Part shown: positions 1 through 64,000 of the stretch, piece after piece
How positions within the stretch are numbered: the first letter of the stretch is position 1
Layout of the letters: the number at the start of each line of letters is the position of its first letter
NCBI RefSeq assembly: GCF_003814835.1
Contig: NZ_RKRG01000004.1
Span: 1 to 64,000, forward strand
DNA: 64,000 nt
Source of the DNA: Methanobrevibacter gottschalkii DSM 11977
GTDB taxonomy: Archaea; Methanobacteriota; Methanobacteria; Methanobacteriales; Methanobacteriaceae
Direction of reading: 5' to 3'
Made by a program: the position numbers and the translations under genes
The notes under the pieces: model-generated
Seen by the model: only the letters and a program-made list of their open reading frames with translations
The model's database searches: none
What the model was told of the DNA's origin: nothing

Positions 1-149
1 AATCAATAAAAAGAATCACATACACTACTTTTGTCGAAACAAAAGAAGAATTAATAAAATTATTTAAAAAAGAATATTATAAGATAATAAATAATGAATC
101 ATTCTTTAATAAATGGGTATCGAAATACATTCTTAAAAGTTAGGTTTTT

Positions 150-649
150 AACTATAAAATATTTAATGATTCAGTATACATTTTCAAATCATTATAATAG
201 ACTTAAATTAAGCAAAACTTCAAGATTTTCCTCATCTTTTTTTAATATATCATTAAGACAATTGAAAGCCAAATCATATTCTTCTAAATATAAATAGCAT
301 GAACTAATCTCGTTTAATATTATAATATTATGAGGATCAACATCCAATACTTTTTTAAAACAATCCATTGCTTGTTCATAATTTTCTAACTCCATGCATG
401 CCAATCCTTTTCTATAATAACAATGTACATCATCAGGATTATTTTTAAGAATTTCACTGAAACATCAAACGATTTCTCCTTTTCAAAAATATAAGCATAA
501 TAAAGCCCTTTAAATGACAAAGCCTCAGCATTATTCTTATCCAAAAACAATATTTTATCAACACATCTAATTGCTTTTTTATTTAAATAATTAGAGCCAT
601 ATGTAATTGATTTATCAATATAATAATTAACTATTCTATCCTTAAACAT
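150..649 (-). pseudogene. TPR protein, decayed copy (TPR-D)
   Basis: Fourth copy of the TPR gene family of this cluster. It starts at the ATG at 649 (protein begins MFKDRIVNYYIDKS) behind a GGGGAT ribosome binding site and follows the intact copy at 816-1721 closely. Near 465 one T of a TT pair is missing compared with the intact copy, which throws the frame off after EKEKSF; the original frame resumes as an open stretch at 404-192. Beyond 192 DNA similarity to the intact copy can be traced to about 150 (region encoding YDESLNIL) through small indels and stops, then fades. The product would have been a cytosolic helical-repeat protein. No C-terminal half is visible, so this is very likely a dead copy. 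Confidence 0.8.
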
Positions 650-815
650 GAAAAATCCCCTATCCATTAAATTAATCCTATTTATTAAATATTTCATTGA
701 AAATATTCTATAATCTTCATTAATTATAAAAAATATATGATTCAAATCAATGCCTTTAAAATAGTTAATAATAAAAATATCTGCAACATATCTATTTTTG
801 ATAATTAAAACAACA

Positions 816-1721
816 TTAACATTGTTTAATTAATTTTTTGACATCAGTTTTCATATTTTCAATCATTTTTTTTGGGAAATTTGGGTATTTTTCCAAATAT
901 TCATCATATACCTTTAATGCATCCTCATATTTCCCCATTACCTCCAATGACTCGCCATAATAACTATAATACGATTCAATTACACCCCAACCATCAAAAT
1001 ATGTTTTAGAAATCTCATCAAAACCCTGTAAAGAATGTTCAAAATCACCAACATAAGCTAATAAATTATATTTTATTGATTTTGAAACAATACAATCGGC
1101 ATTAATATTTAAAGCCAATTCAATATATTTTAATGCATCATCATACATTTCTTGATTTCTATAAACAATAGCCATTTGTAATAATGCATTATCTTCATTA
1201 GGATTTTTTTCAATTATTTTATTTAAAATATTTAATGATTCATCATACATTTCCAAAACATCATAATAAAGACTTAAACTAAGTAATAGTTCAGGATTTT
1301 CCATATCCTCTTTTAATACATCATTAATGGAATTAAAAGCTAAATCATATTCTTCCAAATACAAATAACATGAACTAATGTACCTTAAAACTATTGGATG
1401 ATGAGGATCAACATCCAATACTTTTTTAAAACAATTGATTGCTTGTTCATACTTTTCTAACTCCATGCATGCCAAGCCTTTTCTATAATAACAATGTACA
1501 TCATCAGGATTATTTTTAAGGATTTCACTGAAACATTCAAACGATTTCTCCTTTTCAAAAAGAAAAGCATAATAAAGCCCTTTAAATGACAAAGCCCTAG
1601 CATTATTCTTATCCAAAAACAATATTTTATCAACACAATCAATTGCTTTTTTATTTAAATGATTATGACCATATTCCATCGATTTATCAATATAATAATT
1701 AACTATCCTATCCTTAAACAT
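816..1721 (-). CDS. TPR-repeat protein (TPR-B)
   Basis: Protein of 301 residues made almost entirely of degenerate 34-residue tetratricopeptide repeats (for example NPDDVHCYYRKGLACMELEK, then NPNEDNALLQMAIVYRNQEM), with no signal peptide or membrane segment, so it is predicted to be cytosolic and to bind another protein. It is nearly identical to the gene at 3878-4777 over its whole length. It begins 10 bases after the stop of the small ORF at 1935-1732, which duplicates the C-terminal tail of the adhesin at 4789-9592. The ATG at 1721 is preceded by AGGTGG. The partner is unknown; repeated linkage to the adhesin tail suggests that this tail is the ligand. Confidence 0.85.
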   Translation of the reverse strand: MFKDRIVNYYIDKSMEYGHNHLNKKAIDCVDKILFLDKNNARALSFKGLYYAFLFEKEKSFECFSEILKNNPDDVHCYYRKGLACMELEKYEQAINCFKKVLDVDPHHPIVLRYISSCYLYLEEYDLAFNSINDVLKEDMENPELLLSLSLYYDVLEMYDESLNILNKIIEKNPNEDNALLQMAIVYRNQEMYDDALKYIELALNINADCIVSKSIKYNLLAYVGDFEHSLQGFDEISKTYFDGWGVIESYYSYYGESLEVMGKYEDALKVYDEYLEKYPNFPKKMIENMKTDVKKLIKQC

Positions 1722-1731
1722 GAAAATCCAC

Positions 1732-1935
1732 CTATCCCTTATCTTTTTCTAGTTCATATAAAAATAAATTTATTAATAAGTTTACAGTTTCAATTGATTC
1801 AAAATACAAAGACAAAGCAAATAATTCTTTAATATTAGATTTTACAAACTTTAATACTTCACCTTTACTTTTCGCATCTTTATAATTTTTATATAACTTT
1901 TTTAAATATTTACCCACTTCTTCAGCTGAACCCAT
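1732..1935 (-). CDS. Orphan C-terminal tail of adhesin-like protein
   Basis: This 67-residue ORF (starting MGSAEEVGKYLKKLYKNYKD) matches the last 67 residues of the large adhesin at 4789-8838 with only a few changes, and it is followed in the same way by a TPR gene. The similarity stops abruptly near 1930, just upstream of GSAEEVGKY, and the DNA beyond it (1936-2117) holds no adhesin body, only a 36-codon open stretch at 2090-1980. It is therefore a detached tail carried in a duplicated cassette. It is rich in Lys and Glu, looks alpha-helical and has no export signal. It could be translated from its ATG or be a silent fragment used for recombination. Confidence 0.65.
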   Translation of the reverse strand: MGSAEEVGKYLKKLYKNYKDAKSKGEVLKFVKSNIKELFALSLYFESIETVNLLINLFLYELEKDKG

Positions 1936-2117
1936 ATCATCTGCTCATTGGAACTACGAGTATTTAGTGAGAATAGTATTTAATGAATGGTATTTCCTAC
2001 TTGATAACCATTTGCATTTAATTTTATTCTTGTAGTTATTTCTGTCACAATATTCTTTCTTCTTAAATAAATTACACTAATCCTTAACATTATATGGTTG
2101 TCACATTATAAGAAACT

Positions 2118-3350
2118 TTATAACCTATTTAATCTTTCAGTTTTATCTTTTTTTAAATCTGAATCATTTTCAAAAATTTTAAAAACTTCATCGTATGCTA
2201 AAATTAATTCATCTACTTTATTTAGATTTTCAAGTGCGTCAAATTTTAAATTCCATGTCAATTCACAATCATTTTCAATTTTTAAAATTTCATTGGACAA
2301 ACATAAAACATCATCCCATTTTCTTAAATCACTTAAAATTAGCAATTTCAACTTTAAAAAATCAATACCCTCTGAACATGAATTTAATCCTTTATTAATG
2401 ACAACTAATGCATCATCAAACCTTTTTTTTATGGCGTAAAATTTCAGCATAAAGATTCAATGATAAACAATAGTTAGGATCTATTTTTAAAGCAGATTCA
2501 CAATATTTTAATGATTCATCAAATTTATTTTGATTATAAAGAGACAGGGATAAATTATACAAACACAATACATTATTTTTATCTAATTCTAAACATTTAT
2601 TAGAATAAAAAATTGCTCCATCATATTTTTCCATTGCATTAAGAATAACACTTTTTGTAAGATAAAGATAAGAATCTTTTGGATTAATTTTTAAAGCAAT
2701 ATCAATAGCAGACAACGCTTCATCGTATTTGCCCATTTCATAAAAAATCAATCCTTTGTACAACCAACTATCTTCTTGTCCATCATATCTATTTATACTT
2801 TCATCAATACAGTATAATGCATCATCAAATCTGTCGTTACGGGAAAAAAGTACTCCTATTAATAACCATATATAATATTCATCTGGAGATTGTGATTTAA
2901 CCATTGAAAATAACTTATCAAAATTACTTAAATCATCAGATTTATTTAAAACATAGCATTTAAAATAATAAGCCCATAAATTAGTTGAATCATCTTGCAA
3001 CACCTTATCAAAACATTTCATTGCAATTTTATCCTTTCCTTGAATAGATAATATATTTCCTTTTTGAACTAATAATTCATTATAATCATATCTTTCATCA
3101 AGTAGTAAATCATCAATTATAACCAATAATTCATCCAATGTTCCTAATTTATCATGAATCTCTATCAAATAGATAAAACAAGAATGACCTTGTAATTTTT
3201 CTTTAATAATTTATAAAAAATATCTGATGCATTATCATAATCTCCATTTTTTAAAAATCTCCTAGCATCACGAAATTTCCATTTATTATAAAAATTAAAT
3301 ATATTATTAAAAATTCTTATTTTACTACTCAAAATAAAACCTCCTGACAA
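2118..3350 (-). pseudogene. TPR-repeat protein, two compensating frameshifts (TPR-C)
   Basis: Three overlapping open stretches (3350-3165, 3168-2416, 2450-2118) form one TPR protein of about 410 residues. The first break lies near 3195, where adding one base (AATTACAA to AATTACAAA) joins KKNYK to GHSCFIYLIEIHDK. The second is in the A8 tract at 2430-2423, where losing one A joins LYAEILRHKK to RFDDALVVINKG. The two shifts cancel, so the first and last pieces are in the same frame. The repeats are TPR-like (YEMGKYDEALSAIDIALKIN) but the gene is clearly diverged from the TPR-A/B/D set. It is cytosolic by sequence. Either a broken gene, a phase-variable one, or sequencing error at the homopolymer. 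Confidence 0.75.
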
Positions 3351-3819
3351 TAACTTATTTTTGGAAGCTCACCATCTAAAATTCTAATATTCAACATATA
3401 TCCTATTTATTTTCCAATTGAAATACATTTAATCATTTTATGGATTACTTTTTGAGTATCCCTAGAAATTTACCATCAGGTAACTTTTAAAGCAACATCA
3501 ATTCCCTACATTAAAATTCCCAATTCTTAAAATTACTCCATTAAACATTACTATTCATCATTGATGTATATTCTATACTTTAAATGACTATAATCTTCTC
3601 CATTAAAAAAAATACAATAATAGATAATTCAAATAATTAGAAATATTAAATAGTTTCATCATGGATTTTTCATATTATATTTATTTAAAAATAATGGAAT
3701 TTTACTATTTTCCCCAAAAATTAAATAAAACATACTATCAAAAAATCATTTTTAAAGTCTTATTTGTTCTATAGTATTCAGCCATTTCATTTAAACCATA
3801 TGTTCCAAGTAAATCTGCA
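3351..3819. other. Intergenic stretch without a recognisable gene
   Basis: AT-rich spacer between TPR-C and the adhesin fossil. No ORF with protein-like character is convincing; a short minus-strand open run near 3827-3745 (reading IADLLGTYGLNEMAEYY) may be a gene remnant but I cannot assign it. Confidence 0.4.
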
Positions 3820-3876
3820 ATAATCATTACATAAAGAAACACAAACCGGATCAATATGGAACTAACTCACATCAAA
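3820..3876 (-). pseudogene. Fossil of adhesin C-terminal domain
   Basis: The DNA at 3820-3876 aligns almost base for base with 5896-5952 inside the large adhesin. On the minus strand it reads FDVS, stop, FHIDPVCVSLCND, against FNVTWSRISPVCVSLCND in the intact protein; the Trp codon has become TAG. It lies directly downstream of TPR-A, so a second adhesin C-terminal region once occupied this spot. Only about 19 codons survive. Confidence 0.7.
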
Positions 3877-3877
3877 C

Positions 3878-4777
3878 TTACTTAATCAACTTTAAGGCAT
3901 CTTCCTTCATATTTTCAATCATTTCTTTTGGGAAATTTGGGTATTTTTCCAAATATTCATCATATAAATTTAATGCATCCTCATATTTCCCCATTACCTC
4001 CAATGCACCTCCATAATAAATATAATACAATTCCATTACACCCCAACCATCAAAACATGTTTTAGAAATCTCATCAAAACCCTGTAAAGAATGTTCAAAA
4101 TCACCAACATGAGCTAATAAATTATATTTTATTGATTTTAAAACAATACTATCGACATTAATATTTAAAGCCAATTCAATATATTTTAATGCATCATCAT
4201 ACATTTCTTGATTTTCATAAACAGTAGCCATTTGTAATAATGCATCATTATCATTAGGATTTTTTTCTATTATTTTATTTAAAATATTTAATGATTCATC
4301 ATACATTTCCAAAGCATCATAATAAAGACTTAAACTAAGTAATAGTTCAGGATTTTCCCCATCATCTTTTAATACATCATTAATGGAATTAAAAACTAAA
4401 TCATATTCTCCCAAATACAAATAACATGAACTAATGTACCTTAAAACTATTGGATGATGGGGATCAACATCCAATACTTTTTTAAAACAATCCACTGCTT
4501 GTTCATATTCTATTAACTCCATACATGCCAATCCTTTTCTATAATAACAATGTACATCATCATGATTATTTTTAAGAATTTCACTGAAACATTCAAACGA
4601 TTTCTCCTTTTCAAAAAGAAAAGCATAATAAAGCCCTTTAAATGACAAAGCCCTAGCATTATTCTTATCAAAGAACAATATTTTATCAACACATCTAATT
4701 GCTTTTTTATTTAAATGATTATGACCATATTCCATCGATTTATCAATATAATAATTAACTATCCTATCCTTAAACAT
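3878..4777 (-). CDS. TPR-repeat protein (TPR-A), partner gene of the adhesin
   Basis: Protein of 299 residues, a chain of TPR motifs from about residue 15 to the C-terminus with no signal peptide or membrane helix. It begins 11 bases after the adhesin stop at 4789, with AGGTGG lying in the gap, so the two genes are probably co-transcribed and translationally coupled. Near-identical paralogue at 816-1721, decayed paralogue at 150-649. TPR proteins are scaffolds that bind peptides; since the neighbouring adhesin ends in a membrane segment and a charged, probably cytoplasmic tail, I infer that TPR-A may bind that tail. No enzymatic motif is visible. Confidence 0.85.
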   Translation of the reverse strand: MFKDRIVNYYIDKSMEYGHNHLNKKAIRCVDKILFFDKNNARALSFKGLYYAFLFEKEKSFECFSEILKNNHDDVHCYYRKGLACMELIEYEQAVDCFKKVLDVDPHHPIVLRYISSCYLYLGEYDLVFNSINDVLKDDGENPELLLSLSLYYDALEMYDESLNILNKIIEKNPNDNDALLQMATVYENQEMYDDALKYIELALNINVDSIVLKSIKYNLLAHVGDFEHSLQGFDEISKTCFDGWGVMELYYIYYGGALEVMGKYEDALNLYDEYLEKYPNFPKEMIENMKEDALKLIK

Positions 4778-4788
4778 GAAAAATCCAC

Positions 4789-7700
4789 CTATCCCTTATC
4801 TTTTTCTATTTCATATAAAAACAAATTTATTAATAAATTTACAGTTTCAATTGATTCAAAATACAAAGACAAAGCAAATAATTCTTTAATATTAGATTTT
4901 ACAAACTTTAATACTTCACCTTTACTTTTCGCATCTTTATAATTTTTATATAATTCTTTTAAATATTTACCAACTTCTTCAGCTGAACCAAGATTATCCA
5001 TATCCTTTGGACCTTTTCCACTAGGAATAGGTCCTATTTTTATTTTAAAATTTATATTATCCTTATTAACATTAGAATTATATCTTTTATACTTATTATT
5101 AAAATTTCTATTATTTTTAAGTTGTGAAATAATATAATCATCTGATGATTTACCATCTAATACTAATTTAGGAGGATTTATTATATTTGCAGGATAAGTA
5201 TTTTCATAAATTGGAATATCAGGATAATCCTTATAATATGGATTAAATAAGCTTGCAAAGTTCATCCATACTTCATTAACCTGTTCAGGGAATAAAAACA
5301 TGATAATTGGCAATGATATTAACATGATTGGAGCAATTGAAATTTCCCCAAACAATAATCCAATTTCAGATCCTTCAATTAAAGCTGATCCAATTCCACT
5401 CATTTCTAAACCAATGAATTCGACCTCCCCAATTAACGTTGCAGATATTACTCCAATACCAAAAATATTTTTTAAATCATTGAATTCTCTGCCCATATTA
5501 TTTAATAGATTATTTCCATATTTCCATGCATTTTCTGTTATGTTATCATGATAACATGGCATTGTCCCAAGTAAACCATAATAACTGAAATAGTCCCGAA
5601 CAATTCCAGTCTTCAAATCTAAAAACAACAAAGTATTACCGTCATTCTCACATTTAATAAATATATATCCGTTACTTGTAAAAATTTCCATTGTTTCATT
5701 ATTAAAATAACTTTCAATTAAACCAAGAGTAACACTACCTATTGTCGTATCATTCCAAATATTATTACCGACCAACTGCTCCACCAGACTGAAACTGAAA
5801 CTTGTTGCAAAATTAAACTTCCAAACATCACTAATATTTCCTATCGCTTCCCGACCCATTCCATGATCAGACTCCCCAGTAACATATAAACAATTATAAT
5901 CATTACACAAAGAAACACAAACAGGACTAATACGAGACCAAGTCACATTAAATTTAATTGCAGATTCATCAGCCACACGGTCATTTTCATAAATCACTAA
6001 CAAAGAAGTTAAAAAAGTACCATAAGCGGCTTTCATCAAACCTGGAGCATATAATTCTTTTTGATTTAACCAAAATTGCAAATCATCATTAGTTAAATTA
6101 TCTTTAACAATTGCAAAACTGCGCATACCTTCATAACCAATACTAATATTATTTTCATCTTCAATATCAGTGTAATAAATATTACTTATACGATGAGCAT
6201 AACTAGATGGAGGCTTTAAAAGTTTATGAACTCCATTATAATCAAAGTTAATATCTGGAGTCATATCACCATGAAAATCAATAGTCATATCAATAAAATC
6301 AATGAAAAAACCTTTATAATTTTTAACAAAATTTAAATCAGAGTCTGTTAAATCATAATATAATTTAATATAATTTAAAAATCTATTATAAACAGAATTA
6401 TAATCTCTAAAATCAATATTAGCTGCTTTTGCAAAACTGAAATAATAACCATTAGGTGCCCAAACACCTTCTTTCGTACTGGCAAAAACAGTATCCAGCA
6501 ACTTAATAGCTTCAAAAACATTTGTGGAATAATTATTTTTAAATTTTTGATAAAAAAGATTGTGGATATTAATTTCATCTAAGATTTCACCATTAACTAT
6601 TACATAAATTTTACCAGTAAATAATCCTGTTTCAGACCAGCAAAATGTAATCCAAGAAGCATTATTGCTGAATGGAATCTGATAAGTCTTATTTACAAAA
6701 TAATTATTTTCAAAATCCCATGCAGAAGAAAATAGCATTATATCAATTGTAACCTTTTTATTAAAAGAGTTTAGTATTTTTACATTGTCAAAAATAGACA
6801 TGACAGTGATATTTTCATGGTTTTTAAATAAATCATTTAATTCAAAATCAACAAAAGATTTACCCTCATGCAAATATGAAATATTGGATTTTTTAGCTCC
6901 ATCCCCATTAAATACTCCAATAAAAGATTTTAAATTATTTGGAATATAACCTTTATATGACAAATCATTTCCTATATTATTATAAGTTAAATCAACATAA
7001 AATTTAGCTCTTTCAATATTGTTATTTTCATTTATTTTATAAGAAGATGAAAATAAATGTGCAACCATCCAAGAGTTCATAATTACATTTCCAGTAGCAT
7101 TATAAATGTTAGCAAGAATAGAACGATTAATAGAAATTTTAGGAGTGTTTTCACCCCACCAATTATCATTAATTACATAATCACTGTTTGCTTCTGAGTA
7201 AAAATCATATTGAGAATTATCACATAATCTATTCAAGTAACATGAATCATTATACGATAAAAGAGAGGTATCTAAAACAAAACCACATAATATATTATCA
7301 TGAATATTATTAAAAGCATAAGTATTATTAACTGAGACTCTTAAAAATACTCCATGATTATTATTTTTAAATTCATTGTGAGTTACATGAGAATTAGATG
7401 AAACAACATACAATCCAGCATTAAAATTAGAAACATTGTTAGAATCAATACTTACATTTGAACAGATAACATACAATCCAATACCATTTAAATTGTTTTT
7501 ATTGGTTATTCTATTATTAACAATAGAAATATTATTTGAAGTAATATTTGTAACAACGATTCCACCAGCACCCGTATCAGAATTTAATGAAATATTATTA
7601 TTAAAAACCATTAGATTATCTGATTTTCTAATAGCAACACCAGACATGAAATTTAAAAATTTATCTGAATCAATAGAATTATAAGCAACCAAAGTATTTT

Positions 7701-8838
7701 TATCATCATCTATTTCTATAGATTTAACCACATTGATAAATTGATTATTAATTACAGAAACATTATCTGCATGATAAATAACAACACCATGCTCCGAATC
7801 TTTAATTTTAAATCCATAAATAACACTATTACTTCCACCACCAGTAATTCCAATAACTGGACGGGAAGGATCCCTACTTGTTAAAGTAGCATTAATCCCA
7901 ATCATAGTAACGAATTTATTAACAGTTAATGGTTCATTGTATAAACCTTCACTAATTTTAATTATATCACCATTATGGGTATTTGAATCATCAATTGCTG
8001 ATTGGATTGTTGTAAATCCTCTTCCTGAATTCAAATTACCTATTTTTTCAAAAATATAATTACAAGTTTTTGTTTCGCTTTTATGACCATTAAAATCAAT
8101 TGAATAAAATTTTAATAATGTTGTCCTTGAAATATTCAATAAATTTTCATACAATTTAAAATTGGATTCATCTAACGAATAATAAATTTTAGGATTGGCA
8201 TCAAGATTATCCCAACTGGACAAATTAACAATAATAGAAGAATCATATAAGTCTGAACCAAAATTACTCCAAACAACAGGACAATTATTGTCAATCAAAT
8301 AATGTTCATGGAAAATACTCCCACTACCATTACTATAATATAAATCATAGATCCCATTTGTTAAAATAAATGATACTGATTTATCAGATTGACTCCAACT
8401 ATCATTATTCAAACAATACTTAATCAATTTAGCATTATTGATATTTAATGATAAATTTAAATATGACTTATTGTAAAATCCCCCATCATAATTCACAGTT
8501 GGATTGAATGATATTACATTAACATTAATCTTTTTACTAATACTTGCATATGGACTTTTAGTAAATGAAACAATCACATTGTATAATCCCGGTTTTTCAT
8601 CAATTTTGATTTTGGCTCTACCCTTATTATCACTAACAACATTTATAATTTTATCATTAATTTTAAAAGTGATTGTTTGCCCATTTAGAAATTTATTATT
8701 TTTAGTGTCTTTTAAAGTAGCATATAAATAAGAATTATCTTCCCCATAATTACATGTTAAATCATTTACTGTTAAACTTGTAGGGATACTTTTAACTGTT
8801 ACTGTTATTGTTTTTTTTGCTTGTAACATAATTAGCAT
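4789..8838 (-). CDS. Adhesin-like protein, main part (beta-helix, novel domain, TM, tail)
   Basis: Open stretch of 1349 codons forming the downstream part of a surface protein whose N-terminus is at 8792-9592. After a third Ig-like domain (to about residue 110) and a Cys-containing region comes a NosD-like parallel beta-helix (about 280-600; GFTTIQSAIDDSNTHNGDII, then PbH1 repeats such as NNVSNFNAGLYVV). A long unassigned domain follows (about 750-1120, with VCVSLCNDYNC and GESDHGMGREA), then a hydrophobic region (about 1150-1210), then a charged tail of about 130 residues ending in EIEKDKG. The last 67 residues recur as an orphan ORF at 1732-1935. The ATG at 8838 is probably not a real start; see the A8 frameshift at 8811-8818. 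Expected to be cell-surface anchored. Confidence 0.75.
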   Translation of the reverse strand: MLIMLQAKKTITVTVKSIPTSLTVNDLTCNYGEDNSYLYATLKDTKNNKFLNGQTITFKINDKIINVVSDNKGRAKIKIDEKPGLYNVIVSFTKSPYASISKKINVNVISFNPTVNYDGGFYNKSYLNLSLNINNAKLIKYCLNNDSWSQSDKSVSFILTNGIYDLYYSNGSGSIFHEHYLIDNNCPVVWSNFGSDLYDSSIIVNLSSWDNLDANPKIYYSLDESNFKLYENLLNISRTTLLKFYSIDFNGHKSETKTCNYIFEKIGNLNSGRGFTTIQSAIDDSNTHNGDIIKISEGLYNEPLTVNKFVTMIGINATLTSRDPSRPVIGITGGGSNSVIYGFKIKDSEHGVVIYHADNVSVINNQFINVVKSIEIDDDKNTLVAYNSIDSDKFLNFMSGVAIRKSDNLMVFNNNISLNSDTGAGGIVVTNITSNNISIVNNRITNKNNLNGIGLYVICSNVSIDSNNVSNFNAGLYVVSSNSHVTHNEFKNNNHGVFLRVSVNNTYAFNNIHDNILCGFVLDTSLLSYNDSCYLNRLCDNSQYDFYSEANSDYVINDNWWGENTPKISINRSILANIYNATGNVIMNSWMVAHLFSSSYKINENNNIERAKFYVDLTYNNIGNDLSYKGYIPNNLKSFIGVFNGDGAKKSNISYLHEGKSFVDFELNDLFKNHENITVMSIFDNVKILNSFNKKVTIDIMLFSSAWDFENNYFVNKTYQIPFSNNASWITFCWSETGLFTGKIYVIVNGEILDEINIHNLFYQKFKNNYSTNVFEAIKLLDTVFASTKEGVWAPNGYYFSFAKAANIDFRDYNSVYNRFLNYIKLYYDLTDSDLNFVKNYKGFFIDFIDMTIDFHGDMTPDINFDYNGVHKLLKPPSSYAHRISNIYYTDIEDENNISIGYEGMRSFAIVKDNLTNDDLQFWLNQKELYAPGLMKAAYGTFLTSLLVIYENDRVADESAIKFNVTWSRISPVCVSLCNDYNCLYVTGESDHGMGREAIGNISDVWKFNFATSFSFSLVEQLVGNNIWNDTTIGSVTLGLIESYFNNETMEIFTSNGYIFIKCENDGNTLLFLDLKTGIVRDYFSYYGLLGTMPCYHDNITENAWKYGNNLLNNMGREFNDLKNIFGIGVISATLIGEVEFIGLEMSGIGSALIEGSEIGLLFGEISIAPIMLISLPIIMFLFPEQVNEVWMNFASLFNPYYKDYPDIPIYENTYPANIINPPKLVLDGKSSDDYIISQLKNNRNFNNKYKRYNSNVNKDNINFKIKIGPIPSGKGPKDMDNLGSAEEVGKYLKELYKNYKDAKSKGEVLKFVKSNIKELFALSLYFESIETVNLLINLFLYEIEKDKG

Positions 8839-9592
8839 TTGTAAATGAGATGGCTGTAGGGTATGTTTTTGGTTTTGCAGTAATTGTTAGACACGCAACT
8901 CCTTTAGAATTCGTTTTCTTAATATATTTTTTACCACTGAAATTAAAAACAACTGTTTTATTAACAATTGATTTGCCTTTTTTATTTTTTAGTGTTGCTT
9001 TTAATTTATTGTTTGTATCACCATATGTAAAAACAAGATTATTGGCTGTTAATGTTGTTGGCATTGCTTTTACTGTAACTTTTGCTGTTTTACTGCTGCT
9101 TTTATAACCACTTGCTTTGAAAGAAAATTTCACCGAATAGGTTCCAGGCCCTTTTTTAACATCCCAACTAACACAACCTTTGGAATCAGTTGTACGAGAG
9201 TAAGTTTTACCAGAATAAGTAACAGTGATCTTTTTTCCAGATAAAACTTTACCATTTGAATTTTTCAAATAAGCTTTAACACTTGTACCATCTTGAAAAT
9301 ATTTAGTTATATCTTTTGCAGTAATCGATGTTTTAACTGTAGATTTAACTTTTTTCACAACATTACCGGAATAAACATCTGTAAAGTTAATATCTGATGA
9401 ATTAACAACATTATTATCAATATAATAGTTATCTGATGAAACTTCAATAGTATCCGAGCACAATTCTCCTACTTGACAATCAACACTTAAAGTATCATTT
9501 TCAACTACATTATCTGAAACTGCACAAACACAGTCCAAACAAATAAAAAAACAAAAAGTCAACAATAAAACTGCTTTATAAAACTTCTTCAC
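8792..9592 (-). CDS. Adhesin-like protein, N-terminal part (signal peptide, Ig-like domains)
   Basis: A 266-codon stretch starting MKKFYKAVLLLTFCFFICLD, a clear Sec signal peptide (about residues 1-24), followed by an acidic linker and two bacterial-Ig-like domains (about 90-170 and 175-260; SGKKITVTYSGKTYSRTTDS) of the kind found repeatedly in Methanobrevibacter surface proteins. The frame ends in a spurious tail (KKNNNSNS) just after an A8 run at 8818-8811. Removing one A gives SKKTITVTVKS and continues without a break into the 4789-8838 stretch, for a protein of about 1600 residues. As it stands the product is a secreted two-domain fragment without an anchor. Confidence 0.75.
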   Translation of the reverse strand: MKKFYKAVLLLTFCFFICLDCVCAVSDNVVENDTLSVDCQVGELCSDTIEVSSDNYYIDNNVVNSSDINFTDVYSGNVVKKVKSTVKTSITAKDITKYFQDGTSVKAYLKNSNGKVLSGKKITVTYSGKTYSRTTDSKGCVSWDVKKGPGTYSVKFSFKASGYKSSSKTAKVTVKAMPTTLTANNLVFTYGDTNNKLKATLKNKKGKSIVNKTVVFNFSGKKYIKKTNSKGVACLTITAKPKTYPTAISFTNANYVTSKKNNNSNS

Positions 9593-9824
9593 ATCAACAC
9601 ACCTCTATTAAATAGCATATATACCAACTAATTCATCATTAATTTTATACAATTTCATTTAAAATTTATCAATATTGCTTAATACAAAATTAATTATATG
9701 TTTTATAAATTATAATTTAAATTTATTACTACAACTAACACTATCAAAAAAATCGGAAAATAATAAAATTAATTAATACATTAAAATAAATAAAAAAATA
9801 AATAAATCTTGGGAGACAATTAAC

Positions 9825-10769
9825 ATGAGAAAACCTTATGTTATACTGATTGGAAGTGCATCAGGAATTGGAAAATCAACTATTTCTGCTGAACTTGCAA
9901 AAGCATTAAATATAAAACATTTAATTGAAAGTGATTTTATAAGAGCCGTTGTTCGCGGTATTATTGGTAAAGAATATGCTCCTGCTCTTCACAGCTCATC
10001 TTATGATGCATACAAACATATTAGAAATAAAAGCAGATACGACAGTTATGATGAACTTGTATCTGCCGGATTTGATGATCACGCATCATATGTAATTCCT
10101 GCTCTGGAAAAGATTATTCAAAGAGCAATTACCGATTATGATGATATCATTATTGAAGGAGTTCATCTCGTTCCAGGATTAATAAATATAGAACAGTTTA
10201 GAGATGAAGCAAATATTTATTTTTTCATTTTAATTTCTGATGAAGAGTCTCATAAAGAAAGATTTGTTAAAAGAGCTATTCAGATCCACAGAGGTGGAAA
10301 ACAGCTAGATTTCTTTAAAGAGAATAGAATCATACATGACCACTTATTGACTCAAGCTCAAAATAATAATGTTACCATCATAGATACAGAATCCATTGAA
10401 TCAAGTTTAGAGGGAATCTTATCCATAATAAATAAATCATGCACAACAATCAAATTAATTAACACAATTGATGAATTAGAAGATGTTGTTGATATCATAA
10501 GCAATAAAAACAACGGTACTCTTGAAAAAATTACATATAACATTAAAGGATTTAAAGAACCATTAATTAGAAATATTGATGTTTACGATACAAAATCCGC
10601 AAATAGATTTATAAATAGTATTAATGAAAATAAAGATAAAAAAGAATACTTATCACAATTATACGAATTATCTGAATTCAGAGAGGCCAGAATTTGCGCT
10701 TCAAATCAAGATAACTTAGATAAAATCATAAAAGAATTACAAAATAAAGGATATGTTTTAGATGAATGA
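9825..10769 (+). CDS. pgk2: 2-phosphoglycerate kinase
   Basis: Protein of 314 residues with a P-loop at the N-terminus (GSASGIGKST, residues 10-19) followed by kinase features (VIPALEKI, IIEGVHLVPG) typical of archaeal 2-phosphoglycerate kinases. The family phosphorylates 2-phosphoglycerate with ATP to 2,3-bisphosphoglycerate, the precursor of cyclic 2,3-diphosphoglycerate, a solute and phosphate store of Methanobacteriales. Length fits the family (about 300). Start ATG 9825 follows GGGAGA. It overlaps the next gene by 8 bases, so the two are co-transcribed. The C-terminal 100 residues look like a separate alpha/beta extension. Confidence 0.85.
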   Translation: MRKPYVILIGSASGIGKSTISAELAKALNIKHLIESDFIRAVVRGIIGKEYAPALHSSSYDAYKHIRNKSRYDSYDELVSAGFDDHASYVIPALEKIIQRAITDYDDIIIEGVHLVPGLINIEQFRDEANIYFFILISDEESHKERFVKRAIQIHRGGKQLDFFKENRIIHDHLLTQAQNNNVTIIDTESIESSLEGILSIINKSCTTIKLINTIDELEDVVDIISNKNNGTLEKITYNIKGFKEPLIRNIDVYDTKSANRFINSINENKDKKEYLSQLYELSEFREARICASNQDNLDKIIKELQNKGYVLDE

Positions 10770-11340
10770 AATGGAAATTAATGAAATGATTATAAAATGT
10801 CCTGCTTGCTCTGTTGAAGGTGTTGCCAAATCAATAATGAAAGAAATCGAAATACCTCATTTTGGAAAAGTTTTAGAAACAACAATACAATGTCCTGATT
10901 GCGGATTTAAACATAGCGACATTATAGCCTTAGAGCAAAATGATCCTGCCAGATATGTTATTGAAATAAATAAAAACAATTTATCCGTCAGAGTTGTTAG
11001 ATCACAGTCAGCAACTGTTTTAATCCCCGAACTTGGTGTTAAAGTAGAACCTGGTCCAAAATCTGAAGGGTATGTAACAAATGTTGAAGGTATCCTCACT
11101 CGTTTTGAAGATGCAGTTAAAAAAGCTTTAAACTTATTTGATGATGATGCTTCACAAGAAAACGGAACAAATACTCTTAAAGAAATACAAAATCTTAAAA
11201 AAGGAAACGGAACTGCAACTTTAATTATTTTAGATCCATTTGGTCAAAGTAATGTTGTAAGTGATAATGTTGAAATTTCCGAAATTCCTGAAAATGAATT
11301 AAATACATTAAAAACAGGTTTTAGTCATATAGAAGAATAA
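10762..11340 (+). CDS. ZPR1-type zinc finger protein
   Basis: Protein of 192 residues. The first half carries CPAC and CPDCGFKHSD, a C4 zinc ribbon as in ZPR1 proteins, followed by the beta-rich ZPR1 domain (residues about 55-165; RVVRSQSATVLIPELGVKVE and GYVTNVEGILTRFEDA). Archaeal members contain a single ZPR1 module; eukaryotic ZPR1 has two and binds elongation factor 1A. The archaeal role is not established. The ATG at 10762 overlaps the end of pgk2; a second ATG in frame at 10771 is possible. It converges with the next gene across a short bidirectional hairpin. Confidence 0.85.
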   Translation: MNEMEINEMIIKCPACSVEGVAKSIMKEIEIPHFGKVLETTIQCPDCGFKHSDIIALEQNDPARYVIEINKNNLSVRVVRSQSATVLIPELGVKVEPGPKSEGYVTNVEGILTRFEDAVKKALNLFDDDASQENGTNTLKEIQNLKKGNGTATLIILDPFGQSNVVSDNVEISEIPENELNTLKTGFSHIEE

Positions 11341-11357
11341 AGAAGAATTATTCTTCT
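11341..11357. terminator. Bidirectional hairpin between convergent genes
   Basis: Perfect inverted repeat AGAAGAAT-T-ATTCTTCT directly after the ZPR1 stop and overlapping the last codons of the convergent gene. Its position suggests termination or end-processing for both transcripts; no long T-run follows. Confidence 0.35.
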
Positions 11358-11782
11358 TCGTCTTCTTCACTAGGTGCTGTGAAGCTGAATGTATCTTCCT
11401 CTACAACATCTTTTAATTTTAATGTTTTTTGCACATCCATAGCCAATGCATTACAATCTGCTTTAATAGCTTCCAAATGTAATAAAATTCTTTCTTTTTC
11501 CTGGTTTATCCTTTCAATGTTAGTGTAAGGGTAAGTAGATTCTTTAAGCATTTCGTATTCAACAGTGGTGTATGGATAATCATTTAATTGTTTACATACA
11601 TTTTTTAAAACATCACCTAAAAATTTGTTCATTTCTACTTTTACTCTTTCTCTAATCATTTTGTCATCATCAAGATTTTCTTTCATTAAACGAACAACTT
11701 CTGCTTTAGCGAAAGGCAATTTTTCCCCATCTTCATCAATGAATTCTTCTGAAGTTTCTTCCATCATTTCTTCTTCAGACAT
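11348..11782 (-). CDS. Possible histone-fold protein with C-terminal helical extension
   Basis: Protein of 144 residues with very acidic ends ([15 protein letters not shown]) around a helical core. Residues about 22-70 ([20 protein letters not shown], then a long amphipathic helix with [18 protein letters not shown]) resemble the first two helices of a histone fold, including the opening LP-A-V-R-hydrophobic pattern. Residues about 88-125 ([20 protein letters not shown]) look like a coiled coil. Archaeal histones are usually under 70 residues, so this would be a variant with an added coiled coil. The assignment is an inference from pattern; it may instead be an unrelated helical protein. It is followed by a long AT-rich spacer. 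Confidence 0.5.
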
Positions 11783-12010
11783 AATTACACCTCTTGTGTT
11801 TTATTTATAATATTGATTCATCAAATTATTTTTTAAAAAAAATATCCGTTTACCAATATGTAATATAGTATTTATCATAAGTTTTATTTAAAAGTTTTGT
11901 TTAAATTAAATAAATGAAGCAGTATATAGCCATTTATATAATCAGCATATAAAATAATTAGTTATAAAATTAATAATTTTGATAGTTGCATAACTTTGAA
12001 AATACAATCA

Positions 12011-12042
12011 AAAAAATAATAAAAAGTAGCTTAAAAGCTACT
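12011..12042 (-). terminator. Hairpin plus T-run after DUF11 adhesin
   Basis: On the minus strand, directly after the adhesin stop: perfect stem AGTAGCTT-TT-AAGCTACT followed by a T-rich run ending TTTTTT. Typical intrinsic-terminator-like arrangement. Confidence 0.6.
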
Positions 12043-12048
12043 TTAAAT

Positions 12049-15000
12049 TTACCTTTTTCTAAAAATATCACCTCCTCCAAAAATCATAGAAACAATTACA
12101 GAAATAGATAGTAATTCTATGAAATTTGCAGTAGAATGTTTTTCAAGACAATAAACTGGCTGTTTGATATTTTCAGCTTTAACAACATTACTTTTAGTAA
12201 AATTATCAGTTAAATCATTTATAATTTTATCTGAAGTATTAGCAATAATTTTAACTAAAGCCGAATCATGATTATTATTCAAATCATTATCAAAAGTATC
12301 ACTTACAACAGAAGCAGTATTTTTAAAGATTCCTTCAGACAACGCTTCAAATTCCATGCGTAATTTTTCCTCACCACCAGCTGCAAGTTTATCTATTGAC
12401 CAAACATTACTGTAAGCATTAAATTCACCAGCTGACATCTTAAATGATTTCAGATGTAAAGATTTAGGGAATTCTTCACTAACTTTAACATTTACCGCAT
12501 CATCAGGACCATTGTTATTTACATTAATATTGTAAGTAAGTATTTGTCCAATTTCATATGCATGTTTAGAAACTGTTTTTGTAATTGACAAATCAGCTGC
12601 AGGCCCAACATGAACAGTATCCTCAGCTTCATTGTTTGACAAATCGGGATCGTCTTCACTACAATATACAGCGGCTACATTAGTAATATCTCCTGTTTTA
12701 ATGATTCTTGTAACTATATCTAATGTTTTTGAATTACCAACACCTAAATCACCAACATACCAAATACCCTCTTCATAATCACCATTTGCACTAATAAATT
12801 CTAAAGAATCAGGTAAAATATCTTCAACAACAACATCAGTTGCATCATTAAAACCATTATTTGAAACTATCAGTGTCCATTTTATCAAATCTTTATAATT
12901 AGCATTTGAAACATTGACAAATTTTTCAATTGAAAGATCTGAGACTGGCAATACATTAATTGACTCATTATAATGATTATCTGACAGGTTAATGTCAAAT
13001 TCATTTGCTATTGCAGACACATCATTTACAATAATGCCCAATTGCCCGACATGACAACTAATATTTAGATATTCACTATCACCTGCATTTAGATAATCTA
13101 AGAACCAAACACCGTTTTGGTAAACACCACAAGTTGAAACATAGTCTTTAAATATTAAACCTTCTGGCAATTCATCAGTTACTCTAATATTAGTTGCCCT
13201 ATCCGGACCTTTGTTTGTAACTTCAATAATCCAAGTTATAATATCTCCAAAGTAAGGATTTTTACTATCAACTTGTTTTATGACTGAAATGTCCGATGCA
13301 GGTGGAACAATAATAGATTCATTGTCTAGATTATTGTCCAGATTAGGATCATATTCTATTCCTGAGATTTTAGCAATATTTGTAATATTTCCTGTTCTGT
13401 TGACTTTACATATTAACTCCAAAGTTTCAGTTTTTCCTTTTTCAAGACAACACACAACCCATACGCCATCATCGTAAAATCCTTTACTTGCCGTGTAGTT
13501 AAGAAGCATTAATCCTTTAGGAAGAATATCCTGAACTGTAACCCCATTAACTTTGTTGGGACCATTATTATATGCAGTGAGAGTCCATTTAACTATTTCA
13601 CCATAATTAGCATCACTTACATTAACTGTTTTTAAAATAGACAAATCTCCTGATTTAATAACAAATATAGTTTTATTAGCTACATTATTTGATAAATCAA
13701 TATCATGTTCACGAGATGTCACAGAAACATTATTTGTAATATTTCCAGTTTGATTAACTTGTGAGACAATATTAAGTTCAATTGTTTTGCCTTTGTTTAA
13801 AGTTCCAATATTCCAAATTCCAGTTTTCGGATTATATTTTCCAAGAGAGTCATCTTCAATCCAAATTAATGAATCTGAAAAAATATCTGTTACTTTTACA
13901 TCATGGGCAACATCAGGACCGGAATTAGAAACTGTTAATGTCCAGATAACCGAATCACCATAGTTTGGAGTGGTGATATTGACCTTCTTAATTATTGCCA
14001 AATCAACAGTAGGAGGTACGTTGATTTCTTTTTCATCATGATTATTGTCTAAATTAATATCATATTCATTTCCAGTTACATTAGCTTTGTTTACAATTTT
14101 TCCAGTAGCATTAACTTTAGTCATTATATTTAAAACTATAGTTTCACCAACTTTTAAAGATCCTATTGTTAAAACACCAGTTTTTGGATTATATGCTCCA
14201 TTACTGTCATCATTTACCCAAATTAATCCTTCAGGAAGTACATCATATACTACAACACCGGTTGAATCATTTGGACCATTGTTTGTAATATTCAATGTCC
14301 AGATGACTGTGTCTTTATAAGCAATTGAGTTTCCATTACTTGATTTTAAGATTTTATTATCAGTTTTTGGAAGAACATTGAATACGGTTGTATTGGCAAT
14401 TGCTTTGTAGTAATTATCTTCAAAATGTTTTGCGGTAACATAATACTTTCCAGGCTTTAAATTATCCAGCTTACCAGATACTGCACCTAGATAGTTAGTG
14501 TTTAAAGAGTTATTGTATACAATAGTTCCATCTTCATGTCTTACCATCATCAATACCCTCACATTATATTCACGGTCATCCTGATATAACTTACCGCTGG
14601 TAGTTGCTCCTAAAACTGGGTGTTCCCCATCAATTTCAATTTTATTATTGCTGGCTGCATTATAAATTGCATTTGATACTTTTAAATTATCAAAATCTGC
14701 AATGTTATTCCCTCCATAAATTACTGATTTGATGTTTTCTGACTCCCCATAATAGATATCATGAGCAAAAATCGGTAACCTGTAAACCCAAGCCTGATTT
14801 TGATATAATGTATTATTTACCAGTTTAAATTCAAGACCATTTCTATCAAAGTAAATTGCACTTCCATTTCTTGCAGTATTTAGTTTAAACTCATTATTCT
14901 GAGCAAGCACTTTTGTACTGTTTACATAAATAGCTCCACCTAATCCATCATTTAATTTTTTAACATCAGGTATTGCTTCATTTGATATGAATTTTGAATT

Positions 15001-16296
15001 CTTAACTGTAGTGTCTTTACCTTTGATAAATACAGCACCACCATCAATATTTGCAATATTTCTGTTAAATTTAGAATTTATGATTTTAACATTTGTTGCA
15101 TTGATATTAACAGCACCACCATACTCAGATGCATAATTATCATCAAATGTGGATTCTTCAATTTTTATATTTAACCCATCCAATTTAACCGCACCACCTA
15201 AAGGAGCTTTATTTCCTTTAAAAATACTGTTTGTAATATTTAAATTCATGAAATTCAGGTAATTCATCATAATAGCTACAGCACCACCATATTTAGTGGC
15301 GGTATTATTAATCAGAGTACAATTATTTAAATTGCCAGATGCATGATATGTCAAAGCAGCACCCCAATCCGCACTATTATTAATAAAAATACAGTTATAA
15401 TAGGAAGAACCATTTCTAACACATCCTGCTCCTGCATGACCTAAGCCAGTAGAGGATATAGCTTTATTATTAATAAATCTGCAATTTCTAACATTACCAT
15501 AAGACGGTTCCGTATCCAATCCTATCTGAATAGCACCGCCATAACATTCGCCATATCCTTTAACGTAATTTGAACTAAAAGCACAATTCTCAATTAAAAA
15601 ATCATGTCCGAATATTCCTAAAGCTCCAGCGGCAATTCCTGCACCATTATTTGTGAAATTACAATTTTTAATTAACATACCTTGTGTAGCTATTGCCCTA
15701 TATGGAGTATGTATTGCTCCCGAACTTAAATTTGCATAATTATTTTCAAAAACACACTTGTCAAATGCAATTGATTTAGCTGAAATTACAATAGCACCGC
15801 CTTTACTATCAGAATATCCATTTACAAATCTCAGATTCGATAATTTAGATTGTGTTGCTCCTGTAAATATTTTTAAAATTGTTGTTGAATTTTTACCATC
15901 TAAAATTGCTTGGGATGGTGAAGTGATTGTTAATTTCTTTGACATAGAAATGGTATCATCACCTTTTGAAACAAATTTACCGCTTAATTTTATTGTATCT
16001 CCTGCACTTGATTTATCAATAGCATTTTGAATATCCCTAAAAGTACCTCCGTTTACTGAATAAGTTTTTGCTTTTAATGCGGGATTTTGATTAGTATCCG
16101 ACATTGATTTATTTTTCTGAGAATTTTCTAGTTTATCTTCAACATTTACACCAGACCCCAATTTATCACTCTCGTTTAAATCTGCAGCATATGAATGCTC
16201 AATGCTAACTCCAAGAGAAGTAAAGATTAGACAAACAAAGATTAATGAAATGAGGAAAGGTTTGCCAATAACTATCTTTTGAATTTTGTTTAACAT
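12049..16296 (-). CDS. Adhesin-like protein with beta-helix and six DUF11 repeats
   Basis: Intact protein of 1415 residues. An N-terminal signal or anchor segment (about 10-38, KPFLISLIFVCLIFTSLG) is followed by a parallel beta-helix of PbH1 repeats (about 75-510; repeated NNCxFxxNxAxxxGGA motifs such as SAGAIHTPYRA-like coils), one Ig-like unit (about 560-650), and six DUF11 repeats (about 655-1345), each with the signature W-T-L-x-V-x-N-x-GP and D-x-LP-x-GL and spaced about 118 residues. The C-terminus is a hydrophobic helix ending GGGDIFRKR, a likely membrane anchor with a basic stop. DUF11 repeats form extended stalks, so the beta-helix head is probably held away from the pseudomurein wall. 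Function as adhesin is inferred from architecture. It is divergent from the pseudomurein-binding gene at 16759. Confidence 0.88.
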   Translation of the reverse strand: MLNKIQKIVIGKPFLISLIFVCLIFTSLGVSIEHSYAADLNESDKLGSGVNVEDKLENSQKNKSMSDTNQNPALKAKTYSVNGGTFRDIQNAIDKSSAGDTIKLSGKFVSKGDDTISMSKKLTITSPSQAILDGKNSTTILKIFTGATQSKLSNLRFVNGYSDSKGGAIVISAKSIAFDKCVFENNYANLSSGAIHTPYRAIATQGMLIKNCNFTNNGAGIAAGALGIFGHDFLIENCAFSSNYVKGYGECYGGAIQIGLDTEPSYGNVRNCRFINNKAISSTGLGHAGAGCVRNGSSYYNCIFINNSADWGAALTYHASGNLNNCTLINNTATKYGGAVAIMMNYLNFMNLNITNSIFKGNKAPLGGAVKLDGLNIKIEESTFDDNYASEYGGAVNINATNVKIINSKFNRNIANIDGGAVFIKGKDTTVKNSKFISNEAIPDVKKLNDGLGGAIYVNSTKVLAQNNEFKLNTARNGSAIYFDRNGLEFKLVNNTLYQNQAWVYRLPIFAHDIYYGESENIKSVIYGGNNIADFDNLKVSNAIYNAASNNKIEIDGEHPVLGATTSGKLYQDDREYNVRVLMMVRHEDGTIVYNNSLNTNYLGAVSGKLDNLKPGKYYVTAKHFEDNYYKAIANTTVFNVLPKTDNKILKSSNGNSIAYKDTVIWTLNITNNGPNDSTGVVVYDVLPEGLIWVNDDSNGAYNPKTGVLTIGSLKVGETIVLNIMTKVNATGKIVNKANVTGNEYDINLDNNHDEKEINVPPTVDLAIIKKVNITTPNYGDSVIWTLTVSNSGPDVAHDVKVTDIFSDSLIWIEDDSLGKYNPKTGIWNIGTLNKGKTIELNIVSQVNQTGNITNNVSVTSREHDIDLSNNVANKTIFVIKSGDLSILKTVNVSDANYGEIVKWTLTAYNNGPNKVNGVTVQDILPKGLMLLNYTASKGFYDDGVWVVCCLEKGKTETLELICKVNRTGNITNIAKISGIEYDPNLDNNLDNESIIVPPASDISVIKQVDSKNPYFGDIITWIIEVTNKGPDRATNIRVTDELPEGLIFKDYVSTCGVYQNGVWFLDYLNAGDSEYLNISCHVGQLGIIVNDVSAIANEFDINLSDNHYNESINVLPVSDLSIEKFVNVSNANYKDLIKWTLIVSNNGFNDATDVVVEDILPDSLEFISANGDYEEGIWYVGDLGVGNSKTLDIVTRIIKTGDITNVAAVYCSEDDPDLSNNEAEDTVHVGPAADLSITKTVSKHAYEIGQILTYNINVNNNGPDDAVNVKVSEEFPKSLHLKSFKMSAGEFNAYSNVWSIDKLAAGGEEKLRMEFEALSEGIFKNTASVVSDTFDNDLNNNHDSALVKIIANTSDKIINDLTDNFTKSNVVKAENIKQPVYCLEKHSTANFIELLSISVIVSMIFGGGDIFRKR

Positions 16297-16758
16297 TTTC
16301 TAACCTCTATCGAGGACATTATCACCATTAATTAACAAAAGTTATTAATCAGCAATTAAACTTCTTATTTCAAGTTCTTTTTTAAAAAGGGCAAATCATA
16401 TTTATCAAATTTTAAAAGAATAATCTTAATTTAAAGGTAATCTATAAATTAGATACTTTACACAAAAAATTTTAAATCAAATTTAATGCCAAAATCAAAT
16501 ATTATTCTTCAATTTAATACAAAGAAATATCCTTTTTTAAATCCGTACAAAATTTAACTGAAAATAAAAGATAATCTCTTTAAATCCTCAAAAAATCTAT
16601 TAAATAGCAATTTATTTAAATTTTTTGTTATAAATGATTTAAAATTAATATAATCAAAAAATATTAGATTTAAAAAGAAATATTTTAAAGTTATCTTAAC
16701 AAAATATTTTATGGATAAAGTTGATAAATAACTATTAGTTAACATAGGGATTGGAATA
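16297..16758. promoter_or_regulatory. Divergent promoter region of two surface-protein genes
   Basis: 462 bases of very AT-rich DNA between the divergent DUF11 adhesin and the pseudomurein-binding gene. Several TATA-like runs are present on both strands but none can be singled out with confidence. A GGGATTGGA ribosome binding site precedes the ATG at 16759. No gene is visible. Confidence 0.4.
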
Positions 16759-17907
16759 ATGAAAAAACAAATAGCGATAATATTAATGATTCTGTTAATA
16801 GCTGCACCAATTGTGCAAGGAGTGTGTGCATCAAAAACTGCATTCATTACATCAGATAATTTAATAGATGAAAAAACTGATACAAATATGCTAAATTCAA
16901 TTAAGAATTATGTTGAAGAGATAAGTAACGGTGAAATTCAAGTAATCGTCGATAACGAAGCTCCAGGACCTGGAGAAGGTTGGCGATCAATAAGTGTAAC
17001 AAGTGATGTGAGTATTGACATAGCAGCATCAGATGCTGGAAACTACATACAACTTGCATCTGCAGCAACTGCTGGAAACAAACAAATTATCTTTATAAAC
17101 ACTGGTGATTTTGACTTAGATAACCATTCTAATTTTTTGAGAAGAGCATGGGATGACAATTATTCAAATGAATCACTTGCAGGAGTGCGTGACCCCGGAA
17201 CACTTCTTAACAATGCAGGAATACAATATATCCAACTTGCTAAAGACTATCCGGACAATATTGATAATAATGGTCTTTTAGATAAATATGATGATAAAAT
17301 GAACCATGAAATAGCTGAGAAAATAGTCAATATTGTTAATAACTATGACAACAGTTCAACAAAAGAATTAAGTGATAATTTAATAGTAAAAAATAAAATA
17401 TCCCCAAAAGGAATGGCTGATGCAAGTAAAATGCTTGTTGAAAGTGGAGATAAAGAAATGAATGGACCATATGGTTCCTATTCAACACCACAATTACTTT
17501 ATCAGACCAGTACTTATCTCAATGGTGATGGAATTGACATTCCTAAAGACTATAAAAAACCAGACAACCCATTAGGAATTTCATTTTTAACCAAAGACAC
17601 TTACAGTGTTTATGATTATTTCAAAATGGCAGGAATAGTTAAAAATTATATGGATGCGAATGGAAAAGCACCAGATTCGATTGAATATGAAGGAGCCCAT
17701 ATAAGCTATTATGATTTAACATATAATTTTGCTAAAATAGTTCAAAATCATACTGATGCAAATCATATGGGCTTTGAAAGTGAGTATCACTTTGATAAAG
17801 TAAACGATTCAATATTATTACATATATTACCATTTGTATTAATATTTGTTGTGTTATTCCTAGCATATATGCTTATGAAAAGAATTAAAAGATTTAAAAG
17901 AAAATAG
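16759..17907 (+). CDS. Membrane-anchored surface protein with pseudomurein-binding repeat
   Basis: Protein of 382 residues with a Sec signal peptide (MKKQIAIILMILLIAAPIVQ), an extracellular domain of about 200 residues that I cannot name (AFITSDNLIDE, GEIQVIVDNEAPGPGEGW, QIIFINTGDFDLD), a pseudomurein-binding repeat at about residues 285-335 (SVYDYFKMAGIVKNYMDANG then KAPDSIEYEG), a possible second degenerate repeat before it (STPQLLYQTSTYL), and a C-terminal membrane helix (about 355-373) followed by KRIKRFKRK. Such repeats bind the peptide or sugar moiety of archaeal pseudomurein, so this protein should sit at the membrane and hold the wall. It lies 10 bases before aqpM and probably shares its transcript. 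Confidence 0.75.
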   Translation: MKKQIAIILMILLIAAPIVQGVCASKTAFITSDNLIDEKTDTNMLNSIKNYVEEISNGEIQVIVDNEAPGPGEGWRSISVTSDVSIDIAASDAGNYIQLASAATAGNKQIIFINTGDFDLDNHSNFLRRAWDDNYSNESLAGVRDPGTLLNNAGIQYIQLAKDYPDNIDNNGLLDKYDDKMNHEIAEKIVNIVNNYDNSSTKELSDNLIVKNKISPKGMADASKMLVESGDKEMNGPYGSYSTPQLLYQTSTYLNGDGIDIPKDYKKPDNPLGISFLTKDTYSVYDYFKMAGIVKNYMDANGKAPDSIEYEGAHISYYDLTYNFAKIVQNHTDANHMGFESEYHFDKVNDSILLHILPFVLIFVVLFLAYMLMKRIKRFKRK

Positions 17908-17917
17908 AGGAATTATT

Positions 17918-18601
17918 ATGAAAAGATATATATCAGAATTAATAGGAACAATGGTTCTTGTATTATTCGGTTGTGGAAGTGCTGCTATTGCAGGTTCCAT
18001 GTTAGGTACAGTTGGTATTGCATTAGCATTTGGTTTATCAATTGTTGCTATGGCCTACGTTATTGGAGACATCTCAGGATGTCACATCAACCCTGCTGTT
18101 TCAATTGGTATGTGGATTGATGGAAGATTAGAAACAAAAGATTTAGTTATGTACATCGTATTCCAATGTATTGGTGCAATTATTGGAATTGGTCTTTTAG
18201 CTATTATTATTAACTCTGCACCAGTTCTTGGAGGTTATGAAGCCACAGGACTTGGTCAAAATGGATTTGGATCTGCATCCAGTGTAGGTTTAAATGTTTT
18301 TGGAGCAATAATTGTTGAGATAATTCTGACCTTTGTATTTGTATTTACAGTTCTTGGAGTTACTAAAAAAGCAGAAAATGGTGCGGTTGCAGGCATAGTT
18401 ATTGGTTTAACTCTTGCATTTGTACATATTATGGGAATTCCATTGACTGGAACTTCTGTTAACCCAGCACGTAGTATAGCACCTGCACTATTCCTCGGTG
18501 GACAAGCACTCGAACAAGTTTGGGTATTTATTTTAGCACCGATTATTGGTGCAATTATTGCAGGTACCTTATTTAAAGGATTAACCTCAGAGGATGAATA
18601 A
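17918..18601 (+). CDS. aqpM: Aquaporin (MIP family channel)
   Basis: Protein of 227 residues with six hydrophobic segments and the two NPA boxes of the MIP family (HINPAV near residue 65; SVNPARS near 180). The start MKRYISELIGTMVLVLFGCG is standard for aquaporins, and the length fits AqpM of methanogens, which passes water and small neutral molecules. Start ATG 17918 follows AGAGGAA. It is probably co-transcribed with the upstream surface protein, and a small hairpin with a T-run follows. Confidence 0.9.
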   Translation: MKRYISELIGTMVLVLFGCGSAAIAGSMLGTVGIALAFGLSIVAMAYVIGDISGCHINPAVSIGMWIDGRLETKDLVMYIVFQCIGAIIGIGLLAIIINSAPVLGGYEATGLGQNGFGSASSVGLNVFGAIIVEIILTFVFVFTVLGVTKKAENGAVAGIVIGLTLAFVHIMGIPLTGTSVNPARSIAPALFLGGQALEQVWVFILAPIIGAIIAGTLFKGLTSEDE

Positions 18602-18625
18602 TTCCTCTTATTTTTTCTTTTTTTA
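18590..18625 (+). terminator. Hairpin and T-run after aqpM
   Basis: GAGGA and TCCTC pair around the stop codon, followed by a run rich in T (TTATTTTTTCTTTTTTT). It also lies at the end of the convergent nitroreductase gene. Confidence 0.5.
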
Positions 18626-19315
18626 AATTTTAATACTTCCAATATAAGTATGACCTTCAATACTATCAAAATTAGCTTTAATTTCAAATTCAAATCTTTT
18701 TTCATTAGACACATACATATGGGCTAAAGCAATTCCCATATCAATTGGATTCCATTTTTTAAGAACTTGACGTTTCAATATATTCTGTTTTACCTGATAA
18801 ACATCAAAACCCTCATTTGTATGTTTAAAATACCATGGCTGTGAGTTAATAGCTGATGGAGCAAGCTGTGCAGGAATTAGTTTTTCATCTTCATAATCAC
18901 AGATTTTAGATAATTCTTTTCTTCTGAATTTAGATAAATCCCTTGTCATCTCATCAGACTTACCAAAAGCTATTGCAATTACAAAATCAGAAGATTTATT
19001 CTTTGGAACATCCATTCCAACCCAACAAGTTCCAATACTTATGCTTTGAAGATATAGGCAAAGTTGTTGGAAAATAAAACCTATATTTGTTAAATAATTT
19101 TCTTTTTTCTCGGAGTAAATAGCTAAATAGTAAGGAGCAGACCAACGGTTACGAACATTAACTTCCTCATGGGTTAGAATTTCATAATTATAATTAATTT
19201 CGCTATTTAATAGCTTAACCGATTCCATAAAATCATGAATCAAATCCATGTCAATAGCATCATCCATATATTTACGGCAAGATTTTCTAATGTAAATTTG
19301 TTCTTGAAAATTCAT
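18623..19315 (-). CDS. Nitroreductase-family protein (TM1586 type)
   Basis: About 230 residues. The start NFQEQIYIRKSCRKYMDD has the R-x-S-x-R-x-Y pattern of nitroreductases, and LAPSAINSQPWYFKH in the second half is the flavin-contacting motif; the order (two half-domains) fits the TM1586-like nitroreductase group. It is expected to bind FMN and reduce an unknown substrate with NAD(P)H or F420H2. I chose the ATG at 19315; a TTG at 19324 is also in frame. It converges with aqpM. Confidence 0.8.
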   Translation of the reverse strand: MNFQEQIYIRKSCRKYMDDAIDMDLIHDFMESVKLLNSEINYNYEILTHEEVNVRNRWSAPYYLAIYSEKKENYLTNIGFIFQQLCLYLQSISIGTCWVGMDVPKNKSSDFVIAIAFGKSDEMTRDLSKFRRKELSKICDYEDEKLIPAQLAPSAINSQPWYFKHTNEGFDVYQVKQNILKRQVLKKWNPIDMGIALAHMYVSNEKRFEFEIKANFDSIEGHTYIGSIKI

Positions 19316-19625
19316 TATCAACAAATCTTTAAATTATCATTATTAAAATTTATGAAACTAAAATCCGCTATCCCATCACATCATTTACTGATCTGAGTAC
19401 ATCCGCCAATCACATCTGAAATCTTAGCAGACATTTAAACCTGCCCAATATGCAAAACTTTCATTCGAGTATTCCAATACATTACAGTTATACATGATTT
19501 GAAAAATTTAATGAATATCATTTATCATTTCAATAACTGCAAGAAGATAGTCTTATTCTAATCAAGTCAATATTTATTAAAATTTAAATAATATCTAAAA
19601 GATACCATATAGATAAGGTGAATAT
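19316..19625. other. Intergenic stretch before pyrH
   Basis: About 310 bases. Part of it (19370-19490) is noticeably richer in G and C than the neighbouring spacers and may be a decayed gene, but no frame is open for long. GGTGA just before 19626 serves as the pyrH ribosome binding site. Confidence 0.35.
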
Positions 19626-20303
19626 ATGAAAATTGTAATCGCAATTGGAGGATCAATTTTACTTAAAGAATATGATTGTAAAAAATTTCAGGAATATAGT
19701 GCTATTTTAAAAGATTTATCTACTGAACATGAATTATTCGTTGTAGTAGGTGGTGGAAAACCTGCTAGAGAATATATTAATGTAGTTCGTGATTTAGGTG
19801 CCGGTGAAGCACAATGTGATGACATTGGAATTGAAGTAACAAGAATCAATGCTAAATTAATGCTTTCAGCCCTTGGTGATGCGGCATATCAAAGAGTACC
19901 TCACAATTTCCAAGAAGCTTTAGAATTCTCAGCTACTGGAAAAATAATAGTAATGGGAGGAACTGAACCTGCACACAGTACTGATGCAGTATCTGCAATT
20001 TTAGCAGAATACATTCAAGCAGATAAACTCATCAACTTAACTTCTGTTGATGGAATGTATACAAAAGATCCCAATAAATTTGATGATGCAGAGCTTGTTT
20101 CTGAAATTACCGCAACTGAATTGCTTAACTTTTTAAGTGATAAAGATGTTAAAGCTGGAACTTATGAATTCTTCGACACTACTGCTGTTCAGATGATTAA
20201 AAGATCTGATTTGGAAACTGTTATTACAAACGGTTTTAAACCAGAAAACTTAATTAAAGCAGTCAACGGAGAAACTGTAGGAACAAAAATTATTAACGAA
20301 TAG
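19626..20303 (+). CDS. pyrH: UMP kinase (archaeal type)
   Basis: Protein of 225 residues of the amino acid kinase family. Visible motifs are the N-terminal [22 protein letters not shown] (phosphate/UMP binding), [14 protein letters not shown] and [11 protein letters not shown] (nucleotide base region). Archaeal UMP kinases are about 225 residues, which fits. It converts UMP to UDP with ATP in pyrimidine nucleotide synthesis. The start follows AAGGTGA. It is followed after 8 bases by the TatD gene, suggesting an operon that continues to 22701. Confidence 0.93.
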
Positions 20304-20311
20304 GTGATTTA

Positions 20312-21100
20312 GTGGATAATCTTGTTGATATTGGCCTGAATTTAATGCATTCTTCATTTAAAAAAGACAGAGTTGAACTTATTGAGGAAGCAAAAAAAGT
20401 AGGTGTTAACCAATTCATTATCACAGGAACTAATGTTCATTCAAGCCAGATGGCAGCTGAATATGCTTCAAAATACCCCGGAACTTTGTTTTCAACTTCA
20501 GGTGTCCATCCACATGATGCTAAAACATGCAATGGACACACAATGTTCGAACTTGAAAAAATAGCTAAAAATGATTGTGTTGTGGCTATTGGAGAATGCG
20601 GTCTTGATTATAACAGAAACTTCTCCCCACAAGATTTGCAAAGAAAATGGTTTGAAGCTCAAATTGAAGTGGCTGAAAGGATAAATATGCCATTATTCTT
20701 ACATGAAAGAGAAGCACATGAAGATTTATACAACATATTAAAAAGACATGATAATGTTATTGAAAAATCAGTAGTGCATTGTTTTACTGGAACAAAACAA
20801 GAAGCACAAAATTATATTGATTTAGGTTGTTTTATTGGTGTTACCGGATGGATTTGCGATATGAAAAGAGGAAGAAATCTTCAAGAAGCAGTAAGTGCAA
20901 TTCCTCCTGAAAAATTAATGATTGAAACAGATGCACCCTTTTTAATACCAAAAAATTTCGAATTTAAACCTAAAAAAAATAGAAATGAACCAAAATATTT
21001 ACCTCATATCCTCGAAACAATTGCACTTTGCATGGGAATAGATGCTGAAGAGCTTGGAGAGCAAGTTAGCAGAAATACTAAAGAATTTTTTAAAATATAA
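20312..21100 (+). CDS. tatD: TatD-family metal-dependent DNase
   Basis: Protein of 262 residues with the TatD TIM-barrel hallmarks: DIGLNLMHSSF at the start, STSGVHPHDA, VAIGECGLDY, LFLHEREAHED, VVHCFTG and IETDAPFL, which supply the His, Glu and Asp metal ligands. Family members are magnesium-dependent 3'-5' exonucleases or phosphodiesterases. The start is a GTG at 20312 preceded by AGGTGA, 8 bases after pyrH. The length is normal. Confidence 0.9.
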   Translation: MDNLVDIGLNLMHSSFKKDRVELIEEAKKVGVNQFIITGTNVHSSQMAAEYASKYPGTLFSTSGVHPHDAKTCNGHTMFELEKIAKNDCVVAIGECGLDYNRNFSPQDLQRKWFEAQIEVAERINMPLFLHEREAHEDLYNILKRHDNVIEKSVVHCFTGTKQEAQNYIDLGCFIGVTGWICDMKRGRNLQEAVSAIPPEKLMIETDAPFLIPKNFEFKPKKNRNEPKYLPHILETIALCMGIDAEELGEQVSRNTKEFFKI

Positions 21101-21112
21101 GGAGATGAAAAA

Positions 21113-21304
21113 ATGGCAGTAGAACCTCACAAACATTGTCCGATATGTGGAACTCCAATTCCATTAAATGAACTTGTATGCTCACCAGATTGTCAAAAAG
21201 TCTGGGATGCAAGATTAGCACAGACTAAAAGAACTAGAATTATATTGTACATAATAATTGCAATATTCTTAATAATATGGGCAATTATGACCTTTATGAA
21301 ATAG
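21113..21304 (+). CDS. Small zinc-ribbon membrane protein (DUF2116-like)
   Basis: 63 residues: an N-terminal Cys4 cluster (HCPICGTPIPLNELVCSPDC) and a single C-terminal membrane helix (about residues 43-60, IILYIIIAIFLIIWAIM). This architecture is the DUF2116 family found in euryarchaea. The zinc ribbon would face the cytoplasm. ATG 21113 is preceded by AAGGAGATG. Function unknown. Confidence 0.75.
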   Translation: MAVEPHKHCPICGTPIPLNELVCSPDCQKVWDARLAQTKRTRIILYIIIAIFLIIWAIMTFMK

Positions 21305-21312
21305 GGATATAA

Positions 21313-21636
21313 ATGATTTTAACCTCTTCAAATACACTCGTTAATAAACAAATAGTTGAATATAAAGGATTAGTTACTGGTGAATCACTCATCGGATCAA
21401 ATATCTATAAAGACTTATTCTCGGGTGTTCGTGATGTTGTAGGTGGAAGAACATCCAAATATGAAGAAGAATTAAAAAAAGCAAGAGATATTGCTTTTAA
21501 AAGTATGGAAGAGAAAGCTGAAAATTTAGGTGCAAATGCTATAATTGGACTTAAAATATCTTACGATAATCTCGGCGGCACTATGGGAAATACAATTCTT
21601 GTAACTGCTTATGGTACTGCTGTGAAATGTGAATAA
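21313..21636 (+). CDS. YbjQ-family (heavy-metal-binding domain) protein
   Basis: 107 residues matching the YbjQ/DUF74 fold: start [20 protein letters not shown], then [20 protein letters not shown] and the core [20 protein letters not shown]. These proteins form beta-barrel-like pentamers; a biochemical role is not known. It sits in the pyrH-tatD gene string, and the following gene carries a diverged version of the same domain. Confidence 0.85.
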
Positions 21637-21637
21637 C

Positions 21638-22486
21638 ATGAAATTTAAAGTACCGGAAAAACCTGAAAATTTACAAGAAAGACTCATATGCATAATTTTC
21701 GGCACTTTTGTTGGAACTGCAGTCTATGTATTATTCTTATACTTGAATATAGCAATTTTAGGCTGGAATTTAGGATTGATTTTTGCACCATTGCTTGCAG
21801 GATATGCTGAAACAATGCTTGCAGAAAGAATGCTGAGTAGTGATACCGGTGCTATAAGCGCATTTATTCTTTTTGCAGGTACAACATTTTATAGTTTTAT
21901 TCTAGTAAATCCTACACTTGGTGCAAATTTTATCACATTCGGAGCAACCGCAGTAATCTTACAGGCAGCATTCCCTACATTAATCAATTACATATTACTT
22001 GTTATTATAATTGGAGCTATCTTTTACATTTTAAGATTTGTTAAAAAAACACTTACAAGAATTTATCTTAAAATAAAACATATAATATACAAATACATTC
22101 TTAAAAAGCCATTTGAAGTCAAACCTAAAGCTATTGAATATTATGATGAACTCAGAAATAATCAAGAAATTAATAGCCTTGGAGTTATTTTTATGACCAG
22201 TACTGATGTTCCCGATAAACATGTTATTAATTTAGGTCAGTTTCAGTCTACAGTGATTTTAGAAAAAGAACCTGACCTATTGGATTTAAATCCCAAAGAA
22301 AGGGAAAATCACACATTGACAATATTAAAATCAGGAAAAGACAAATGTTTAATTGGTTTAACTGATAAAATAAAAGCTGCTGGTGGTAATGGCATTATTG
22401 ATTTAGATATTCAATACATTAAAATTGGATTTGGTGGTGAAAGTTACCAGATAAGTGCAATGGGAATGGGAGTATATATAAATTAA
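21638..22486 (+). CDS. Membrane protein with YbjQ-like C-terminal domain
   Basis: About 282 residues. Four to five membrane segments fill residues 15-135 (LICIIFGTFVGTAVYVLFLY; PLLAGYAETMLAERM; IILVIIIGAIFYIL-like helix), followed by a cytoplasmic domain whose end (IKAAGGNGIIDLDIQYIKIG) copies the YbjQ core of the preceding gene ([19 protein letters not shown]). I use the ATG at 21638; a GTG at 21629 is in frame but overlaps the upstream stop. The pairing of free and membrane-bound YbjQ domains suggests that they assemble together at the membrane. Function unknown. Confidence 0.7.
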   Translation: MKFKVPEKPENLQERLICIIFGTFVGTAVYVLFLYLNIAILGWNLGLIFAPLLAGYAETMLAERMLSSDTGAISAFILFAGTTFYSFILVNPTLGANFITFGATAVILQAAFPTLINYILLVIIIGAIFYILRFVKKTLTRIYLKIKHIIYKYILKKPFEVKPKAIEYYDELRNNQEINSLGVIFMTSTDVPDKHVINLGQFQSTVILEKEPDLLDLNPKERENHTLTILKSGKDKCLIGLTDKIKAAGGNGIIDLDIQYIKIGFGGESYQISAMGMGVYIN

Positions 22487-22497
22487 AGGTGAAAAAT

Positions 22498-22701
22498 ATG
22501 GATAAAAAAATGATTGTATCAATAATTGGATATATTGTAGCATTGTTAATCCCTATTGTTGGATTAGTATATGGAGCAATATTGTTTTTCTTTAAAAAAG
22601 AAGAACCAACATATCGAAAACATGGCAGATTGATTATTTATTTCTCAATCGTGATTTTTGTTGCAACTTTAATAGCCAAATTATTAATAGGCGGATTCTA
22701 G
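22498..22701 (+). CDS. Small two-helix membrane protein
   Basis: 67 residues with two membrane helices (IVSIIGYIVALLIPIVGLVY and IIYFSIVIFVATLIAKLLI) separated by a short basic loop (KKEEPTYRKHGR). AGGTG at 22487-22491 points to the ATG at 22498 rather than the overlapping GTG at 22489. It is the last gene of the string starting at pyrH. Not recognised. Confidence 0.7.
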   Translation: MDKKMIVSIIGYIVALLIPIVGLVYGAILFFFKKEEPTYRKHGRLIIYFSIVIFVATLIAKLLIGGF

Positions 22702-22731
22702 CAAAAAATAGTTAGTTGAATGAAATAAATT

Positions 22732-23091
22732 TCAAGTTATTTCATTTAATCTTTTTTTAAACTCATCATTTTCCTTACAGTTACTAATAGCTTTTTTTAA
22801 AATCTCTTTTTCAGAATCAATGTCTCCTTGCTTTTGATAAATATTGGCTATTGCCTCATAAGCTTTTATAGAATCTGGTAGAATAAAAATAATCTGTTTG
22901 TATAACTCAACAGCTTCACCAAGTTGGCCATTTTTTTCCAAGTACTGAGCTTCATTCATAAGATAAGATATATTCTTAAATTTACTTTCACCTTTAGGCT
23001 TTGTTTTCCCTTTTACATTCCTTAACTTATCAAAAATATCTTCTGCATCATTAACATCAAAATTTTCTCCAATTTTTCTATTTTCCTTCAT
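22732..23091 (-). CDS. Small TPR protein
   Basis: 119 residues: a charged N-terminal 40 residues, then two to three TPR-like helices (YLEKNGQLGEAVELYKQIIF and AIANIYQKQGDIDSEKEIL). AAGGTGG followed by TTTG places the ATG at 23091; a TTG at 23094 is the alternative. It starts 9 bases after the TauE stop and is probably co-transcribed with it. It is unrelated in detail to the TPR family at 0.1-4.8 kb. Partner unknown. Confidence 0.7.
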   Translation of the reverse strand: MKENRKIGENFDVNDAEDIFDKLRNVKGKTKPKGESKFKNISYLMNEAQYLEKNGQLGEAVELYKQIIFILPDSIKAYEAIANIYQKQGDIDSEKEILKKAISNCKENDEFKKRLNEIT

Positions 23092-23100
23092 CAAACCACC

Positions 23101-23910
23101 TTAAGGTAATACTCCTAACATTTTCAATGCCATGTACAAAATTACTATTGAGAATATTATTTTTAACTTCTTTTGAGGAACCCTATGTGCCATTTTTGCA
23201 CCAAATGACGCCATAGGTACAGAAAAACATGCAATTAAAACTAAGTTAATGATATTTACATAACCTATTGAATATGGAAATGTGCTTACTCCCCAACCAG
23301 TAATCATGTAAGATAAAAATCCCCCGATTGCTGTTAGACTAATAAATATTGAAGAGGTTCCAATTGCTTCAATCATTGAAAATCCAAGAAGTGCTGTTAA
23401 AATAGCTATTAAAAATATTCCTCCACCGACTCCTAAAAGTCCAGATGAAAATCCAACAAGCAAACCAATGAGTCCAATACTTGTCCAATTAAATGGAATT
23501 CTAGCTTTTTCTCTTTCTTTATTAATATTAACAATATTGTTAAAAGCTATGAATAATAATAAAAGACCAAATATAATTTCTAATGTTCTTGAAGGAAGTG
23601 CTGATGCAACGAAACCCCCTACAAAACCACCAATTACTCCAAAAATACCTAAACGAATTCCTGGTTTTAAAATATTATCCATTGATTTTGTGTGTCTATA
23701 AGCACCACTAAGTGATGTTGGAATAATGATTGCAAGGCTTGTTCCAAAAGATATTAGTATAGCAAGATCTGGTGCAACACCAATATACTTTAATAAGAAA
23801 AATTGAAGAGGAGTTATTAAAAATCCTCCACCAACACCTAGAAGTCCTGATGCGAAACCTGCAAATATACCAATTAAAATCAAACCTACAAAATATTCGA
23901 TTGTAAACAT
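23101..23910 (-). CDS. TauE/SafE-family anion exporter
   Basis: 269 residues, eight predicted membrane helices in two homologous halves. Each half carries the family signature (FASGLLGVGGGFLITPLQFF near residue 20, and SSGLLGVGGGIFLIAIL near residue 155). The family moves sulfite, organosulfonates or related anions across the membrane; the substrate here is unknown. YeiH at 25703 is another putative sulfur-anion exporter nearby. Confidence 0.85.
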   Translation of the reverse strand: MFTIEYFVGLILIGIFAGFASGLLGVGGGFLITPLQFFLLKYIGVAPDLAILISFGTSLAIIIPTSLSGAYRHTKSMDNILKPGIRLGIFGVIGGFVGGFVASALPSRTLEIIFGLLLLFIAFNNIVNINKEREKARIPFNWTSIGLIGLLVGFSSGLLGVGGGIFLIAILTALLGFSMIEAIGTSSIFISLTAIGGFLSYMITGWGVSTFPYSIGYVNIINLVLIACFSVPMASFGAKMAHRVPQKKLKIIFSIVILYMALKMLGVLP

Positions 23911-23951
23911 AACATCACTTATTTAAAGTATTAAATATTAAATTATTGTTA

Positions 23952-25010
23952 ATGAAAGTTAATAAAACTATCTTAGTTGGATTTTTATTCTTATTGATTG
24001 GAGCATTCATATTTGTATCTGACCTCTTAAATCCCCTTATAAGACCGGTAACTCATTTATTTTTAATGGGATCATCGAAAGGAAAAGACATTATATTTTT
24101 TGGTCTTTTAGGATTGCTTCTAATTTTATCACAAGTAATACCCAGAAAAATCGATGCTACCCGATATTTGAAAATATCAATTGTTATCGGATTTGTTTTA
24201 CTTGTATTTGGAAATCTTCTGGAAGTTGTATTTAGACTACAAATGGGAATCAAACTTAACACTGTGTTTTGTTCTATGTCCAGCACGATGAGTTCTACAA
24301 GTATTTTACATACTCATTTGTTAAAGTCCATTTTAGGTGAAGTTTTAACTAAAATAATTGGACCATTCATTCAAAGCAACATCAATACAGGTGTTGGACT
24401 ATATGCATATGTCCCAGATATTAGTTTTTTAGTGGTTTTAATCATTCCAATTTTATTTATCACACTTATTTTAGCAAATCAAAAAAGACCATGGTTTACA
24501 AACTTTTTAATTGCTTTTTTTTCAAGTTGTCTTCTTATCGGATCATTTGATGGAGGTCTTTGGGCCACACCCTCCCTTGTAGGTCTTTTAGGATTATGGA
24601 TTGTTTATAGAAATGGATATTACTTAAACTTACATTTAGGAAAAATCATAAAAGATAAAAAATTATTAAAGGCTAATGAAAATATCCAACCATCATATAG
24701 AAATATTGGTTTAAGTGAAGCAAAATATTTATTCAATAGATTTTTACCAATCCTAATAATTCTTATTGTTATAGCTTTAAGATTTACTGTAGCTTTTGCT
24801 GGTGCAGAACCCGATTATTATACAGTAGAAATAGTCAACATGACAGATAATGTTGATTTTGGAGACATTCCAATAGAAAAAATAAGCAATGAAACATATC
24901 ATGTAGATTCCAATTATAATGAAATGGAATTAATTAATGATTTAAAAGTACCATTAAATAATTCCTGCAAGTACTACACAGTTTCTTGGAATGCATATTC
25001 CTATTTATAG
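23952..25010 (+). CDS. Polytopic membrane protein of unknown function
   Basis: About 352 residues with eight or nine hydrophobic segments (ILVGFLFLLIGAFIFVSDLL; FVLLVFGNLLEVVFRL; LVVLIIPILFITLILA; LLIGSFDGGLWATPSLVGLL; FLPILIILIVIALRFTVAF) and a C-terminal extracellular domain of about 75 residues (AGAEPDYYTVEIVNMTDNVD). The ATG at 23952 is preferred to the TTG at 23946. It overlaps the convergent nitroreductase by 10 bases. No family recognised. Confidence 0.65.
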   Translation: MKVNKTILVGFLFLLIGAFIFVSDLLNPLIRPVTHLFLMGSSKGKDIIFFGLLGLLLILSQVIPRKIDATRYLKISIVIGFVLLVFGNLLEVVFRLQMGIKLNTVFCSMSSTMSSTSILHTHLLKSILGEVLTKIIGPFIQSNINTGVGLYAYVPDISFLVVLIIPILFITLILANQKRPWFTNFLIAFFSSCLLIGSFDGGLWATPSLVGLLGLWIVYRNGYYLNLHLGKIIKDKKLLKANENIQPSYRNIGLSEAKYLFNRFLPILIILIVIALRFTVAFAGAEPDYYTVEIVNMTDNVDFGDIPIEKISNETYHVDSNYNEMELINDLKVPLNNSCKYYTVSWNAYSYL

Positions 25011-25644
25011 ATTTTTAATATTTCATCCACATCTAACTTTTCTGCCCTAAAATCATTGAGTTTACTGTCAGATGCATAGCCTAATGCAATTCCTGCAATG
25101 ATACTCTCATCATCAGAAATCTGCATATTTTCACGTAAAATTTCCGGATATTTAACAAGTTCATAAGCTGGAATTGAATCAATGTCTTTTTCACTTGCAG
25201 CAAGCATTAAACTCATTGAAAAAGCACCTAAATCATAAACCGACCACATTGGAGATGTCTTTGGCATTGTAATATATGCAACGCAGGTGCATTGAAAAGT
25301 ATTGGTTGAGCAGCCCTAAACTCCTTTTGGATTTCAGGATTTTCACCGATAGTTTCTACAAGATTTGCCATGTTTTTTAAAGCACGCATTCCAAAATCTT
25401 CTCTGTGACCAGTTGGCAGATCAGAATCACCAGGTATTTCATCAGCATTTTTACTAATCCAAGCTTCACGGATTTTATCTAAAGACTTTCCAGTTGCAAT
25501 ATGAACATTCCAGGGTTGTGTATTACCCCATGATGGTGACATACTAGCAGTCTTTACAATTTCACATAAATCTTCATCTGGAATTGAATCTTCTTTAAAA
25601 TCCCGAGCAGAATATCTCTTTTCCATTAAATCTTTAAAACTCAT
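25001..25644 (-). pseudogene. Nitroreductase-family gene with one frameshift
   Basis: Two overlapping open stretches encode one nitroreductase of about 214 residues. The N-terminal part (MSFKDLMEKRYSARDFKED, then SMSPSWGNTQPWNVHIATG) ends in a false tail after FNAPALHI; the rest (MPKTSPMWSVYDLGAFSMSL, SIIAGIALGYASD) is in another frame. Adding one base near 25275 gives NAPA, one residue, AYITMPKTSP and an uninterrupted 215-codon gene. The break is not in a homopolymer. I use the ATG at 25644, not the longer open frame to 25695. FMN-binding residues are intact in both parts, so this may be a recent mutation or a sequencing error. Confidence 0.8.
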
Positions 25645-25702
25645 GATTATAGTATGATAATATAAGATATAAATATAACTAAAAAAATAGAACATGGAAT
25701 AA

Positions 25703-26734
25703 TTAAATTATCCCTAAAGTAAACTGAATTGAAATACTTACAATAATAATAGCAATCCAACAGGTAGCTCCAAGAATTATTGGTTTTGTTCCGGATTTAA
25801 CTAATTTTACAATATCAGTATGTAATCCAATAGCAGCCATAGCCAATATGATAAAGAATTTACTTAATTCTTTAAATGGTAAAAATACATTTGCATCCAC
25901 ACCTAAGCTTACTGCAAGAGTCGTGATAACGGAAGCAATTACAAAATATAAAATAAACATTGGAAATGCTTTTTTAAGTGAAAATTCCCCACCAACATAC
26001 TCTGATTTTTTTGAAGTGAAAACTGATAATGCTAAAGTGATTGGAATAATTGCTAATGTACGTGTTAATTTAACAGTACTTGCTTTATCAAGAGTTTGAC
26101 TTCCAAGTCCCCACATATTATCCCAGGTAGCAGCGGCTGCAGTTACAGATGAAGTGTCATTAATTGCAGTTCCTGCAAATAGACCAAATGGTCCCCCATC
26201 AACTGTTGAAAAACCAATTATTTTTCCTAAAAATGGGAAAATAATTGCAGCAAGAACATTGAAGAAGAATATTACAGAAATTGACTGTGCAACTTGTTCT
26301 TCATCTGCATTAATTACAGGTGCTGTTGCAGCAATAGCTGAACCCCCGCAAATCGATGAACCAACACCGATTAGTATTGCTGATTTTTCCTCGATATTTA
26401 GAATTTTTTGCATAATAAATGCAACAATTAAAGCGACGGAAATTGTTGCAATAATAATTGGAAGAGATTGAATTCCAGTTTTTAAAATTATATTCAAGTT
26501 TAATCCAAATCCTAAAAGAACAACTGCTGTTTGTAAGACATATTTAGATGTAAAACTTATTCCTTCATCAAAACTTTCTTTTTCATGCCATGCAAAAGCA
26601 ATCAACATTCCTAAGATAATCGCAATAATTGGACCGCCAATAACTGGAAATAAATTCCCCAAAATTAAGGATGGAATAGCGATGATTAAACAAACTATTA
26701 CACCATAAGAATATTTAAAAATTGAATTTAACAT
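25703..26734 (-). CDS. YeiH/UPF0324-family membrane transporter
   Basis: 343 residues with about ten membrane helices. Diagnostic segments are VVLLGFGLNLNIILKTG, GVGSSICGGSAIAATAPVI and AGTAINDTSSVTAAAATW, all typical of the UPF0324 (YeiH) family, which has been proposed to export sulfate or related ions; the substrate has not been settled. It is divergent from the EamA gene with a shared 95-base promoter region. Confidence 0.88.
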   Translation of the reverse strand: MLNSIFKYSYGVIVCLIIAIPSLILGNLFPVIGGPIIAIILGMLIAFAWHEKESFDEGISFTSKYVLQTAVVLLGFGLNLNIILKTGIQSLPIIIATISVALIVAFIMQKILNIEEKSAILIGVGSSICGGSAIAATAPVINADEEQVAQSISVIFFFNVLAAIIFPFLGKIIGFSTVDGGPFGLFAGTAINDTSSVTAAAATWDNMWGLGSQTLDKASTVKLTRTLAIIPITLALSVFTSKKSEYVGGEFSLKKAFPMFILYFVIASVITTLAVSLGVDANVFLPFKELSKFFIILAMAAIGLHTDIVKLVKSGTKPIILGATCWIAIIIVSISIQFTLGII

Positions 26735-26829
26735 ATAATCACCAATTAAAATTACTTTTATATAAACAATCGTATAAAAAAGTTTACTTTTTAGATAAAA
26801 TTTTATATACCCAAATTCAATTAAAGTCT
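26735..26829. promoter_or_regulatory. Divergent promoter region with two TATA boxes
   Basis: TTTTATATAC at about 26801-26810 lies 20-30 bases upstream of the EamA ATG on the plus strand, and TTTATATAAA near 26757-26767 reads as a TATA box for the minus-strand YeiH gene. Both fit archaeal promoters with short leaders. Confidence 0.55.
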
Positions 26830-27717
26830 ATGAAAAAAATCTATTTTATTTTACCCATCCTAGCCGGAATAATGTTTGGATCCGGTGGAGTATTTGTTCG
26901 AACATTAATGGTAAATGGAATTGATTCAACAACGCTTCTTTTTTTAAGGTTTTCAATAGCAATAATCCCCATAATGATAGCAATTTTAGTAACTGATAAA
27001 AGTTTGTTAAAAATAGATTTAATAGACATTTCATTATTTTTAGTTTGTGGAATATGTATTGTAGGACTTAATTTGTGCTACAACGAATCAATGGGAAATA
27101 TTCCCCTTTCATTAGCTGCAGTTTTATTATCACTTGCACCAATTTATGTCATTATAATTGCTTATTTTACATTTAAAGAAAAAATTACAAGAAAAAAAAT
27201 AATTTGTATGGCATTAGCCATATTTGGTTGTATTCTAATGACTGGTGTTTTGGAAACTAGTTTAAGCAACATTCCATTTTACGGAATCACTGCAGGTATT
27301 GGTGCGGGATTATTCTGGGCGATTTATTTAATGGCTTCTAAAAAATCAATTGAAAATGGAAAACACACATTTACAATACTTATTTATTCAATTACAATTA
27401 TTTCAATGGGATTGCTTCCATTTACAAACTTTGGACAAATCACAAATTTCATTTCAATTAATCCCATTTTAGTTATAATATTCTTAATAATGCACTCAAC
27501 ATTTTCATTTGCCCTTCCATATATTTTCTCAACTGTGAGTTTAGAGCATATAGATTCAGGAATAGCTTCAATATTATTATCTGGAGCAGAACCGTTTGCA
27601 GCACTTATATTTGGATTAATATTCTACTCAGAAATTCCAACATTTCTGATGTTTTGCGGATTTATATTGACTATCATTGCAATGATGGCGTTAAGTAGAA
27701 AAGAAGAAATCAAATAA
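26830..27717 (+). CDS. EamA/DMT-family transporter
   Basis: 295 residues with ten membrane helices in two EamA halves (start MKKIYFILPILAGIMFGSGG; second half ITAGIGAGLFWAIYLMASKK). Members of the drug/metabolite transporter superfamily export amino acids, nucleosides or other metabolites. I use the ATG at 26830, since the longer open frame lacks conservation-like character and runs through the promoter. It is followed by a 289-base spacer without a gene. Confidence 0.85.
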   Translation: MKKIYFILPILAGIMFGSGGVFVRTLMVNGIDSTTLLFLRFSIAIIPIMIAILVTDKSLLKIDLIDISLFLVCGICIVGLNLCYNESMGNIPLSLAAVLLSLAPIYVIIIAYFTFKEKITRKKIICMALAIFGCILMTGVLETSLSNIPFYGITAGIGAGLFWAIYLMASKKSIENGKHTFTILIYSITIISMGLLPFTNFGQITNFISINPILVIIFLIMHSTFSFALPYIFSTVSLEHIDSGIASILLSGAEPFAALIFGLIFYSEIPTFLMFCGFILTIIAMMALSRKEEIK

Positions 27718-28006
27718 AAAAACATGCCAAAACTGATAAATATTAATAATGACTTCAACCGGCGAGTTTAAAATAAGATAAAACAAAAAAAGAAAACATA
27801 CCCATGACAACATTAAATAAACAGCAAATATACTTTTGTCAATACTCATACATACGAACCATAGATGGTTTAAATTAAAAAAGTAAAAAAAATCTCTTTT
27901 AGAAATCCTTTAAACCTTCAGAAAAATAACATAATGAGTTAATACTTAAAGGCTAAAAAATCCATTTTTAAAAAAACTTATTAATTTAGAAAATAAACCT
28001 TAACAT

Positions 28007-29902
28007 ATGATTTTAAGCATTATTATACCTACCTACAATGAAGAAAAATACCTCCCAATTCTCCTAGAGAGCATTAAAAAACAAAGCTTTGAGGATTATG
28101 AAATTATAGTAGCTGATGCAAATTCAACTGACAATACCCGAAACATAGCACAAGAATATGGTTGTATAATAGTAGATGGAGGCTTACCTGCAATAGGTAG
28201 AAATAATGGTGCTAATGTTGCAAAAGGAGATATTTTACTTTTTCTTGACTCAGATTTAAAATTAACAGATGAGTATCTAAGAGATGTTGTATATGAATTT
28301 AAAATGGAGAGACTTGGAATAGCAATTACCCGCATGGAACCACTTTCAAACAAAGTTGAAGATAAACTATTCCATGATTTTGCAAATTTCTTCATGGTTA
28401 GTGTTGAAAACATTAAACCTCATGGTGCAGGATGCTATGGAATAATCTCCAAAAGAAAATTGCACGAAGAGTGTAATGGATTTGATGAATCCCTAACTTT
28501 TGGAGAAGATACTGATTATATTGAACGATTAGCAAAAAAAGAACGTTTTAGAGTATTAAGAAAAGCTAAAATTGGTGTTTCAACAAGGCGACTTGAAGAA
28601 GAAGGAATTACAACATTAATCAGACAGTACGGTAAAAGCACTGTAAATGACTTTTTAGGAAAAAGAACTGATGCTAATGAGTTAAATTATAAATTTGACC
28701 ATGGACATGATAGAATTGCTGAATCAAAAATGTCAGGAATTGAAAAAAGTGCAGAAAAAATTAACGTAATTAAAGAGACTTATGATGAATCAAAAGAAAA
28801 AGTCAACAAAGCAAGATCCCTTCTAAACACTAAAACTGAAAGAGATAAAAAAATAGTCTTTTACTGTGTTTGTGGCGAAGGAATGGGTCATGCAATAAGA
28901 ACTGGAGTAATCGTTGATAAAATTAAAGATGAATATGATGTTTACTTATTTTCAAGTGACAGAGCTTACGAATATTTAAAATCCAAATTCAATAATGTTT
29001 ATAAAATTGGAGGATTTAACACAGTATACATTAACAATAAAGTAAATAATTTAAAAACCCTTTCAAATGCTCTGAAAAGAAATCCCGGCAATATAAAAAC
29101 AGGATATGAAACTTTATATAAAAAAGCAAGAGAACTTAGACCAGATGTTATTGTAACAGATTTTGAAATTTATGCAACAATGGTTTCTAAACTTCTAAAT
29201 ATTCCATTAATTAGTTTAGATAACATCCATATGATTACTCAAACTAAAATCGATTATCCAAAAGACAAATATGTTGAAATGGTTAAAGCAAAAGGAGTAA
29301 TTAAAACATATGTTGTTAAACCAAAAGTACATATCCTTACAAGCTTTTTTTATCCTAAATTAAAACCTAAAAAGAATGCTATAATCTACCCTCCAATTAT
29401 ACGTGAAGATATTTTAAATTTAAAGCCTAGTAAAGGTGACCATGTAATTGTTTATCAAACAAGTAAAGAAAGTGGAAAACTTGTTCGTAAGTTAAAATCT
29501 CTTAATAATGAAAAGTTCATTGTTTATGGATTTAATAAAAATGAAATAGATGGCAATTTAACTTATAAAGAGTTTAATGAAGATGTTTTCTACGATGATT
29601 TGGCATCATCTAAAGCGGTTATTTGTAATGGAGGATTTACATTCATATCAGAAGCAATACATCTTAAAAAACCAATTTATTCTGTTCCCGCTATTGGAAA
29701 CTTCGAACAAACATTAAATGGATATTATGTTCAAAAATTAGGTTACGGAGAATACCATGAAGTTATGAATGCTTCTAAAGTTAAAAAATTCTTATCAAGA
29801 CTTTCAAAATATCAAAAAAGACTTGATAAAGTTAAAAAAACAAACAATGATGGAATTGTGCGTGAATTAAAATATAGAATTGAAAAATATTCAAAACAGT
29901 AA
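28007..29902 (+). CDS. Fused GT2 and GT28-like (MJ1255 type) glycosyltransferase
   Basis: 631 residues. Residues 1 to about 230 form a family 2 glycosyltransferase (MILSIIIPTYNEEKYLPILL; LLFLDSDLKL as the DxD motif; FGEDTDYIERL as the acceptor-side ED motif). After a charged linker, residues about 283-631 form a GT-B domain of the MJ1255/MurG-like type (FYCVCGEGMGHAIRTGVIVD; VIVTDFEIYATM; AVICNGGFTFISEAIHLKKP as the UDP-sugar-binding C-terminal motif). Two transfer steps are thus joined in one cytoplasmic protein, plausibly for a glycolipid or cell-wall sugar. The next ALP gene is 180 bases away but seems separately transcribed. Confidence 0.85.
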   Translation: MILSIIIPTYNEEKYLPILLESIKKQSFEDYEIIVADANSTDNTRNIAQEYGCIIVDGGLPAIGRNNGANVAKGDILLFLDSDLKLTDEYLRDVVYEFKMERLGIAITRMEPLSNKVEDKLFHDFANFFMVSVENIKPHGAGCYGIISKRKLHEECNGFDESLTFGEDTDYIERLAKKERFRVLRKAKIGVSTRRLEEEGITTLIRQYGKSTVNDFLGKRTDANELNYKFDHGHDRIAESKMSGIEKSAEKINVIKETYDESKEKVNKARSLLNTKTERDKKIVFYCVCGEGMGHAIRTGVIVDKIKDEYDVYLFSSDRAYEYLKSKFNNVYKIGGFNTVYINNKVNNLKTLSNALKRNPGNIKTGYETLYKKARELRPDVIVTDFEIYATMVSKLLNIPLISLDNIHMITQTKIDYPKDKYVEMVKAKGVIKTYVVKPKVHILTSFFYPKLKPKKNAIIYPPIIREDILNLKPSKGDHVIVYQTSKESGKLVRKLKSLNNEKFIVYGFNKNEIDGNLTYKEFNEDVFYDDLASSKAVICNGGFTFISEAIHLKKPIYSVPAIGNFEQTLNGYYVQKLGYGEYHEVMNASKVKKFLSRLSKYQKRLDKVKKTNNDGIVRELKYRIEKYSKQ

Positions 29903-30081
29903 CTTGCCATCAGACAAGGATTAAAATAACAATTTACAGTGTTATATATCCAAACAGTCAAAATCAAATATGAATTTTAAATTAAATGAAATTTGAATAA
30001 TACTATTCCCAATCTTAAAAAAATAGATATATTATAATAAATATAACTAAATTATAAAAGTTATTTTGGAGAGGAATTTTG

Positions 30082-31533
30082 TTGAGCAAAAAATTAATAC
30101 TGATTACAGTACTATTAGGTTTATTGGCAATTTCAACTGTAAGTGCTGCTGACAATACTGAAAGTGACATTATTGGAGCCGATGGGTTAAACAGCACAAG
30201 CAATATACCAATGGATGCTCCAAGAACATTTACTCAGTTAAATGAAGCAATAACTCCATACACCAGTATTGATTTAGAGCATGATTATAGATATGATAAT
30301 GAGACAGATTCCGAATTTGCTAATGGAGTTCCCATTACCAAGAATATAACTATTGATGGTAAAGGTCATACACTTGATGGAAATTATCTTGCCCGTATTT
30401 TTATTATAAAAGAAGATTGTACGGCAGTTTTTAAGAACATTAACTTCATTAACGGTAAGGCAAGCACCAATGGCGGAGCAATTTATGGAGTTTGTAATGC
30501 AGAAAACTGCAATTTCCTTAATAATACTGCAGTAAAAGATGGTGGAGCAATACATCTAAGTAACGCCAATAACTGTAATTTTATTAACAATTACGTATTA
30601 AATGGTAGAGGTGGAGCAATGTATAAAGGTTATGCAACAAACTGCATATTTACTGACAACTCCGCAGTGACTGGCGGAGCACTCTTTGAAAACTCTGCAA
30701 CAAAATGTAAGTTCACCAATAATTTTGCAAAAGAGAATGGTGGAGCATTATATGGAGGATTTGCTGTTCAATGTAATTTTAATAAGAATTCCGCAAAGAA
30801 TAATGGTGGAGCACTTTATAAAGGTTCAGCCCACTACTGTAATTTCAGTGATAATTATGCAGTAAATCATGGCGGAGGAATGTATGGAGGTGCCGGTGAA
30901 TACTGCTTCTTTAAAAACAATGCAGCAAAATCAGGACATGATGCATACAGAAGCTCCCTCAAAAAAACTAAGACAACTATTTATATAAAGCCTACAACTA
31001 CTGCCCATTATGGTGATTATGTAGTTATAACCTTAAAAAATATTAAAAACAAAGTTGTGAGTGGTGTTAAGGTAAGTGTTTTTATTAATGGTAAAAAATA
31101 TGCTACAAAAATTACCAACAAATATGGTCAAATTAAAATTGATACACGAAACGGTTTTGTTATTAAAAAATACACTATTAAGTCAAAGTTTGCAGAAGAT
31201 TCCAATTACTACGCATCATCAAAAACAGTTAAAATTACTATTAAAAAGTCAACACCAAAAATAACTGCAAATTCAAAAACATTCAAAAAATCAACTAAAA
31301 TCAAAAAATACAGCATAACCTTAAAAACCAAACAAGGAAAAATTATGAAAAATAAAAAAATTACATTAAATGTCAATCATAGATATTATTATGCAACAAC
31401 CAATTATAAAGGAATTGCAACATTTAAAATTACCAAACTATTATATAAAGGTAAATTTACTGCTACAACTGGATATGCTGGTAGTAAATATTACAATGCA
31501 TTAACTAAAAAATCCACCATTATTGTCCGATAG
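30082..31533 (+). CDS. Adhesin-like protein with beta-helix and Ig-like domains
   Basis: About 483 residues. Sec signal peptide (KKLILITVLLGLLAISTVSA), then a parallel beta-helix (about 80-290) with at least seven GGA-centred coils (repeated NC-x-F-x-x-N-x-A-x-x-x-GGA-x-Y-x-G), then two Ig-like domains rich in Lys (about 300-390 and 395-483; KYSITLKTKQGKIMKNKKIT). No C-terminal membrane helix is present, so it is probably secreted or held by the wall. GGAGAGG at 30068-30074 gives best spacing to the TTG at 30082; another TTG precedes it at 30079. The beta-helix start (NITIDGKGHTLDG) is shared with the adhesin at 41736. Confidence 0.82.
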   Translation: MSKKLILITVLLGLLAISTVSAADNTESDIIGADGLNSTSNIPMDAPRTFTQLNEAITPYTSIDLEHDYRYDNETDSEFANGVPITKNITIDGKGHTLDGNYLARIFIIKEDCTAVFKNINFINGKASTNGGAIYGVCNAENCNFLNNTAVKDGGAIHLSNANNCNFINNYVLNGRGGAMYKGYATNCIFTDNSAVTGGALFENSATKCKFTNNFAKENGGALYGGFAVQCNFNKNSAKNNGGALYKGSAHYCNFSDNYAVNHGGGMYGGAGEYCFFKNNAAKSGHDAYRSSLKKTKTTIYIKPTTTAHYGDYVVITLKNIKNKVVSGVKVSVFINGKKYATKITNKYGQIKIDTRNGFVIKKYTIKSKFAEDSNYYASSKTVKITIKKSTPKITANSKTFKKSTKIKKYSITLKTKQGKIMKNKKITLNVNHRYYYATTNYKGIATFKITKLLYKGKFTATTGYAGSKYYNALTKKSTIIVR

Positions 31534-31651
31534 ATGTTTTTCCTGCGCTTTTTCTCTTTTGAAATAATAAAACATTTGTCAAACTCAAAAATTAAATTAA
31601 AATTAAAAAAAATAGTAATTCTTATAAAAAGAAAATATAAAAAATAAAATA

Positions 31652-31675
31652 GGAGATATCGATACCTCCTTTTTT
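31652..31675 (+). terminator. Hairpin and T-run between convergent genes
   Basis: GGAG and CTCC enclose the palindrome TATCGATA, followed by TTTTTT on the plus strand. It probably ends the adhesin transcript and lies close to the end of the convergent gene. Confidence 0.5.
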
Positions 31676-31683
31676 AAAATATC

Positions 31684-31980
31684 TTATAAAGATATTGAAT
31701 TTGCATCAAATACATTAATTTCTAAATCACTTACAACTAAATCTGATATGTTTTCACCAAATTTTATAAAATGTTCTGTTTTCAAGTGATTTTTGAGAAT
31801 TTCTACAGAATCCCATTGTTCAACAAATAATAATGTATTATCATCTGTATTAACAAATAAATTATAATCAATATTACCAGATTCTTCTTTCGATTTTTTA
31901 ATCAAATCTTGAGCAAATTCAATTATTCTATTTTTACTTGTTTCATCTTTAGGAATAGCTTTAGCTTGAACAATAATCAT
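31684..31980 (-). CDS. Antibiotic biosynthesis monooxygenase-domain protein (YgiN-like)
   Basis: 98 residues of the ABM ferredoxin-like fold: MIIVQAKAIPKDETSKNRII, SGNIDYNLFVNTDDNTLLFV, EQWDSVEILKNHLKTEHFIK. The E-Q-W and H residues are typical of the family, which includes quinol monooxygenases and dimeric stress proteins. In an anaerobic methanogen the substrate is unknown. GAGGGTAAT precedes the ATG. It is monocistronic by context. Confidence 0.8.
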   Translation of the reverse strand: MIIVQAKAIPKDETSKNRIIEFAQDLIKKSKEESGNIDYNLFVNTDDNTLLFVEQWDSVEILKNHLKTEHFIKFGENISDLVVSDLEINVFDANSISL

Positions 31981-32333
31981 TCTATTACCCTCTTAAAAAT
32001 TTATACCAGTTATTCTACCCCATAATGAGATTTATATTTAATATTTAATCCGATTAAAAGAGGAATTATTTATTTTTCAATTATTCATTCTTTTTCAAGA
32101 ACAAAACAATATTTATTTGCCATTTCTCACATCAAAACATTATAATTTTTAATCTTTTAAACTATTTTCATCACTTCTTTTTTACAAGACATTATATCTA
32201 CACCTTCAATTGCTAAACATTTAACAATTCATAATCCTTGCGAATAAGTTCCTCCTATAATATCTACTTCCATATTCACCATTTAATAAAAAAAAGAAGG
32301 TAAATAATTTGATTATTTACCTTTTCAAAATAT
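31981..32333 (-). other. Spacer with a possible gene remnant
   Basis: On the minus strand from 32282 a frame reads MVNMEVDIIGGTYSQGL, a TGA stop, then IVKCLAIEGVDIMSCKK and further to about 32152. It has protein-like composition and Cys residues but is too short and interrupted to name. The rest is AT-rich without a gene. Confidence 0.3.
32286..32321 (-). terminator. Terminator of the alcohol dehydrogenase gene
   Basis: Perfect 10-base stem GGTAAATAAT / ATTATTTACC with a 3-base loop, 13 bases after the stop of the minus-strand gene, followed on that strand by CTTCTTTTTTTT. A strong intrinsic-terminator-like structure. Confidence 0.7.
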
Positions 32334-33410
32334 TTAATCCAAATCAAGCATTACAACAGGCTTGATTAAATCTTTTGGTTTTTCTTTCATTAAATAAAGT
32401 GCGTCTTCAATTTTATCCAAACCTTCAAATTTGTGAGTGACCAAAAGTTCTGGGTCTTGTCTACCACATAAAGCAAGATCGGCTAGTCTTTCCATTCTAA
32501 CACGACCACCAGGACATAATCCATTTTTAATGTTTATGTTAGACATACCACAACCCCATTCAACACGAGGTATTAAAACATTGTCTGCTCCACTCAAATA
32601 ATTTACATTAGAAACAGTTCCTCCTGCTTTTGCACTTGAAATTGCTTCTTTCCATGTGTTTTCAAGATTACCTCCGGCAATAACTACAGAATCGACTCCT
32701 GCACCATCGGTTAATTCCATTACTTGTTCATCAATTGGCCCTTCCTTATAATTAATTATATCAGTTGCACCATACTTTTTTGCTACTTTTACAGAAATTG
32801 GTCTTGTTCCTGCTGCAAATAGTCTTCCAGCACCTAATAACTTTGCACCCGCAATAGCTGAAAGTCCTACAGCTCCAATTCCTATGACAAGTACACTTCC
32901 ACCTAACGGAATATCAGCATTTTCAGAACCCATCATACCAGTAGACCACATGTCCACTAACATGCATGCTCCTTCATCTGACAACCCATCTGGCATATGT
33001 GCTAAGTTTGCATCTGCTAAATTTACATGGAATCTTTCACCAAAAACACCATCTTTAAAGTTTGAGAATTTCCATCCACCTAATGGTTCCATGGTTTGTG
33101 AAGGGAAACCTCTTTGTGCAGCTTCATCATCCCAATCTGGAGTGATTGCCGGCACAATTACTTTATCACCCGGTTTAAAGTTTTGTACCAATTTACCAAC
33201 TTCAACTACCTCACCTACTGCTTCATGACCTAAAATCATGTCCTTACGATCTCCAATTGCTCCTTCCCATACAGTATGAATATCTGAAGTGCATGGAGAT
33301 ACACATGTAGGTTTAATAATAGCATCGAGTGGCCCACATTCAGGAACTTCTTTTTCAACCCAACCAGTTTCATTTAATTTTTTCATTGCAAAACCTTTGA
33401 AAGTTGCCAT
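32334..33410 (-). CDS. adh: NADP-dependent secondary alcohol (isopropanol) dehydrogenase
   Basis: 358 residues, full-length zinc-dependent medium-chain dehydrogenase closely resembling the thermoanaerobe and clostridial isopropanol dehydrogenases. Catalytic zinc ligands are visible as Cys40 (SPCTSDIHT), His62 (ILGHEAVGEV) and Asp near 153 (MLVDMWSTGM). The Rossmann motif is GIGAVGLSAIAGAKLLGAGR, and GTRP at its end keeps the Arg that binds the NADP phosphate in that group. It would oxidise or reduce secondary and short primary alcohols, perhaps supplying reductant. High similarity to bacterial enzymes suggests transfer. Terminated by its own hairpin, so monocistronic. Confidence 0.9.
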   Translation of the reverse strand: MATFKGFAMKKLNETGWVEKEVPECGPLDAIIKPTCVSPCTSDIHTVWEGAIGDRKDMILGHEAVGEVVEVGKLVQNFKPGDKVIVPAITPDWDDEAAQRGFPSQTMEPLGGWKFSNFKDGVFGERFHVNLADANLAHMPDGLSDEGACMLVDMWSTGMMGSENADIPLGGSVLVIGIGAVGLSAIAGAKLLGAGRLFAAGTRPISVKVAKKYGATDIINYKEGPIDEQVMELTDGAGVDSVVIAGGNLENTWKEAISSAKAGGTVSNVNYLSGADNVLIPRVEWGCGMSNINIKNGLCPGGRVRMERLADLALCGRQDPELLVTHKFEGLDKIEDALYLMKEKPKDLIKPVVMLDLD

Positions 33411-34121
33411 AATATCACCTAATTTTATTCAACGCATATCTTTAAATAGGTTTTGTTTAATATGCCTGAATGTAAAAAAAAATATCAAACAATTACAAAA
33501 ACCATTGCATTATTCAACCCATTTAAATCAACACATCGATAATACTAACTTTATTCATTATATATATATAAATATGTTTCCATATTATTTTATAAAACCT
33601 AAAAACTTAAATTATTTTTAAAAATAATAAAAATAAATATATAATGTTCAATTAAAAATATAAAAACAAGATAAAATCCAATTAATTAAATATTGTAAAT
33701 ATCAAATATTCCACAATAAATACAAATGATAATATTTTACTAAAAATTTGTACATAAATATTCATTAACAAAATTTCCATATAATGTTTTTAAATCCAGT
33801 ATTTTATAGAATTCACTTTAAAATATTTCCATTAATCCTGTCTGCATTTAATCTTTTTAATTGAAATATTCAAAACTTCAATTGTAAAATAAAGAAAAGC
33901 TTTCATGACTAAAACTAATTTTCGTCGACAGCCAATAATATAAAAAATAACTTTTTGTTTCAAAAACATCCCCGAAATAATTAATATTATTTATTACAAA
34001 AGTCAAAAAAATTCAATTAAATTATGCAGATATAACACAATAATACCCTAAAAGTTACATTAATTTTATATAGTACCTACAAGTTATTAAACAATGATAA
34101 GGAATTTCAGGGGAAAACATT
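33411..34121. other. AT-rich intergenic stretch
   Basis: 711 bases without a convincing gene. It contains one copy of the short inverted-repeat element (33838-33932) and, at its right end, the promoter of the winged-helix gene (TTTTATATAG near 34065-34074, about 50 bases upstream of the ATG) and the ribosome binding site AGGGGAA. Confidence 0.5.
33838..33932. repeat. Short inverted-repeat element, copy 3 (diverged)
   Basis: Starts TGTCTGCATTTAA and ends TTTTCGTCGACAG, an imperfect inverted pair, with an interior (TTCAATTGTAAAATAAAG) shared with the copy at 45236-45338. Length about 95 bases. No coding potential. Confidence 0.45.
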
Positions 34122-34382
34122 ATGGATGACGAAACATTAAAAAAATTTGCATATGTAAATATCAGTTCTTACCGTGTGAAAACAATGAAAGCTCTTAAAG
34201 ATGATGTAAAAACACCAACCAATATTGCAAAAGAAGCAGGAATACTTCCAAATCATATTTCAAAAGTCCTTCGTGAATTAAAAGAAAGTGGAATAGCTGA
34301 ATGTATTAATGAAGAAGCAAGAAAAGGACGTTTATACAGGTTAACAGATGTTGGAGAAGAAATAGTTGATAAATTAGACTAA
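34122..34382 (+). CDS. Winged-helix transcriptional regulator
   Basis: 86 residues forming one winged helix-turn-helix domain: SSYRVKTMKALKDDVKTPTN, the recognition region KEAGILPNHISKVLRELKES, and a beta wing RKGRLYRLTDVGEE. This is the ArsR/MarR-like single-domain type common in methanogens. No sensor domain is present. It has its own TATA box and RBS and is transcribed alone. Target unknown. Confidence 0.85.
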   Translation: MDDETLKKFAYVNISSYRVKTMKALKDDVKTPTNIAKEAGILPNHISKVLRELKESGIAECINEEARKGRLYRLTDVGEEIVDKLD

Positions 34383-34595
34383 TTACACTTATAATTTATT
34401 AAATATAATATATTTGAAGAAGAATCTTTTCAATTAGAATACATGAATCATGAAAAGAATTATACAAAATGTGAAAGCTAATTTAACCGGAAATAGTTAC
34501 AAGTCTGAATTTGCCATAATTCATCCATTGTAATATTATGCCATGCTTAAAATTAACTAAAATATAAAACTAATAAAAAAAGTAAAAAAAGGTGT

Positions 34596-35531
34596 TTATA
34601 AAGTAACACCCATTTCTAACTGTTCTGTGAGTTCTTTATACCTGTTTCTGATAGTTACTTCAGTAACACCGGCGATTTCAGCTACATCTCTTTGGGTTTT
34701 TCTATCTCCAAGCAAAACAGATGCAATGTATAATGCTGCAGCCGCTACACCTGTCGGCCCTCTTCCTGAAGTTAATCCTTTTTCCATTGCTTTTTCAATA
34801 ATTTCAATAGCTTTGGACTGTGCTTCACCAGAAAGTCCAAGTTCTGATGCGAATCTAGGAACATAATCAACTGGAGAAGTTGGTGGTAATTTAATGTTTA
34901 ATTCACGAGTCAAGAATCTGTATGTACGGCCCACTTCTTTTTTAGTTACTCTGGATACTTCGGCAATTTCATCTAAAGTACGTGGAACATTACAACGTCT
35001 ACATGCAGCGTATAATGATGCTGCTACTACTCCTTCAATACTTCTTCCTCTGATTAATTTGTTATCTACTGCACTTCTGTACACTACACTTGCAGCTTCC
35101 CTTACACTTCTTGGAAGCCCCAATCTTGAGGAATCACGATCAAGTTCACTTAATGCAAATGCTAAGTTTCTTTCGGTTGCTCCGGAAATTCTAATTTTCC
35201 TTTGCCATTTTCTTAATCTGTACCATTGTGCCCTGTTTCTTGCAGGAATATCACGACCATAGATGTCTTTATTTCTCCAATCAATCATGGTACTTAAACC
35301 TTTATCGTGAATGGTGTATGTAATTGGAGCACCCACTCTTGTACGTTTGTCTCTTTGTTCATGGTCAAATGCCCTCCATTCAGGACCCATATCCACAAGA
35401 TTTTCATCAATAACTAATCCGCAACGAGAACATACAACTTCTGCTCTTTCATAGTCCCCTATTAATTCAGTTGATCCGCATTCAGGACATACTGTTGGTT
35501 CTTTAAGTTCTTCTTCCTGTGCTTTAGCCAT
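34596..35531 (-). CDS. tfb: Transcription initiation factor B (TFB)
   Basis: 311 residues. The N-terminal zinc ribbon has the four Cys ([11 protein letters not shown] and [12 protein letters not shown]), followed by the B-finger and linker ([19 protein letters not shown]) and two cyclin-fold repeats (about 120-205 and 215-305; [20 protein letters not shown] and [20 protein letters not shown]). It recruits RNA polymerase to TBP-bound promoters and reads the BRE. It is full-length. It starts 41 bases after gar1 and is probably co-transcribed with it. Confidence 0.95.
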
Positions 35532-35572
35532 TTGTGCTCTTCTTCCACGTCTTCCTCTTCTTGGAATCTCAT

Positions 35573-35875
35573 CTATTTTTTGTTTTGTGGTTTCTTTTGG
35601 CGTGATCTCATCCTCCTTTTTCTAGTCTTTTTGGATTTTGGTTTTGATACAAATAATTTTTCACCACAGTTTCTCTCAATTTCTTCCCTATTTGCTTGTC
35701 TAAATAATCTAATTGATACATAGGGATTCGCAGTAGGTCCAAAAACATAGCCTACTTTACCAATTTTTTTCTTATTACTATCAAACACTATAGCTCCCGG
35801 TGAAGGTGTCTTGGTTGTTCGAGCAATTAATTTTCCTGAATTTGCTATATGCAAACTTTTGCCTAATAATTTCAT
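35573..35875 (-). CDS. gar1: H/ACA ribonucleoprotein subunit Gar1
   Basis: 100 residues. The beta-barrel core ([53 protein letters not shown]) is that of Gar1, followed by a basic Lys/Arg-rich tail of about 25 residues. It works with Cbf5, Nop10 and L7Ae in RNA-guided pseudouridylation. The order gar1-tfb is common in euryarchaea. A TATA-like TTATATAT lies at about 35895-35903, 20-30 bases upstream, so the leader is very short. Confidence 0.9.
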
Positions 35876-35971
35876 AAAATCAAATCTGTATCAGTTATAT
35901 ATAATAAAGAAGTAATATATAAAGTTATCGATATATTTATATATAAACATTGAATATATTTAAATGTTTTA

Positions 35972-36715
35972 CTATTTTTTTCCAAGACCCACAATCTGCG
36001 ATAATGTATTTCCCAATGCAATTTTATCAATGATGAGGGATTCTTTAATTTTAATATCTAAAGAAGCAAACATTGTTTTTACAAACAATTCTTGAGGAAT
36101 TACAACAATACCACATTCATCTCCAATTAAAAAATCTCCAGGATTAACTTTAAATCCTTCTATATCCAATGATTCGTTTAAGCTACCTAAACCTAGAGCC
36201 AACCCTGCATTAGGACAGTAATTTGATGCAAATACTGGATAATCCATATACAACAATGCATCCAAATCACGTGCTGAACCGTAAATTACGGTAGCTTTAA
36301 TTCCATTATCACGAGCACAAGTTGAAGCAAGCTCACCCCAAATTGCCATCTCCTCACTGTCAACTTTAAAGAATAATATGTCTCCCTCATCAGCCTCATC
36401 AATTGCCATTGCAGAAGTTCCCCAGTCCCCACTAGTAGTTTCTGCTGTAAATATTCTGCCGAATACTCTTCGATTATTAATTGGTTTTATCTTTTGAATT
36501 ACACCGGATTGTCTTGAAATCCCGTTAAATGCATCTGAAACCTGGCATGTCGATATATTTTCTAAAAGAGAATGGAGATTAATATATTCATCATAGTTAT
36601 CCCCATTAAATTTTAAATCATTAATTGTAACATTATCTAAACAAATTTCACTAATATCTAATCGTTTGTTCAAATTTTTATTTTTATTTAATAAATCCTT
36701 TGGACTAATTGACAT
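35972..36715 (-). CDS. RraA-family protein
   Basis: 247 residues. Residues about 50-245 are the RraA/DlpA fold: STCQVSDAFNGIS, IFTAETTSGDWGTSAMAIDE, VIYGSARDLDALLYMDYPVF (the G-x-x-R-D metal and substrate loop), PGDFLIGDECGIVVIPQE. The N-terminal 45 residues are extra. Family members include RNase E inhibitors, 4-hydroxy-4-methyl-2-oxoglutarate aldolases and archaeal forms fused to hexulose-phosphate synthase; which applies here cannot be read from the sequence. The intact G-x-x-R-D loop favours an enzyme. Confidence 0.8.
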   Translation of the reverse strand: MSISPKDLLNKNKNLNKRLDISEICLDNVTINDLKFNGDNYDEYINLHSLLENISTCQVSDAFNGISRQSGVIQKIKPINNRRVFGRIFTAETTSGDWGTSAMAIDEADEGDILFFKVDSEEMAIWGELASTCARDNGIKATVIYGSARDLDALLYMDYPVFASNYCPNAGLALGLGSLNESLDIEGFKVNPGDFLIGDECGIVVIPQELFVKTMFASLDIKIKESLIIDKIALGNTLSQIVGLGKK

Positions 36716-37116
36716 AACCTCACCAATCTTTTCACTTTAATATAATACAATTTATATATTAGTTTTACTAATAAATAATAATTGTAGTATTTTTAAGAAA
36801 TACTTATAATTATTATATACTCAATCAGAGTTAATTTACATATCATTATTATTAAATTCATTATTAATTTATTCAAAAGACAGGAGAAGCAAGATTATTA
36901 AGGAAAAAACATTATTAAGAAACAATAAAAATTACCAATACAATAAAACCTTAATAGCAGGCTCACTGTAACATGTATAAACTCTTTTTTTAGTGTATGA
37001 TAGGTCGTCAAGACTGATGAAATATATGATTATCGTATAATTTATGCAAATTTACCAAATAATTTTTTTTAAAATTACATAAATTATCCCGATTAATAAG
37101 CTTAGGAGGCTTAAAA
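36716..37116. other. Intergenic stretch before dnaG
   Basis: 401 bases between divergent genes. The right part (36955-37035) has mixed composition and might hold a small RNA, but no convincing structure was found. TAGGAGGC at 37104-37111 is a strong RBS for dnaG. No protein-coding gene. Confidence 0.4.
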
Positions 37117-38376
37117 ATGGGAAAAGGTGAAGAATTAACTACAACAAAATATTTAATTCATGCTCAAATTACTGCTAATGGTATTGTAGAAAAACCTGAT
37201 GTTGTTGGTGCTGTATTTGGGCAAACTGAAGGATTACTCAGTAATGATTTGGATTTAAGAGAATTACAAAGAACTGGGAGAATCGGAAGAATTCAAGTTA
37301 ACATTCATTCCAATAGTGGAAGAGCAAAAGGAGAAATTGTAATTCCATCAAGTTTGGACAGAGTTGAAACTGCCATCCTTGCCGCATCTCTTGAAACTAT
37401 TAATCGTGTAGGTCCTTGTGAAGCTGAAATTCAAACCACCAAAGTTGAAGATGTAAGGGCGGTTAAAAGAGAACAAGTTGTCAACCGTGCTAAAGAAATT
37501 TACAAAAACATGGTTGAAAGCGTTGGTCCTACCAGCATTAAAATGATTGAAGAAGTAAGAGAGGCAATGAGAGTTCATGAAATCTCCGAATATGGAGAAG
37601 ATCGATTACCTGCCGGCCCTGCCATCCACTCATCTGATGCGATTATAGTAGTGGAAGGACGTAGTGATGTTTTAAACTTACTCAAATACGGTATTAAAAA
37701 CACTGTCGCTGTTGAAGGTGTAAGTGTACCCCATTCCATTGGTGAGTTAAGTAAAAAAAGAACCACAACTGCATTCGTCGATGGAGATAGAGGTGGAGAA
37801 CTCATCTTAAAAGAACTTTTACAAATTGGTGATGTTGACTTTATTACACGTGCTCCAAAAGGAAAAGAAGTTGAAGATTTGGAAAAAGACGAAGTTTTAG
37901 TCGCACTTAGGGACAAAGTTCCTACAGCACAATTCCTAGCTACCACCAATATCTTAAATGAAAATCCTAAAAAAGAACACATCAAAAATCGTAATAATAA
38001 CAGAAACAACACTAAATACGATAAAAAACAAAAATACAATAATAACCGCCGTGAAGAACAGCATGTTGTAGATGAACCGGTTATTGAAGATGATGAAGTA
38101 AGTCTAATGAAAGACATGCTTAGAGAATTCGAAGGAACCGGTGTTGGAGCAATATTGGATGAAGCATTAAATATGACTAAAGAAGTTGAAGTGGAAAACA
38201 TCTATGAAGAAATTAAAAACATAGAAGGAACTGCTGATGCTGTGATATTTGACGGAGTTATCAGCCAAAGATTAGTTGATGCAGCCTCAGAAAAAGGCAT
38301 TAAAAAATTAGTAGCATTTAAATCCGTCAATATTGTTAAAAAACCGCATAATGTTAAAATTATAACTATTAATTAA
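37117..38376 (+). CDS. dnaG: Archaeal DnaG-like protein (TOPRIM primase homologue)
   Basis: 419 residues. The TOPRIM domain (about 168-250) shows IIVVEGRSDVLNLLKYG with the catalytic Glu and TAFVDGDRGGELIL with the DxD metal site. An N-terminal domain (MGKGEELTTTKYLIHAQITA) and a C-terminal domain (about 345-419) are typical of archaeal DnaG; they are joined by a long polar Asn/Lys-rich linker (about 285-330). The family copurifies with the exosome and also has primase activity in some archaea. Length is normal. Confidence 0.93.
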   Translation: MGKGEELTTTKYLIHAQITANGIVEKPDVVGAVFGQTEGLLSNDLDLRELQRTGRIGRIQVNIHSNSGRAKGEIVIPSSLDRVETAILAASLETINRVGPCEAEIQTTKVEDVRAVKREQVVNRAKEIYKNMVESVGPTSIKMIEEVREAMRVHEISEYGEDRLPAGPAIHSSDAIIVVEGRSDVLNLLKYGIKNTVAVEGVSVPHSIGELSKKRTTTAFVDGDRGGELILKELLQIGDVDFITRAPKGKEVEDLEKDEVLVALRDKVPTAQFLATTNILNENPKKEHIKNRNNNRNNTKYDKKQKYNNNRREEQHVVDEPVIEDDEVSLMKDMLREFEGTGVGAILDEALNMTKEVEVENIYEEIKNIEGTADAVIFDGVISQRLVDAASEKGIKKLVAFKSVNIVKKPHNVKIITIN

Positions 38377-38379
38377 ACT

Positions 38380-38412
38380 GAGAATCAAATAATTCTCATT
38401 TATTATTTTTAT
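38380..38412 (+). terminator. Hairpin and T-rich run after dnaG
   Basis: GAGAAT-CAAATA-ATTCTC stem just after the stop, followed by ATTTATTATTTTTATT. It separates dnaG from bioY, which has its own RBS. Confidence 0.55.
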
Positions 38413-38429
38413 TGAATTGGAGGAATAAA

Positions 38430-39041
38430 ATGAATATTAATATTGAAAACTACTACAGTACTAGAAAAAATGTTTTTGAAAGAATTCAAGATGCTGGTAC
38501 TGCAACCAAAGTACTCATGTCATTAATGATGGCATGTTTTACTGGTATAATGGCACAAATAATTATTCCATTACCATGGACTCCAGTTCCAGTTACTGCT
38601 CAAACATTTGCAGTATTATGTTCTGGTTTATTATTAGGTAAAAAATATGGATGTCTAAGCCAAATTTTATATGTTGTTTTAGGTGTAGCATTTATTCCAT
38701 GGTTTGGAGGAATGACCGGTGGATTTGAAACATTACTCGGATCAACTGGCGGATTCCTTATTGGATTTATTATTGCATCCTGCTTTATCGGAACAATAAC
38801 TGAAAAATATGCTGATGCTCGTAATTTCAAAAAAATGGCGGCTGTAATTGGTATTGCAAATTTCTCATTAATTTACATTCCAGGACTTTTAGGCCTTGCA
38901 TTATGGTTAAACTTAACTCAAGGCACAAGCGTTGGTATTGTTGATCTTTTAATGATGGGACTTGTACCATTTATCGCCGGAGATATTGTAAAAATATTAG
39001 GTGCGGCATCCGTGTCCAAAGTATTTTTACCAAAAGAATAA
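38430..39041 (+). CDS. bioY: Biotin transporter substrate-binding subunit BioY
   Basis: 203 residues, six membrane helices. Signature segments are MAQIIIPLPWTPVPVTAQTF, VLCSGLLLGKKYGCLSQILY and LLGSTGGFLIGFIIASCFIG, all diagnostic of BioY, the S component of ECF-type biotin uptake. No ECF ATPase or T subunit is adjacent, so it either shares a remote energising module or works alone. GGAGGA at 38419-38424 selects the ATG at 38430. Confidence 0.92.
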   Translation: MNINIENYYSTRKNVFERIQDAGTATKVLMSLMMACFTGIMAQIIIPLPWTPVPVTAQTFAVLCSGLLLGKKYGCLSQILYVVLGVAFIPWFGGMTGGFETLLGSTGGFLIGFIIASCFIGTITEKYADARNFKKMAAVIGIANFSLIYIPGLLGLALWLNLTQGTSVGIVDLLMMGLVPFIAGDIVKILGAASVSKVFLPKE

Positions 39042-39066
39042 GGTTATTTCAACCTTTCTTTTTTTA
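39040..39066 (+). terminator. Terminator of bioY
   Basis: AAGGTT-ATTTC-AACCTT stem overlapping the stop codon, followed by TCTTTTTTTATTTTA. The next gene starts 46 bases downstream. Confidence 0.65.
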
Positions 39067-39086
39067 TTTTATTTTTATTGATTATA

Positions 39087-39485
39087 ATGAAACTTATTTT
39101 AAGAGGACATCATTTATTGTGTCTTAAAGGTTTTCAAGGCTATGGATACGATGAAAAATTTACAAAAAACATGACTGATATTAATTCAAAGCGAAAATCA
39201 CCAGAGACAGTTATTAAATTAACAAACTCTCCTGACGATATTTGTAAAGCATGTCCCAATTTAAGAAACAATATATGTGAGAATGAAGCTCAAAATGATA
39301 AAATTGTTTTAATGGACGATCAAGTATTGGAAAAATTAGATTCCTCAAAAGAATATAATTCAGTTGAGCTATTTAAAAGAATTGAACATATTTTTAATAC
39401 AAAAGAGAGTGTTTGTGAAATTTGCTTTAACTGCATATGGCATGAGAAATGTTTATTTTATCAAAAGATTGGAAAACGAATTTAG
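39087..39485 (+). CDS. DUF1284-family protein with cysteine clusters
   Basis: 132 residues. The start MKLILRGHHLLCLKGFQGYG is the DUF1284 signature; two Cys groups follow (DICKACPNLRNNICE and VCEICFNCIWHEKC), which suggests zinc or an iron-sulfur cluster. I use the ATG at 39087; a TTG at 39078 is in frame. The role of this family is unknown. Confidence 0.8.
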   Translation: MKLILRGHHLLCLKGFQGYGYDEKFTKNMTDINSKRKSPETVIKLTNSPDDICKACPNLRNNICENEAQNDKIVLMDDQVLEKLDSSKEYNSVELFKRIEHIFNTKESVCEICFNCIWHEKCLFYQKIGKRI

Positions 39486-39582
39486 TTTCTCGATTTAATT
39501 TCATAATTTTATATCTAAAATTCTTCAAAATCCCCTAAGATTATAAAAGCAGTTAAAAAAAAAAACTTAGAAGATTATAATA

Positions 39583-40392
39583 TTATAGAATTAATTTTTC
39601 AAATTTTCCAATCCGGTTATTTCTAGGTTTTAAAAATGGAGATGCAATTGTAATAAAAATCGGAGAATATCTTTTCATCACATTTGTTAAATTATAATCC
39701 CCAGTCATTTTAAACATTGGACAAATCATTTCAAAGTCTTCGGTTTCATTTATACCCCATCTAAATACAGCTCCAGTCTGTTTTACAGTGTCATGTTTCT
39801 TTTGGTTTTTTACCATCCAATGAGTCATTAATTCTAAAAGCAGTTCAACTTTTCCAAAACTTTCAGAAATCTTAAAAAACAAATTTTTTACATCTTCTTC
39901 AGATAAATACATTAAAAAACCTTCAGCTATAATCAGTACATTATCTTTATTTTCAATTTTATCAATCCAACAAAAATCAAGTGCTGAAGTAGGAATATCT
40001 GTAACTCTGTCTTTTTTATCTATGAGCTTATCCCTTAACGAAATTATATTTTCAAAATCAATATTATACCAATTTATTTTACCGTTATCGACCCTACTAA
40101 ATCTATCATCCAAACCGCATGCTAAATTAACAACAGAACATTCCGGATTATTTTTAATATATTTAGAAACCTCATCATCCAATATAATAGTTCTTGCCGC
40201 ACATCCCCAAAAGTTCATTTTATTTTTAGATTCTTTAAATCGTTCTTTAAAATTGTAATCAAGATTTTTAACAATTCCTATTGCAGTTTTATCATAGAAT
40301 GCAGGATTTTTTCTATTGCTTTCCAATGCTCTCGAATATAATGGAACTAGCATTGTTTCACTAACACCAGACAGATTTACTTTTTCTTTCAT
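39583..40392 (-). CDS. SAM-dependent O-methyltransferase (LCM/PPM family)
   Basis: 269 residues. VVNLACGLDDRFSRVD is the SAM-binding motif I, NWYNIDFENIISLRDK is the acidic loop, and VLIIAEGFLMYLSEEDVKNL is the motif typical of leucine-carboxyl and polyketide-type methyltransferases. It would methylate a carboxylate or hydroxyl of a small molecule. It has a GAGGTG ribosome binding site. An 18-base perfect palindrome sits 25-42 bases upstream of the start, 25 bases downstream of a TATA-like sequence, suggesting repression by a DtxR-like metal regulator. The spacer 39486-39582 is AT-rich. Confidence 0.85.
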   Translation of the reverse strand: MKEKVNLSGVSETMLVPLYSRALESNRKNPAFYDKTAIGIVKNLDYNFKERFKESKNKMNFWGCAARTIILDDEVSKYIKNNPECSVVNLACGLDDRFSRVDNGKINWYNIDFENIISLRDKLIDKKDRVTDIPTSALDFCWIDKIENKDNVLIIAEGFLMYLSEEDVKNLFFKISESFGKVELLLELMTHWMVKNQKKHDTVKQTGAVFRWGINETEDFEMICPMFKMTGDYNLTNVMKRYSPIFITIASPFLKPRNNRIGKFEKLIL

Positions 40393-40416
40393 GAAAACAC
40401 CTCTTCAAATTATAAT

Positions 40417-40434
40417 ATTTAGGTATACCTAAAT
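40417..40434. promoter_or_regulatory. Palindromic operator, DtxR-like, with TATA box
   Basis: Perfect palindrome ATTTAGGTATACCTAAAT, centred about 25 bases downstream of the minus-strand TATA-like sequence TTATATATGA (about 40445-40456), that is, at the expected transcription start of the methyltransferase gene. The half-site TTAGGT matches those bound by DtxR/IdeR-type iron or manganese repressors. Confidence 0.65.
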
Positions 40435-40622
40435 TTTTAATTCATCATATATAATCTTTTCACTAAAAATAATCCATAATTGATTCAATCCATTATTTAA
40501 CAGGATGTTTAATAATATGATTTTAACAACTTCTAAAATAGATTAATATATTTTGAGGAAACCTATGCCTAGATTTACGGGTATAAAATGTGATATTCAC
40601 AAATTTTATAATAAAAAGAGAA

Positions 40623-40648
40623 TTAAATGATATTTTAATATCATTTAA
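40623..40648 (-). terminator. Long AT hairpin after small membrane protein
   Basis: Perfect 12-base inverted repeat TTAAATGATATT / AATATCATTTAA with a 2-base loop; on the minus strand it follows the 40687 stop and is followed by TTCTCTTTTTATTATAAAA. Confidence 0.55.
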
Positions 40649-40686
40649 AAGTTTAAAGAAATTATTATCAACCAATGAATTCCCAA

Positions 40687-40911
40687 TTAGTCTGGATCAC
40701 TTGCAGACCCTTCAGAATAAGTTTCAGTTGTCGGAACCAGTTTCAACTTTCCGTTATCATCCAACATCCAGAGATAAACCACATCATCATGCCTTTCATT
40801 TAAACTAGAATCAGACTCATGGAAATTATCTGACGAATAGAAATAACAGGATAATGCCAAACCAATTATTAAAACACCAATAATTAATATTAAAAACTTT
40901 GAATTGAACAT
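40687..40911 (-). CDS. Small membrane-anchored or secreted protein
   Basis: 74 residues: an N-terminal hydrophobic segment (FLILIIGVLIIGLALSCYFY) followed by an acidic, Ser-rich ectodomain (DVVYLWMLDDNGKLKLVPTT). The Cys after the hydrophobic stretch could be a lipid attachment site, but the context is not a classical lipobox. It starts 9 bases inside an AT-rich spacer with the RBS-like GGGGGA. Not recognised. Confidence 0.6.
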   Translation of the reverse strand: MFNSKFLILIIGVLIIGLALSCYFYSSDNFHESDSSLNERHDDVVYLWMLDDNGKLKLVPTTETYSEGSASDPD

Positions 40912-41628
40912 TTAAGAATTCCCCCAAATATTATTGAAGTGATAATATGAAACAGTATATTTTATTAAGAGTATTGGATGATGTATATTCGCAATATAAT
41001 TTTCTTAAGATCATATGTTTCCAATTGAATTCCAAACACCTAATAAATCATATTCTTTAGCATGATATTATCCTGAATATTACTAACAACAATATATTAT
41101 CATTAGATGAACTAACCCCACTCCAATGTAAAATTACAATAATTGTAAAAATTAAAAAGACTTTCCTATTTAATCACGTGACCCTTTTTTAAGTAATAGA
41201 AATTTTTAGTTAAATATCTTTTCTTTAATAATACTAATAAATCATTAATTAAAATAGTTATCCAACTAATAATTTTGTATATAAATTATAATATATAAAC
41301 ATATTTCAATACATTTTTTATAAATGTTATTAAAAAATAAATATATTTTAATATATTTAAATAATAAACTAAAAAATAATAAAATAATATAAATTTATAA
41401 TATATTCATAAATACCATTCAATATAAAGATATTTAATAAATTTGAAAAATAAAATTAAACAATTAAAATACAAAAAACATATTAGTAAATATTTAAAAA
41501 AAAGTAGTAAAAAATATTTTAAATTGAATATTTTTAATCAAAATATTCAAAAAATCAAATGAAAAAATATAAAATTTAGAAATATTTATAATTAAATCAT
41601 ATCTTAAAAAAAATATTTTTTAGGGGAT
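40912..41628. other. Extremely AT-rich spacer upstream of adhesin
   Basis: 717 bases with no gene. From about 41210 to 41620 the sequence is almost only A and T (long runs such as AATATATTTAAATAATAAAC), much more so than other spacers in the window. It ends in AGGGGAT, the RBS of the adhesin pseudogene, so it should include its promoter. Confidence 0.55.
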
Positions 41629-44024
41629 ATGCAAATGAGAAAGAACTATTTTTAGAAGACAATAATGATGATGAAATTATCAATATTGAAGATGAAGAAA
41701 TAAAAAGTGAAACTGACAATGGAACATTTGCTGCATTGGAAAATAAAATCAACGCAGGATACGGTTCCACAATAACATTAGAAAATGATTATGAATATGA
41801 GGAATCTGGATATAGTTCTGGAATAGAAATTACTCAGGATATAACTATTGATGGGAAAGGTCATACAATCGACGCCAAAGGACAAACAAGAATTTTCGAT
41901 GTGGAAGCAGGCAAGGTAACATTGAAAAATATTACTTTTAAAAATGGAATGCAAAACTTCTTTTTTGGTGGTGGAGCCATTCTCTGGAAGTCACTTGATG
42001 GAATCATTACTAATTGTACTTTTATAAATAACTATGCTCCGTCTGGTGGAGCAATTCGCTTGGAAGCCTGGGACAATACAATATCTGATTGTACTTTCAT
42101 AAGAAACACTGCCAATCAAGGAGGAGCTATAAATTTGAATACAACTAATTACGCTTCAATTTCCAATTGTGTTTTTGTGAATAATGATATTTACTCAGTG
42201 CAAGGTGATGGATGTAAAATAAACAACAATATTTTCATGAGTTGTTCAATTGGTTTTGACTTTACTCGAAATTATAATATTGATAATAATTGGTTTGGGA
42301 ATAATGCAAGTAATTATACTTATAAACCAAATGAGTTTTGTAATAATTGGTTGTTTTTAAATGCAACAACAGATCCCAACACAGTTTCAGTTTCAAACAC
42401 TGCAGACATTATCTTTAAATTATATGCCTATAATTCAACTTCAGGAAACATCTCTAAATATGATAATGCGCCATTTAAAAATCTTAATTTAACAATCACT
42501 GCAACAAATGGTAATATTGATAAGAATATTGCTAAATTAGGAGAAACTATCAAATATACTGCTTCCAGTGTTGGAACTGGCAATGTATCTGCCAAAGTGG
42601 AAAATGTAGAATATACAATTGGATTAGACATCATTCCAATAGAAACTAAGCTTATACTTAATTCGACTGATACAATTATTGATAGCATCAGTACTGTTGG
42701 CATCAATGTAACTGATATTAATAATAATCCTTTAAGTGGTGTTGTTAAATTAACAATCAAAGATAATAAAGGTAATGAATACAACACTACTGTAACAGTG
42801 AAAACTGGCATTACTACTTACATATATCCTGCAGATAAAACAAATATCAGTAAAATTGTAAATATAACTGGTTTTTATCTTGGAAATGATACTTTAGGGT
42901 ATGTTGATTCTCCAGTAGCAGAAACCAAATTTAGGGTTGATAAACTTAACGCTACTGTAAACCTTGTAGTAAACAATTACACAATCAGAAACTTCTCAGT
43001 AAACATTACAGTAACTGGTAAAAATACTGACAGAATAGTAGAAAATGGTAGTTTAATAATCTATGCAAATAGAGAAAAAATTGACGAGATAAATATTACA
43101 GATGGTAAAGCTGAAAATATATTATTAAATATCACCAAAATAGGAAATTATGAATTATCAGTTGCATATAGTGGAAATAACGTATTCAATGAAAACAATA
43201 CTTTTTCAAAAAATGTAACTGCTATAAAAATAAGTACTATTATTTCAGCAAATAACATTATCACTACTTATAACACTGATAAATACTTAGAAATTACTTT
43301 ATTAGATAGTGAAAAAAATCCATTAAACAATGCAACATTATCTGTTGACTTGAATGGGGCTAAAAAATACACAACTTATAAAAATGGACAAATAAAAATA
43401 GCATTAGGTAGTTTAGTTCCGAAAACATACACTGCAAAAGTAAGTTTTGCCGGAAATGATATTTATAGTCCCTATTCTACCAGCTTTAAGGTTGTAGTTG
43501 AAAAAGCGACACCAACAATAACTGCAAAAACAAAAATCTTTAAATTTGAGGACAAAACCAAAAAATACACTATAACTCTCAAGAACAACAAAGGAATTGT
43601 AATGAAAAACACAAAAGTTACTTTAACTATTAATGGAAAAACCTACACTGCAACAACAAACACTAACGGTGTAGCAACTTTCAAATTTAATAAATTGAAT
43701 AAAAAAGGAACATATACTGCATCTATCACATATTCAGGAGATAAATATTACAACAAACTAATCAAAAAAGCTAAAATAAAAATAAAAGCACCTGCCTGGA
43801 AAACAGTAGCAAAAGGTAGCAAAAATAAGGCAATAGTTAAAAAAATTCAAAAGACTTTGAAAAACAATGGATACTACCTTAAGTACAATGGAAGATACTT
43901 GAAAATAGATGGAATTTTCCAAAAATATACTCAAATTGCCGTAAAACATTTCCAAAAAGCAAATAAACTTAAAACAACTGGAAAAGTAGATTACAAAACT
44001 GCTAAAAAACTAAAAATAATTTAA
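41629..44024 (+). pseudogene. Adhesin-like protein lacking its signal peptide, with PG-binding domain
   Basis: An RBS (AGGGGA) and start at 41629/41635 encode only MQMRKNYF and a TAG. The protein frame resumes one base off as LEDNNDDEIINIEDEEIKSE and runs open to 44024; the first in-frame ATG is at 41736 (762 residues). The hydrophobic core of a signal peptide is missing, apparently by deletion at about 41650. The rest is a beta-helix (DITIDGKGHTIDAKG; PSGGAIRLE), four or five Ig-like domains (for example KYTITLKNNKGIVMKNTKVT), and a C-terminal peptidoglycan-binding-type domain (about 690-762 of the 762; VKKIQKTLKNNGYYLKYNG and KIDGIFQKYTQIAVKHFQKA). Without export it should not reach the surface. 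Confidence 0.7.
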
Positions 44025-44060
44025 AATAAGGACTTTAAACTCCTTATTTTATTTTTTTAT
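44025..44060 (+). terminator. Terminator of the truncated adhesin
   Basis: AATAAGGA-CTTTAAAC-TCCTTATT stem followed by TTATTTTTTTATTTA, directly after the stop codon. Confidence 0.65.
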
Positions 44061-44256
44061 TTAATCAAATATTTATCAGATATCATTTTTAATATAATCA
44101 ATATTATTGCAAATATAACTTAAAATAAATTCCGTGCTTTCATTATCTGTATTTAATCAATGCTGACTATTGATTCATTTACACAATTGAATATCAGACC
44201 CATATTTAATTTTTGAATAAATGCATTAAAAATATTCAATTAAAACTTAAAAAATA

Positions 44257-44595
44257 TTATTTTTCCATATCTCTGAAATATTTTTCAATAATTGTATTGT
44301 CTTCTTTTGTGAATTTTATTTTTGAACTTTCAATTATAAAATTTGAAAATTGTGGGTTTTTTTCAATCCATTTTTCAACAGCTTGCACATAATCATACTC
44401 ATCTTTTCGTATAGCTTGTCTTTCTTCCCAATTTATATCTAACCATTGCTAATATAACTTCTTATCATGTTTTTCTAAAAATATCTCCCATTTACCTATG
44501 TCAATCCAATGTAAAATGGGTATGGGAAGATATCCTTCGTGTTTTTCTAATTTATCTTTATTTTTAATTATTTCTACAATATTAATTTCTTTCAT
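44257..44595 (-). pseudogene. Small gene interrupted by one in-frame amber codon
   Basis: A 113-codon frame beginning MKEINIVEIIKNKDKLEKHE, with GYLPIPILHWIDIGKWEIFL and, after a TAG at 44449-44451 (codon 49), QWLDINWEERQAIRKDEYDY and YVQAVEKWIEKNPQFSNFII up to a TAA at 44257. Both sides have protein-like composition and no frameshift, so a single base change broke it. The product is small, charged and cytosolic; I do not recognise it. It stands alone in a 1.4-kb spacer. Amber read-through as pyrrolysine is unlikely in this lineage. Confidence 0.65.
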
Positions 44596-45049
44596 AATAA
44601 CCCATCCAGTAAAATAACAATTGCTTTCCTATTGATTGGATCAGATTTATAAACTATATATTATGTATTTTTTCCAAGTAATAATTCATGTTCTCGAGCA
44701 TGTCCTGAAATTTACCATGAGAACAACGACCATTTAATGCTAATCCTTTTGTATTTTCATTTCCTAAAACTGTAATTTCCGTTTTGAATAATTTCATTAA
44801 AAATATTCAATTCAAACACTGCTAAATTTTTCCTTAAAATTGCATTTAAAGAGTTTATTTTTCTTTATTAAAAAAATTTGTGAGGACATAATTTTTATAC
44901 CTAAATTAGGAGCATATTTCCTTAAATTAATTAACATAACAATAATATTAATATTTATTTTTCATCAATTCCAAGGAATGGAATTCTTAACTAAACAGTC
45001 TATATGTACTCACAGCTAATAAAATTCATTAAATATTTTAATTTTATGA
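44596..45049. other. Intergenic stretch
   Basis: About 450 bases of AT-rich DNA with no ORF or RNA structure that I can support. It precedes the two short inverted-repeat elements. Confidence 0.4.
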
Positions 45050-45151
45050 TGTTCGCCAAAAATCTAAAATTAATTTTTGAAACTGATTAAAAATACTTCA
45101 ATTCAAAAACAAAGAAAAATTTGCATCGAAAAAATTACTTTTGGTGGACAT
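45050..45151. repeat. Short inverted-repeat (MITE-like) element, copy 1
   Basis: About 102 bases bounded by ATGTTCGCCAAAA at the left and TTTTGGTGGACAT at the right, which are imperfect inverted repeats of each other. The interior (ACTTCAATTCAAAAACAAAG, then AAATTTGCAT and AAATTACTTTTGG) matches the second copy 85 bases downstream. Non-coding. Confidence 0.6.
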
Positions 45152-45235
45152 TCTTTAAAAGACTCATTTAACCAATGATATTTAATAAGTTATTAAATGA
45201 ATTAAACTCATATTTTTCAACAAATCCGCATAATA

Positions 45236-45338
45236 ATGTCTGTCAAAACTCAAAAATTACTATTTGATAAACACATGATGATTTAATTGTAAAATAAAGG
45301 AAATTTTGCATAGTTTAATTTACTTTTGGCAGATACAC
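45236..45338. repeat. Short inverted-repeat (MITE-like) element, copy 2
   Basis: About 103 bases starting ATGTCTGTCAAAA and ending TTTTGGCAGATACACAT, in the same orientation as copy 1, sharing AATTGTAAAATAAAG, AAATTTTGCAT and TTTACTTTTGGC. Non-coding; it lies about 110 bases upstream of tRNA-Gln. Confidence 0.6.
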
Positions 45339-45410
45339 ATGAATAAAAAAGAAAAAAAGTATTAAGTTCCAATAAATGGAAAAATAACCGATAGCTATAA
45401 ATAGTACATT

Positions 45411-45426
45411 ATAAATATATATTAAA
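45411..45426 (+). promoter_or_regulatory. TATA box of tRNA-Gln
   Basis: ATAAATATATATTAAA centred about 32 bases upstream of the tRNA, the spacing expected of archaeal promoters of stable RNAs. Confidence 0.6.
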
Positions 45427-45450
45427 TGTTGTATATGTTACAGCATGTAT

Positions 45451-45522
45451 AGTCCCGTAGGGTAGTGGTAATCCTTCTAGGCTTTGGACCCGGAGACGGC
45501 GGTTCGACTCCGCTCGGGACTA
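45451..45522 (+). tRNA. tRNA-Gln (UUG)
   Basis: 72 bases folding as a cloverleaf: acceptor AGTCCCG / CGGGACT with discriminator A, D arm GGG...TCC with GG in the loop, anticodon loop CTTTGGA (anticodon TTG), T arm with GGTTCGACTCC. CCA is not encoded. The anticodon stem CTAGG / CCCGG has one A-C mismatch at its third pair (A29-C41). It ends 33 bases before an ATP-grasp gene and may be co-transcribed with it. Confidence 0.93.
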
Positions 45523-45555
45523 TTACTTTTAATAACTTTTTTTACTTGATATCTT

Positions 45556-46740
45556 ATGGAAAAATTGTTACTTATTGGAATTGATACAAGAAGCATGATT
45601 AACAGTGCACTCCAGCTTGATTTCGAACTATTTTCCACCAGTTATTTTTCAACTTCAGACACACCAACCATTAAAAATCAAAAAATTATTTTAAAGGAAA
45701 AGTATGGTGAAAGTTGCGGTGCTTTTGAAAATCAGTTTAGTAACCTCGACATTTTAGAATTTTCAAAAGATTATCTTGATGAAGTTGACTATATCATTCC
45801 CATTTCCGGTGTGTCTCCAAGTGATTTTTCTAAAAGACACAAAAGGAAAATTTTGGGAACAACTAATGTTTGTGATATTGAAAACAAATTTAAATTTTTC
45901 AAAAAGATCAAAAATGAATTCTTAACTCCCATGACTTTTAAGTTGTCTGATGTAGATGAAGCAATTGAAATTGATAAGAGTTATCCGAATAGTCAATTTA
46001 TTTTGAAACCTGTAAAAGGAAGTGGTGGATATAATATAAATCTCTTAAATAATGTAAGTGATTTTCAATTTAATGATAGCGAATTCATTTTGCAAGAATA
46101 TGTTACAGGAATCAATGTAAGTTCATCAATTTTATCAACTGCCCATGCTGCAAAAACAATAATGAACTCAAGATTACTTACACTGAATGATTTTGGAAAA
46201 CAAGATAATTTCATATACGCTGGAAACATACTGCCCTTAACCAATGAATCAGTAATGGCAGAATTTAATGGAATAGATGACATTATTAAAGAGATGAATG
46301 AAACTTCAGAGAATTTGGCACTTGAATTTAATCTCCTCGGTTCTAATGGTGTCGATTATATCATTAATGAAAAAGGACTGTATGTAATTGAACTTAACCC
46401 AAGACTTCAAGGTACATTTGAATGTGTGGAAAAAACACTTGGAATAAATATGCTTGATGCACACATTAAAGCATGCAGAGGTGAACTTGTTGATATTCCC
46501 GAACCAAAATGTTATTCCTATAAAAAAATTATCTACTCACCAACAAGAATGAAATACGAAAAAATAAATTTGGATAACATTTATGACCTGCCGCACATAG
46601 GATCAATAACTGAAAAATCAGAACCATTACTCACAATCATAGACAGCGATAAGGATTTTAAAAAATTATACGAAAAAGTAGAATTAGCTAGTGAACTAAT
46701 TAATAAGAAAGCTAAATTACACCAATCAGATATAAAATAA
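45556..46740 (+). CDS. ATP-grasp carboligase-like protein
   Basis: 394 residues. The central ATP-grasp fold (about 120-290) includes KRKILGTTNVCDIENKFKFF, FILKPVKGSGGYNI (glycine-rich lid), EFILQEYVTG and YVIELNPRLQGTFECVEKTL with the Glu-Asn metal ligands. It resembles archaeal carboligases related to biotin carboxylase, which join a carboxylate to an amine with ATP; the substrate is unknown, and a role in cofactor synthesis is possible. It overlaps the convergent small gene by 29 bases. Confidence 0.75.
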   Translation: MEKLLLIGIDTRSMINSALQLDFELFSTSYFSTSDTPTIKNQKIILKEKYGESCGAFENQFSNLDILEFSKDYLDEVDYIIPISGVSPSDFSKRHKRKILGTTNVCDIENKFKFFKKIKNEFLTPMTFKLSDVDEAIEIDKSYPNSQFILKPVKGSGGYNINLLNNVSDFQFNDSEFILQEYVTGINVSSSILSTAHAAKTIMNSRLLTLNDFGKQDNFIYAGNILPLTNESVMAEFNGIDDIIKEMNETSENLALEFNLLGSNGVDYIINEKGLYVIELNPRLQGTFECVEKTLGINMLDAHIKACRGELVDIPEPKCYSYKKIIYSPTRMKYEKINLDNIYDLPHIGSITEKSEPLLTIIDSDKDFKKLYEKVELASELINKKAKLHQSDIK

Positions 46741-46861
46741 ATAATATAACTCCAATTGTAATCATAAATGTAGTTATAATCATTGCTCGTGTCATCCAGA
46801 TAAATATTTTAGCCTTATTGTCCGGATCTTTCATAAATTGGTCAATTGGATTTCTTTTCAT
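46712..46861 (-). CDS. Small single-helix membrane protein
   Basis: 49 residues from the ATG at 46861: KRNPIDQFMKDPDNKAKIFI followed by a membrane helix (IITTFMITIGVILFILYLI). The longer frame upstream (to 46945) is not supported. It lies downstream of the ATP synthase D gene on the same strand but is separated by a T-rich stretch. Probably one of the tiny conserved membrane proteins of methanogens; not recognised. Confidence 0.55.
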   Translation of the reverse strand: MKRNPIDQFMKDPDNKAKIFIWMTRAMIITTFMITIGVILFILYLIGVI

Positions 46862-47005
46862 GTTTGCACCGTTCTTTAAAAAATTTCTAGTAAAAAAATT
46901 TATTACAGTAAATAAATTATAATAGCTTATTTTAAAAATAAACAATATTTTAAACTTTAATTAAAAAAAATAATAAAAAATAGAAGAAAATGAAAAGAAT
47001 AAGAA

Positions 47006-47689
47006 TTATTCTGCATTTTCTGCAGCAGCTGCTTCAGCAGCAGCTTTTTCGTTCTTCTCAATAGTTGATCTAATCATTTTCAATCTTACGAAGTTTTCCC
47101 TTTCCATTTCTTGGAGTCTCATATCAATATACTTTTCAGTATTTTGGAATCTAGGAATCATAATATGTTCTAAAGCATTTACTCTACGTTTAGTAGCTTC
47201 AATTTCTTCAGCAAGTAAGAAAATAGTTTTTTCTACTTCCCCAAGTTCAATTAAATACTTTAATGATTCCTCGAATTTCTTAGCAGCTTCGTCTAACTGG
47301 ATAGTGGTATCAGAAAATCCATAACCTCTGTCAATAATAGATCTTTCCTCCATTTTAACATTGGTTACAGGCACAGCAACACCCATAACACTTCTTGATG
47401 TAATTTCCACATCAATAGATTCTTTAACAGATAATGCTGCTTTTCTGACAGCTAAATCACCCATTGCAATTTGAGCTTCAAGTAAAGCATCATTTGCTTC
47501 TTTAAGACTTTGTTCTGCGTTTTCACGAATACCTTTGACACGATCCAAGATATCAAAAAACTCTTTAATTAAAGCATCCCTTTTTTCCTTGAGCAAACCA
47601 TGCCCTTTGATAGCAAGTTTAGTTCTGTTTTTAAGAGATAACAATTCCATACGAGTTGGATTAATTCCATCTATAATATCTTGTGCCAT
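47006..47689 (-). CDS. ahaD: A-type ATP synthase subunit D
   Basis: 227 residues with long helices at both ends and the family signature [20 protein letters not shown] at residues 10-30; [20 protein letters not shown] near the C-terminus is also conserved. Subunit D is the central rotor shaft in the A3B3 hexamer. It is the last gene of the operon, 27 bases after ahaB. An Ala-rich tail ([12 protein letters not shown]) follows. T-rich DNA at 46960-46985 probably ends the transcript. Confidence 0.95.
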
Positions 47690-47716
47690 TTAATCACCTA
47701 CATTACTGTAATGAGA

Positions 47717-49108
47717 TTATTCATCTTTAGGAAGGTATTGTTCAATGAATTCTTCTTTAACCCTTTTGAGCTCGGATTTAGGTAAGATTTTGAGTAAATT
47801 CCAACCAAGATCCAAAGATTCGAAGATAGATCTATCTTCATCTTTACTTTGGGTAATGAATTGGTCTTCAAATGCTTGAGCAAATTCTAAGAATTTTTGA
47901 TCTCTTTCAGTAAGTGCTTCTTCCCCTACAACCGCAACTAAATCTCTTAATTCACGACCTTCTGCATATGCAGAATAGAGTTGGTCAGATACACCACTGT
48001 GGTCATCTCTTGTTTTGTCTCCACCAATACCACCACTCATCAAACGGGAAAGTGAAGGAAGCACATCTACAGGAGGATAAATACCTTTTCTTGAGAGTTC
48101 CCTACTTAATACAATTTGTCCTTCAGTAATATAACCAGTTAAATCAGGAATTGGGTGGGTAATATCGTCTTGAGGCATGACCAAGATAGGCATTTGAGTA
48201 ATTGAACCTTCTTTACCGTCGATACGTCCTGCTCTTTCATAAATACCTGCAAGGTCTGTGTACATGTAACCAGGATAACCTCTTCTTCCAGGTACTTCTT
48301 CTCTTGCTGCGGAAATTTCCCTTAAAGCTTCGCAGTAGTTAGTCATATCAGTTAAGATAACTAACACTTGCATGCCTAAGGTAAATGCGTAGTATTCAGC
48401 AGTAGTTAAAGCCATTTTTGGAGTTAAGATTCTTTCAATAGCAGGGTCGTCTGCTAAGTTCATGAATACTGTTAATTTTTCTAATGCTCCAGTACGTTCG
48501 AAGTCTCTCATGAAGAAGTTTGCTTCTTCGTTAGTAATACCCATAGCTGCAAAAATTACTGCAAATTCATCATCAGCACCTAATACTTTAGCTTGTCTAG
48601 CGATTTGTACAGCCAAGTCATTGTGAGGTAAACCAGATCCTGAAAAGATAGGAAGTTTTTGTCCTCTCACTAATGTGTTCATTCCGTCAATGGTAGAGAT
48701 ACCAGTTTGAATAAATTCTTCAGGGAATTCACGGGAAGCAGGGTTCATAGGAGCCCCATTAATATCTAATTCTTCATCAGGAATAATTTCAGGTCCACCG
48801 TCAATTGGTTTACCGATACCGTTAAAAATACGTCCCATCATGTCTCTGGATACGCCAATTTTTGCGGTTTGACCAGTAAATCTGGTTTTAGTATCTTTAG
48901 TGTTCAAGTCAGTGGTTCCTTCAAATACTTGGATAACAGCAACATCTTTAGTTACTTCAAGAACTTGTCCACTTCTTTTTTCACCAGTAGGTGTTTCAAT
49001 ATCTACAATTTCATTGTAACCAACGCCTTCTACTCCTTCAACAACCATTAAAGGACCTGAGACTTCGGATACAGTAGTATATTCTCTAGTTTTAATATTT
49101 GTATTCAT
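47717..49108 (-). CDS. ahaB: A-type ATP synthase subunit B
   Basis: 463 residues. Non-catalytic nucleotide-binding subunit: [20 protein letters not shown] replaces a true Walker A, and [20 protein letters not shown] is the Walker B region. [19 protein letters not shown] is fully conserved. It alternates with subunit A in the catalytic head. It starts 2 bases after ahaA. Confidence 0.96.
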
Positions 49109-49110
49109 AT

Positions 49111-50853
49111 TTAAGCCTCACTGCATTGTTTTACAACTGCAGCTTGAATATCTGCAATTTTTGCATCAAATTCATCTTGTGGTATGTATTTCATTTTACC
49201 AATTTCTTCTTTAACAGGTAAAGCTGCAATAGTTGCAATTGGAGCTCCTCTGTTAACAGCTGCAAGAGATTCTTTGTAGAATAAGAGAATAGTTTTTAAC
49301 ATTTGGTATTGTTTAGTAGGAGCACAGTAAGTGTCTACATCGTCAAATGCATTTTGTTGTAAGAAGTCTTCTCTTAACATACGAGTTGTTTCTAAAGTAG
49401 CTTGGTCAGTTTCAGGTAAAGCATCAGGACCAACTAATTGTACAATTTCTTGTAACTCAGATTCTTTTTGCAATAAACCCATAGCTTGGTCACGGGTTGC
49501 TCTCCAGTCTGCAGCTACATTATCAGCCCACCAGCCTTCAATACTGTCCACATATAATGAATAACTTTGTAACCAGTCAATTGAAGGGAAGTGACGTTTA
49601 TCTGCAAGAGATGCATCTAATGCCCAGAACACTTTACAGATACGTAATGTGTTTTGAGTAACAGGTTCAGATAAGTCCCCACCAGGAGGAGATACTGCAC
49701 CAACAACAGAAATAGATGCTACATGAGGTTCGGAACCAATAGTTTCTACTCTTCCTGCTCTTTCGTAGAATTGAGCTAATCTGGATGCTAAGTATGCCGG
49801 ATAACCTTCTTCCCCAGGCATTTCTTCTAATCTTCCAGAAATCTCCCTCATAGCTTCAGCCCATCTGGAGGTTGAATCAGCCATGAGCGCTACATCGTAA
49901 CCTTGATCACGGTAATATTCAGCAATAGTAATACCTGTGTATACACATGCTTCACGAGCTGCTACTGGCATGTTTGAAGTGTTTGCAATAAGAACAGTTC
50001 TGTCCATTAATGGGTTACCAGTTTTAGGGTCGTCAAGGAATGGGAATTCAGTAAGTACTTCAGTCATTTCGTTACCACGTTCTCCACATCCAATGTATAC
50101 AACGATATCTGCATCTGCCCATTTAGCTAATTGTTGCTGTGTAACAGTTTTACCGGATCCGAAAGGACCAGGAATAGCTGCCGCTCCACCTTTAGCTACA
50201 GAGAAGAAAGTATCTTGTGCTCTTTGACCAGTTACTAAAGGTACATCTGGATCTAATTTTCTTACATAAGGACGGCTTTTTTTAACAGGCCATTTTTGGA
50301 GCATTTGTACTTTTTGTCCACCAACTTCAGCAATGTCCTCTAAAATGGTGTATTCACCTTCAGCTGCAATTTCAGTAACTTCACCTTCAAGTGCAGGAGG
50401 AACCATGATTTTGTGCAATACTGCAGAAGTTTCTTGTACTTCACCAAGTACATCTCCAGCTTTTAAGACATCTCCGACTTTAGCAACAGGTTTGAATTCC
50501 CATTTTTTCTCTTTATTAATGGAATCTACATCAATACCTCTAGCAATGAAATCACCAGAAGCTTCTCTGATAATTCTTAAAGGTCTTTGAATACCATCAA
50601 AAATGGAACTCATTACACCAGGACCAAGTTCTACGGATAATGCTCCACCAGTACATTCAACTACTTCACCAGGTTGGATACCTGCTGTTTCTTCATATAC
50701 TTGGATAGTAGCAGTGTCACCTTCAAGCTCAATAATCTCTCCAATAAGCTTTTCGTTACCTACCCTAACCATCTCAAGCATCTGAGCCCCTCTCATACCA
50801 TCTGCGACAATAACAGGCCCAGCAATCTTAATAATATTTCCTTCAATAATCAT
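49111..50853 (-). CDS. ahaA: A-type ATP synthase catalytic subunit A
   Basis: 580 residues. The A-type P-loop [17 protein letters not shown] and Walker [21 protein letters not shown] are intact, as is the bulge domain (about 110-200) that distinguishes A/V-type catalytic subunits from F-type beta. No intein interrupts the P-loop. It overlaps ahaF by 4 bases (ATGA), implying coupled translation. It makes ATP from the ion gradient. Confidence 0.97.
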
Positions 50854-51167
50854 TTAACCATCTCTACCCCGATAACTCTTCTAATAAGGTCATTTATTTG
50901 ATCAGATGATCCTTCAGAGGACCCATCTTTACCAGGTATTTCAATTATCATTGGTAAAACACTTGAACCAATTTTCCTATTAATATGTTCTCTTATTTCA
51001 TTTGCCATTAATTGAGTAATGATAATAATTGAAATTTCGTCTTCTAAAAATTTATCAAAAGCTGCAATAGCTTCCTCAGAAGTTTTTACAACAACTGCCT
51101 GTTTGACACCACCAAGTCTAAAACCAGAAACGGTGTCAATATCACCAATAACTGCTACTGAACTCAT
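50850..51167 (-). CDS. ahaF: A-type ATP synthase subunit F
   Basis: 105 residues with the subunit F start [20 protein letters not shown] and the conserved [16 protein letters not shown]. Small rotor subunit binding D. It overlaps both neighbours by 4 bases. Confidence 0.94.
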
Positions 51168-52318
51168 ATTAACATCTCCATGATTTTAGCATTAGGGAAA
51201 TCAACTTCTCTTTTTGCTCTTGCAATAATTTTTAAATTTTTAATTTCATTTTCTTTTTGACTTAAATAACCAATAATTGGACCAATACCTAATGGTTTTT
51301 TAGATGCTAAAGATTTTGAATATTCGGAAGCATAAACATCCAATGCTTTTTCAAATACTGCAACTGAGCCAGTTTCATTGTAAACTGGAACCACATCAGT
51401 TAATGCACTAGAATATTTGGTACCTTCCAATCCAGACACTACATTTGTAACATCAGGAGATTCCATTAAATCTTTAAGTTTCCATTCACGTAATTGGTAT
51501 CCTTCATCTAATATATAAGGAGAGATTGCATCATAATCAAGGCCATCTTCTTTAGCCCTTATAATTAGTTTAAGATTAGTTACATCCACTTGAGTTCCAA
51601 CATATGCATATAAAATTTGTTTATTTTCATCAGAAGGAACATCAGTAGAACGTAATAATTTGCCCAAGTAATATTTATCTAAAGCAGATTCTAATGGAAG
51701 AATCATGTTAGTATTTTCATATTGTGGAAGAGCATCTTCTAAAACTGCAGCATATTCTGTGTTATCCAAACTTGTAACAATATCAGTTACATTTTCAGCA
51801 TCAGCTAAAGATTCTAAGTCATTATATAAAGCACCACAAGGAATTAATAATTCTTTGGTTTCATCAGCATCATAACCGACTTCTTTTGCAGTTAAAAGAC
51901 TTTTGATATTGTCAATATCTGCTTTTTTAGACATTACTGCGAAAGGAGCTTTAATATCTTTAGGAGCTAATCTTGCAATAAACTCGTAAGTATTAGCACG
52001 TTCAACATCTAATGCTTTATCAAGGGGATATTCATCTAAAACATCAGCATATTCAGGAACACCTTTGAGATAATTTTCAACTTCTTCAATATTGCTGGTT
52101 TCAACAATTTCAGAAATTTGTTTTTCATCAAACAATCTTCCTTTTCTAGCTCTTACTCTTGCACTTGGATTAAGATAAGGATAAATGTCCAAAATTGGTC
52201 TAGATGTAATGATTACTACTACTGCACCAACAACAAGTAATGAGATTACACAGAGCACTAAGAATGTTTCTTGTGTAAGTCCTACAGAACTTATCAAAGT
52301 AGCAATTTGATCTGCCAT
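51164..52318 (-). CDS. ahaC: A-type ATP synthase subunit C
   Basis: 384 residues, helical, with the family repeats NIEEVENYLKGVPEYADVLD, LKLIIRAKEDGLDYDAISPY and, near the end, PLGIGPIIGYLSQKENEIKN. Subunit C is the socket joining the central stalk to the c-ring. An N-terminal hydrophobic segment (FLVLCVISLLVVGAVVVIIT, residues about 19-38) is an additional membrane anchor not present in all homologues. It lies 16 bases after ahaE. Confidence 0.94.
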   Translation of the reverse strand: MADQIATLISSVGLTQETFLVLCVISLLVVGAVVVIITSRPILDIYPYLNPSARVRARKGRLFDEKQISEIVETSNIEEVENYLKGVPEYADVLDEYPLDKALDVERANTYEFIARLAPKDIKAPFAVMSKKADIDNIKSLLTAKEVGYDADETKELLIPCGALYNDLESLADAENVTDIVTSLDNTEYAAVLEDALPQYENTNMILPLESALDKYYLGKLLRSTDVPSDENKQILYAYVGTQVDVTNLKLIIRAKEDGLDYDAISPYILDEGYQLREWKLKDLMESPDVTNVVSGLEGTKYSSALTDVVPVYNETGSVAVFEKALDVYASEYSKSLASKKPLGIGPIIGYLSQKENEIKNLKIIARAKREVDFPNAKIMEMLI

Positions 52319-52334
52319 AATTTATCCTCCCAAT

Positions 52335-52946
52335 TTATTTAAATAATACATTAGCAACTTCACTACGTAAGATACTTTTAAATCTATCTAATCTTGCTTC
52401 AATAGTGTTATTTACTTCAATATCTCCATTATTAGTTTTTAAGACTGCTCCACCAATAGTATTGATAGGTTCACCTAATTCGAATTTGATTCCTTCAATT
52501 TCGAAAGCATTACCTGAAGATATTTCACTTTTAAATTGATTTGTGTCAGCTTCATTTAATTGGATAATTAAATCATCACCGCCAATTTCATCAGCAGCTT
52601 CTTTAATCATTTTAATTAATGAATCTTCATAATCTGCACTTCTGGAAGAAGCTTTTTCTTTTAATTCACCAACAGCTTGACTGAAAGCAGCTTCGATTAC
52701 TTCTTCTTTAGCGCCTAATTTTGCTCTACGAGCATTCATCTTAGCTTCAGAGATAATTTGCTGATATCTCATATCAGATTGTTTTTTACCATTTTCTAAG
52801 ATTCTTGTTTTTTCAACTTCAGCAGTTTTATCAGCTTTTGCCTGAATAGCTGAAACTTCTGCATTAACCTCTTGAATGATTACATCAGCTTTCTCTTGGG
52901 CTTCAGACATAATGCTTGAAACAATTTTATCTGTGCCTGAGCTCAT
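52335..52946 (-). CDS. ahaE: A-type ATP synthase subunit E
   Basis: 203 residues. The N-terminal 90 residues form a long helix with heptad pattern (IVSSIMSEAQEKADVIIQEV), followed by the globular C-terminal domain (INTIGGAVLKTNNGDIEVNN). Together with subunit H it forms the peripheral stalk. It starts 13 bases after ahaK. Confidence 0.94.
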   Translation of the reverse strand: MSSGTDKIVSSIMSEAQEKADVIIQEVNAEVSAIQAKADKTAEVEKTRILENGKKQSDMRYQQIISEAKMNARRAKLGAKEEVIEAAFSQAVGELKEKASSRSADYEDSLIKMIKEAADEIGGDDLIIQLNEADTNQFKSEISSGNAFEIEGIKFELGEPINTIGGAVLKTNNGDIEVNNTIEARLDRFKSILRSEVANVLFK

Positions 52947-52959
52947 ATAAATTGCCTCC

Positions 52960-53445
52960 TTAACCTAAGATTCCACCGAATACCATAAGTAAAATAGCAA
53001 TCAAGAAACCGTAAATAGCTTGTGTCTCTGGTAATGCAGAGAAAATAATACCACGAGCAAACATATCATTGTCTTCAACAATAGCACCAACAGAGGATGC
53101 TGCTGCCATACCTTGTCCCATACCGGAACCTAAACCGGCAAAACCAATAGATGCACCTACACCTATAGCTACAATACCGGCTTCAGTAGGTAATCCTTGA
53201 CCTCCACCTAATAATCCTGAGAATACTAATAATAAGATTGCAACCAAGAAACCGTAAATAGCCTGAGTTTCTGGTAATGCAGAGAAAATAATACCTCTTG
53301 CAAACATGTCATTGTCTTCTGCCACTGCTCCTACAGAACCAGCAGCTGCCATACCTTGCCCTAAACCGGAACCTAAACCGGCAAATCCAATTGCTACTCC
53401 AGCACCAATAGCTGCTAAAGCAGTACCTAAAGCAATTTCTACCAT
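52960..53445 (-). CDS. ahaK: A-type ATP synthase subunit K (rotor c subunit, duplicated hairpin)
   Basis: 161 residues, four membrane helices as two nearly identical hairpins. Each contains GFAGLGSGxGQGMAAA in the first helix and FSALPETQAIYGFL in the second, so both hairpins keep the ion-binding Glu. Gln in the first helix and the E-T-Q segment fit a sodium-binding site, as reported for Methanobrevibacter ATP synthases. The high internal similarity suggests recent duplication or ongoing homogenisation. A 69-base gap separates it from ahaI. Confidence 0.95.
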   Translation of the reverse strand: MVEIALGTALAAIGAGVAIGFAGLGSGLGQGMAAAGSVGAVAEDNDMFARGIIFSALPETQAIYGFLVAILLLVFSGLLGGGQGLPTEAGIVAIGVGASIGFAGLGSGMGQGMAAASSVGAIVEDNDMFARGIIFSALPETQAIYGFLIAILLMVFGGILG

Positions 53446-53514
53446 ATTTAATTCACCTTTGAAATAATATTGATTTTATAATTTAATTTAAGATATAAAT
53501 GAAAAATTTTTGAT

Positions 53515-55515
53515 TTATTTAAGTTTTGTAAATGTCCTATTTGCTTTAAAAGCTTCGAATTTTCCTTTACCACTCATAAAGAATTGTGAGAAAAATTCTA
53601 CATAGTTAAGACGTAAAGAATTAATAAATGCACCTAATACCTGGAAAGCAAAGTTTGCAATATGTCCAAATATAAAGACAAATATCGCAAGTACTATACC
53701 TACATGCGGAACCATGTTGTTTAACATTTGCGCTAAGATGTTTACTGTCATAGCAATACCACCAGTAGCCAAACATAATGCTAAAAGACGTGCGTAAGAT
53801 AAAACATCTCCCATGTAACCGAAAATATCCATAACACCATATGCGCCATTAGCCCATACCAACATTCCAATAGTTGCAATAATTAAAATTCCACCTAAAG
53901 CCATGCCAACCATGCCGATTGCAGGCATCATGTAACCTAAAGCGAGGAGAATAATACCAGCTTCGAAAACAAACCAGCAGAGCTGAGATCCAATAGCTTC
54001 TTTCACATTACCGTATCTCAAGTTGTCAATAGCACCAAGTAAAAATCCAACATTAGTGTAAAGAAGACCGACTCCGATAGCTATTAATAAAATAGTATCA
54101 GGATGTTTGAATGCTTCGACTGGAGCAAATACAGTTGGTAAACGGAATCCTGCAATTCTTTCTGGGAAGTCCCCAATAAAACCATTAGTTAACAAACCTA
54201 AAATAACAGCCCATAGACCAGCCCAAACCAAAATCCATCCAAATGAACGCATAGATTCTTTAACTTTACCTAAACCTCTAATAATTACTACACCAATTGC
54301 AGATACAACTAACCCATAAATTGCATCGGTTAAGCAGAAACCGAAGAAGAACGGGAATGTAATTGCAACAAATATTGTTGGATCAATTTCGTTGTAACGT
54401 ACTGGAGAGTACATATCTACGAGGAATTCGAAAGGTTTTGCATACCATCCATTTTGTTGTAAAATAGGAACATCTTCATCATCTGTACCTTCAATTTCAA
54501 TTGTTTCAAAGGCACAATGTCCCTCAGAACTTTTTTCAACTAATTGTTCAACTTCCTCTGTATCTTTTACAGGTACCCATGCCTCAAGAACATAAGCATC
54601 TTTAGTTTGAACAAAAGATGAAAGAATTTCGTTCTTATCTTTTTCATTTTCTAATTGTTCTTTGAGAGCTAATATTTCATCATCCCATTGTTCAGCGACT
54701 GCTCTTAATTCTTTTTTAACAGCAGCACGTTCTGATTCAATAGTCAATAAACGAGAATCAGCACTTGAAATAATATGTTGAGGAGTGCCTTCAACATTAG
54801 CTACTTCAATTTTCTCAAAGTCGAATTTACGAAGTGTTGAATAAACATCATCACTAAATTCTTTTAATGTCACTACAGCAATGACTTCACCGTCATCATC
54901 ATCCATAGGAACAGTAAATATTTCTAATTCATCAGTCAAGTTACTTAATTCATTTTTGATTTCTGAAGTAGATTCAGCATTAATCCTTCCAACAGTAGTA
55001 GAAGTGTACTTTGAATCTTTTAAAAGCGCTAAATCCATGTCAAAATGAGATAAACGTTTAGCCAAACTTTTATTAGACTTTAGTTCACTTGTTTCTGAGT
55101 CGAGTGCAGCAAGTTTGCCTTCAATAACACTTGTCTTACTTTCCACCTTAGCTAAAGTTTCTTCAGCTTTTTCAATAAAAGCAGGAGTATCCAATTTTTC
55201 TACTTCTTTTTGAACTGGCATATCAGGACTAATAAAAGACATTAAAGTGTCTTTTAACCCATGGCCTTCTGATATAGAATTTCCTAATAGTTCAGATATA
55301 CCATTTGTTTTCATGAGAAGTGAAGATAACTTACCTGTGTAAGGTGTAGCTTTTGAAGGAGTTACTAATTCTGCTAATTCAGGATCTTGCTGAATGCTTT
55401 CAGAAATATCACTGACTTGTATAAGCCCTGATTCGTGGAGAGCATCCACTGTAGGTGCTACATACTTATCAAGTGTAACAATTCTAATTTTACGCATTCT
55501 AGCTGTCTTGAACAT
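53515..55515 (-). CDS. ahaI: A-type ATP synthase subunit I (a subunit)
   Basis: 666 residues. The first 330 form a long cytoplasmic coiled-coil and globular domain, and the C-terminal half has about eight membrane helices (TFPFFFGFCLTDAIYGLVVS, DVLSYARLLALCLATGGIAM with the essential Arg, IANFAFQVLGAFINSLRLNY). It carries the ion half-channels and is the stator of the c-ring. Length is normal. It is preceded 11 bases upstream by ahaH. Confidence 0.95.
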   Translation of the reverse strand: MFKTARMRKIRIVTLDKYVAPTVDALHESGLIQVSDISESIQQDPELAELVTPSKATPYTGKLSSLLMKTNGISELLGNSISEGHGLKDTLMSFISPDMPVQKEVEKLDTPAFIEKAEETLAKVESKTSVIEGKLAALDSETSELKSNKSLAKRLSHFDMDLALLKDSKYTSTTVGRINAESTSEIKNELSNLTDELEIFTVPMDDDDGEVIAVVTLKEFSDDVYSTLRKFDFEKIEVANVEGTPQHIISSADSRLLTIESERAAVKKELRAVAEQWDDEILALKEQLENEKDKNEILSSFVQTKDAYVLEAWVPVKDTEEVEQLVEKSSEGHCAFETIEIEGTDDEDVPILQQNGWYAKPFEFLVDMYSPVRYNEIDPTIFVAITFPFFFGFCLTDAIYGLVVSAIGVVIIRGLGKVKESMRSFGWILVWAGLWAVILGLLTNGFIGDFPERIAGFRLPTVFAPVEAFKHPDTILLIAIGVGLLYTNVGFLLGAIDNLRYGNVKEAIGSQLCWFVFEAGIILLALGYMMPAIGMVGMALGGILIIATIGMLVWANGAYGVMDIFGYMGDVLSYARLLALCLATGGIAMTVNILAQMLNNMVPHVGIVLAIFVFIFGHIANFAFQVLGAFINSLRLNYVEFFSQFFMSGKGKFEAFKANRTFTKLK

Positions 55516-55526
55516 ATAAACTCACA

Positions 55527-55841
55527 CTACAATATATTTTTGACAATAATAGAAGCCGCTTCATCAACATTGCCCATAGCTTTATCTTTTAAAGATTTAA
55601 CTTCAACTTTGGACTGTTCAGAGATAGATTGTGCTTCTTTTTTAGCTTTATCTTCTGCATCAAAAACAGTTTTTTGAGCTTCTTCTTCTGCTGAAATTTT
55701 AACTTCTGAAACGGATTCCTCAGCTTTTAAGTTTGCATCAGCAATCATATCTTTTGATTGCGCTTGTGAATCCGCAATAAGTTGTTCAGCATCAGATTCT
55801 GCTTTTTTTATCATTGCGATTGCGTCTGATATCTCTGCCAT
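55527..55841 (-). CDS. ahaH: A-type ATP synthase subunit H
   Basis: 104 residues, almost all one Ala/Glu/Lys-rich helix with a coiled-coil pattern (SDAIAMIKKAESDAEQLIAD; SAEEEAQKTVFDAEDKAKKE). First gene of the operon and peripheral-stalk partner of subunit E. GGTGATTAATT precedes the ATG at 55841. Confidence 0.93.
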   Translation of the reverse strand: MAEISDAIAMIKKAESDAEQLIADSQAQSKDMIADANLKAEESVSEVKISAEEEAQKTVFDAEDKAKKEAQSISEQSKVEVKSLKDKAMGNVDEAASIIVKNIL

Positions 55842-55875
55842 AATTAATCACCATGGTGAATTTAATTTTGTTGTG

Positions 55876-55890
55876 CAATATATATATCTT
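55876..55890 (-). promoter_or_regulatory. TATA box of the ATP synthase operon
   Basis: On the minus strand AAAGATATATATATTGC, about 40-50 bases upstream of the ahaH start. It is the only strong TATA-like sequence there; no other promoter is apparent inside the tightly packed operon except possibly the 69-base K-I gap. Confidence 0.6.
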
Positions 55891-56005
55891 TTACTATTCA
55901 ATATTTAAAATAATAGCTAAAATTAAAAATAAAAGAAAAAAAGTATTCAAAATGATAAATTCATATATAAAAGATAGATAAAAAAAAGAATGAAAGATAA
56001 ATTAA

Positions 56006-56356
56006 TTATCTATAAAACAATCTTAATATTTTAGGAGGTAATTTCTGTAAATAAGCAAGAATAGCAATTGCAATTATAATTACACCCACTAATGCGAACT
56101 CTAAGTTATATGGAAATGCAAGTAACATATATCCTGCAACAGCAATAATAATACCTTCAAAGAAGAAAACTGCCTTTGTCCAACTTGGATTGAACATGAT
56201 AATCATGTAAGCAACAGCTATCATAATCAATATGATTGCAGTAGCAATGACATCTGTTGTTATTGGTTGATGTCTTAAGAATGGAAGAATTCCCCATATG
56301 ATTAACAATAAAGAGACTAATACCCCTAGTAATTTGAACATTTTAATATTTGCCAT
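56006..56356 (-). CDS. Small four-helix membrane protein
   Basis: 116 residues with four membrane helices (FKLLGVLVSLLLIIWGILPF; VIATAIILIMIAVAYMIIMF; AVFFFEGIIIAVAGYMLLAF; FALVGVIIIAIAILAYL) and a basic C-terminus. It lies upstream of the ATP synthase operon on the same strand but 165 bases away. Not recognised. Confidence 0.65.
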   Translation of the reverse strand: MANIKMFKLLGVLVSLLLIIWGILPFLRHQPITTDVIATAIILIMIAVAYMIIMFNPSWTKAVFFFEGIIIAVAGYMLLAFPYNLEFALVGVIIIAIAILAYLQKLPPKILRLFYR

Positions 56357-56419
56357 GATAACACTACTTTTTATTTTAATTTCATAATATTTATATCATT
56401 TCATATAAAATTAATACAT

Positions 56420-56749
56420 ATGGAACGAGCAGTCTGGATAATTTTAAACAATAATTTTTCACTTACATTAGACAGTGAAATAAAAGATGAAAAAATAGTA
56501 AATAAAAGATTCTCACCGGGAAGTGATTTATGGACATCAGAACTCCCGCAATTAAGTTTTAGTGACGAAAATATTCAAAAGGATTATGATGAATTTATAT
56601 CTGATATCATCTCATTATTCTCTGAACCAAGTGTTGATAAAATATTTATTGATGCAAAGATTGGTGAAGAATCCGAATATGTGAATGCTAAAAATCCATT
56701 AGTTATAAGAAAAATAGAAGAATATAGTGTGGATGAAATTATAGGATAG
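56420..56749 (+). CDS. Hypothetical cytosolic protein
   Basis: 109 residues: MERAVWIILNNNFSLTLDSE, then an acidic, helical central part (NIQKDYDEFISDIISLFSEP) and PLVIRKIEEYSVDEIIG. No signal, membrane helix or motif. Its codon and residue use look like a real gene, and it is convergent with the next gene (11-base overlap). Not recognised. Confidence 0.6.
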   Translation: MERAVWIILNNNFSLTLDSEIKDEKIVNKRFSPGSDLWTSELPQLSFSDENIQKDYDEFISDIISLFSEPSVDKIFIDAKIGEESEYVNAKNPLVIRKIEEYSVDEIIG

Positions 56750-57077
56750 CTGTAGCTTTTTTTAATATTTCATCCATGCTGCTGAATTCCAAAGGATTAC
56801 CTTCATCATCTAGACTCTCAGTAGTGATTAATACATTTGGAGAAGCCCATAAATATGAATAAGTAAAATAAATAACATTTACTATTAAAACTGGCCAAAC
56901 ATATGAAAGAGCAATTATTAAACAGATTGCATGGATTAAAATATTCCCATACCTTTTTTTACACATTAAAATATAATTGTTCTCAGTTTGAGTAATTTTG
57001 AATTTTTTTAAAGATAATTTTTGAGATATGTCATCCATATCTCTTGAATCGTTAGCAGACAATATAAAAAGTTTCAT
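56739..57077 (-). CDS. Membrane protein with flanking cytoplasmic parts
   Basis: 112 residues: an N-terminal alpha/beta segment (MKLFILSANDSRDMDDISQK), a hydrophobic region with two helices (ILIHAICLIIALSYVWPVLI and VNVIYFTYSYLWASP), and a short acidic C-terminal part. Its start lies one base after the nitroreductase stop, so it belongs to that transcript. Not recognised. Confidence 0.6.
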   Translation of the reverse strand: MKLFILSANDSRDMDDISQKLSLKKFKITQTENNYILMCKKRYGNILIHAICLIIALSYVWPVLIVNVIYFTYSYLWASPNVLITTESLDDEGNPLEFSSMDEILKKATAIL

Positions 57078-57078
57078 T

Positions 57079-57588
57079 TTAATCTTTGTATACTACAAAA
57101 TCATTTAAATCCTTTCTTGGAGTCTCACGAGGTTCAACATTACCATACCCAAGAGGAGTGAATAGCACTACTTCTTCATTTTCATTTAATCCCAAGAATT
57201 TGTGTGCATAATTTTTCTTAAATGCACCGACATAGCATGTTCCAAGCCCTACGTCAGTAGCTGCAAGAATCATGTGGTCCATTACAATAGTGGCATCAAT
57301 ATCTGCAATGTTTTTAGAATCCCATGGTCTTACCCATGCTTCATTTCTTAATGCAACAACGGCCAATACATATGGCGCTTCAACAAACCATTTAGCTTTA
57401 TAAATTTTAGATAATTTCTCTTTATATTTTTTAGAATCAATGACATAGACTTTAAAAGGTTGGTTGTTGACTCCTGTCGGAGCTATTGTTGCTGCTTTTA
57501 ATACAAATTCTAGTTTTTCTTGTTCTACTTCTTTGTCTAAGTATCCTCTGACACTGTATCTTTCATTTATCACATCTATAAATTCCAT
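57079..57588 (-). CDS. Nitroreductase-family protein
   Basis: 169 residues, single-domain nitroreductase: FIDVINERYSVRGYLDKEVE at the start (R-Y-S-V-R-x-Y), ATIAPTGVNNQPFKVYVID for FMN binding, and MILAATDVGLGTCYVGAFKK near residue 115. Members use FMN and NAD(P)H; the substrate is unknown. It starts one base after the citrate synthase-like gene and is thus tied to the organic-acid operon. Confidence 0.85.
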   Translation of the reverse strand: MEFIDVINERYSVRGYLDKEVEQEKLEFVLKAATIAPTGVNNQPFKVYVIDSKKYKEKLSKIYKAKWFVEAPYVLAVVALRNEAWVRPWDSKNIADIDATIVMDHMILAATDVGLGTCYVGAFKKNYAHKFLGLNENEEVVLFTPLGYGNVEPRETPRKDLNDFVVYKD

Positions 57589-57589
57589 G

Positions 57590-58393
57590 TTATTTACCTC
57601 TTTGTTGGTATATTACGTCATCAAGATCGCAAAATCTTCTAAATTCATCTTCATTCATTTTTTCTTCATGAATGTGTGCAATAATTCCTGGAATTCTACC
57701 AATTATAAATATTCCTAATCCCAAATCTGGAGTGAAACCTAAATCTGATAAAATAGCCGCATTTGCACCGTCCACATTAAGACGAATTTGCTTTTTTTGG
57801 TAAATTAGATCTTCAAGAGCTAATGCTAACTTTATATGAGGTCCAATAAAACCTTCTTTAATGACAATTTCCATTAATTTATCTGCTCTTGGATCAATAT
57901 TATGATACCTATGACCAAAACCAGGTACTTTTTTATCTTTAAGTATATATTCTTGATAAATTTCAATAGCTAAACCAGCAATTTGTTTGTTATCAATTTC
58001 AGCATCATCAGTTAAGTACAATGAATTGATTTTTGATTGATATAAATCCATTGTTTTTTCAATAGCACCGGCATGCTTATGTCCAAAAGACAATAATGCA
58101 CCGGCAACTGCTGAGTTGACTGGCGAACCTGAAGAGGTAACGATACGCGCTGTTTGAGTACTTGGTGGAGTCACACCATGATCACAAAATGAAACAAGAA
58201 CATGATTAAATATTTTTCCTTCAATAATGGAAGGCAATCTTCCTTTTAAAAGTAAAAAAACCATATCACTGTATCTTATTTTTTCAATTAAATCTCTTTG
58301 ATTATACCCTCTTGTTACGATTTTATCAGTTTCAACACGTGAAATCGCTGTTTTTAAAGAATGCCTATCAATTTTAAAATTATTTTCCTGCAT
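57590..58393 (-). CDS. Citrate synthase family protein, probably citryl-CoA lyase type
   Basis: 267 residues, shorter than typical citrate synthases (about 370-430) and close to the citryl-CoA lyase-like group. Catalytic elements are visible: LVSFCDHGVTPPSTQTARIV, ALLSFGHKHAGAIEKT with His, VPGFGHRYHNIDPRADKL (G-F-G-H and Arg) and LNVDGANAAILSDLGF. It should catalyse an aldol cleavage or condensation between an acyl-CoA and a 2-oxo acid. It lies 53 bases after the fumarase-like gene in the same direction. Confidence 0.8.
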   Translation of the reverse strand: MQENNFKIDRHSLKTAISRVETDKIVTRGYNQRDLIEKIRYSDMVFLLLKGRLPSIIEGKIFNHVLVSFCDHGVTPPSTQTARIVTSSGSPVNSAVAGALLSFGHKHAGAIEKTMDLYQSKINSLYLTDDAEIDNKQIAGLAIEIYQEYILKDKKVPGFGHRYHNIDPRADKLMEIVIKEGFIGPHIKLALALEDLIYQKKQIRLNVDGANAAILSDLGFTPDLGLGIFIIGRIPGIIAHIHEEKMNEDEFRRFCDLDDVIYQQRGK

Positions 58394-58446
58394 TTTAAGC
58401 TACCTATTTTATCAATTATATTAAGTTATTAAATAATATATAAACA

Positions 58447-59319
58447 TTACAATTTTAATGTTGCTACTCTTGGCTCAACAAAACAAGACGGCCTAACAGA
58501 CACTATTCTAACACCACTTGCTCTCTGATTTCCAATATTTAGATAAGTACCCAAAACCGTGGTTTTTCCGCCAAACCCCATAGGCCCAATACAAGTTTCA
58601 TTTAATCTTTGAGTTATTTTTTGTTCATGTTCACTTTGATTATCTAAATTCCCATAAGCAATGGATTTTAAAAGAAGAGAAGTTGATTCAAAATGTGTTC
58701 TACCGATACCAATTGATGGGATTGATGGAGTGCAACCCAACATTCTTAGAGATTCTTCAAGCCAGCCACATGCGGTATTAATTACATTGTCAAAAGATCT
58801 TTTATGATACACCCTAAATGTGTTAGCTCTAATTTCTGGACCCCCGCCTTCAAGTAAAAAATGAATATTTAACGTATCAGAAGATATGTCCCTTTTATAT
58901 GTTGATTCATCATTTGCCGTGTCTATTAATATAGATACTGGGCGAAGCATTCCAGGTTTTTCAAATAAACCTTTACTTTGTTCAATTCTTTGAACTTCAT
59001 CTCCAATTACAGCCATTGGTCTTGCTGGAAGATTATTTAAACCTAACTCTATTCCCTTATGAATCTGATTGAGCAGATCTCCTGAAATTTCTCTATCTTC
59101 ACCAATTTCAATAATTACATGAGGAATGCCCGTATCATCGCATAAAGGGAATTTAATATCTTGAGCTACCTTATAATTCTCTAAAATTTGTTCCAATGCC
59201 CATTTAGCATTTTCATTATCTTCTGCATCAATAGATCTTTTCAATGCATTGAATTTGTCTTGGGAAAGAGTTGTTGATGCATCAATGATTGTTTTTGAAA
59301 TATCCTCCAAAATATCCAT
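58447..59319 (-). CDS. Class I fumarate hydratase (alpha)-like protein
   Basis: About 290 residues of the fumarase/L-tartrate dehydratase alpha family. Three Cys for a [4Fe-4S] cluster are visible in PLCDDTGIPHVIIEIGED, LGCTPSIPSIGIGRTHFES and NETCIGPMGFGGKTTVLG. The beta subunit gene is not in the window. The ATG at 59319 starts 4 bases after the U32-like stop; the longer frame to 59346 runs into that gene. The GGG-PEIRA segment (HFLLEGGGPEIRANTFR) departs from fumarase GGGSEN, suggesting a substrate other than fumarate. Confidence 0.8.
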   Translation of the reverse strand: MDILEDISKTIIDASTTLSQDKFNALKRSIDAEDNENAKWALEQILENYKVAQDIKFPLCDDTGIPHVIIEIGEDREISGDLLNQIHKGIELGLNNLPARPMAVIGDEVQRIEQSKGLFEKPGMLRPVSILIDTANDESTYKRDISSDTLNIHFLLEGGGPEIRANTFRVYHKRSFDNVINTACGWLEESLRMLGCTPSIPSIGIGRTHFESTSLLLKSIAYGNLDNQSEHEQKITQRLNETCIGPMGFGGKTTVLGTYLNIGNQRASGVRIVSVRPSCFVEPRVATLKL

Positions 59320-59323
59320 ATAA

Positions 59324-60226
59324 TCACTCTGGAATAGACAAATCACTAGATTTCACAGGAGATACTATTGCATCCGGATAATATTCATCAATAATCCTTT
59401 TTACAAGTGAAACTTGTTTTATACGAGCTAATGCTTCTTTTTCCGTTGTATCCCAGTTATGATTTGCTGCAACCGAACCACCAGTTTTTAAATAAACAGG
59501 AGATGCAACTTTAATAAATTTTGGAACTTCATAATGCCTAATAAACCCTCCAGTTGATTTTGGATTTTCAGTATGCAGATCAATTGCCATACTACAGGCA
59601 TATCTAATAGCTGCAAGCATTGAAATTTGCAAGTCTCTTACAGGATTAAGTGAATTTAACCCTTGAGCTTCAAGCAGTTTAGCAGAAGCAGGATTTGAAT
59701 GACCTGCATGAGCAGATAATTTAAAATGAACATTTTCTGGAATTTCACCTTCTGCCCTCATTTGATTTAATGCCCAAAGCAGTCCCTCATCATACAGCAA
59801 TATTCCGCGAACACCTAATCTGCAAGCTCTTTTTACATCCTCAATTGCATAAACTAGGTTATCATAACCTCTAAGACGATATCCTATTCTGCTTCCCTCT
59901 TTAGTATGGACTGTTGCTGAGGTATCATAGGTTGCTCTTGGACCTACTGCCAAGAACAATTCACATCCGTAGTCAATGGCTAAATCAATCATCTTACCAA
60001 TCTCTTCATCAGTCAACATCATGATTCCTTTAGTTTGAGTTACCCTATGAATAAAAATGCCCTGTTTGATTGATTCGGTTAAAAGAGCCTCCATTGTTTT
60101 TGGGGATTGAATTCCAGGAACTTCAAAACGATATTGTCCCCCATCATCAAAACGCTTATCTGATTTAAAGTCATCGTAAACTTCCTTTATACCAATTTTT
60201 TTGAGGAATTTTTTTGTATTCTCCAT
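59324..60226 (-). CDS. TIM-barrel protein, peptidase U32-like
   Basis: 300 residues with alternating strands and helices of a barrel: MIDLAIDYGCELFLAVGPRA, VKRACRLGVRGILLYDEGLL, VHFKLSAHAGHSNPASAKLL, LNSLNPVRDLQISMLAAIRY. The 'S-A-H-A-G-H' and 'N-P-V-R-D-L' stretches recall U32-type proteins, but I see no four-Cys cluster, so it may be a distinct family. It is 5 bases from the PrpD gene and 4 from the fumarase-like gene. Enzymatic role unknown; by context a lyase, mutase or synthase of a hydroxy acid is possible. Confidence 0.45.
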   Translation of the reverse strand: MENTKKFLKKIGIKEVYDDFKSDKRFDDGGQYRFEVPGIQSPKTMEALLTESIKQGIFIHRVTQTKGIMMLTDEEIGKMIDLAIDYGCELFLAVGPRATYDTSATVHTKEGSRIGYRLRGYDNLVYAIEDVKRACRLGVRGILLYDEGLLWALNQMRAEGEIPENVHFKLSAHAGHSNPASAKLLEAQGLNSLNPVRDLQISMLAAIRYACSMAIDLHTENPKSTGGFIRHYEVPKFIKVASPVYLKTGGSVAANHNWDTTEKEALARIKQVSLVKRIIDEYYPDAIVSPVKSSDLSIPE

Positions 60227-60231
60227 ATTAT

Positions 60232-61638
60232 CTACCCTTTCAATTTACGAACAACATATTTCATATTATAATCTTCAAGAGAATCAATAACTGTTAGATT
60301 TTTAATATCATAATGAGGATTCAAACCTTTAAATTTATCAATTAATTCTCTTAATTGTAATGGATTTTCAAAATCACCTTTTGGAAGGAATGTGATATTT
60401 TGGAAAATTCCATTTCTGAAAACATCATCTAATTTAATAATGACATTTGAAGGTCTTTTAGAAGGATATAACTCATTTAACTTATCATCTGATAAGATAA
60501 TCATCCCATTTACAATGTTTTTAATAGCATTCACATCATCAACAGTAGAATAATTTTCTAAAAGACCAAATTCGATTAATTGATTAATTTTATCAACACT
60601 AACTTCACCGACAACAAGAGAAATAGCAACAGCATATGGAAGGCTTTGTTTTAATTCTTCCAAATTTTTAGGATGGAAATTGTTGTGTTCTGCTGCAATT
60701 TCATATGTTTTAACTGCAACATTTTGAATATGATTATATTCATCCCCAATACTTGCTTTAAGCTTTAATGCTGTATCTATTGAAGAATGCAAGTGTCTGC
60801 AGAATGGATATTTTTTAAAATAGATATCCCTAACCCTTACTTTTCCAATATTTTTGAGAGCATTTTCAAAAGAAAACTCATCAATATCATGATTTGTGTT
60901 ATCTAAAACCATTGTTTTTAAAAAACCTTCATCTCCATCAAATATAGTTCCACTACCAGTAAAACCATTTCTAGCAAGAAATGCTGATAAAATACCATTA
61001 TATGATGCTTTTCCAACATGCAATACTTTACCCATGGATCCCCCATGATCAGATTCTAAAAGACCAGCAGCCTGAGTTCCACATAACCCTAATGCATTTA
61101 AAGTCTGTTTTTCATCAAGTTTTAATAATTTAGAAGCAACTACCCCTGCAATGAATGTTCCTATTGTTCCAGTTGTATGAAATCCCTTATTTCTATGTTT
61201 TGGATTTACAAGTTGACCGAGTAAAATTCCAACTTCATAACCTACAATAACACCTTCCAAAAATTCCCTGCCGGTTAAGTCATAAGCTTCTGAAATTGCA
61301 AGAGCTGTTGAGAATATTACTGCACCCAAATGAAGTTGAGCCCCCCTATGACCATCATCCAATTCCAATACATGTGCCGCAATACCATTTACAAAAGCAG
61401 CACTTAAAATATCTGTTTTGAAATTTTGGCCAATGATGGATGCAGTAAGATTTGAATTCCTTTTTGGCAATATCTCTTCAATAGTATTTAATGCAATTGA
61501 GGGCGCTTCTTCACTCATTCCCCTATATGTTACTCCAAAAAAATCTAAAAAAGCAGCTTTTACAGTAGTCAGTGATTCCACCGTTGCCTGTTCATAACGA
61601 TAGTTCGATATAAATTTAGAAATATTTTGTAAAAACAT
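60232..61638 (-). CDS. MmgE/PrpD-family dehydratase
   Basis: 468 residues, the usual length of the family that includes 2-methylcitrate dehydratase and cis-aconitate decarboxylase. Features include AAFLDFFGVTYRGMSEEAPS, AAFVNGIAAHVLELDDGHRG (the conserved H-x-L-D-D), KHRNKGFHTTGTIGTFIAGV, and YPFCRHLHSSIDTALKL. It acts without a metal cluster to dehydrate or isomerise tri- or dicarboxylates. It is the first enzyme gene of the operon, behind an imperfect hairpin. Confidence 0.85.
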   Translation of the reverse strand: MFLQNISKFISNYRYEQATVESLTTVKAAFLDFFGVTYRGMSEEAPSIALNTIEEILPKRNSNLTASIIGQNFKTDILSAAFVNGIAAHVLELDDGHRGAQLHLGAVIFSTALAISEAYDLTGREFLEGVIVGYEVGILLGQLVNPKHRNKGFHTTGTIGTFIAGVVASKLLKLDEKQTLNALGLCGTQAAGLLESDHGGSMGKVLHVGKASYNGILSAFLARNGFTGSGTIFDGDEGFLKTMVLDNTNHDIDEFSFENALKNIGKVRVRDIYFKKYPFCRHLHSSIDTALKLKASIGDEYNHIQNVAVKTYEIAAEHNNFHPKNLEELKQSLPYAVAISLVVGEVSVDKINQLIEFGLLENYSTVDDVNAIKNIVNGMIILSDDKLNELYPSKRPSNVIIKLDDVFRNGIFQNITFLPKGDFENPLQLRELIDKFKGLNPHYDIKNLTVIDSLEDYNMKYVVRKLKG

Positions 61639-61681
61639 AAAACACCTATCATAAATATATGTAAAAAGTAGTATTAAAATA

Positions 61682-61718
61682 GGTAAGTTATGATTTTAAC
61701 ATGGAAAAATAGCTTACC
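61682..61718 (-). promoter_or_regulatory. Leader hairpin in front of the PrpD gene
   Basis: Stem of ten bases with one mismatch (GGTAAGCTAT / ATAACTTACC on the minus strand), 17-base loop, in the 108-base gap between the membrane gene and PrpD. It could attenuate, process or protect the enzyme part of the transcript. No T-run follows. Confidence 0.35.
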
Positions 61719-61746
61719 AATTTGGCATTCCATGACAAAAAAGAGT

Positions 61747-62235
61747 TCAGATTTGAACACCAGTCAACATCAATATAACTTGTGCCACCAATGCTAAACC
61801 CAGATATGTGGATGCAATAACAAGAATTGTAATAATAACTGCCTTTGGACCTAATGCTTTAAATTCATCCCAACTTTTACCCATACCAATACCCACATAT
61901 GCTAAAAATACTGTAACAATGGATATTAATTCAACTTGAGAAACATAGTAAAGTAAAGTCTTAGATGTGGGCATTCCAGGAAATGCAAGGACAATACCAA
62001 TTATACTGATATAAATAATTGAAGAAATATCCAATGGCAAATATCTCTCCATCCAAACACCAATAAGCGTAATTAATGATAATAAGAACATGCCAATTAA
62101 TGCATCGCCAATAGGATGTTTATAACCAATGTAATTTCCAACAACAGTAATGATTGAGAATATAGTTAAAAGCAAAACCCAGTTTAAAATACCATGAACT
62201 GATATATTTTCTGAACCATCAATAATATCAACCAT
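61747..62235 (-). CDS. Membrane protein, second half of DUF3100-like transporter pair
   Basis: 162 residues, five membrane helices (GILNWVLLLTIFSIITVVGN; DALIGMFLLSLITLIGVWM; IIYISIIGIVLAF; LISIVTVFLAYVGIGMG; KAVIITILVIASTYLGLALV). It abuts the preceding gene without a gap. The helix-rich pair resembles LrgA/LrgB- or DUF340-like two-gene transporters. Probably the smaller subunit of an organic-acid permease; the assignment rests on context. Confidence 0.6.
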   Translation of the reverse strand: MVDIIDGSENISVHGILNWVLLLTIFSIITVVGNYIGYKHPIGDALIGMFLLSLITLIGVWMERYLPLDISSIIYISIIGIVLAFPGMPTSKTLLYYVSQVELISIVTVFLAYVGIGMGKSWDEFKALGPKAVIITILVIASTYLGLALVAQVILMLTGVQI

Positions 62236-63132
62236 TTACCCCTCCTCCTCATCTACAATAGGGTCTCTTCCAATTTTAGGTTCTAAAATCCCATATAATT
62301 TTTCTGTTAAAGGAATTGCAACAAATATTACAATATAAATACCAACGGAAAAAGAGAGCAAATTACTGAATCCTGCAAATGCCTCAATTTGAGTTGCTAA
62401 TTGTGGAAATGCCGCAACAGTCGGAGCTAGTGAAGCAGCGTTCATACTTGCACTGCCTACACCACTGGCCATAGCGAATGCATATGGATGTAGCGGTATT
62501 ACTGAAACACAGATACTAGTTAAGAAACTAATGAATACTGTCCCAATAATTGTTCCAACAATAAAAAGTGCGAAAATACCTCTTGATTCCGGTGAATTAA
62601 AACCATATTTGTCAACAACAACTGCAACTTCAGGTTCACGACCAATAGATGAAGTCATACCAATAGCTTCCCGTTTAAATCCAAGCAATAATGCAATAGG
62701 AAGTGCAATTAAAATTGTAGCTAAATGCCCCAATTCCTGCAGCATTAAAGCCGGACCCATTTCAAAAATTAAATGAATAGATTGGCCACTAGAAACTGCT
62801 AATTTTGCAATTAAAACACCAATAAATAGCATCATTGCTCCTTCAGCAACTCTAGATTGCTTTCTTTGAATCCAAGTAATTGGTTTTGCTAAATAAAATA
62901 TTAAACCTAGAATCATTGTGTATAACAAAGGCATTATTGAAATTTCGACTCCTTTTGCTACAGGAATCTTCATTGGTCCAATAAGCTCTGCAATTACAAC
63001 CAAAATAAGTACACTAATGTGCAATCCATAGTCCTTCCATGGGTTCTTTTTTAAAATACGCCTATCAGTTTTATCACGATAAATATGCCTAATATCTTCC
63101 GTATCATTATTTCTCTTTGATATTATTGACAA
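62236..63132 (-). CDS. DUF3100-family membrane protein, putative organic-acid permease
   Basis: 298 residues: a charged N-terminal 35 residues, then about eight membrane helices (VLILVVIAELIGPMKIPVAK; LIALPIALLLGFKREAIGM; SPESRGIFALFIVGTIIGTV; VSVIPLHPYAFAMASGVGSA, SMNAASLAPTVAAFPQLATQ). The 'G-V-G-S-A-S-M-N-A' stretch suggests an LrgB-like substrate pore. It leads the gene cluster with the PrpD, fumarase-like and citryl-lyase-like enzymes, which supports a di- or tricarboxylate as substrate. The start follows a 198-base promoter region shared with nothing else on this strand. Confidence 0.65.
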   Translation of the reverse strand: MSIISKRNNDTEDIRHIYRDKTDRRILKKNPWKDYGLHISVLILVVIAELIGPMKIPVAKGVEISIMPLLYTMILGLIFYLAKPITWIQRKQSRVAEGAMMLFIGVLIAKLAVSSGQSIHLIFEMGPALMLQELGHLATILIALPIALLLGFKREAIGMTSSIGREPEVAVVVDKYGFNSPESRGIFALFIVGTIIGTVFISFLTSICVSVIPLHPYAFAMASGVGSASMNAASLAPTVAAFPQLATQIEAFAGFSNLLSFSVGIYIVIFVAIPLTEKLYGILEPKIGRDPIVDEEEG

Positions 63133-63330
63133 CCCCTTAAAAACAATATGATAATTTATTAAATTATACTCTTAAAATTATCATATATAAATTGATAGGA
63201 TATAGTTCTTAAAAGTTCTAAAAACTAGAATAAAAATAATGAAAAATAACAACTTATTTCATAAAAAGTGAACAATACAAAATAGATTATAATTAGTTAT
63301 ATTAAGTATAACTAACCCAATAAATATAAT

Positions 63331-64000
63331 TTAATCTAAATACATTCTACAGATTGGTTTTGATAAGTGTCTCCTTGCAGAAACAGGTGTTTCATAAAAT
63401 TGAGCATTTTTTAAAAAACGAGTTACCTTAATAGGAACTTTTTTATCTGATTGAATTTTATTGCCACATTTTTTACATTTGAATCCCTTATTTTTACCAG
63501 CAGAAGTCATTCTTTTACCACATTCACAAATTGGATTTTTATATTCAGTATCATTTAATTTAACAACTTGAAATTTCTCAATATTAAATGTATTTTGTTC
63601 GCCAATCCCACCAAAGACCTTTATAATATCCCCCGGACGCAAATGTGAAATTAATTTTCTAAAATTTTTAGTTGGTTCATATGCACCACACTCAATCTCA
63701 CCAGAATCATCAGAGATATAGAAAAACATATGCCCTCCATCAATAATCTTAGGTTTGTTTTTAACTTCTCCAATAATCTCATAACATCCAAATTGTTCCA
63801 TAGAGGAAATGTTACTAACTTTTTGAATGTGCATATCAGTATGCTGATTTGTTTTAAAAATACACCAATCAGCAATAGGTTCTGAAACTTGAACAATATC
63901 TTTTGCGATTTTAAGGGACTCAACATTATTTGATCTGATACCATATAACACAGGGCATGGTGTTTTAGGTTCAATTGCAATATACTCCTCAGAATAATCA
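63331..64000 (-). CDS. tiaS: tRNA(Ile2) 2-agmatinylcytidine synthetase TiaS (C-terminal part)
   Basis: The frame is open to the window edge (reading inward EEYIAIEPKTPCPVLYGIRS), so the N-terminus and active-site kinase domain lie outside. Visible are the end of the central domain (NVESLKIAKDIVQVSEPIAD), an OB fold (HMFFYISDDSGEIECGAYEP), and a C-terminal zinc ribbon (CECGKRMTSAGKNKGFKCKK). TiaS attaches agmatine to C34 of tRNA-Ile(CAU), letting it read AUA; it is archaea-specific and essential. The ATG at 63951 is internal. Confidence 0.88.
   Translation of the reverse strand, partial: DYSEEYIAIEPKTPCPVLYGIRSNNVESLKIAKDIVQVSEPIADWCIFKTNQHTDMHIQKVSNISSMEQFGCYEIIGEVKNKPKIIDGGHMFFYISDDSGEIECGAYEPTKNFRKLISHLRPGDIIKVFGGIGEQNTFNIEKFQVVKLNDTEYKNPICECGKRMTSAGKNKGFKCKKCGNKIQSDKKVPIKVTRFLKNAQFYETPVSARRHLSKPICRMYLD

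Follow-up and report, generated by a model that had tools for sequence, protein, structure and literature searches.

Predicted contact-type toxin/immunity loci in archaea are reportedly described as polymorphic toxin systems by Makarova et al. (mBio, 2019), and papers that refer to them cite mostly DNase/RNase toxins. Membrane-acting toxins of the LXG/TelE type carry an LXG domain, are delivered by a T7SS and are paired with membrane-protein immunity. Methanobacteriales methanogens dominate animal guts and many digesters, and to our knowledge it is not known how their strains exclude one another. Our search of the literature on Methanobacteriales found no system such as the one described below, for which an entry in Makarova et al. 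is possible. In bacteria, CDI and Rhs loci carry orphan cdiA-CT/cdiI or rhs-CT/rhsI modules in which the junction is retained (PMC3150448), while in archaea classical polymorphic toxin systems have been described as rare (PMC3482391). In the VARTIG modules of Thermococcales, a surface protein whose variable C-terminus recombines is followed by variable membrane-protein genes; the authors liken the modules to polymorphic toxins and, having sought counterparts in other archaea, reported none that was closely similar (PMC8416519). A paper dealing with Methanobrevibacter adhesin-like proteins makes no mention of toxins or TPR partners (PMC11532034).

Here, we analysed a stretch of 64,000 nucleotides from Methanobrevibacter gottschalkii DSM 11977 (the window), which carries an adhesin gene and several genes for TPR proteins. 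Judging from its sequence and that of its relatives, the locus is probably the form that a polymorphic tail/partner system takes in this strain, in which the tail is most likely an effector and the downstream gene its immunity.

Adhesin and duplicated cassettes of the window

A sequence-only reading of the window had placed the adhesin in one ORF (4789-9592), followed after 11 bases by the gene TPR-A. The spacing is as described, but the single ORF is not, as a frameshift in an A8 homopolymer (8811..8818, (-)) splits the adhesin at a site where intact relatives have one frame. Because of this run, the two ORFs (9592-8792 and 8838-4789) share a short overlap but are read in different frames. 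The N-terminal ORF (8792..9592, (-), 266 aa) has a signal-peptide-like start and Big/Ig-like repeats, with the frameshift at its end; the profile scan gave Big_1 at 8e-8 (just below the cut-off) and MG4 above the cut-off. The main ORF (4789..8838, (-), 1349 aa) comprises an Ig-like and beta-helix-like stalk, including a NosD-like beta-helix match of 3e-8 that lies below the cut-off, a conserved module and a variable tail. The 222-aa module (5506..6171, (-)) was delimited by an alignment of relatives and lies just N-terminal of a junction that comparison with relatives places at about 5505. Here, similarity to sister adhesins falls off, and the tail of about 238 aa (type T1; 4789..5505, (-)) begins, showing a hydrophobic helical part and then a C-terminal 67-aa subdomain. 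Each full-length tail contains between one and three hydrophobic stretches. In an AF2 model of module and tail, the module folds well (pLDDT up to 93), and the tail is helical at low confidence (mostly pLDDT below 50). A Foldseek search of this model against the PDB revealed no match below E 0.001, and a PDB profile search with the module yielded nothing convincing.

The adhesin's final 67 codons and the TPR gene had been noticed to recur together, near-identical and without the adhesin body, which alignment bore out: 816-1935(-) and 3882-4989(-) share 94% DNA identity over 1.1 kb and represent a duplicated cassette of tail and TPR gene. Copy A, defined by its ORF and the copy comparison, consists of the tail end of the adhesin (4792..4992, (-), 67 aa) and TPR-A, the partner of the main tail (3878..4777, (-), 299 aa; ORF and profile scan). 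Copy B consists of an orphan tail end of 67 aa, recognized by its DNA match to copy A and lacking an adhesin body (1732..1935, (-)), and its partner TPR-B, an ORF similar to TPR-A (816..1721, (-), 301 aa). By direct counting, 64 of the 67 tail residues are identical and 3 differ, while TPR-A and TPR-B show 89% amino acid identity, with 33 of 299 residues differing. The dN/dS of the two TPR copies is 0.63, compared with 0.11-0.17 for closely related adhesin bodies; mapped on TPR helix positions, the differences revealed no clear bias. From tail stop to TPR start there are 11 bases in copy A and 10 in copy B. The orphan tail of copy B has no evident ribosome site, and the likely ribosome site of the TPR gene sits within the end of the tail. 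The 67-codon stretch is thus duplicated as claimed, but it is not the whole variable part, being merely the end of a tail of about 238 aa.

Two further remnants in the same direction were likewise correctly recognized, namely a third, decayed TPR copy (about 150..669, (-); 88% DNA identity over 155-669, with frameshifts and stops) and an adhesin fossil (3820..3883, (-); 81% over 64 bp, E 3e-12), which matches the adhesin around PVCVSLCNDY and derives from within the conserved module. Overlooked at that stage was TPR-C (2118..3350, (-)), a different, orphan TPR gene between the cassettes, decayed by frameshifts and spread over three frames. It belongs to another TPR subfamily, with 38-42% identity to TPR genes that stand directly after another tail type in genome G014 and 42% amino acid identity to L040:8960-10117. 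As the window begins at a contig end, the array may extend beyond it.

Exchange of tail and partner at a fixed junction

Methanobacteriales adhesins have a body conserved to a fixed junction, after which tails of about 200-280 aa and of unrelated types follow. The junction reads GTMPCYHDNITENAW in Methanobrevibacter and GAYCYxxQQTEWA in others, giving the general form C-[YF]...T-[DE]; everything beyond is unrelated or strongly diverged. Searched with the C-terminal part of the adhesin, relatives were 60-78% identical, the similarity ending at varying points. The adhesins of G018 and G089:C14 share 93.7% DNA identity over 4172 bp, followed by tails with 36.0% and partners with 36.6% amino acid identity, and homology picks up again downstream of the partner region. 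Between G047 and G038, belonging to other families of the order, the bodies are 95.9% identical and the tails unrelated (22.6%), with relatives of each strain's main tail found among the orphan cassettes of the other strain. The window and G018 have bodies with 78% identity, and tails and partners of unrelated class; in G084 and the second adhesin of G089, the bodies are 96.7% and the tails 100% identical. These comparisons show that tail and downstream gene behave as one unit exchanged between strains, and they reveal a conserved secreted body with an exchangeable C-terminal domain, as in polymorphic toxins.

At least two partner classes exist: cytosolic TPR proteins for some tails and polytopic membrane proteins for others, the main T2 type of the latter having about four to six hydrophobic segments and the T3 type two. 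Tails were clustered by sequence alone on their C-terminal 150 aa, as the shared junction piece otherwise merges types, and the sampling of loci was partly steered by TPR or membrane-partner matches. Partner class was pure in all 13 tail clusters, tail and partner type agreeing in 36/36 pairs (TPR 21, membrane protein 15; p 8.7e-8 by exact relabelling, uncorrected for shared ancestry). Of 46 ORFs containing the module end, 23 had a TPR gene next after module and tail and 17 a gene for a membrane protein, against 6/169 and 35/169 in the control; the remaining six were broken genes, fragments or ORFs lying farther from the following one. Each tail type thus has its specific partner gene directly downstream, again as in polymorphic toxin systems.

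The proposal of the sequence-only reading that tail and partner form a matched pair is therefore strongly supported by the relatives. Taking the TPR protein as partner holds for TPR-class tails, which in relatives are directly followed by a TPR gene with a single exception, a broken gene in G009; it does not hold as the sole partner class, since other tails pair with membrane proteins. Tail and TPR protein had also been expected to diverge together. Over 22 pairs, their distances (measured on the tail ends) were indeed correlated (rho 0.35, p 0.0006), most highly in the subset around the window's tail type T1 (rho 0.67, n=7), but without T1 tails the correlation was not significant (rho 0.11, p 0.22). 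Co-folding of a stop-read-through chain of tail and TPR protein from record L134, on an alignment of four rows only, gave values above 90 for the TPR part and of about 50 or below for the tail (pTM 0.52).

Matched pairs of this kind also suit the strongest rival explanation, a membrane-anchored adhesin whose cytosolic recognition or signalling tail docks on the cell's own TPR or membrane protein, its variation providing adhesion specific to the strain, or recognition of kin, with no killing involved. The hydrophobic stretches of the tails could be anchors, some of the adhesin-like proteins of Methanobrevibacter are reported to have C-terminal anchors (PMC11532034), and the pairs are co-adapted, class matching and swaps fitting co-adapted receptor tails equally well. 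What bears on this rival is the occurrence of partners and tails on their own.

Orphan cassettes and partner-only genomes

The TPR family, with 40-51% identity to TPR-A, is present in 8 of 67 genomes of the genus, including the window's own. In G016, a 43%-identical tail without an adhesin body has a TPR homologue directly after it, and these are followed by an orphan tail fragment with a partner of another type. Orphan cassettes of tail and partner were found in at least six genomes and recur independently in other genera. They occur in the window, in G016 and in records L134, L135/L176, L137 and L138; long arrays of them are carried by G047, G048 and G043, and many retain the junction motif and a short remnant of the body. 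Partners also stand alone, as in an island of four tandem TPR genes in G026, and G090 retains most of the partner island of G089 (96-99% DNA identity) without any adhesin. Orphan cassettes of the tail/immunity type and partner-only loci, both known from polymorphic toxins, are accordingly part of the picture. A T1 or T2 partner without a polymorphic adhesin was observed in 11 of 23 partner-bearing genomes of the genus, while an adhesin without such a partner was observed in 2 of 14 adhesin-bearing ones, in both of which the adhesin is broken. Many partners without adhesin and few adhesins without partner are what a harmful tail and a protective partner should give rise to, and are not expected where a receptor tail has a binder.

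The anchored-adhesin reading leaves unexplained why partner genes are retained in genomes without any adhesin, why they form tandem arrays, and why orphan tails exist without export signal or stalk; we regard it as unlikely. The partner could otherwise be a chaperone or export/assembly factor that keeps the hydrophobic tail in solution until it is secreted. Hydrophobic translocators are served in this way by TPR chaperones of the SycD/LcrH type, and the TPR fold, the hydrophobic tails and a generic match of TPR-B to LcrH_SycD, which is weak and lies below the cut-off, are in line with such a role; yet other tails use unrelated polytopic membrane proteins and partners persist without clients, which makes this role very improbable. 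Similarly slim are the chances of simple local duplication and decay, or of a silent-cassette reservoir for surface antigen variation with a hitch-hiking partner and 67 codons that perhaps just carry the TPR ribosome site. The copies in the window are recent, several of them broken, and the tail end holds what is probably the ribosome site of the TPR gene, but the same cassette logic is seen in distant genera with unrelated tails and partners, and partner class always tracks tail class. Between the two readings originally offered, an effector with a protective partner thus appears favoured over a signalling or assembly tail with its binder, because of the swaps, the orphan cassettes and the partner-only genomes.

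The conserved module was matched in 101 of 152 genomes of the phylum. When 84,980 species, each represented by a single genome, were scanned with strict patterns that miss distant relatives, all relatives found belonged to Methanobacteriaceae save two contigs, possibly mis-binned, from metagenome bins that bear the labels Atribacteria and Bacteroidota; a scan of viral contigs for the module revealed nothing. We do not claim T2 loci as provirus cargo, their neighbouring genes having no PHROG match. Many genomes of the genus also carry a related paralogue of about 1000 aa beside a gene for an ArsA-like ATPase, with fixed neighbours, which was left out of the polymorphic set as it is not visibly polymorphic.

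A putative contact system compared with known ones

For the preferred reading, that of effector and immunity, we infer toxicity and delivery of the tail, protection by its partner and the membrane as target. After export by Sec, the long-stalked surface protein would present the exchangeable tail at its C-terminal end, and on contact this tail would act on the membrane of a related cell nearby, or enter the cell through it. The gene directly downstream would provide an immunity protein specific to the tail, namely a cytosolic TPR protein in the case of T1-type tails and a polytopic membrane protein in that of the others. Orphan cassettes and partner-only arrays would then be a stock from which tails are switched at the conserved junction, as well as collected immunities against neighbours. 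Compared with Pfam, NCBIfam, PADLOC, PHROGs and the PDB, tail, module and membrane partner gave no convincing match to a toxin, immunity or other family, and the tail may carry a new toxin domain. No delivery machinery or transporter was identified in the adhesin scans and among the neighbouring ORFs, a part of which was scanned.

Whether the whole order practises such antagonism is, on present genomic evidence, an evenly balanced proposition: a so far undescribed Methanobacteriales contact system in which adhesins would deliver membrane-inserting helical tails, TPR and polytopic proteins of new families would confer specific immunity, and orphan arrays would be immunity collections. Should these pairs prove to be toxin and immunity, Methanobrevibacter's large repertoires of adhesin-like proteins would include weapons and not anchors alone, archaea would possess new families of membrane-acting effectors and immunities, and strain exclusion and methane control would become open to direct test.

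Among known systems, the LXG/TelE type, taken as a lead only, is similar in combining a hydrophobic toxin with a polytopic immunity protein, T7SS delivery and the LXG domain being features of its own. The loci of Makarova et al. reportedly resemble ours as predicted contact-type toxin/immunity loci in archaea and differ in that mostly DNase/RNase toxins are cited for them. With CDI and Rhs loci, our locus shares a long conserved surface protein, an abrupt change at a conserved junction and a tail-specific downstream gene, as well as orphan tail/partner modules that keep the junction and tail types that are main or orphan across strains (PMC3150448). Unlike in those loci, neither the methanogen tails nor their membrane partners show a match to a known family, and the cells are archaeal with another wall type. 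Pfam and NCBIfam scans of the adhesin gave Ig-like and beta-helix matches only, with no TPS secretion domain; no CdiB-like gene was noticed among the neighbouring ORFs scanned, and the junction carries C-[YF]...T-[DE] in place of VENN. Lacking a two-partner secretion domain and VENN, the locus is not CDI. As in VARTIG, an archaeal surface protein with a variable C-terminus is followed by variable membrane-protein genes, but the variable part of VARTIG is an Ig domain of arCOG07710, whereas the methanogen tails, for which profile scans gave no Ig match, are hydrophobic, predicted all-helical at low confidence and accompanied by TPR or polytopic partners. The locus is neither CDI nor VARTIG; by analogy, it would work like a bacterial polymorphic toxin system, its architecture being the one known from polymorphic toxin/immunity loci, here carried by a new chassis.

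Interruption of the adhesin gene and other adhesins of the same genome

The adhesin gene of the window (4789-9592, minus strand) is interrupted at a run of eight adenines (8811-8818), a split that could reflect phase variation, gene decay or a sequencing error; family adhesins are also broken in three further genomes (G088, G033 and G004). A second family adhesin of the window's own genome (L018, G000:C1:636092-641235) carries a different tail type and is followed by two tandem membrane proteins of about 110 aa and then by transposase-like ORFs. Another adhesin of the window, with 1415 aa and repeated domains (12049-16296), lies, as far as seen, outside the tail/partner system.

Genes adjoining the partner loci

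An AAA ATPase gene was repeatedly found beside partner islands or solo partners, once with a PF01637 assignment (L039:12593-13780) and elsewhere recognized by eye (L041:2200-3387, L116:6712-7902, L120:6130-7317 and L121:6088-7275). The orphan array of genome G016 is adjoined by a recombinase of the phage-integrase family (L019:3525-4346). Three membrane-partner loci (L074, L075 and L141) all end beside the same virus-like gene pair, which appeared portal-like by eye and gave no PHROG match. The system is also present on two contigs from bins labelled Atribacteria and Bacteroidota (L133 and L138), which look like mis-binned methanogen DNA.

A module-bearing paralogue beside an ArsA/Get3-like gene

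In many genomes of the genus, a paralogue of about 1000 aa containing the conserved module adjoins an ArsA/Get3-like ATPase gene (G000:C1:302514, L058-L072 and L116-L119) and is followed by small membrane proteins. Judged by eye, the X-type tails of loci L172-L175 are similar to the tail end of this paralogue.

Follow-up and report, generated by a model that had tools for sequence, protein, structure and literature searches.

The gene for a large surface protein of Methanobrevibacter gottschalkii DSM 11977 is split in the assembled sequence by a frame break at a run of eight A residues. The reading favored here, with a probability of about 0.55, is a real, recent loss-of-function frameshift that arose by slippage within a decaying gene array. 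The tract is lineage-specific, the break is recent, and the neighborhood of the gene is in decay. The 64,000 nucleotides analyzed (the window) are positions 1 to 64,000 of contig NZ_RKRG01000004.1, which has a GC content of 30% and belongs to a 1.88-Mb draft genome of six contigs (G000).

The A8 tract and the frame break

Eight A directly follow AGC on the coding (−) strand, at positions 8811–8818 (AGC AAAAAAAA C), and positions 8810–8819 of the + strand read g-tttttttt-g. With eight A, the frame continues as S-K-K-N-N-N-S-N-S-stop and ends eight codons past the tract, whereas seven A would give S-K-K-T-I-T-V-T-V, in which case 9592..4792 comprises exactly 1600 codons. Beyond the tract, the frame stays open across 1339 codons, without a further stop or indel. 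An ORF of 1349 residues overlaps the end of the 266-residue ORF in a different frame. Sequence and ORFs match in full the original prediction of an A8 frameshift that splits a large surface protein, including its 1600-residue product at seven A and its secreted fragment of 266 residues with a stop eight residues on. The parts of the gene are as follows:

8811..8818, − strand: A8 tract, site of the frame change, from the sequence and ORFs; relatives have AAAAAG there
8792..9592, − strand: 5′ fragment, 266 aa, with a signal-like N terminus and Ig-like (Big_1-type) repeats; ends 8 codons past the tract
4789..8838, − strand: 3′ fragment, an open frame with Ig-like, CHB_HEX_C_1-like, and β-helix-type regions, a conserved core, and a variable C terminus
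4792..5301, − strand: C-terminal 170 residues; related C termini adjoin related TPR genes in other genomes

No other A run in the 4.8-kb gene reaches the length of the A8 tract (there are nine A6 runs and no A7), which is more in keeping with slippage, or an error in homopolymer sequencing, than with a random indel. A programmed −1 ribosomal frameshift is ruled out, as a −1 shift at A AAA AAC leads directly to Q-stop.

The site in relatives and the decay of neighboring genes

Genus searches recovered orthologues in five Methanobrevibacter-type genomes (G018, G066, G068, G079, and G080) and one paralogue within the M. gottschalkii genome itself. All six aligned relatives have AGT AAA AAG in frame at this position, with an interrupted run of five A. 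The exact tract site occurs in one of 138 family genomes, the source genome itself, and a scan of viral contigs found neither relatives of the gene nor a copy of the tract. Because AAAAAG is present in six of six relatives, the uninterrupted tract is specific to this lineage; having arisen there, it is not conserved as a switch and is no programmed site either.

Downstream of the tract, comparison with G018 and with G080 gives a dN/dS of 0.20 each, and the value for the intact pair G018–G080 is 0.198. By calculation, ~4% of random substitutions would yield a stop, and the 1339 intact codons allow only ~0.5–1.8% neutral divergence since the break, a bound that assumes neutral decay with indels at 0–10% of substitutions. 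Since dN/dS resembles that of the intact pair and no second lesion is present, the break is recent, or not present in the organism at all. Those two observations agree no less with a sequencing error or with a functional switch.

Other members of the family have been damaged in different ways. The orthologue in G079, a sister species, has a frameshift of its own, a 1-base deletion, together with a nonsense codon; the paralogue (C1:636085) has lost ~320 bases, including the signal peptide, and its leader is now out of frame; and G009, G004, and G012 retain mere remnants of the surface-protein core. Loss is recurrent in this surface-protein family, mostly without tract slippage. Directly downstream of the split gene lies an array of genes for TPR proteins:

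3878..4777, − strand: TPR protein, 299 aa, intact; candidate immunity-like partner of the C terminus
3820..3879, − strand: remnant of 20 residues, matching a stretch of the surface-protein core at 70% identity
2118..3350, − strand: second TPR gene, in three pieces, with breaks near 3170 and at an A8 tract (2423–2430)
1735..1944, − strand: displaced copy of the surface protein's final 69–70 residues, with 94% identity across 69 aa
816..1721, − strand: second TPR partner copy, 301 aa, intact, 89% identical, with an in-frame A8 at 866–873
186..649, − strand: third copy of the TPR partner, disrupted by a 1-base deletion that lies outside homopolymers and by further indels

Two TPR genes of the array thus carry several frameshifts, some of them outside homopolymers, and the locus is undergoing one-way decay.

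Readings of the frame break

Runs of A were surveyed in ~340 kb of the genome, sampled in stretches. Runs of this length are no rarity: six A8 tracts lie inside ORFs of at least 150 aa within the contig's first 80 kb, and across the sample, tracts of A8 or longer are mostly found within intact ORFs. One intact gene with an A8 has it at window position 27192. Compared with synonymous shuffling of the same sample, adhesin-like genes hold A8 at chance level (6 observed versus 5.4 ± 1.9 expected) and are depleted in A7 (16 versus 25.4 ± 3.7). Other genes are depleted in A8 (28 versus 44.5 ± 4.4) and in runs of at least A9 (3 versus 14.3 ± 2.4). Long A runs are generally avoided in genes, without enrichment in surface proteins, which is the opposite of a genome that uses such runs as switches.

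In the favored reading, the AAAAAG of the orthologues would have lost its interrupting G in this lineage, leaving a plain A run, and one replication slip would then have added a single A and silenced the gene, an order of events that we infer. Translation would yield only the secreted 266-residue N-terminal stub, and the remainder, lacking a signal peptide, would be unable to reach the surface. The effector half would be silenced while two TPR partner copies remain intact in the decaying array. The closest precedent is inlA of Listeria monocytogenes, in which natural truncations arise in a 5′ poly-A run, A6 changes to A7 at ~5.5e-7, and the interrupted form A2GA4 changes at <3e-10 (PMC2831843). 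As in inlA, the surface-protein gene would be inactivated by a single-base change within a short run of A, and related alleles carry an interrupting G, which stabilizes the run. Unlike inlA, for which population data exist and in which the tract lies right where the gene begins, the present case is one genome with the tract ~260 codons in (PMC2831843). As an ordinary slippage lesion, the A8 frameshift would warn against taking each A8 as a switch in genomes of 30% GC.

Sequencing error and polymerase slippage, both named as alternatives in the original prediction, still stand as candidates. That the true tract contains seven A, with an intact gene and an A8 produced by sequencing or assembly, is unlikely but deserves serious consideration. 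A single-base homopolymer change in an otherwise perfect frame with normal dN/dS is what such an error would look like, and the locus lies 4–10 kb from the contig end of a six-contig draft, beside near-identical TPR copies. However, the A8–A9 tracts of other genes in the 340-kb sample are in frame, the candidate split pairs tested elsewhere in it are different genes rather than frameshifts, and clear breaks turned up in this array alone, several of them outside homopolymers. Frameshift errors throughout the assembly are themselves unlikely, as split pairs with family matches proved to be distinct neighboring genes; the scan detects only fragments of at least 60 aa, and this verdict covers pairs with family matches, not some small pairs lacking them. 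A different way to keep the gene in use would be transcriptional slippage at the A8, producing some frame-restored mRNA and partial expression (a “pseudo-pseudogene”). Such slippage is known at bacterial runs of nine A and has been inferred for eight A in some IS elements (PMC1088944), and the depletion of long A runs in other genes is consistent with slippery runs being harmful. Nevertheless, an unconserved tract is no programmed site, the ribosomal route ends in the stop described above, and evidence for archaeal RNA polymerase at A8 length was not found; this explanation is improbable.

The original prediction of a phase-variable locus, in which reversible A7/A8 slippage would turn the surface protein alternately on and off within a population, also fares poorly; it is not supported and is held to be improbable. 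The product is a surface protein, the tract lies within the first sixth of the gene, the change from A8 to A7 switches the frame as in a contingency locus, and the allele would be an off state with an intact downstream frame. In addition, the neighboring TPR gene has another A8 where its frame breaks, and poly-A tracts of 6–7 are hypermutable in Listeria (PMC2831843). Against this stand the absence of the tract from all six relatives and of any A8 enrichment in adhesin-like genes; the TPR gene is broken elsewhere too and so offers no one-step switch, and other family members were lost through unrelated lesions. A search of the available literature for phase variation in Methanobrevibacter adhesin-like proteins found none. 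A homopolymer phase switch of a methanogen that turns off a secreted effector-like surface protein and leaves its partner genes intact is very improbable; if true, cells would alternate between armed and unarmed-but-protected states. Taken together, AAAAAG in six relatives and the decaying neighbor genes make recent loss of the gene through slippage look likelier than reversible switching.

The exchangeable C terminus and its partner genes

The N-terminal part of the surface protein carries Ig-like repeats, to which the orthologues add CHB_HEX_C_1 and right-handed β-helix regions. The orthologues can be aligned to approximately residue 1185, beyond which their C termini differ, and the kind of gene downstream matches the C terminus: a TPR gene here and in G073, G080:C5, G042:C105, and G016:C7, and a gene for a 256–272-aa protein in G018, G079, G080:C14, and G004. 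Within the window, the C-terminus copy at 1735–1944 and the TPR copy at 816–1721 form a displaced cassette. In other genomes, four tandem TPR copies are found in G082:C49, and a cluster with both partner types in G080:C16.

A constant N-terminal part with exchangeable C termini, and a C terminus that travels with its downstream gene amid displaced cassettes and partner arrays, are features of polymorphic toxins. Judged from the sequence, the gene resembles a polymorphic toxin in its organization, with a constant core, an exchangeable C terminus, a cognate downstream gene, and duplicated C-terminus/partner cassettes. The C terminus has no Pfam match above the cut-off and no PADLOC match, and no toxin domain was found in it; its structure model is poor (mean pLDDT of 43), too poor for a fold search. 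Toxin and immunity functions of the C-terminus/TPR pair are putative. The earlier label of adhesin is incomplete, as the C terminus makes up, with the gene downstream of it, an exchangeable cassette that resembles those of polymorphic toxins.

Similar to known polymorphic toxin systems (PMC3482391; archaeal cases in PMC8416519), a long secreted protein with an exchangeable C terminus is followed directly by a partner gene, and displaced C-terminus/partner copies and partner arrays occur (PMC3482391). Unlike those systems, no recognizable toxin domain is present here, and the TPR/membrane partners are only putative immunity proteins (PMC3482391). The VARTIG modules of Thermococcales likewise consist of an Ig-domain surface protein followed by variable matching genes, with no known toxin fold, but they belong to another archaeal order, and the present proteins combine a conserved β-helix-containing core with a variable C terminus (PMC8416519). 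The proteins also resemble the adhesin-like proteins of Methanobrevibacter and Methanosphaera, which are large secreted Ig-like/β-helix proteins of gut methanogens, in a paper that is silent on frameshifts, toxins, and phase variation (PMC11532034). Among gut methanogens, large surface proteins that combine exchangeable C termini with matching genes downstream resemble an archaeal system of the polymorphic-toxin type. This neighborhood is of more interest than the frameshift, and in such a system a silenced effector with a retained partner would be a natural evolutionary step.

Window positions 186–9592 (−) and loci L041, L042, L045, and L077–L085 represent this gut-methanogen surface-protein family, with its polymorphic-toxin-like layout of core, exchangeable C terminus, matching gene, and displaced cassettes. 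In one of them, L081 (G082:C49:12591–16462), the four tandem genes of the TPR partner type are flanked by sugar-nucleotide-type genes, and the only evident trace of a surface protein of this family beside them is a 31-residue core-like match just upstream. In G018, G080, G066, and G068, the orthologue adjoins a common gene set (L045 639–7230, L042, and L044), one gene of which matches PHROG tail fiber families, and these orthologues are possibly provirus-borne. The M. gottschalkii genome also encodes a barnase-type ribonuclease followed by an overlapping barstar-type gene (L072 12215–12896; G000:C1 ~432215–432896).

Follow-up and report, generated by a model that had tools for sequence, protein, structure and literature searches.

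A conserved four-gene core for a putative polycarboxylic acid pathway in the Methanobacteria and its link to mfnA

What do a PrpD-like protein, a U32-like barrel, a fumarase-type alpha subunit and a citryl-CoA-lyase-like protein do together in a methanogen? The question is raised by a gene cluster in the window, that is, the whole stretch of 64,000 nucleotides of Methanobrevibacter gottschalkii DSM 11977 that was analysed. The preliminary description reported six same-strand genes followed by a nitroreductase and a membrane protein, and this arrangement was confirmed as follows.

62236..63132, minus strand: DUF3100 N-terminal half, membrane protein, non-core neighbour (PF11299, 289 bits)
61747..62235, minus strand: DUF3100 C-terminal half, membrane protein with hydrophobic segments, non-core neighbour
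60232..61638, minus strand: PrpD-like protein of the MmgE/PrpD family, core gene 1, 468 aa (PF03972, 223.5 bits; PF19305, 78 bits)
59324..60226, minus strand: U32-like TIM barrel, core gene 2, 300 aa (under the Pfam U32 cut-off)
58447..59319, minus strand: fumarase-alpha-like Fe-S hydro-lyase subunit, core gene 3, 290 aa from the ATG at 59319 (PF05681, 163 bits)
57590..58393, minus strand: citryl-CoA-lyase-like protein (CCL) of citrate-synthase fold, core gene 4, 267 aa (PF00285, 145.5 bits; NF004866, 411 bits)
57079..57588, minus strand: nitroreductase-family protein, downstream of the core (PF00881, 92 bits)
56739..57077, minus strand: small membrane protein beside the nitroreductase, with one hydrophobic segment and no Pfam family found

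The gaps between the first six ORFs are 0, 108, 5, 4 and 53 bases, provided that the ATG at 59319 is taken as the start of the fumarase-like gene. In the mechanical ORF list this gene begins with the GTG at 59346; the internal Met was preferred because it is supported by the alignment of relatives. The nitroreductase and the small membrane protein are separated by one base.

Comparison of 20 core loci from 14 genera across the class Methanobacteria found the order PrpD-U32-FUM-CCL and the strand to be kept in 18 of them, from 12 genera, which is more than chance. The two exceptions were L044, with U32 alone, and L054, where PrpD and U32 lie at the end of a contig. The genome-neighbourhood search proposed for the six-gene operon was thus positive for its last four genes, and these constitute the core, with the DUF3100 pair outside it. 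The nitroreductase was present in 10 of the 20 stretches surrounding the core, all from family f1. The claim of a conserved polycarboxylate gene set is supported, and no prior characterisation of it was found in the literature searched.

The U32 gene was found in 128 of 151 genomes of the class; the phylum sample consisted of the same 151 genomes, and archaea beyond the class were covered through named control genomes in the family searches. U32 was absent from all 20 genomes of genus g12 (17 directly and three by elimination), a methanol-using genus and the sole one without U32 at the genus level. In the family search all 11 genomes outside g12 had PrpD and none of the nine g12 genomes did, and no match was reported for the controls Methanocaldococcus jannaschii and Methanosarcina acetivorans. 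Genus g12 looks like Methanosphaera, since MtaB was found in all nine g12 genomes searched for it. One published study describes the loss of CO2-reducing methanogenesis genes, including an Fwd subunit, in the Methanosphaera ancestor (PMC9598358). Loss of the core is not tied to methanol use alone, since genomes G046 and G018 carry MtaB together with the core.

The first proposal for this locus was that a tri- or dicarboxylate is imported or made and turned into an acyl-CoA and a 2-oxo acid; in its import form, uptake would go through DUF3100, followed by breakdown. DUF3100 was well recognised (289 against a cut-off of 27 bits), lies directly upstream of the core in the window and occurs in 6 of the 20 stretches surrounding the core, and some Clostridial relatives of the core stand beside TRAP or TctA/TctC transporter genes. 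However, the two are separable both ways: DUF3100 was found in 4 of the 18 genera of the class, U32 occurs in the 14 where DUF3100 was not found, and DUF3100 is present in 13 of 13 g12 genomes (at least 90% complete), a genus without the core. There it lies near the thiamine-salvage genes thiM/thiE in four of seven loci (with family scores in one locus); in the other three (L199, L200 and L206) thiM/thiE were not found in the fetched stretch around it. On these counts acid import as part of the system found no support, DUF3100 was rejected as a pathway member, and we regard the import reading as quite unlikely. The core was also kept in genome G001 (1.24 Mb) and in genera g18-g19, none of which gave a DUF3100 match, so that the suggestion of a gut-specific substrate is likewise not borne out. 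The DUF3100 pair itself looks like one split protein, as single ORFs of about 420-476 aa span both halves in L039, L043, L204 and L205; the structure model of the N-terminal half was poor (pLDDT 50.7).

With the core delimited, the identity of each product was considered. The first belongs to the MmgE/PrpD superfamily, with PF03972 and PF19305 both over their cut-offs, and is probably, judging from sequence, a cofactor-free dehydratase or hydratase of a citrate-type acid. By its profile scores it does not qualify as a curated 2-methylcitrate dehydratase, as it fell far below both prpD equivalogs (TIGR02330, 29.7 against 458; NF006943, 38.8 against 575). Its nearest solved structures were IDS-epimerase, B. 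subtilis IRG1 and cis-aconitate decarboxylase.

The U32-like protein resembles peptidase family U32 in a weak sequence match, in its TIM barrel and in the presence of the U32 chain 5d88 among its fold matches; it differs in scoring below the Peptidase_U32 cut-off (13.6 against 22.4 bits) and in lacking conserved cysteines. Conserved cysteines are the cluster ligands of characterised U32 proteins, and no invariant or nearly invariant cysteine column was found in 19 U32-like sequences. The structure model (pLDDT 87.6) is a generic TIM barrel. The fold search returned generic barrels without a discriminating match, among them class II aldolases, 5d88, dihydrodipicolinate synthase, methylisocitrate lyase, RuBisCO-like proteins and CutC. 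A profile search of solved structures gave one row of no meaning (E 0.4), and no U32-like relative was found in viral contigs. The protein may be an aldolase or lyase of a 2-oxo acid, although we know of no lyase activity in any U32-like protein.

The fourth product is a member of the citryl-CoA-lyase family as judged from its family score (NF004866, 411 against 245 bits) and its His/His/Asp motifs. Its best solved relative, the citryl-CoA lyase 6hxp (165 bits), is similar in length, and GHKHAGA, GFGHRYH and NVDGAN aligned to their counterparts there, motifs which we take to be catalytic. In contrast to this match, the Clostridial form of the core carries other C-C lyases.

The third product had been taken to lack a beta subunit, and at the locus this is so. 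In the genome it is not: there are two PF05681 (alpha) and two PF05683 (beta) genes, and the search for a separate beta gene found a divergent one, here called beta2, at C1:66607-67095. Beta2 co-occurs with the special alpha of the core and adjoins it in Clostridia, and an alpha-only fumarase was accordingly rejected. The two subunits form matching clades, each separate from the ordinary rows (four alpha and five beta). The sets used for motifs and clades took in 14 of 17 Clostridial loci (L153, L164 and L165, cut short, were omitted) and 8 of 10 Clostridial loci from a second search (L190 and L195 omitted), and L037 was left out of the alpha set for its misextended start (325 aa). The pair is like the two-subunit class I fumarases, L-tartrate dehydratases and mesaconases in its PF05681 and PF05683 domains and in three conserved cysteines, C69, C205 and C288 (299-aa numbering), which did not vary across 16 sequences, one of them an ordinary fumarase alpha, and are presumably the Fe-S cluster ligands. 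It differs where ordinary alpha has KGxGSEN and the special alpha GGGP(E/A)IR, where ordinary beta has PTTSxRM and beta2 PT(T/S)S(S/N)K, and in a C-terminal RASGVR...EPR segment of the special alpha. GGGPEIR(A/G/S) was present in 18 of 18 archaeal alpha sequences scanned, the window having GGGPEIRA. The window alpha fell well short of the curated fumarase model (NF004885, 114 against 276 bits) and just passed the wider subfamily model (TIGR00722, 103.3 against 100.65). A search of plasmids with the special alpha gave 32 records, with identities of 23-29% among the 15 matches listed, so that no close relative appears to be carried there. An ordinary fumarase with a remote beta had been named as the finding that would count against a new function; the beta is indeed remote, but neither subunit looks ordinary.

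That CCL, PrpD, alpha, beta2 and U32 act in one pathway is suggested by their gene order and co-occurrence and by the clusters in Clostridia; the core would make or break an acid with several carboxyl groups. The position of beta2 may point to one such acid. Beta2 and mfnA, the first gene of methanofuran synthesis, share a strand in 9 of 14 loci, representing 8 of 10 genera; the two overlap or lie within about 510 bases in eight loci, with one ORF between them in L088. MfnA was identified by TIGR03812 scores of 550-572 bits in the four loci checked, and mfnA was present in 20 of 20 genomes, g12 included. Synthesis of the tetracarboxylic arm of methanofuran has been a gap since the 1980s. One published account names 1,3,4,6-tetracarboxyhexane as part of methanofuran and as a major solute of Methanothermobacter Marburg (PMC1224877), and a 2011 inventory lists an estimated seven unknown methanofuran proteins (PMC3087415).

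Our leading reading, possible rather than probable, is that the core and beta2 supply this polycarboxylic arm, 1,3,4,6-hexanetetracarboxylic acid (HTCA). The pathway would be anabolic, with the HTCA arm as its output. CCL would form the bond between the alpha carbon of a dicarboxyl acyl-CoA and the keto carbon of 2-oxoglutarate, giving a citrate-like product from which PrpD and the alpha-beta2 hydro-lyase would take off water and put it back. Another C-C bond, linking to a 2-oxo acid or an aldehyde precursor, would be made or used by U32, and the scheme would also require a reductase whose gene lies elsewhere. The linkage of beta2 to mfnA, the loss of U32 and PrpD in g12, the retention of the core in G001 and the alpha-beta2 clades are consistent with the HTCA reading, and the distribution within the Methanobacteria fits it; to our knowledge the methanofurans of M. 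jannaschii and M. acetivorans are without HTCA. Against it, a plain route consists of a CCL-type step, a PrpD-type step and a reductase, in which U32 and alpha-beta2 have no clear use. The adjacency of mfnA and beta2 may be one ancestral arrangement that stayed. In Methanobrevibacter, the genus of the window, beta2 lies away from mfnA (about 61 kb) and beside kor-like genes. Across the class, gene order breaks in 2 of 20 loci, and in genome G009 (95% complete) U32 and beta2 were found, with no special alpha at E<1e-60. In the parts of the literature searched, none of the core genes was found described as an mfn gene alongside MfnA-F, and no publication on this pathway was found.

The kor-like neighbours of beta2, together with near-universal presence across the class and no transporter constantly at its side, would also suit metabolite repair or housekeeping, in which a side product of coenzyme B or glutamate synthesis (e.g. 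trans- or methyl-branched aconitate) is removed. Four steps are many for repair, however, and g12, which presumably needs coenzyme B too, is without the core, making this reading highly improbable.

A further objection to HTCA as product comes from bacteria, as gut Clostridia carry the same core with other C-C lyases, and we know of no methanofuran synthesis in them. U32-like proteins 65-67% identical were found in 17 Clostridia records among the best 80 of 367 relatives, a selection that under-samples the bacterial range. No CCL match was found in the Clostridial stretches searched, which have PF15617 or citrate-lyase genes instead, with glycan-type, TRAP or tricarboxylate-transporter (TctA/TctC) genes as neighbours. 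Genes for 2-oxo and 2-hydroxy acids recur beside the core there: ThDP decarboxylase (TIGR03297), D-2-hydroxyacid dehydrogenase, GlcD-like and Ldh_2. A phosphonate pathway, raised by a match to phosphonopyruvate decarboxylase, was rejected, PEP mutase being over its cut-off in 1 of 10 Clostridial genomes and matched at E<=0.001 in three.

These loci fit a different reading, possible but doubtful, of a shuttle like the methylcitrate cycle with enzymes largely unlike the known ones. CCL, the PF15617 lyase or citrate lyase would reversibly convert an acyl-CoA (or acetate) and a 2-oxo acid into a citrate-type acid. PrpD and alpha-beta2 would shift the hydroxyl via an aconitate-type acid, and U32 would split the isocitrate-type acid into a dicarboxylate and a 2-oxo acid or form it from them, the substrate being perhaps propionyl-, acetyl- or glutaryl-CoA. 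Each of the four enzyme types would correspond to one of the chemical steps, around one core in glycan-type and organic-acid loci three different C-C lyases interchange, the recurring 2-oxo and 2-hydroxy acid genes are in keeping with it, and a U32 relative at 40% identity, beside an enolase-superfamily enzyme and sugar ABC genes, suggests an aldolase. The 2-methylcitrate cycle, with PrpC, PrpD, AcnB/AcnD and PrpB, has four analogous steps and shares a PrpD-family and a citrate-synthase-fold member with the core; it differs in having PrpC in place of the short CCL type, aconitase in place of alpha-beta2 and PrpB in place of the U32-like barrel, and in its PrpD, whose cut-offs the window protein did not reach. 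A strict autotroph has no clear need for such a shuttle, which leaves the beta2-mfnA link unexplained and asks for a lyase activity that the generic fold matches of U32 do not single out.

Both domains could be served by one route to a new class of polycarboxylic acids, with HTCA or hydroxy-HTCA going onto methanofuran and the Clostridial product onto surface glycans via ATP-grasp ligases, through a U32-like barrel that is a new 2-oxo-acid aldolase, a re-tooled fumarase and three interchangeable C-C lyases; we consider this unlikely.

Its link to mfnA makes the core a candidate, open to test, for a step still missing from methanofuran synthesis. If HTCA is the product, these would be candidate genes for the tetracarboxylic arm in gut and rumen methanogens, the first met in the parts of the literature searched, and a possible target for blocking methane formation. 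If the methylcitrate-like shuttle is correct, archaea and bacteria would share a four-step polycarboxylate pathway, in which the U32-like barrel would take on a new enzymatic role and which would include a hydratase subfamily that is also new. Either reading calls for caution in transferring the names 'fumarate hydratase', 'U32 peptidase' and '2-methylcitrate dehydratase' across this class of methanogens.

The six minus-strand genes at the right end of the window proved to be exactly as the preliminary description had them, and a nitroreductase and then a small membrane protein lie downstream, also as described there. The true start of the fumarase-like gene is most likely the ATG at 59319, because its relatives start likewise, and the earlier intergenic gaps of 0, 108, 5, 4 and 53 bases therefore hold. 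Family searches assigned the DUF3100 protein to PF11299 and the fumarase-like protein to Fumerase alpha (PF05681), and matched both MmgE/PrpD domains in the PrpD-like protein and the citrate-synthase C-domain and NF004866 (citryl-CoA lyase) in the citryl-CoA-lyase-like protein (CCL). The closest solved relatives of the PrpD-like protein were IDS-epimerase and aconitate decarboxylases; it missed the cut-offs of the prpD equivalogs. Alignment of CCL with the solved citryl-CoA lyase 6hxp matched all three motifs GHKHAGA, GFGHRYH and NVDGAN. The 300-aa U32-like protein reached no family cut-off; its model is a confident TIM barrel (pLDDT 87.6) for which a fold search gave generic matches, and an alignment of relatives showed full conservation of many Arg, His, Asp and Glu residues and of no Cys. 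Its best named relatives were Methanobrevibacter MAGs, with identity up to 86% (among the best 80 of 367), which marks the host as a Methanobrevibacter-like archaeon.

Comparison of genome neighbourhoods found that the four genes PrpD-U32-FUM-CCL (FUM, the fumarase-alpha-like gene) are kept together, in this order and on one strand, in 18 of 20 sampled loci, representing 12 of 14 genera. The two exceptions are a contig end (L054) and a locus with U32 alone (L044); in the genome of the latter, G010, the fumarase-like gene is on a different contig, C285, and the cluster is therefore split. In the sampled loci the core frequently has tiaS on one side and the A/V-type ATPase genes on the other. 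Of the 151 Methanobacteria genomes (a phylum-level query gave the same set), 128 carry U32; those without it are all 20 members of g12, a single genus (17 listed, three by elimination), and three genomes that are 67-72% complete. PrpD was found in 0/9 g12 genomes and was not reported for the control genomes M. jannaschii and M. acetivorans; mfnA, the first methanofuran synthesis gene, was present in 20/20 genomes. We infer that g12 is Methanosphaera, because the methanol methyltransferase MtaB occurs in 9/9 of its genomes; MtaB also occurs together with the core in G046 and G018. Loss of genes of CO2-reducing methanogenesis in the Methanosphaera ancestor is described in PMC9598358. The nitroreductase (window 57079-57588), possibly an ene-reductase and outside the core, was seen around the core in 10/20 loci, all of one family (f1), and in none of the core loci of the other sampled families.

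The DUF3100 pair, previously counted as part of the operon, is a transporter-like neighbour outside the core, because few core loci and genera have it (6/20 loci; 4/18 genera, namely g1, g6, g9 and g12) and g12 carries it without U32 (13/13 genomes of at least 90% completeness). Overall it was present in 65/95 genomes at this completeness. In 4/7 g12 loci fetched (L197, L198, L201, L202) it is on the same strand as thiM-/thiE-like genes, with one large ORF intervening in L198, the names being backed by family score in L202, the one locus checked; DUF3100 may be a thiamine-precursor transporter. In L202 (8393-9961) thiE is fused to an ADP-ribosylglycohydrolase domain (PF02581 + PF03747) in a single 523-aa frame. 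Many Methanobrevibacter loci (L048, L095, L113, L109 and others) have a tandem pair of DUF3100-N genes upstream of the core, with both C halves also present in L048; other loci have one or none.

A search for a separate fumarase beta gene overturned the earlier statement that a beta subunit is absent: the genome encodes a remote, divergent second beta (beta2) besides an ordinary pair.

C1:712547-713347, ordinary fumarase alpha
C2:193416-193925, ordinary fumarase beta
C1:66607-67095, beta2, second and divergent beta

Beta2 co-occurs with the core alpha (special alpha). Among the 151 genomes, beta2 (E<=1e-40) was missing from all 20 g12 genomes and ten others, of which nine are 62-90% complete and the tenth, G039, has a contig-edge fragment; special alpha (E<1e-60) was missing from those 20 as well as from G009, G016, G025, G032, G035, G108 and G136. 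In Clostridia the homologues of beta2 and alpha are next to each other within one cluster. In trees, special alphas from archaea and from Clostridia formed one group apart from ordinary alphas (support 100/100; four ordinary rows), and so did the beta2 proteins from ordinary betas (100/99; five ordinary rows). The unusual GGG-PEIRA segment noticed earlier is real: in both domains the KGxGSEN of ordinary fumarase alpha is replaced by GGGP(E/A)IR in the special alphas, and the PTTSxRM of ordinary beta by PT(T/S)S(S/N)K in beta2. Because of these separate clades and replaced motifs in both subunits, the alpha-beta2 hydro-lyase is, as judged by sequence, a distinct subfamily and not an ordinary fumarase, probably with one common chemistry.

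The core is shared across domains. Among the best 80 of 367 species-genome relatives, 17 Clostridia MAGs carry U32 at 65-67% identity, and a spread sample of Clostridia had it in 11/391 genomes. The Clostridial order was PrpD, aldo-keto reductase, phosphonopyruvate-decarboxylase-like, U32, PF15617 C-C lyase, beta2 and alpha in 12/14 loci compared; in the other two a contig end falls within the cluster, and the locus begins there. In L146 the decarboxylase-like protein scored 403 bits versus a cut-off of 312.5 (TIGR03297) and PF15617 376 bits. CCL had no match within the Clostridial stretches examined, and PEP mutase exceeded its cut-off in 1/10 such genomes. Several clusters adjoin glycan-assembly-type genes (recognised from sequence), and both neighbours scanned contain ATP-grasp domains. 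Among its contexts in the spread sample, U32 occurs with citrate-lyase genes and a GlcD-like gene (L191, L192; CitF 600 bits versus 501, CitD 102 versus 63.5, CitE 307 versus 443, below cut-off), with a D-2-hydroxyacid dehydrogenase (L193), and with TctC, TctA, PrpD, Ldh_2, malic-enzyme-like and ordinary-type fumarase genes (L187); L188 and L189 also combine U32 with the fumarase, malic-enzyme-like and PrpD genes. Contexts of this kind fit an interconversion of citrate-type and isocitrate-type acids with a 2-oxo acid as end product, and a methylcitrate-like route draws its main evidence from them. Such a route would account for which enzymes are present and for the Clostridia, and would leave the link to mfnA and the need in autotrophs unexplained; we regard it as possible, only slightly less likely than the reading favoured below.

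Distant U32 relatives (30-40%) were found on four bacterial replicons. The one in Thermomicrobium roseum has genes for an enolase-superfamily enzyme and a sugar ABC system as neighbours, a setting suggestive of aldolase-type activity. On an Enterobacter chuandaensis plasmid (L186:9914-20798) a U32-like gene (30% identity) lies in an apparent biosynthetic cluster that also encodes an aminotransferase, two iron-containing redox enzymes, an MFS transporter and an M14 peptidase. In a Clostridia-class genome (L190:6973-8843) a 35% relative is immediately 3′ of a PanB-like gene, with folate-type C1 and TRAP-type transporter genes close by (all named from sequence).

Beta2 and mfnA share a strand in 9/14 beta2 loci, representing 8/10 genera, and they overlap or almost touch in G001 and G003; the four loci checked gave MfnA scores of 550-572 bits (cut-off 299). 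The exceptions are g6 and the window's own genus, g1: in the window's own genome mfnA is about 61 kb from beta2, which lies beside genes named, from sequence, as 2-oxoglutarate:ferredoxin oxidoreductase. According to White's papers, 1,3,4,6-hexanetetracarboxylic acid (HTCA) is reportedly the terminal methanofuran arm in Methanobacteria, with a hydroxy form in Methanobrevibacter smithii and polyglutamate or other arms in Methanococcales and Methanosarcina. PMC1224877 describes 1,3,4,6-tetracarboxyhexane both as a component of methanofuran and as a major solute of Methanothermobacter, and a 2011 inventory estimated seven unknown methanofuran proteins (PMC3087415). Supply of HTCA by the core leaves U32, the alpha-beta2 step and the Clostridia unaccounted for, and it accounts for the distribution and the mfnA link. 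It is the reading that we tentatively favour, while holding it short of probable: the core and beta2 would form a single pathway, anabolic in role, with HTCA for methanofuran as its product.
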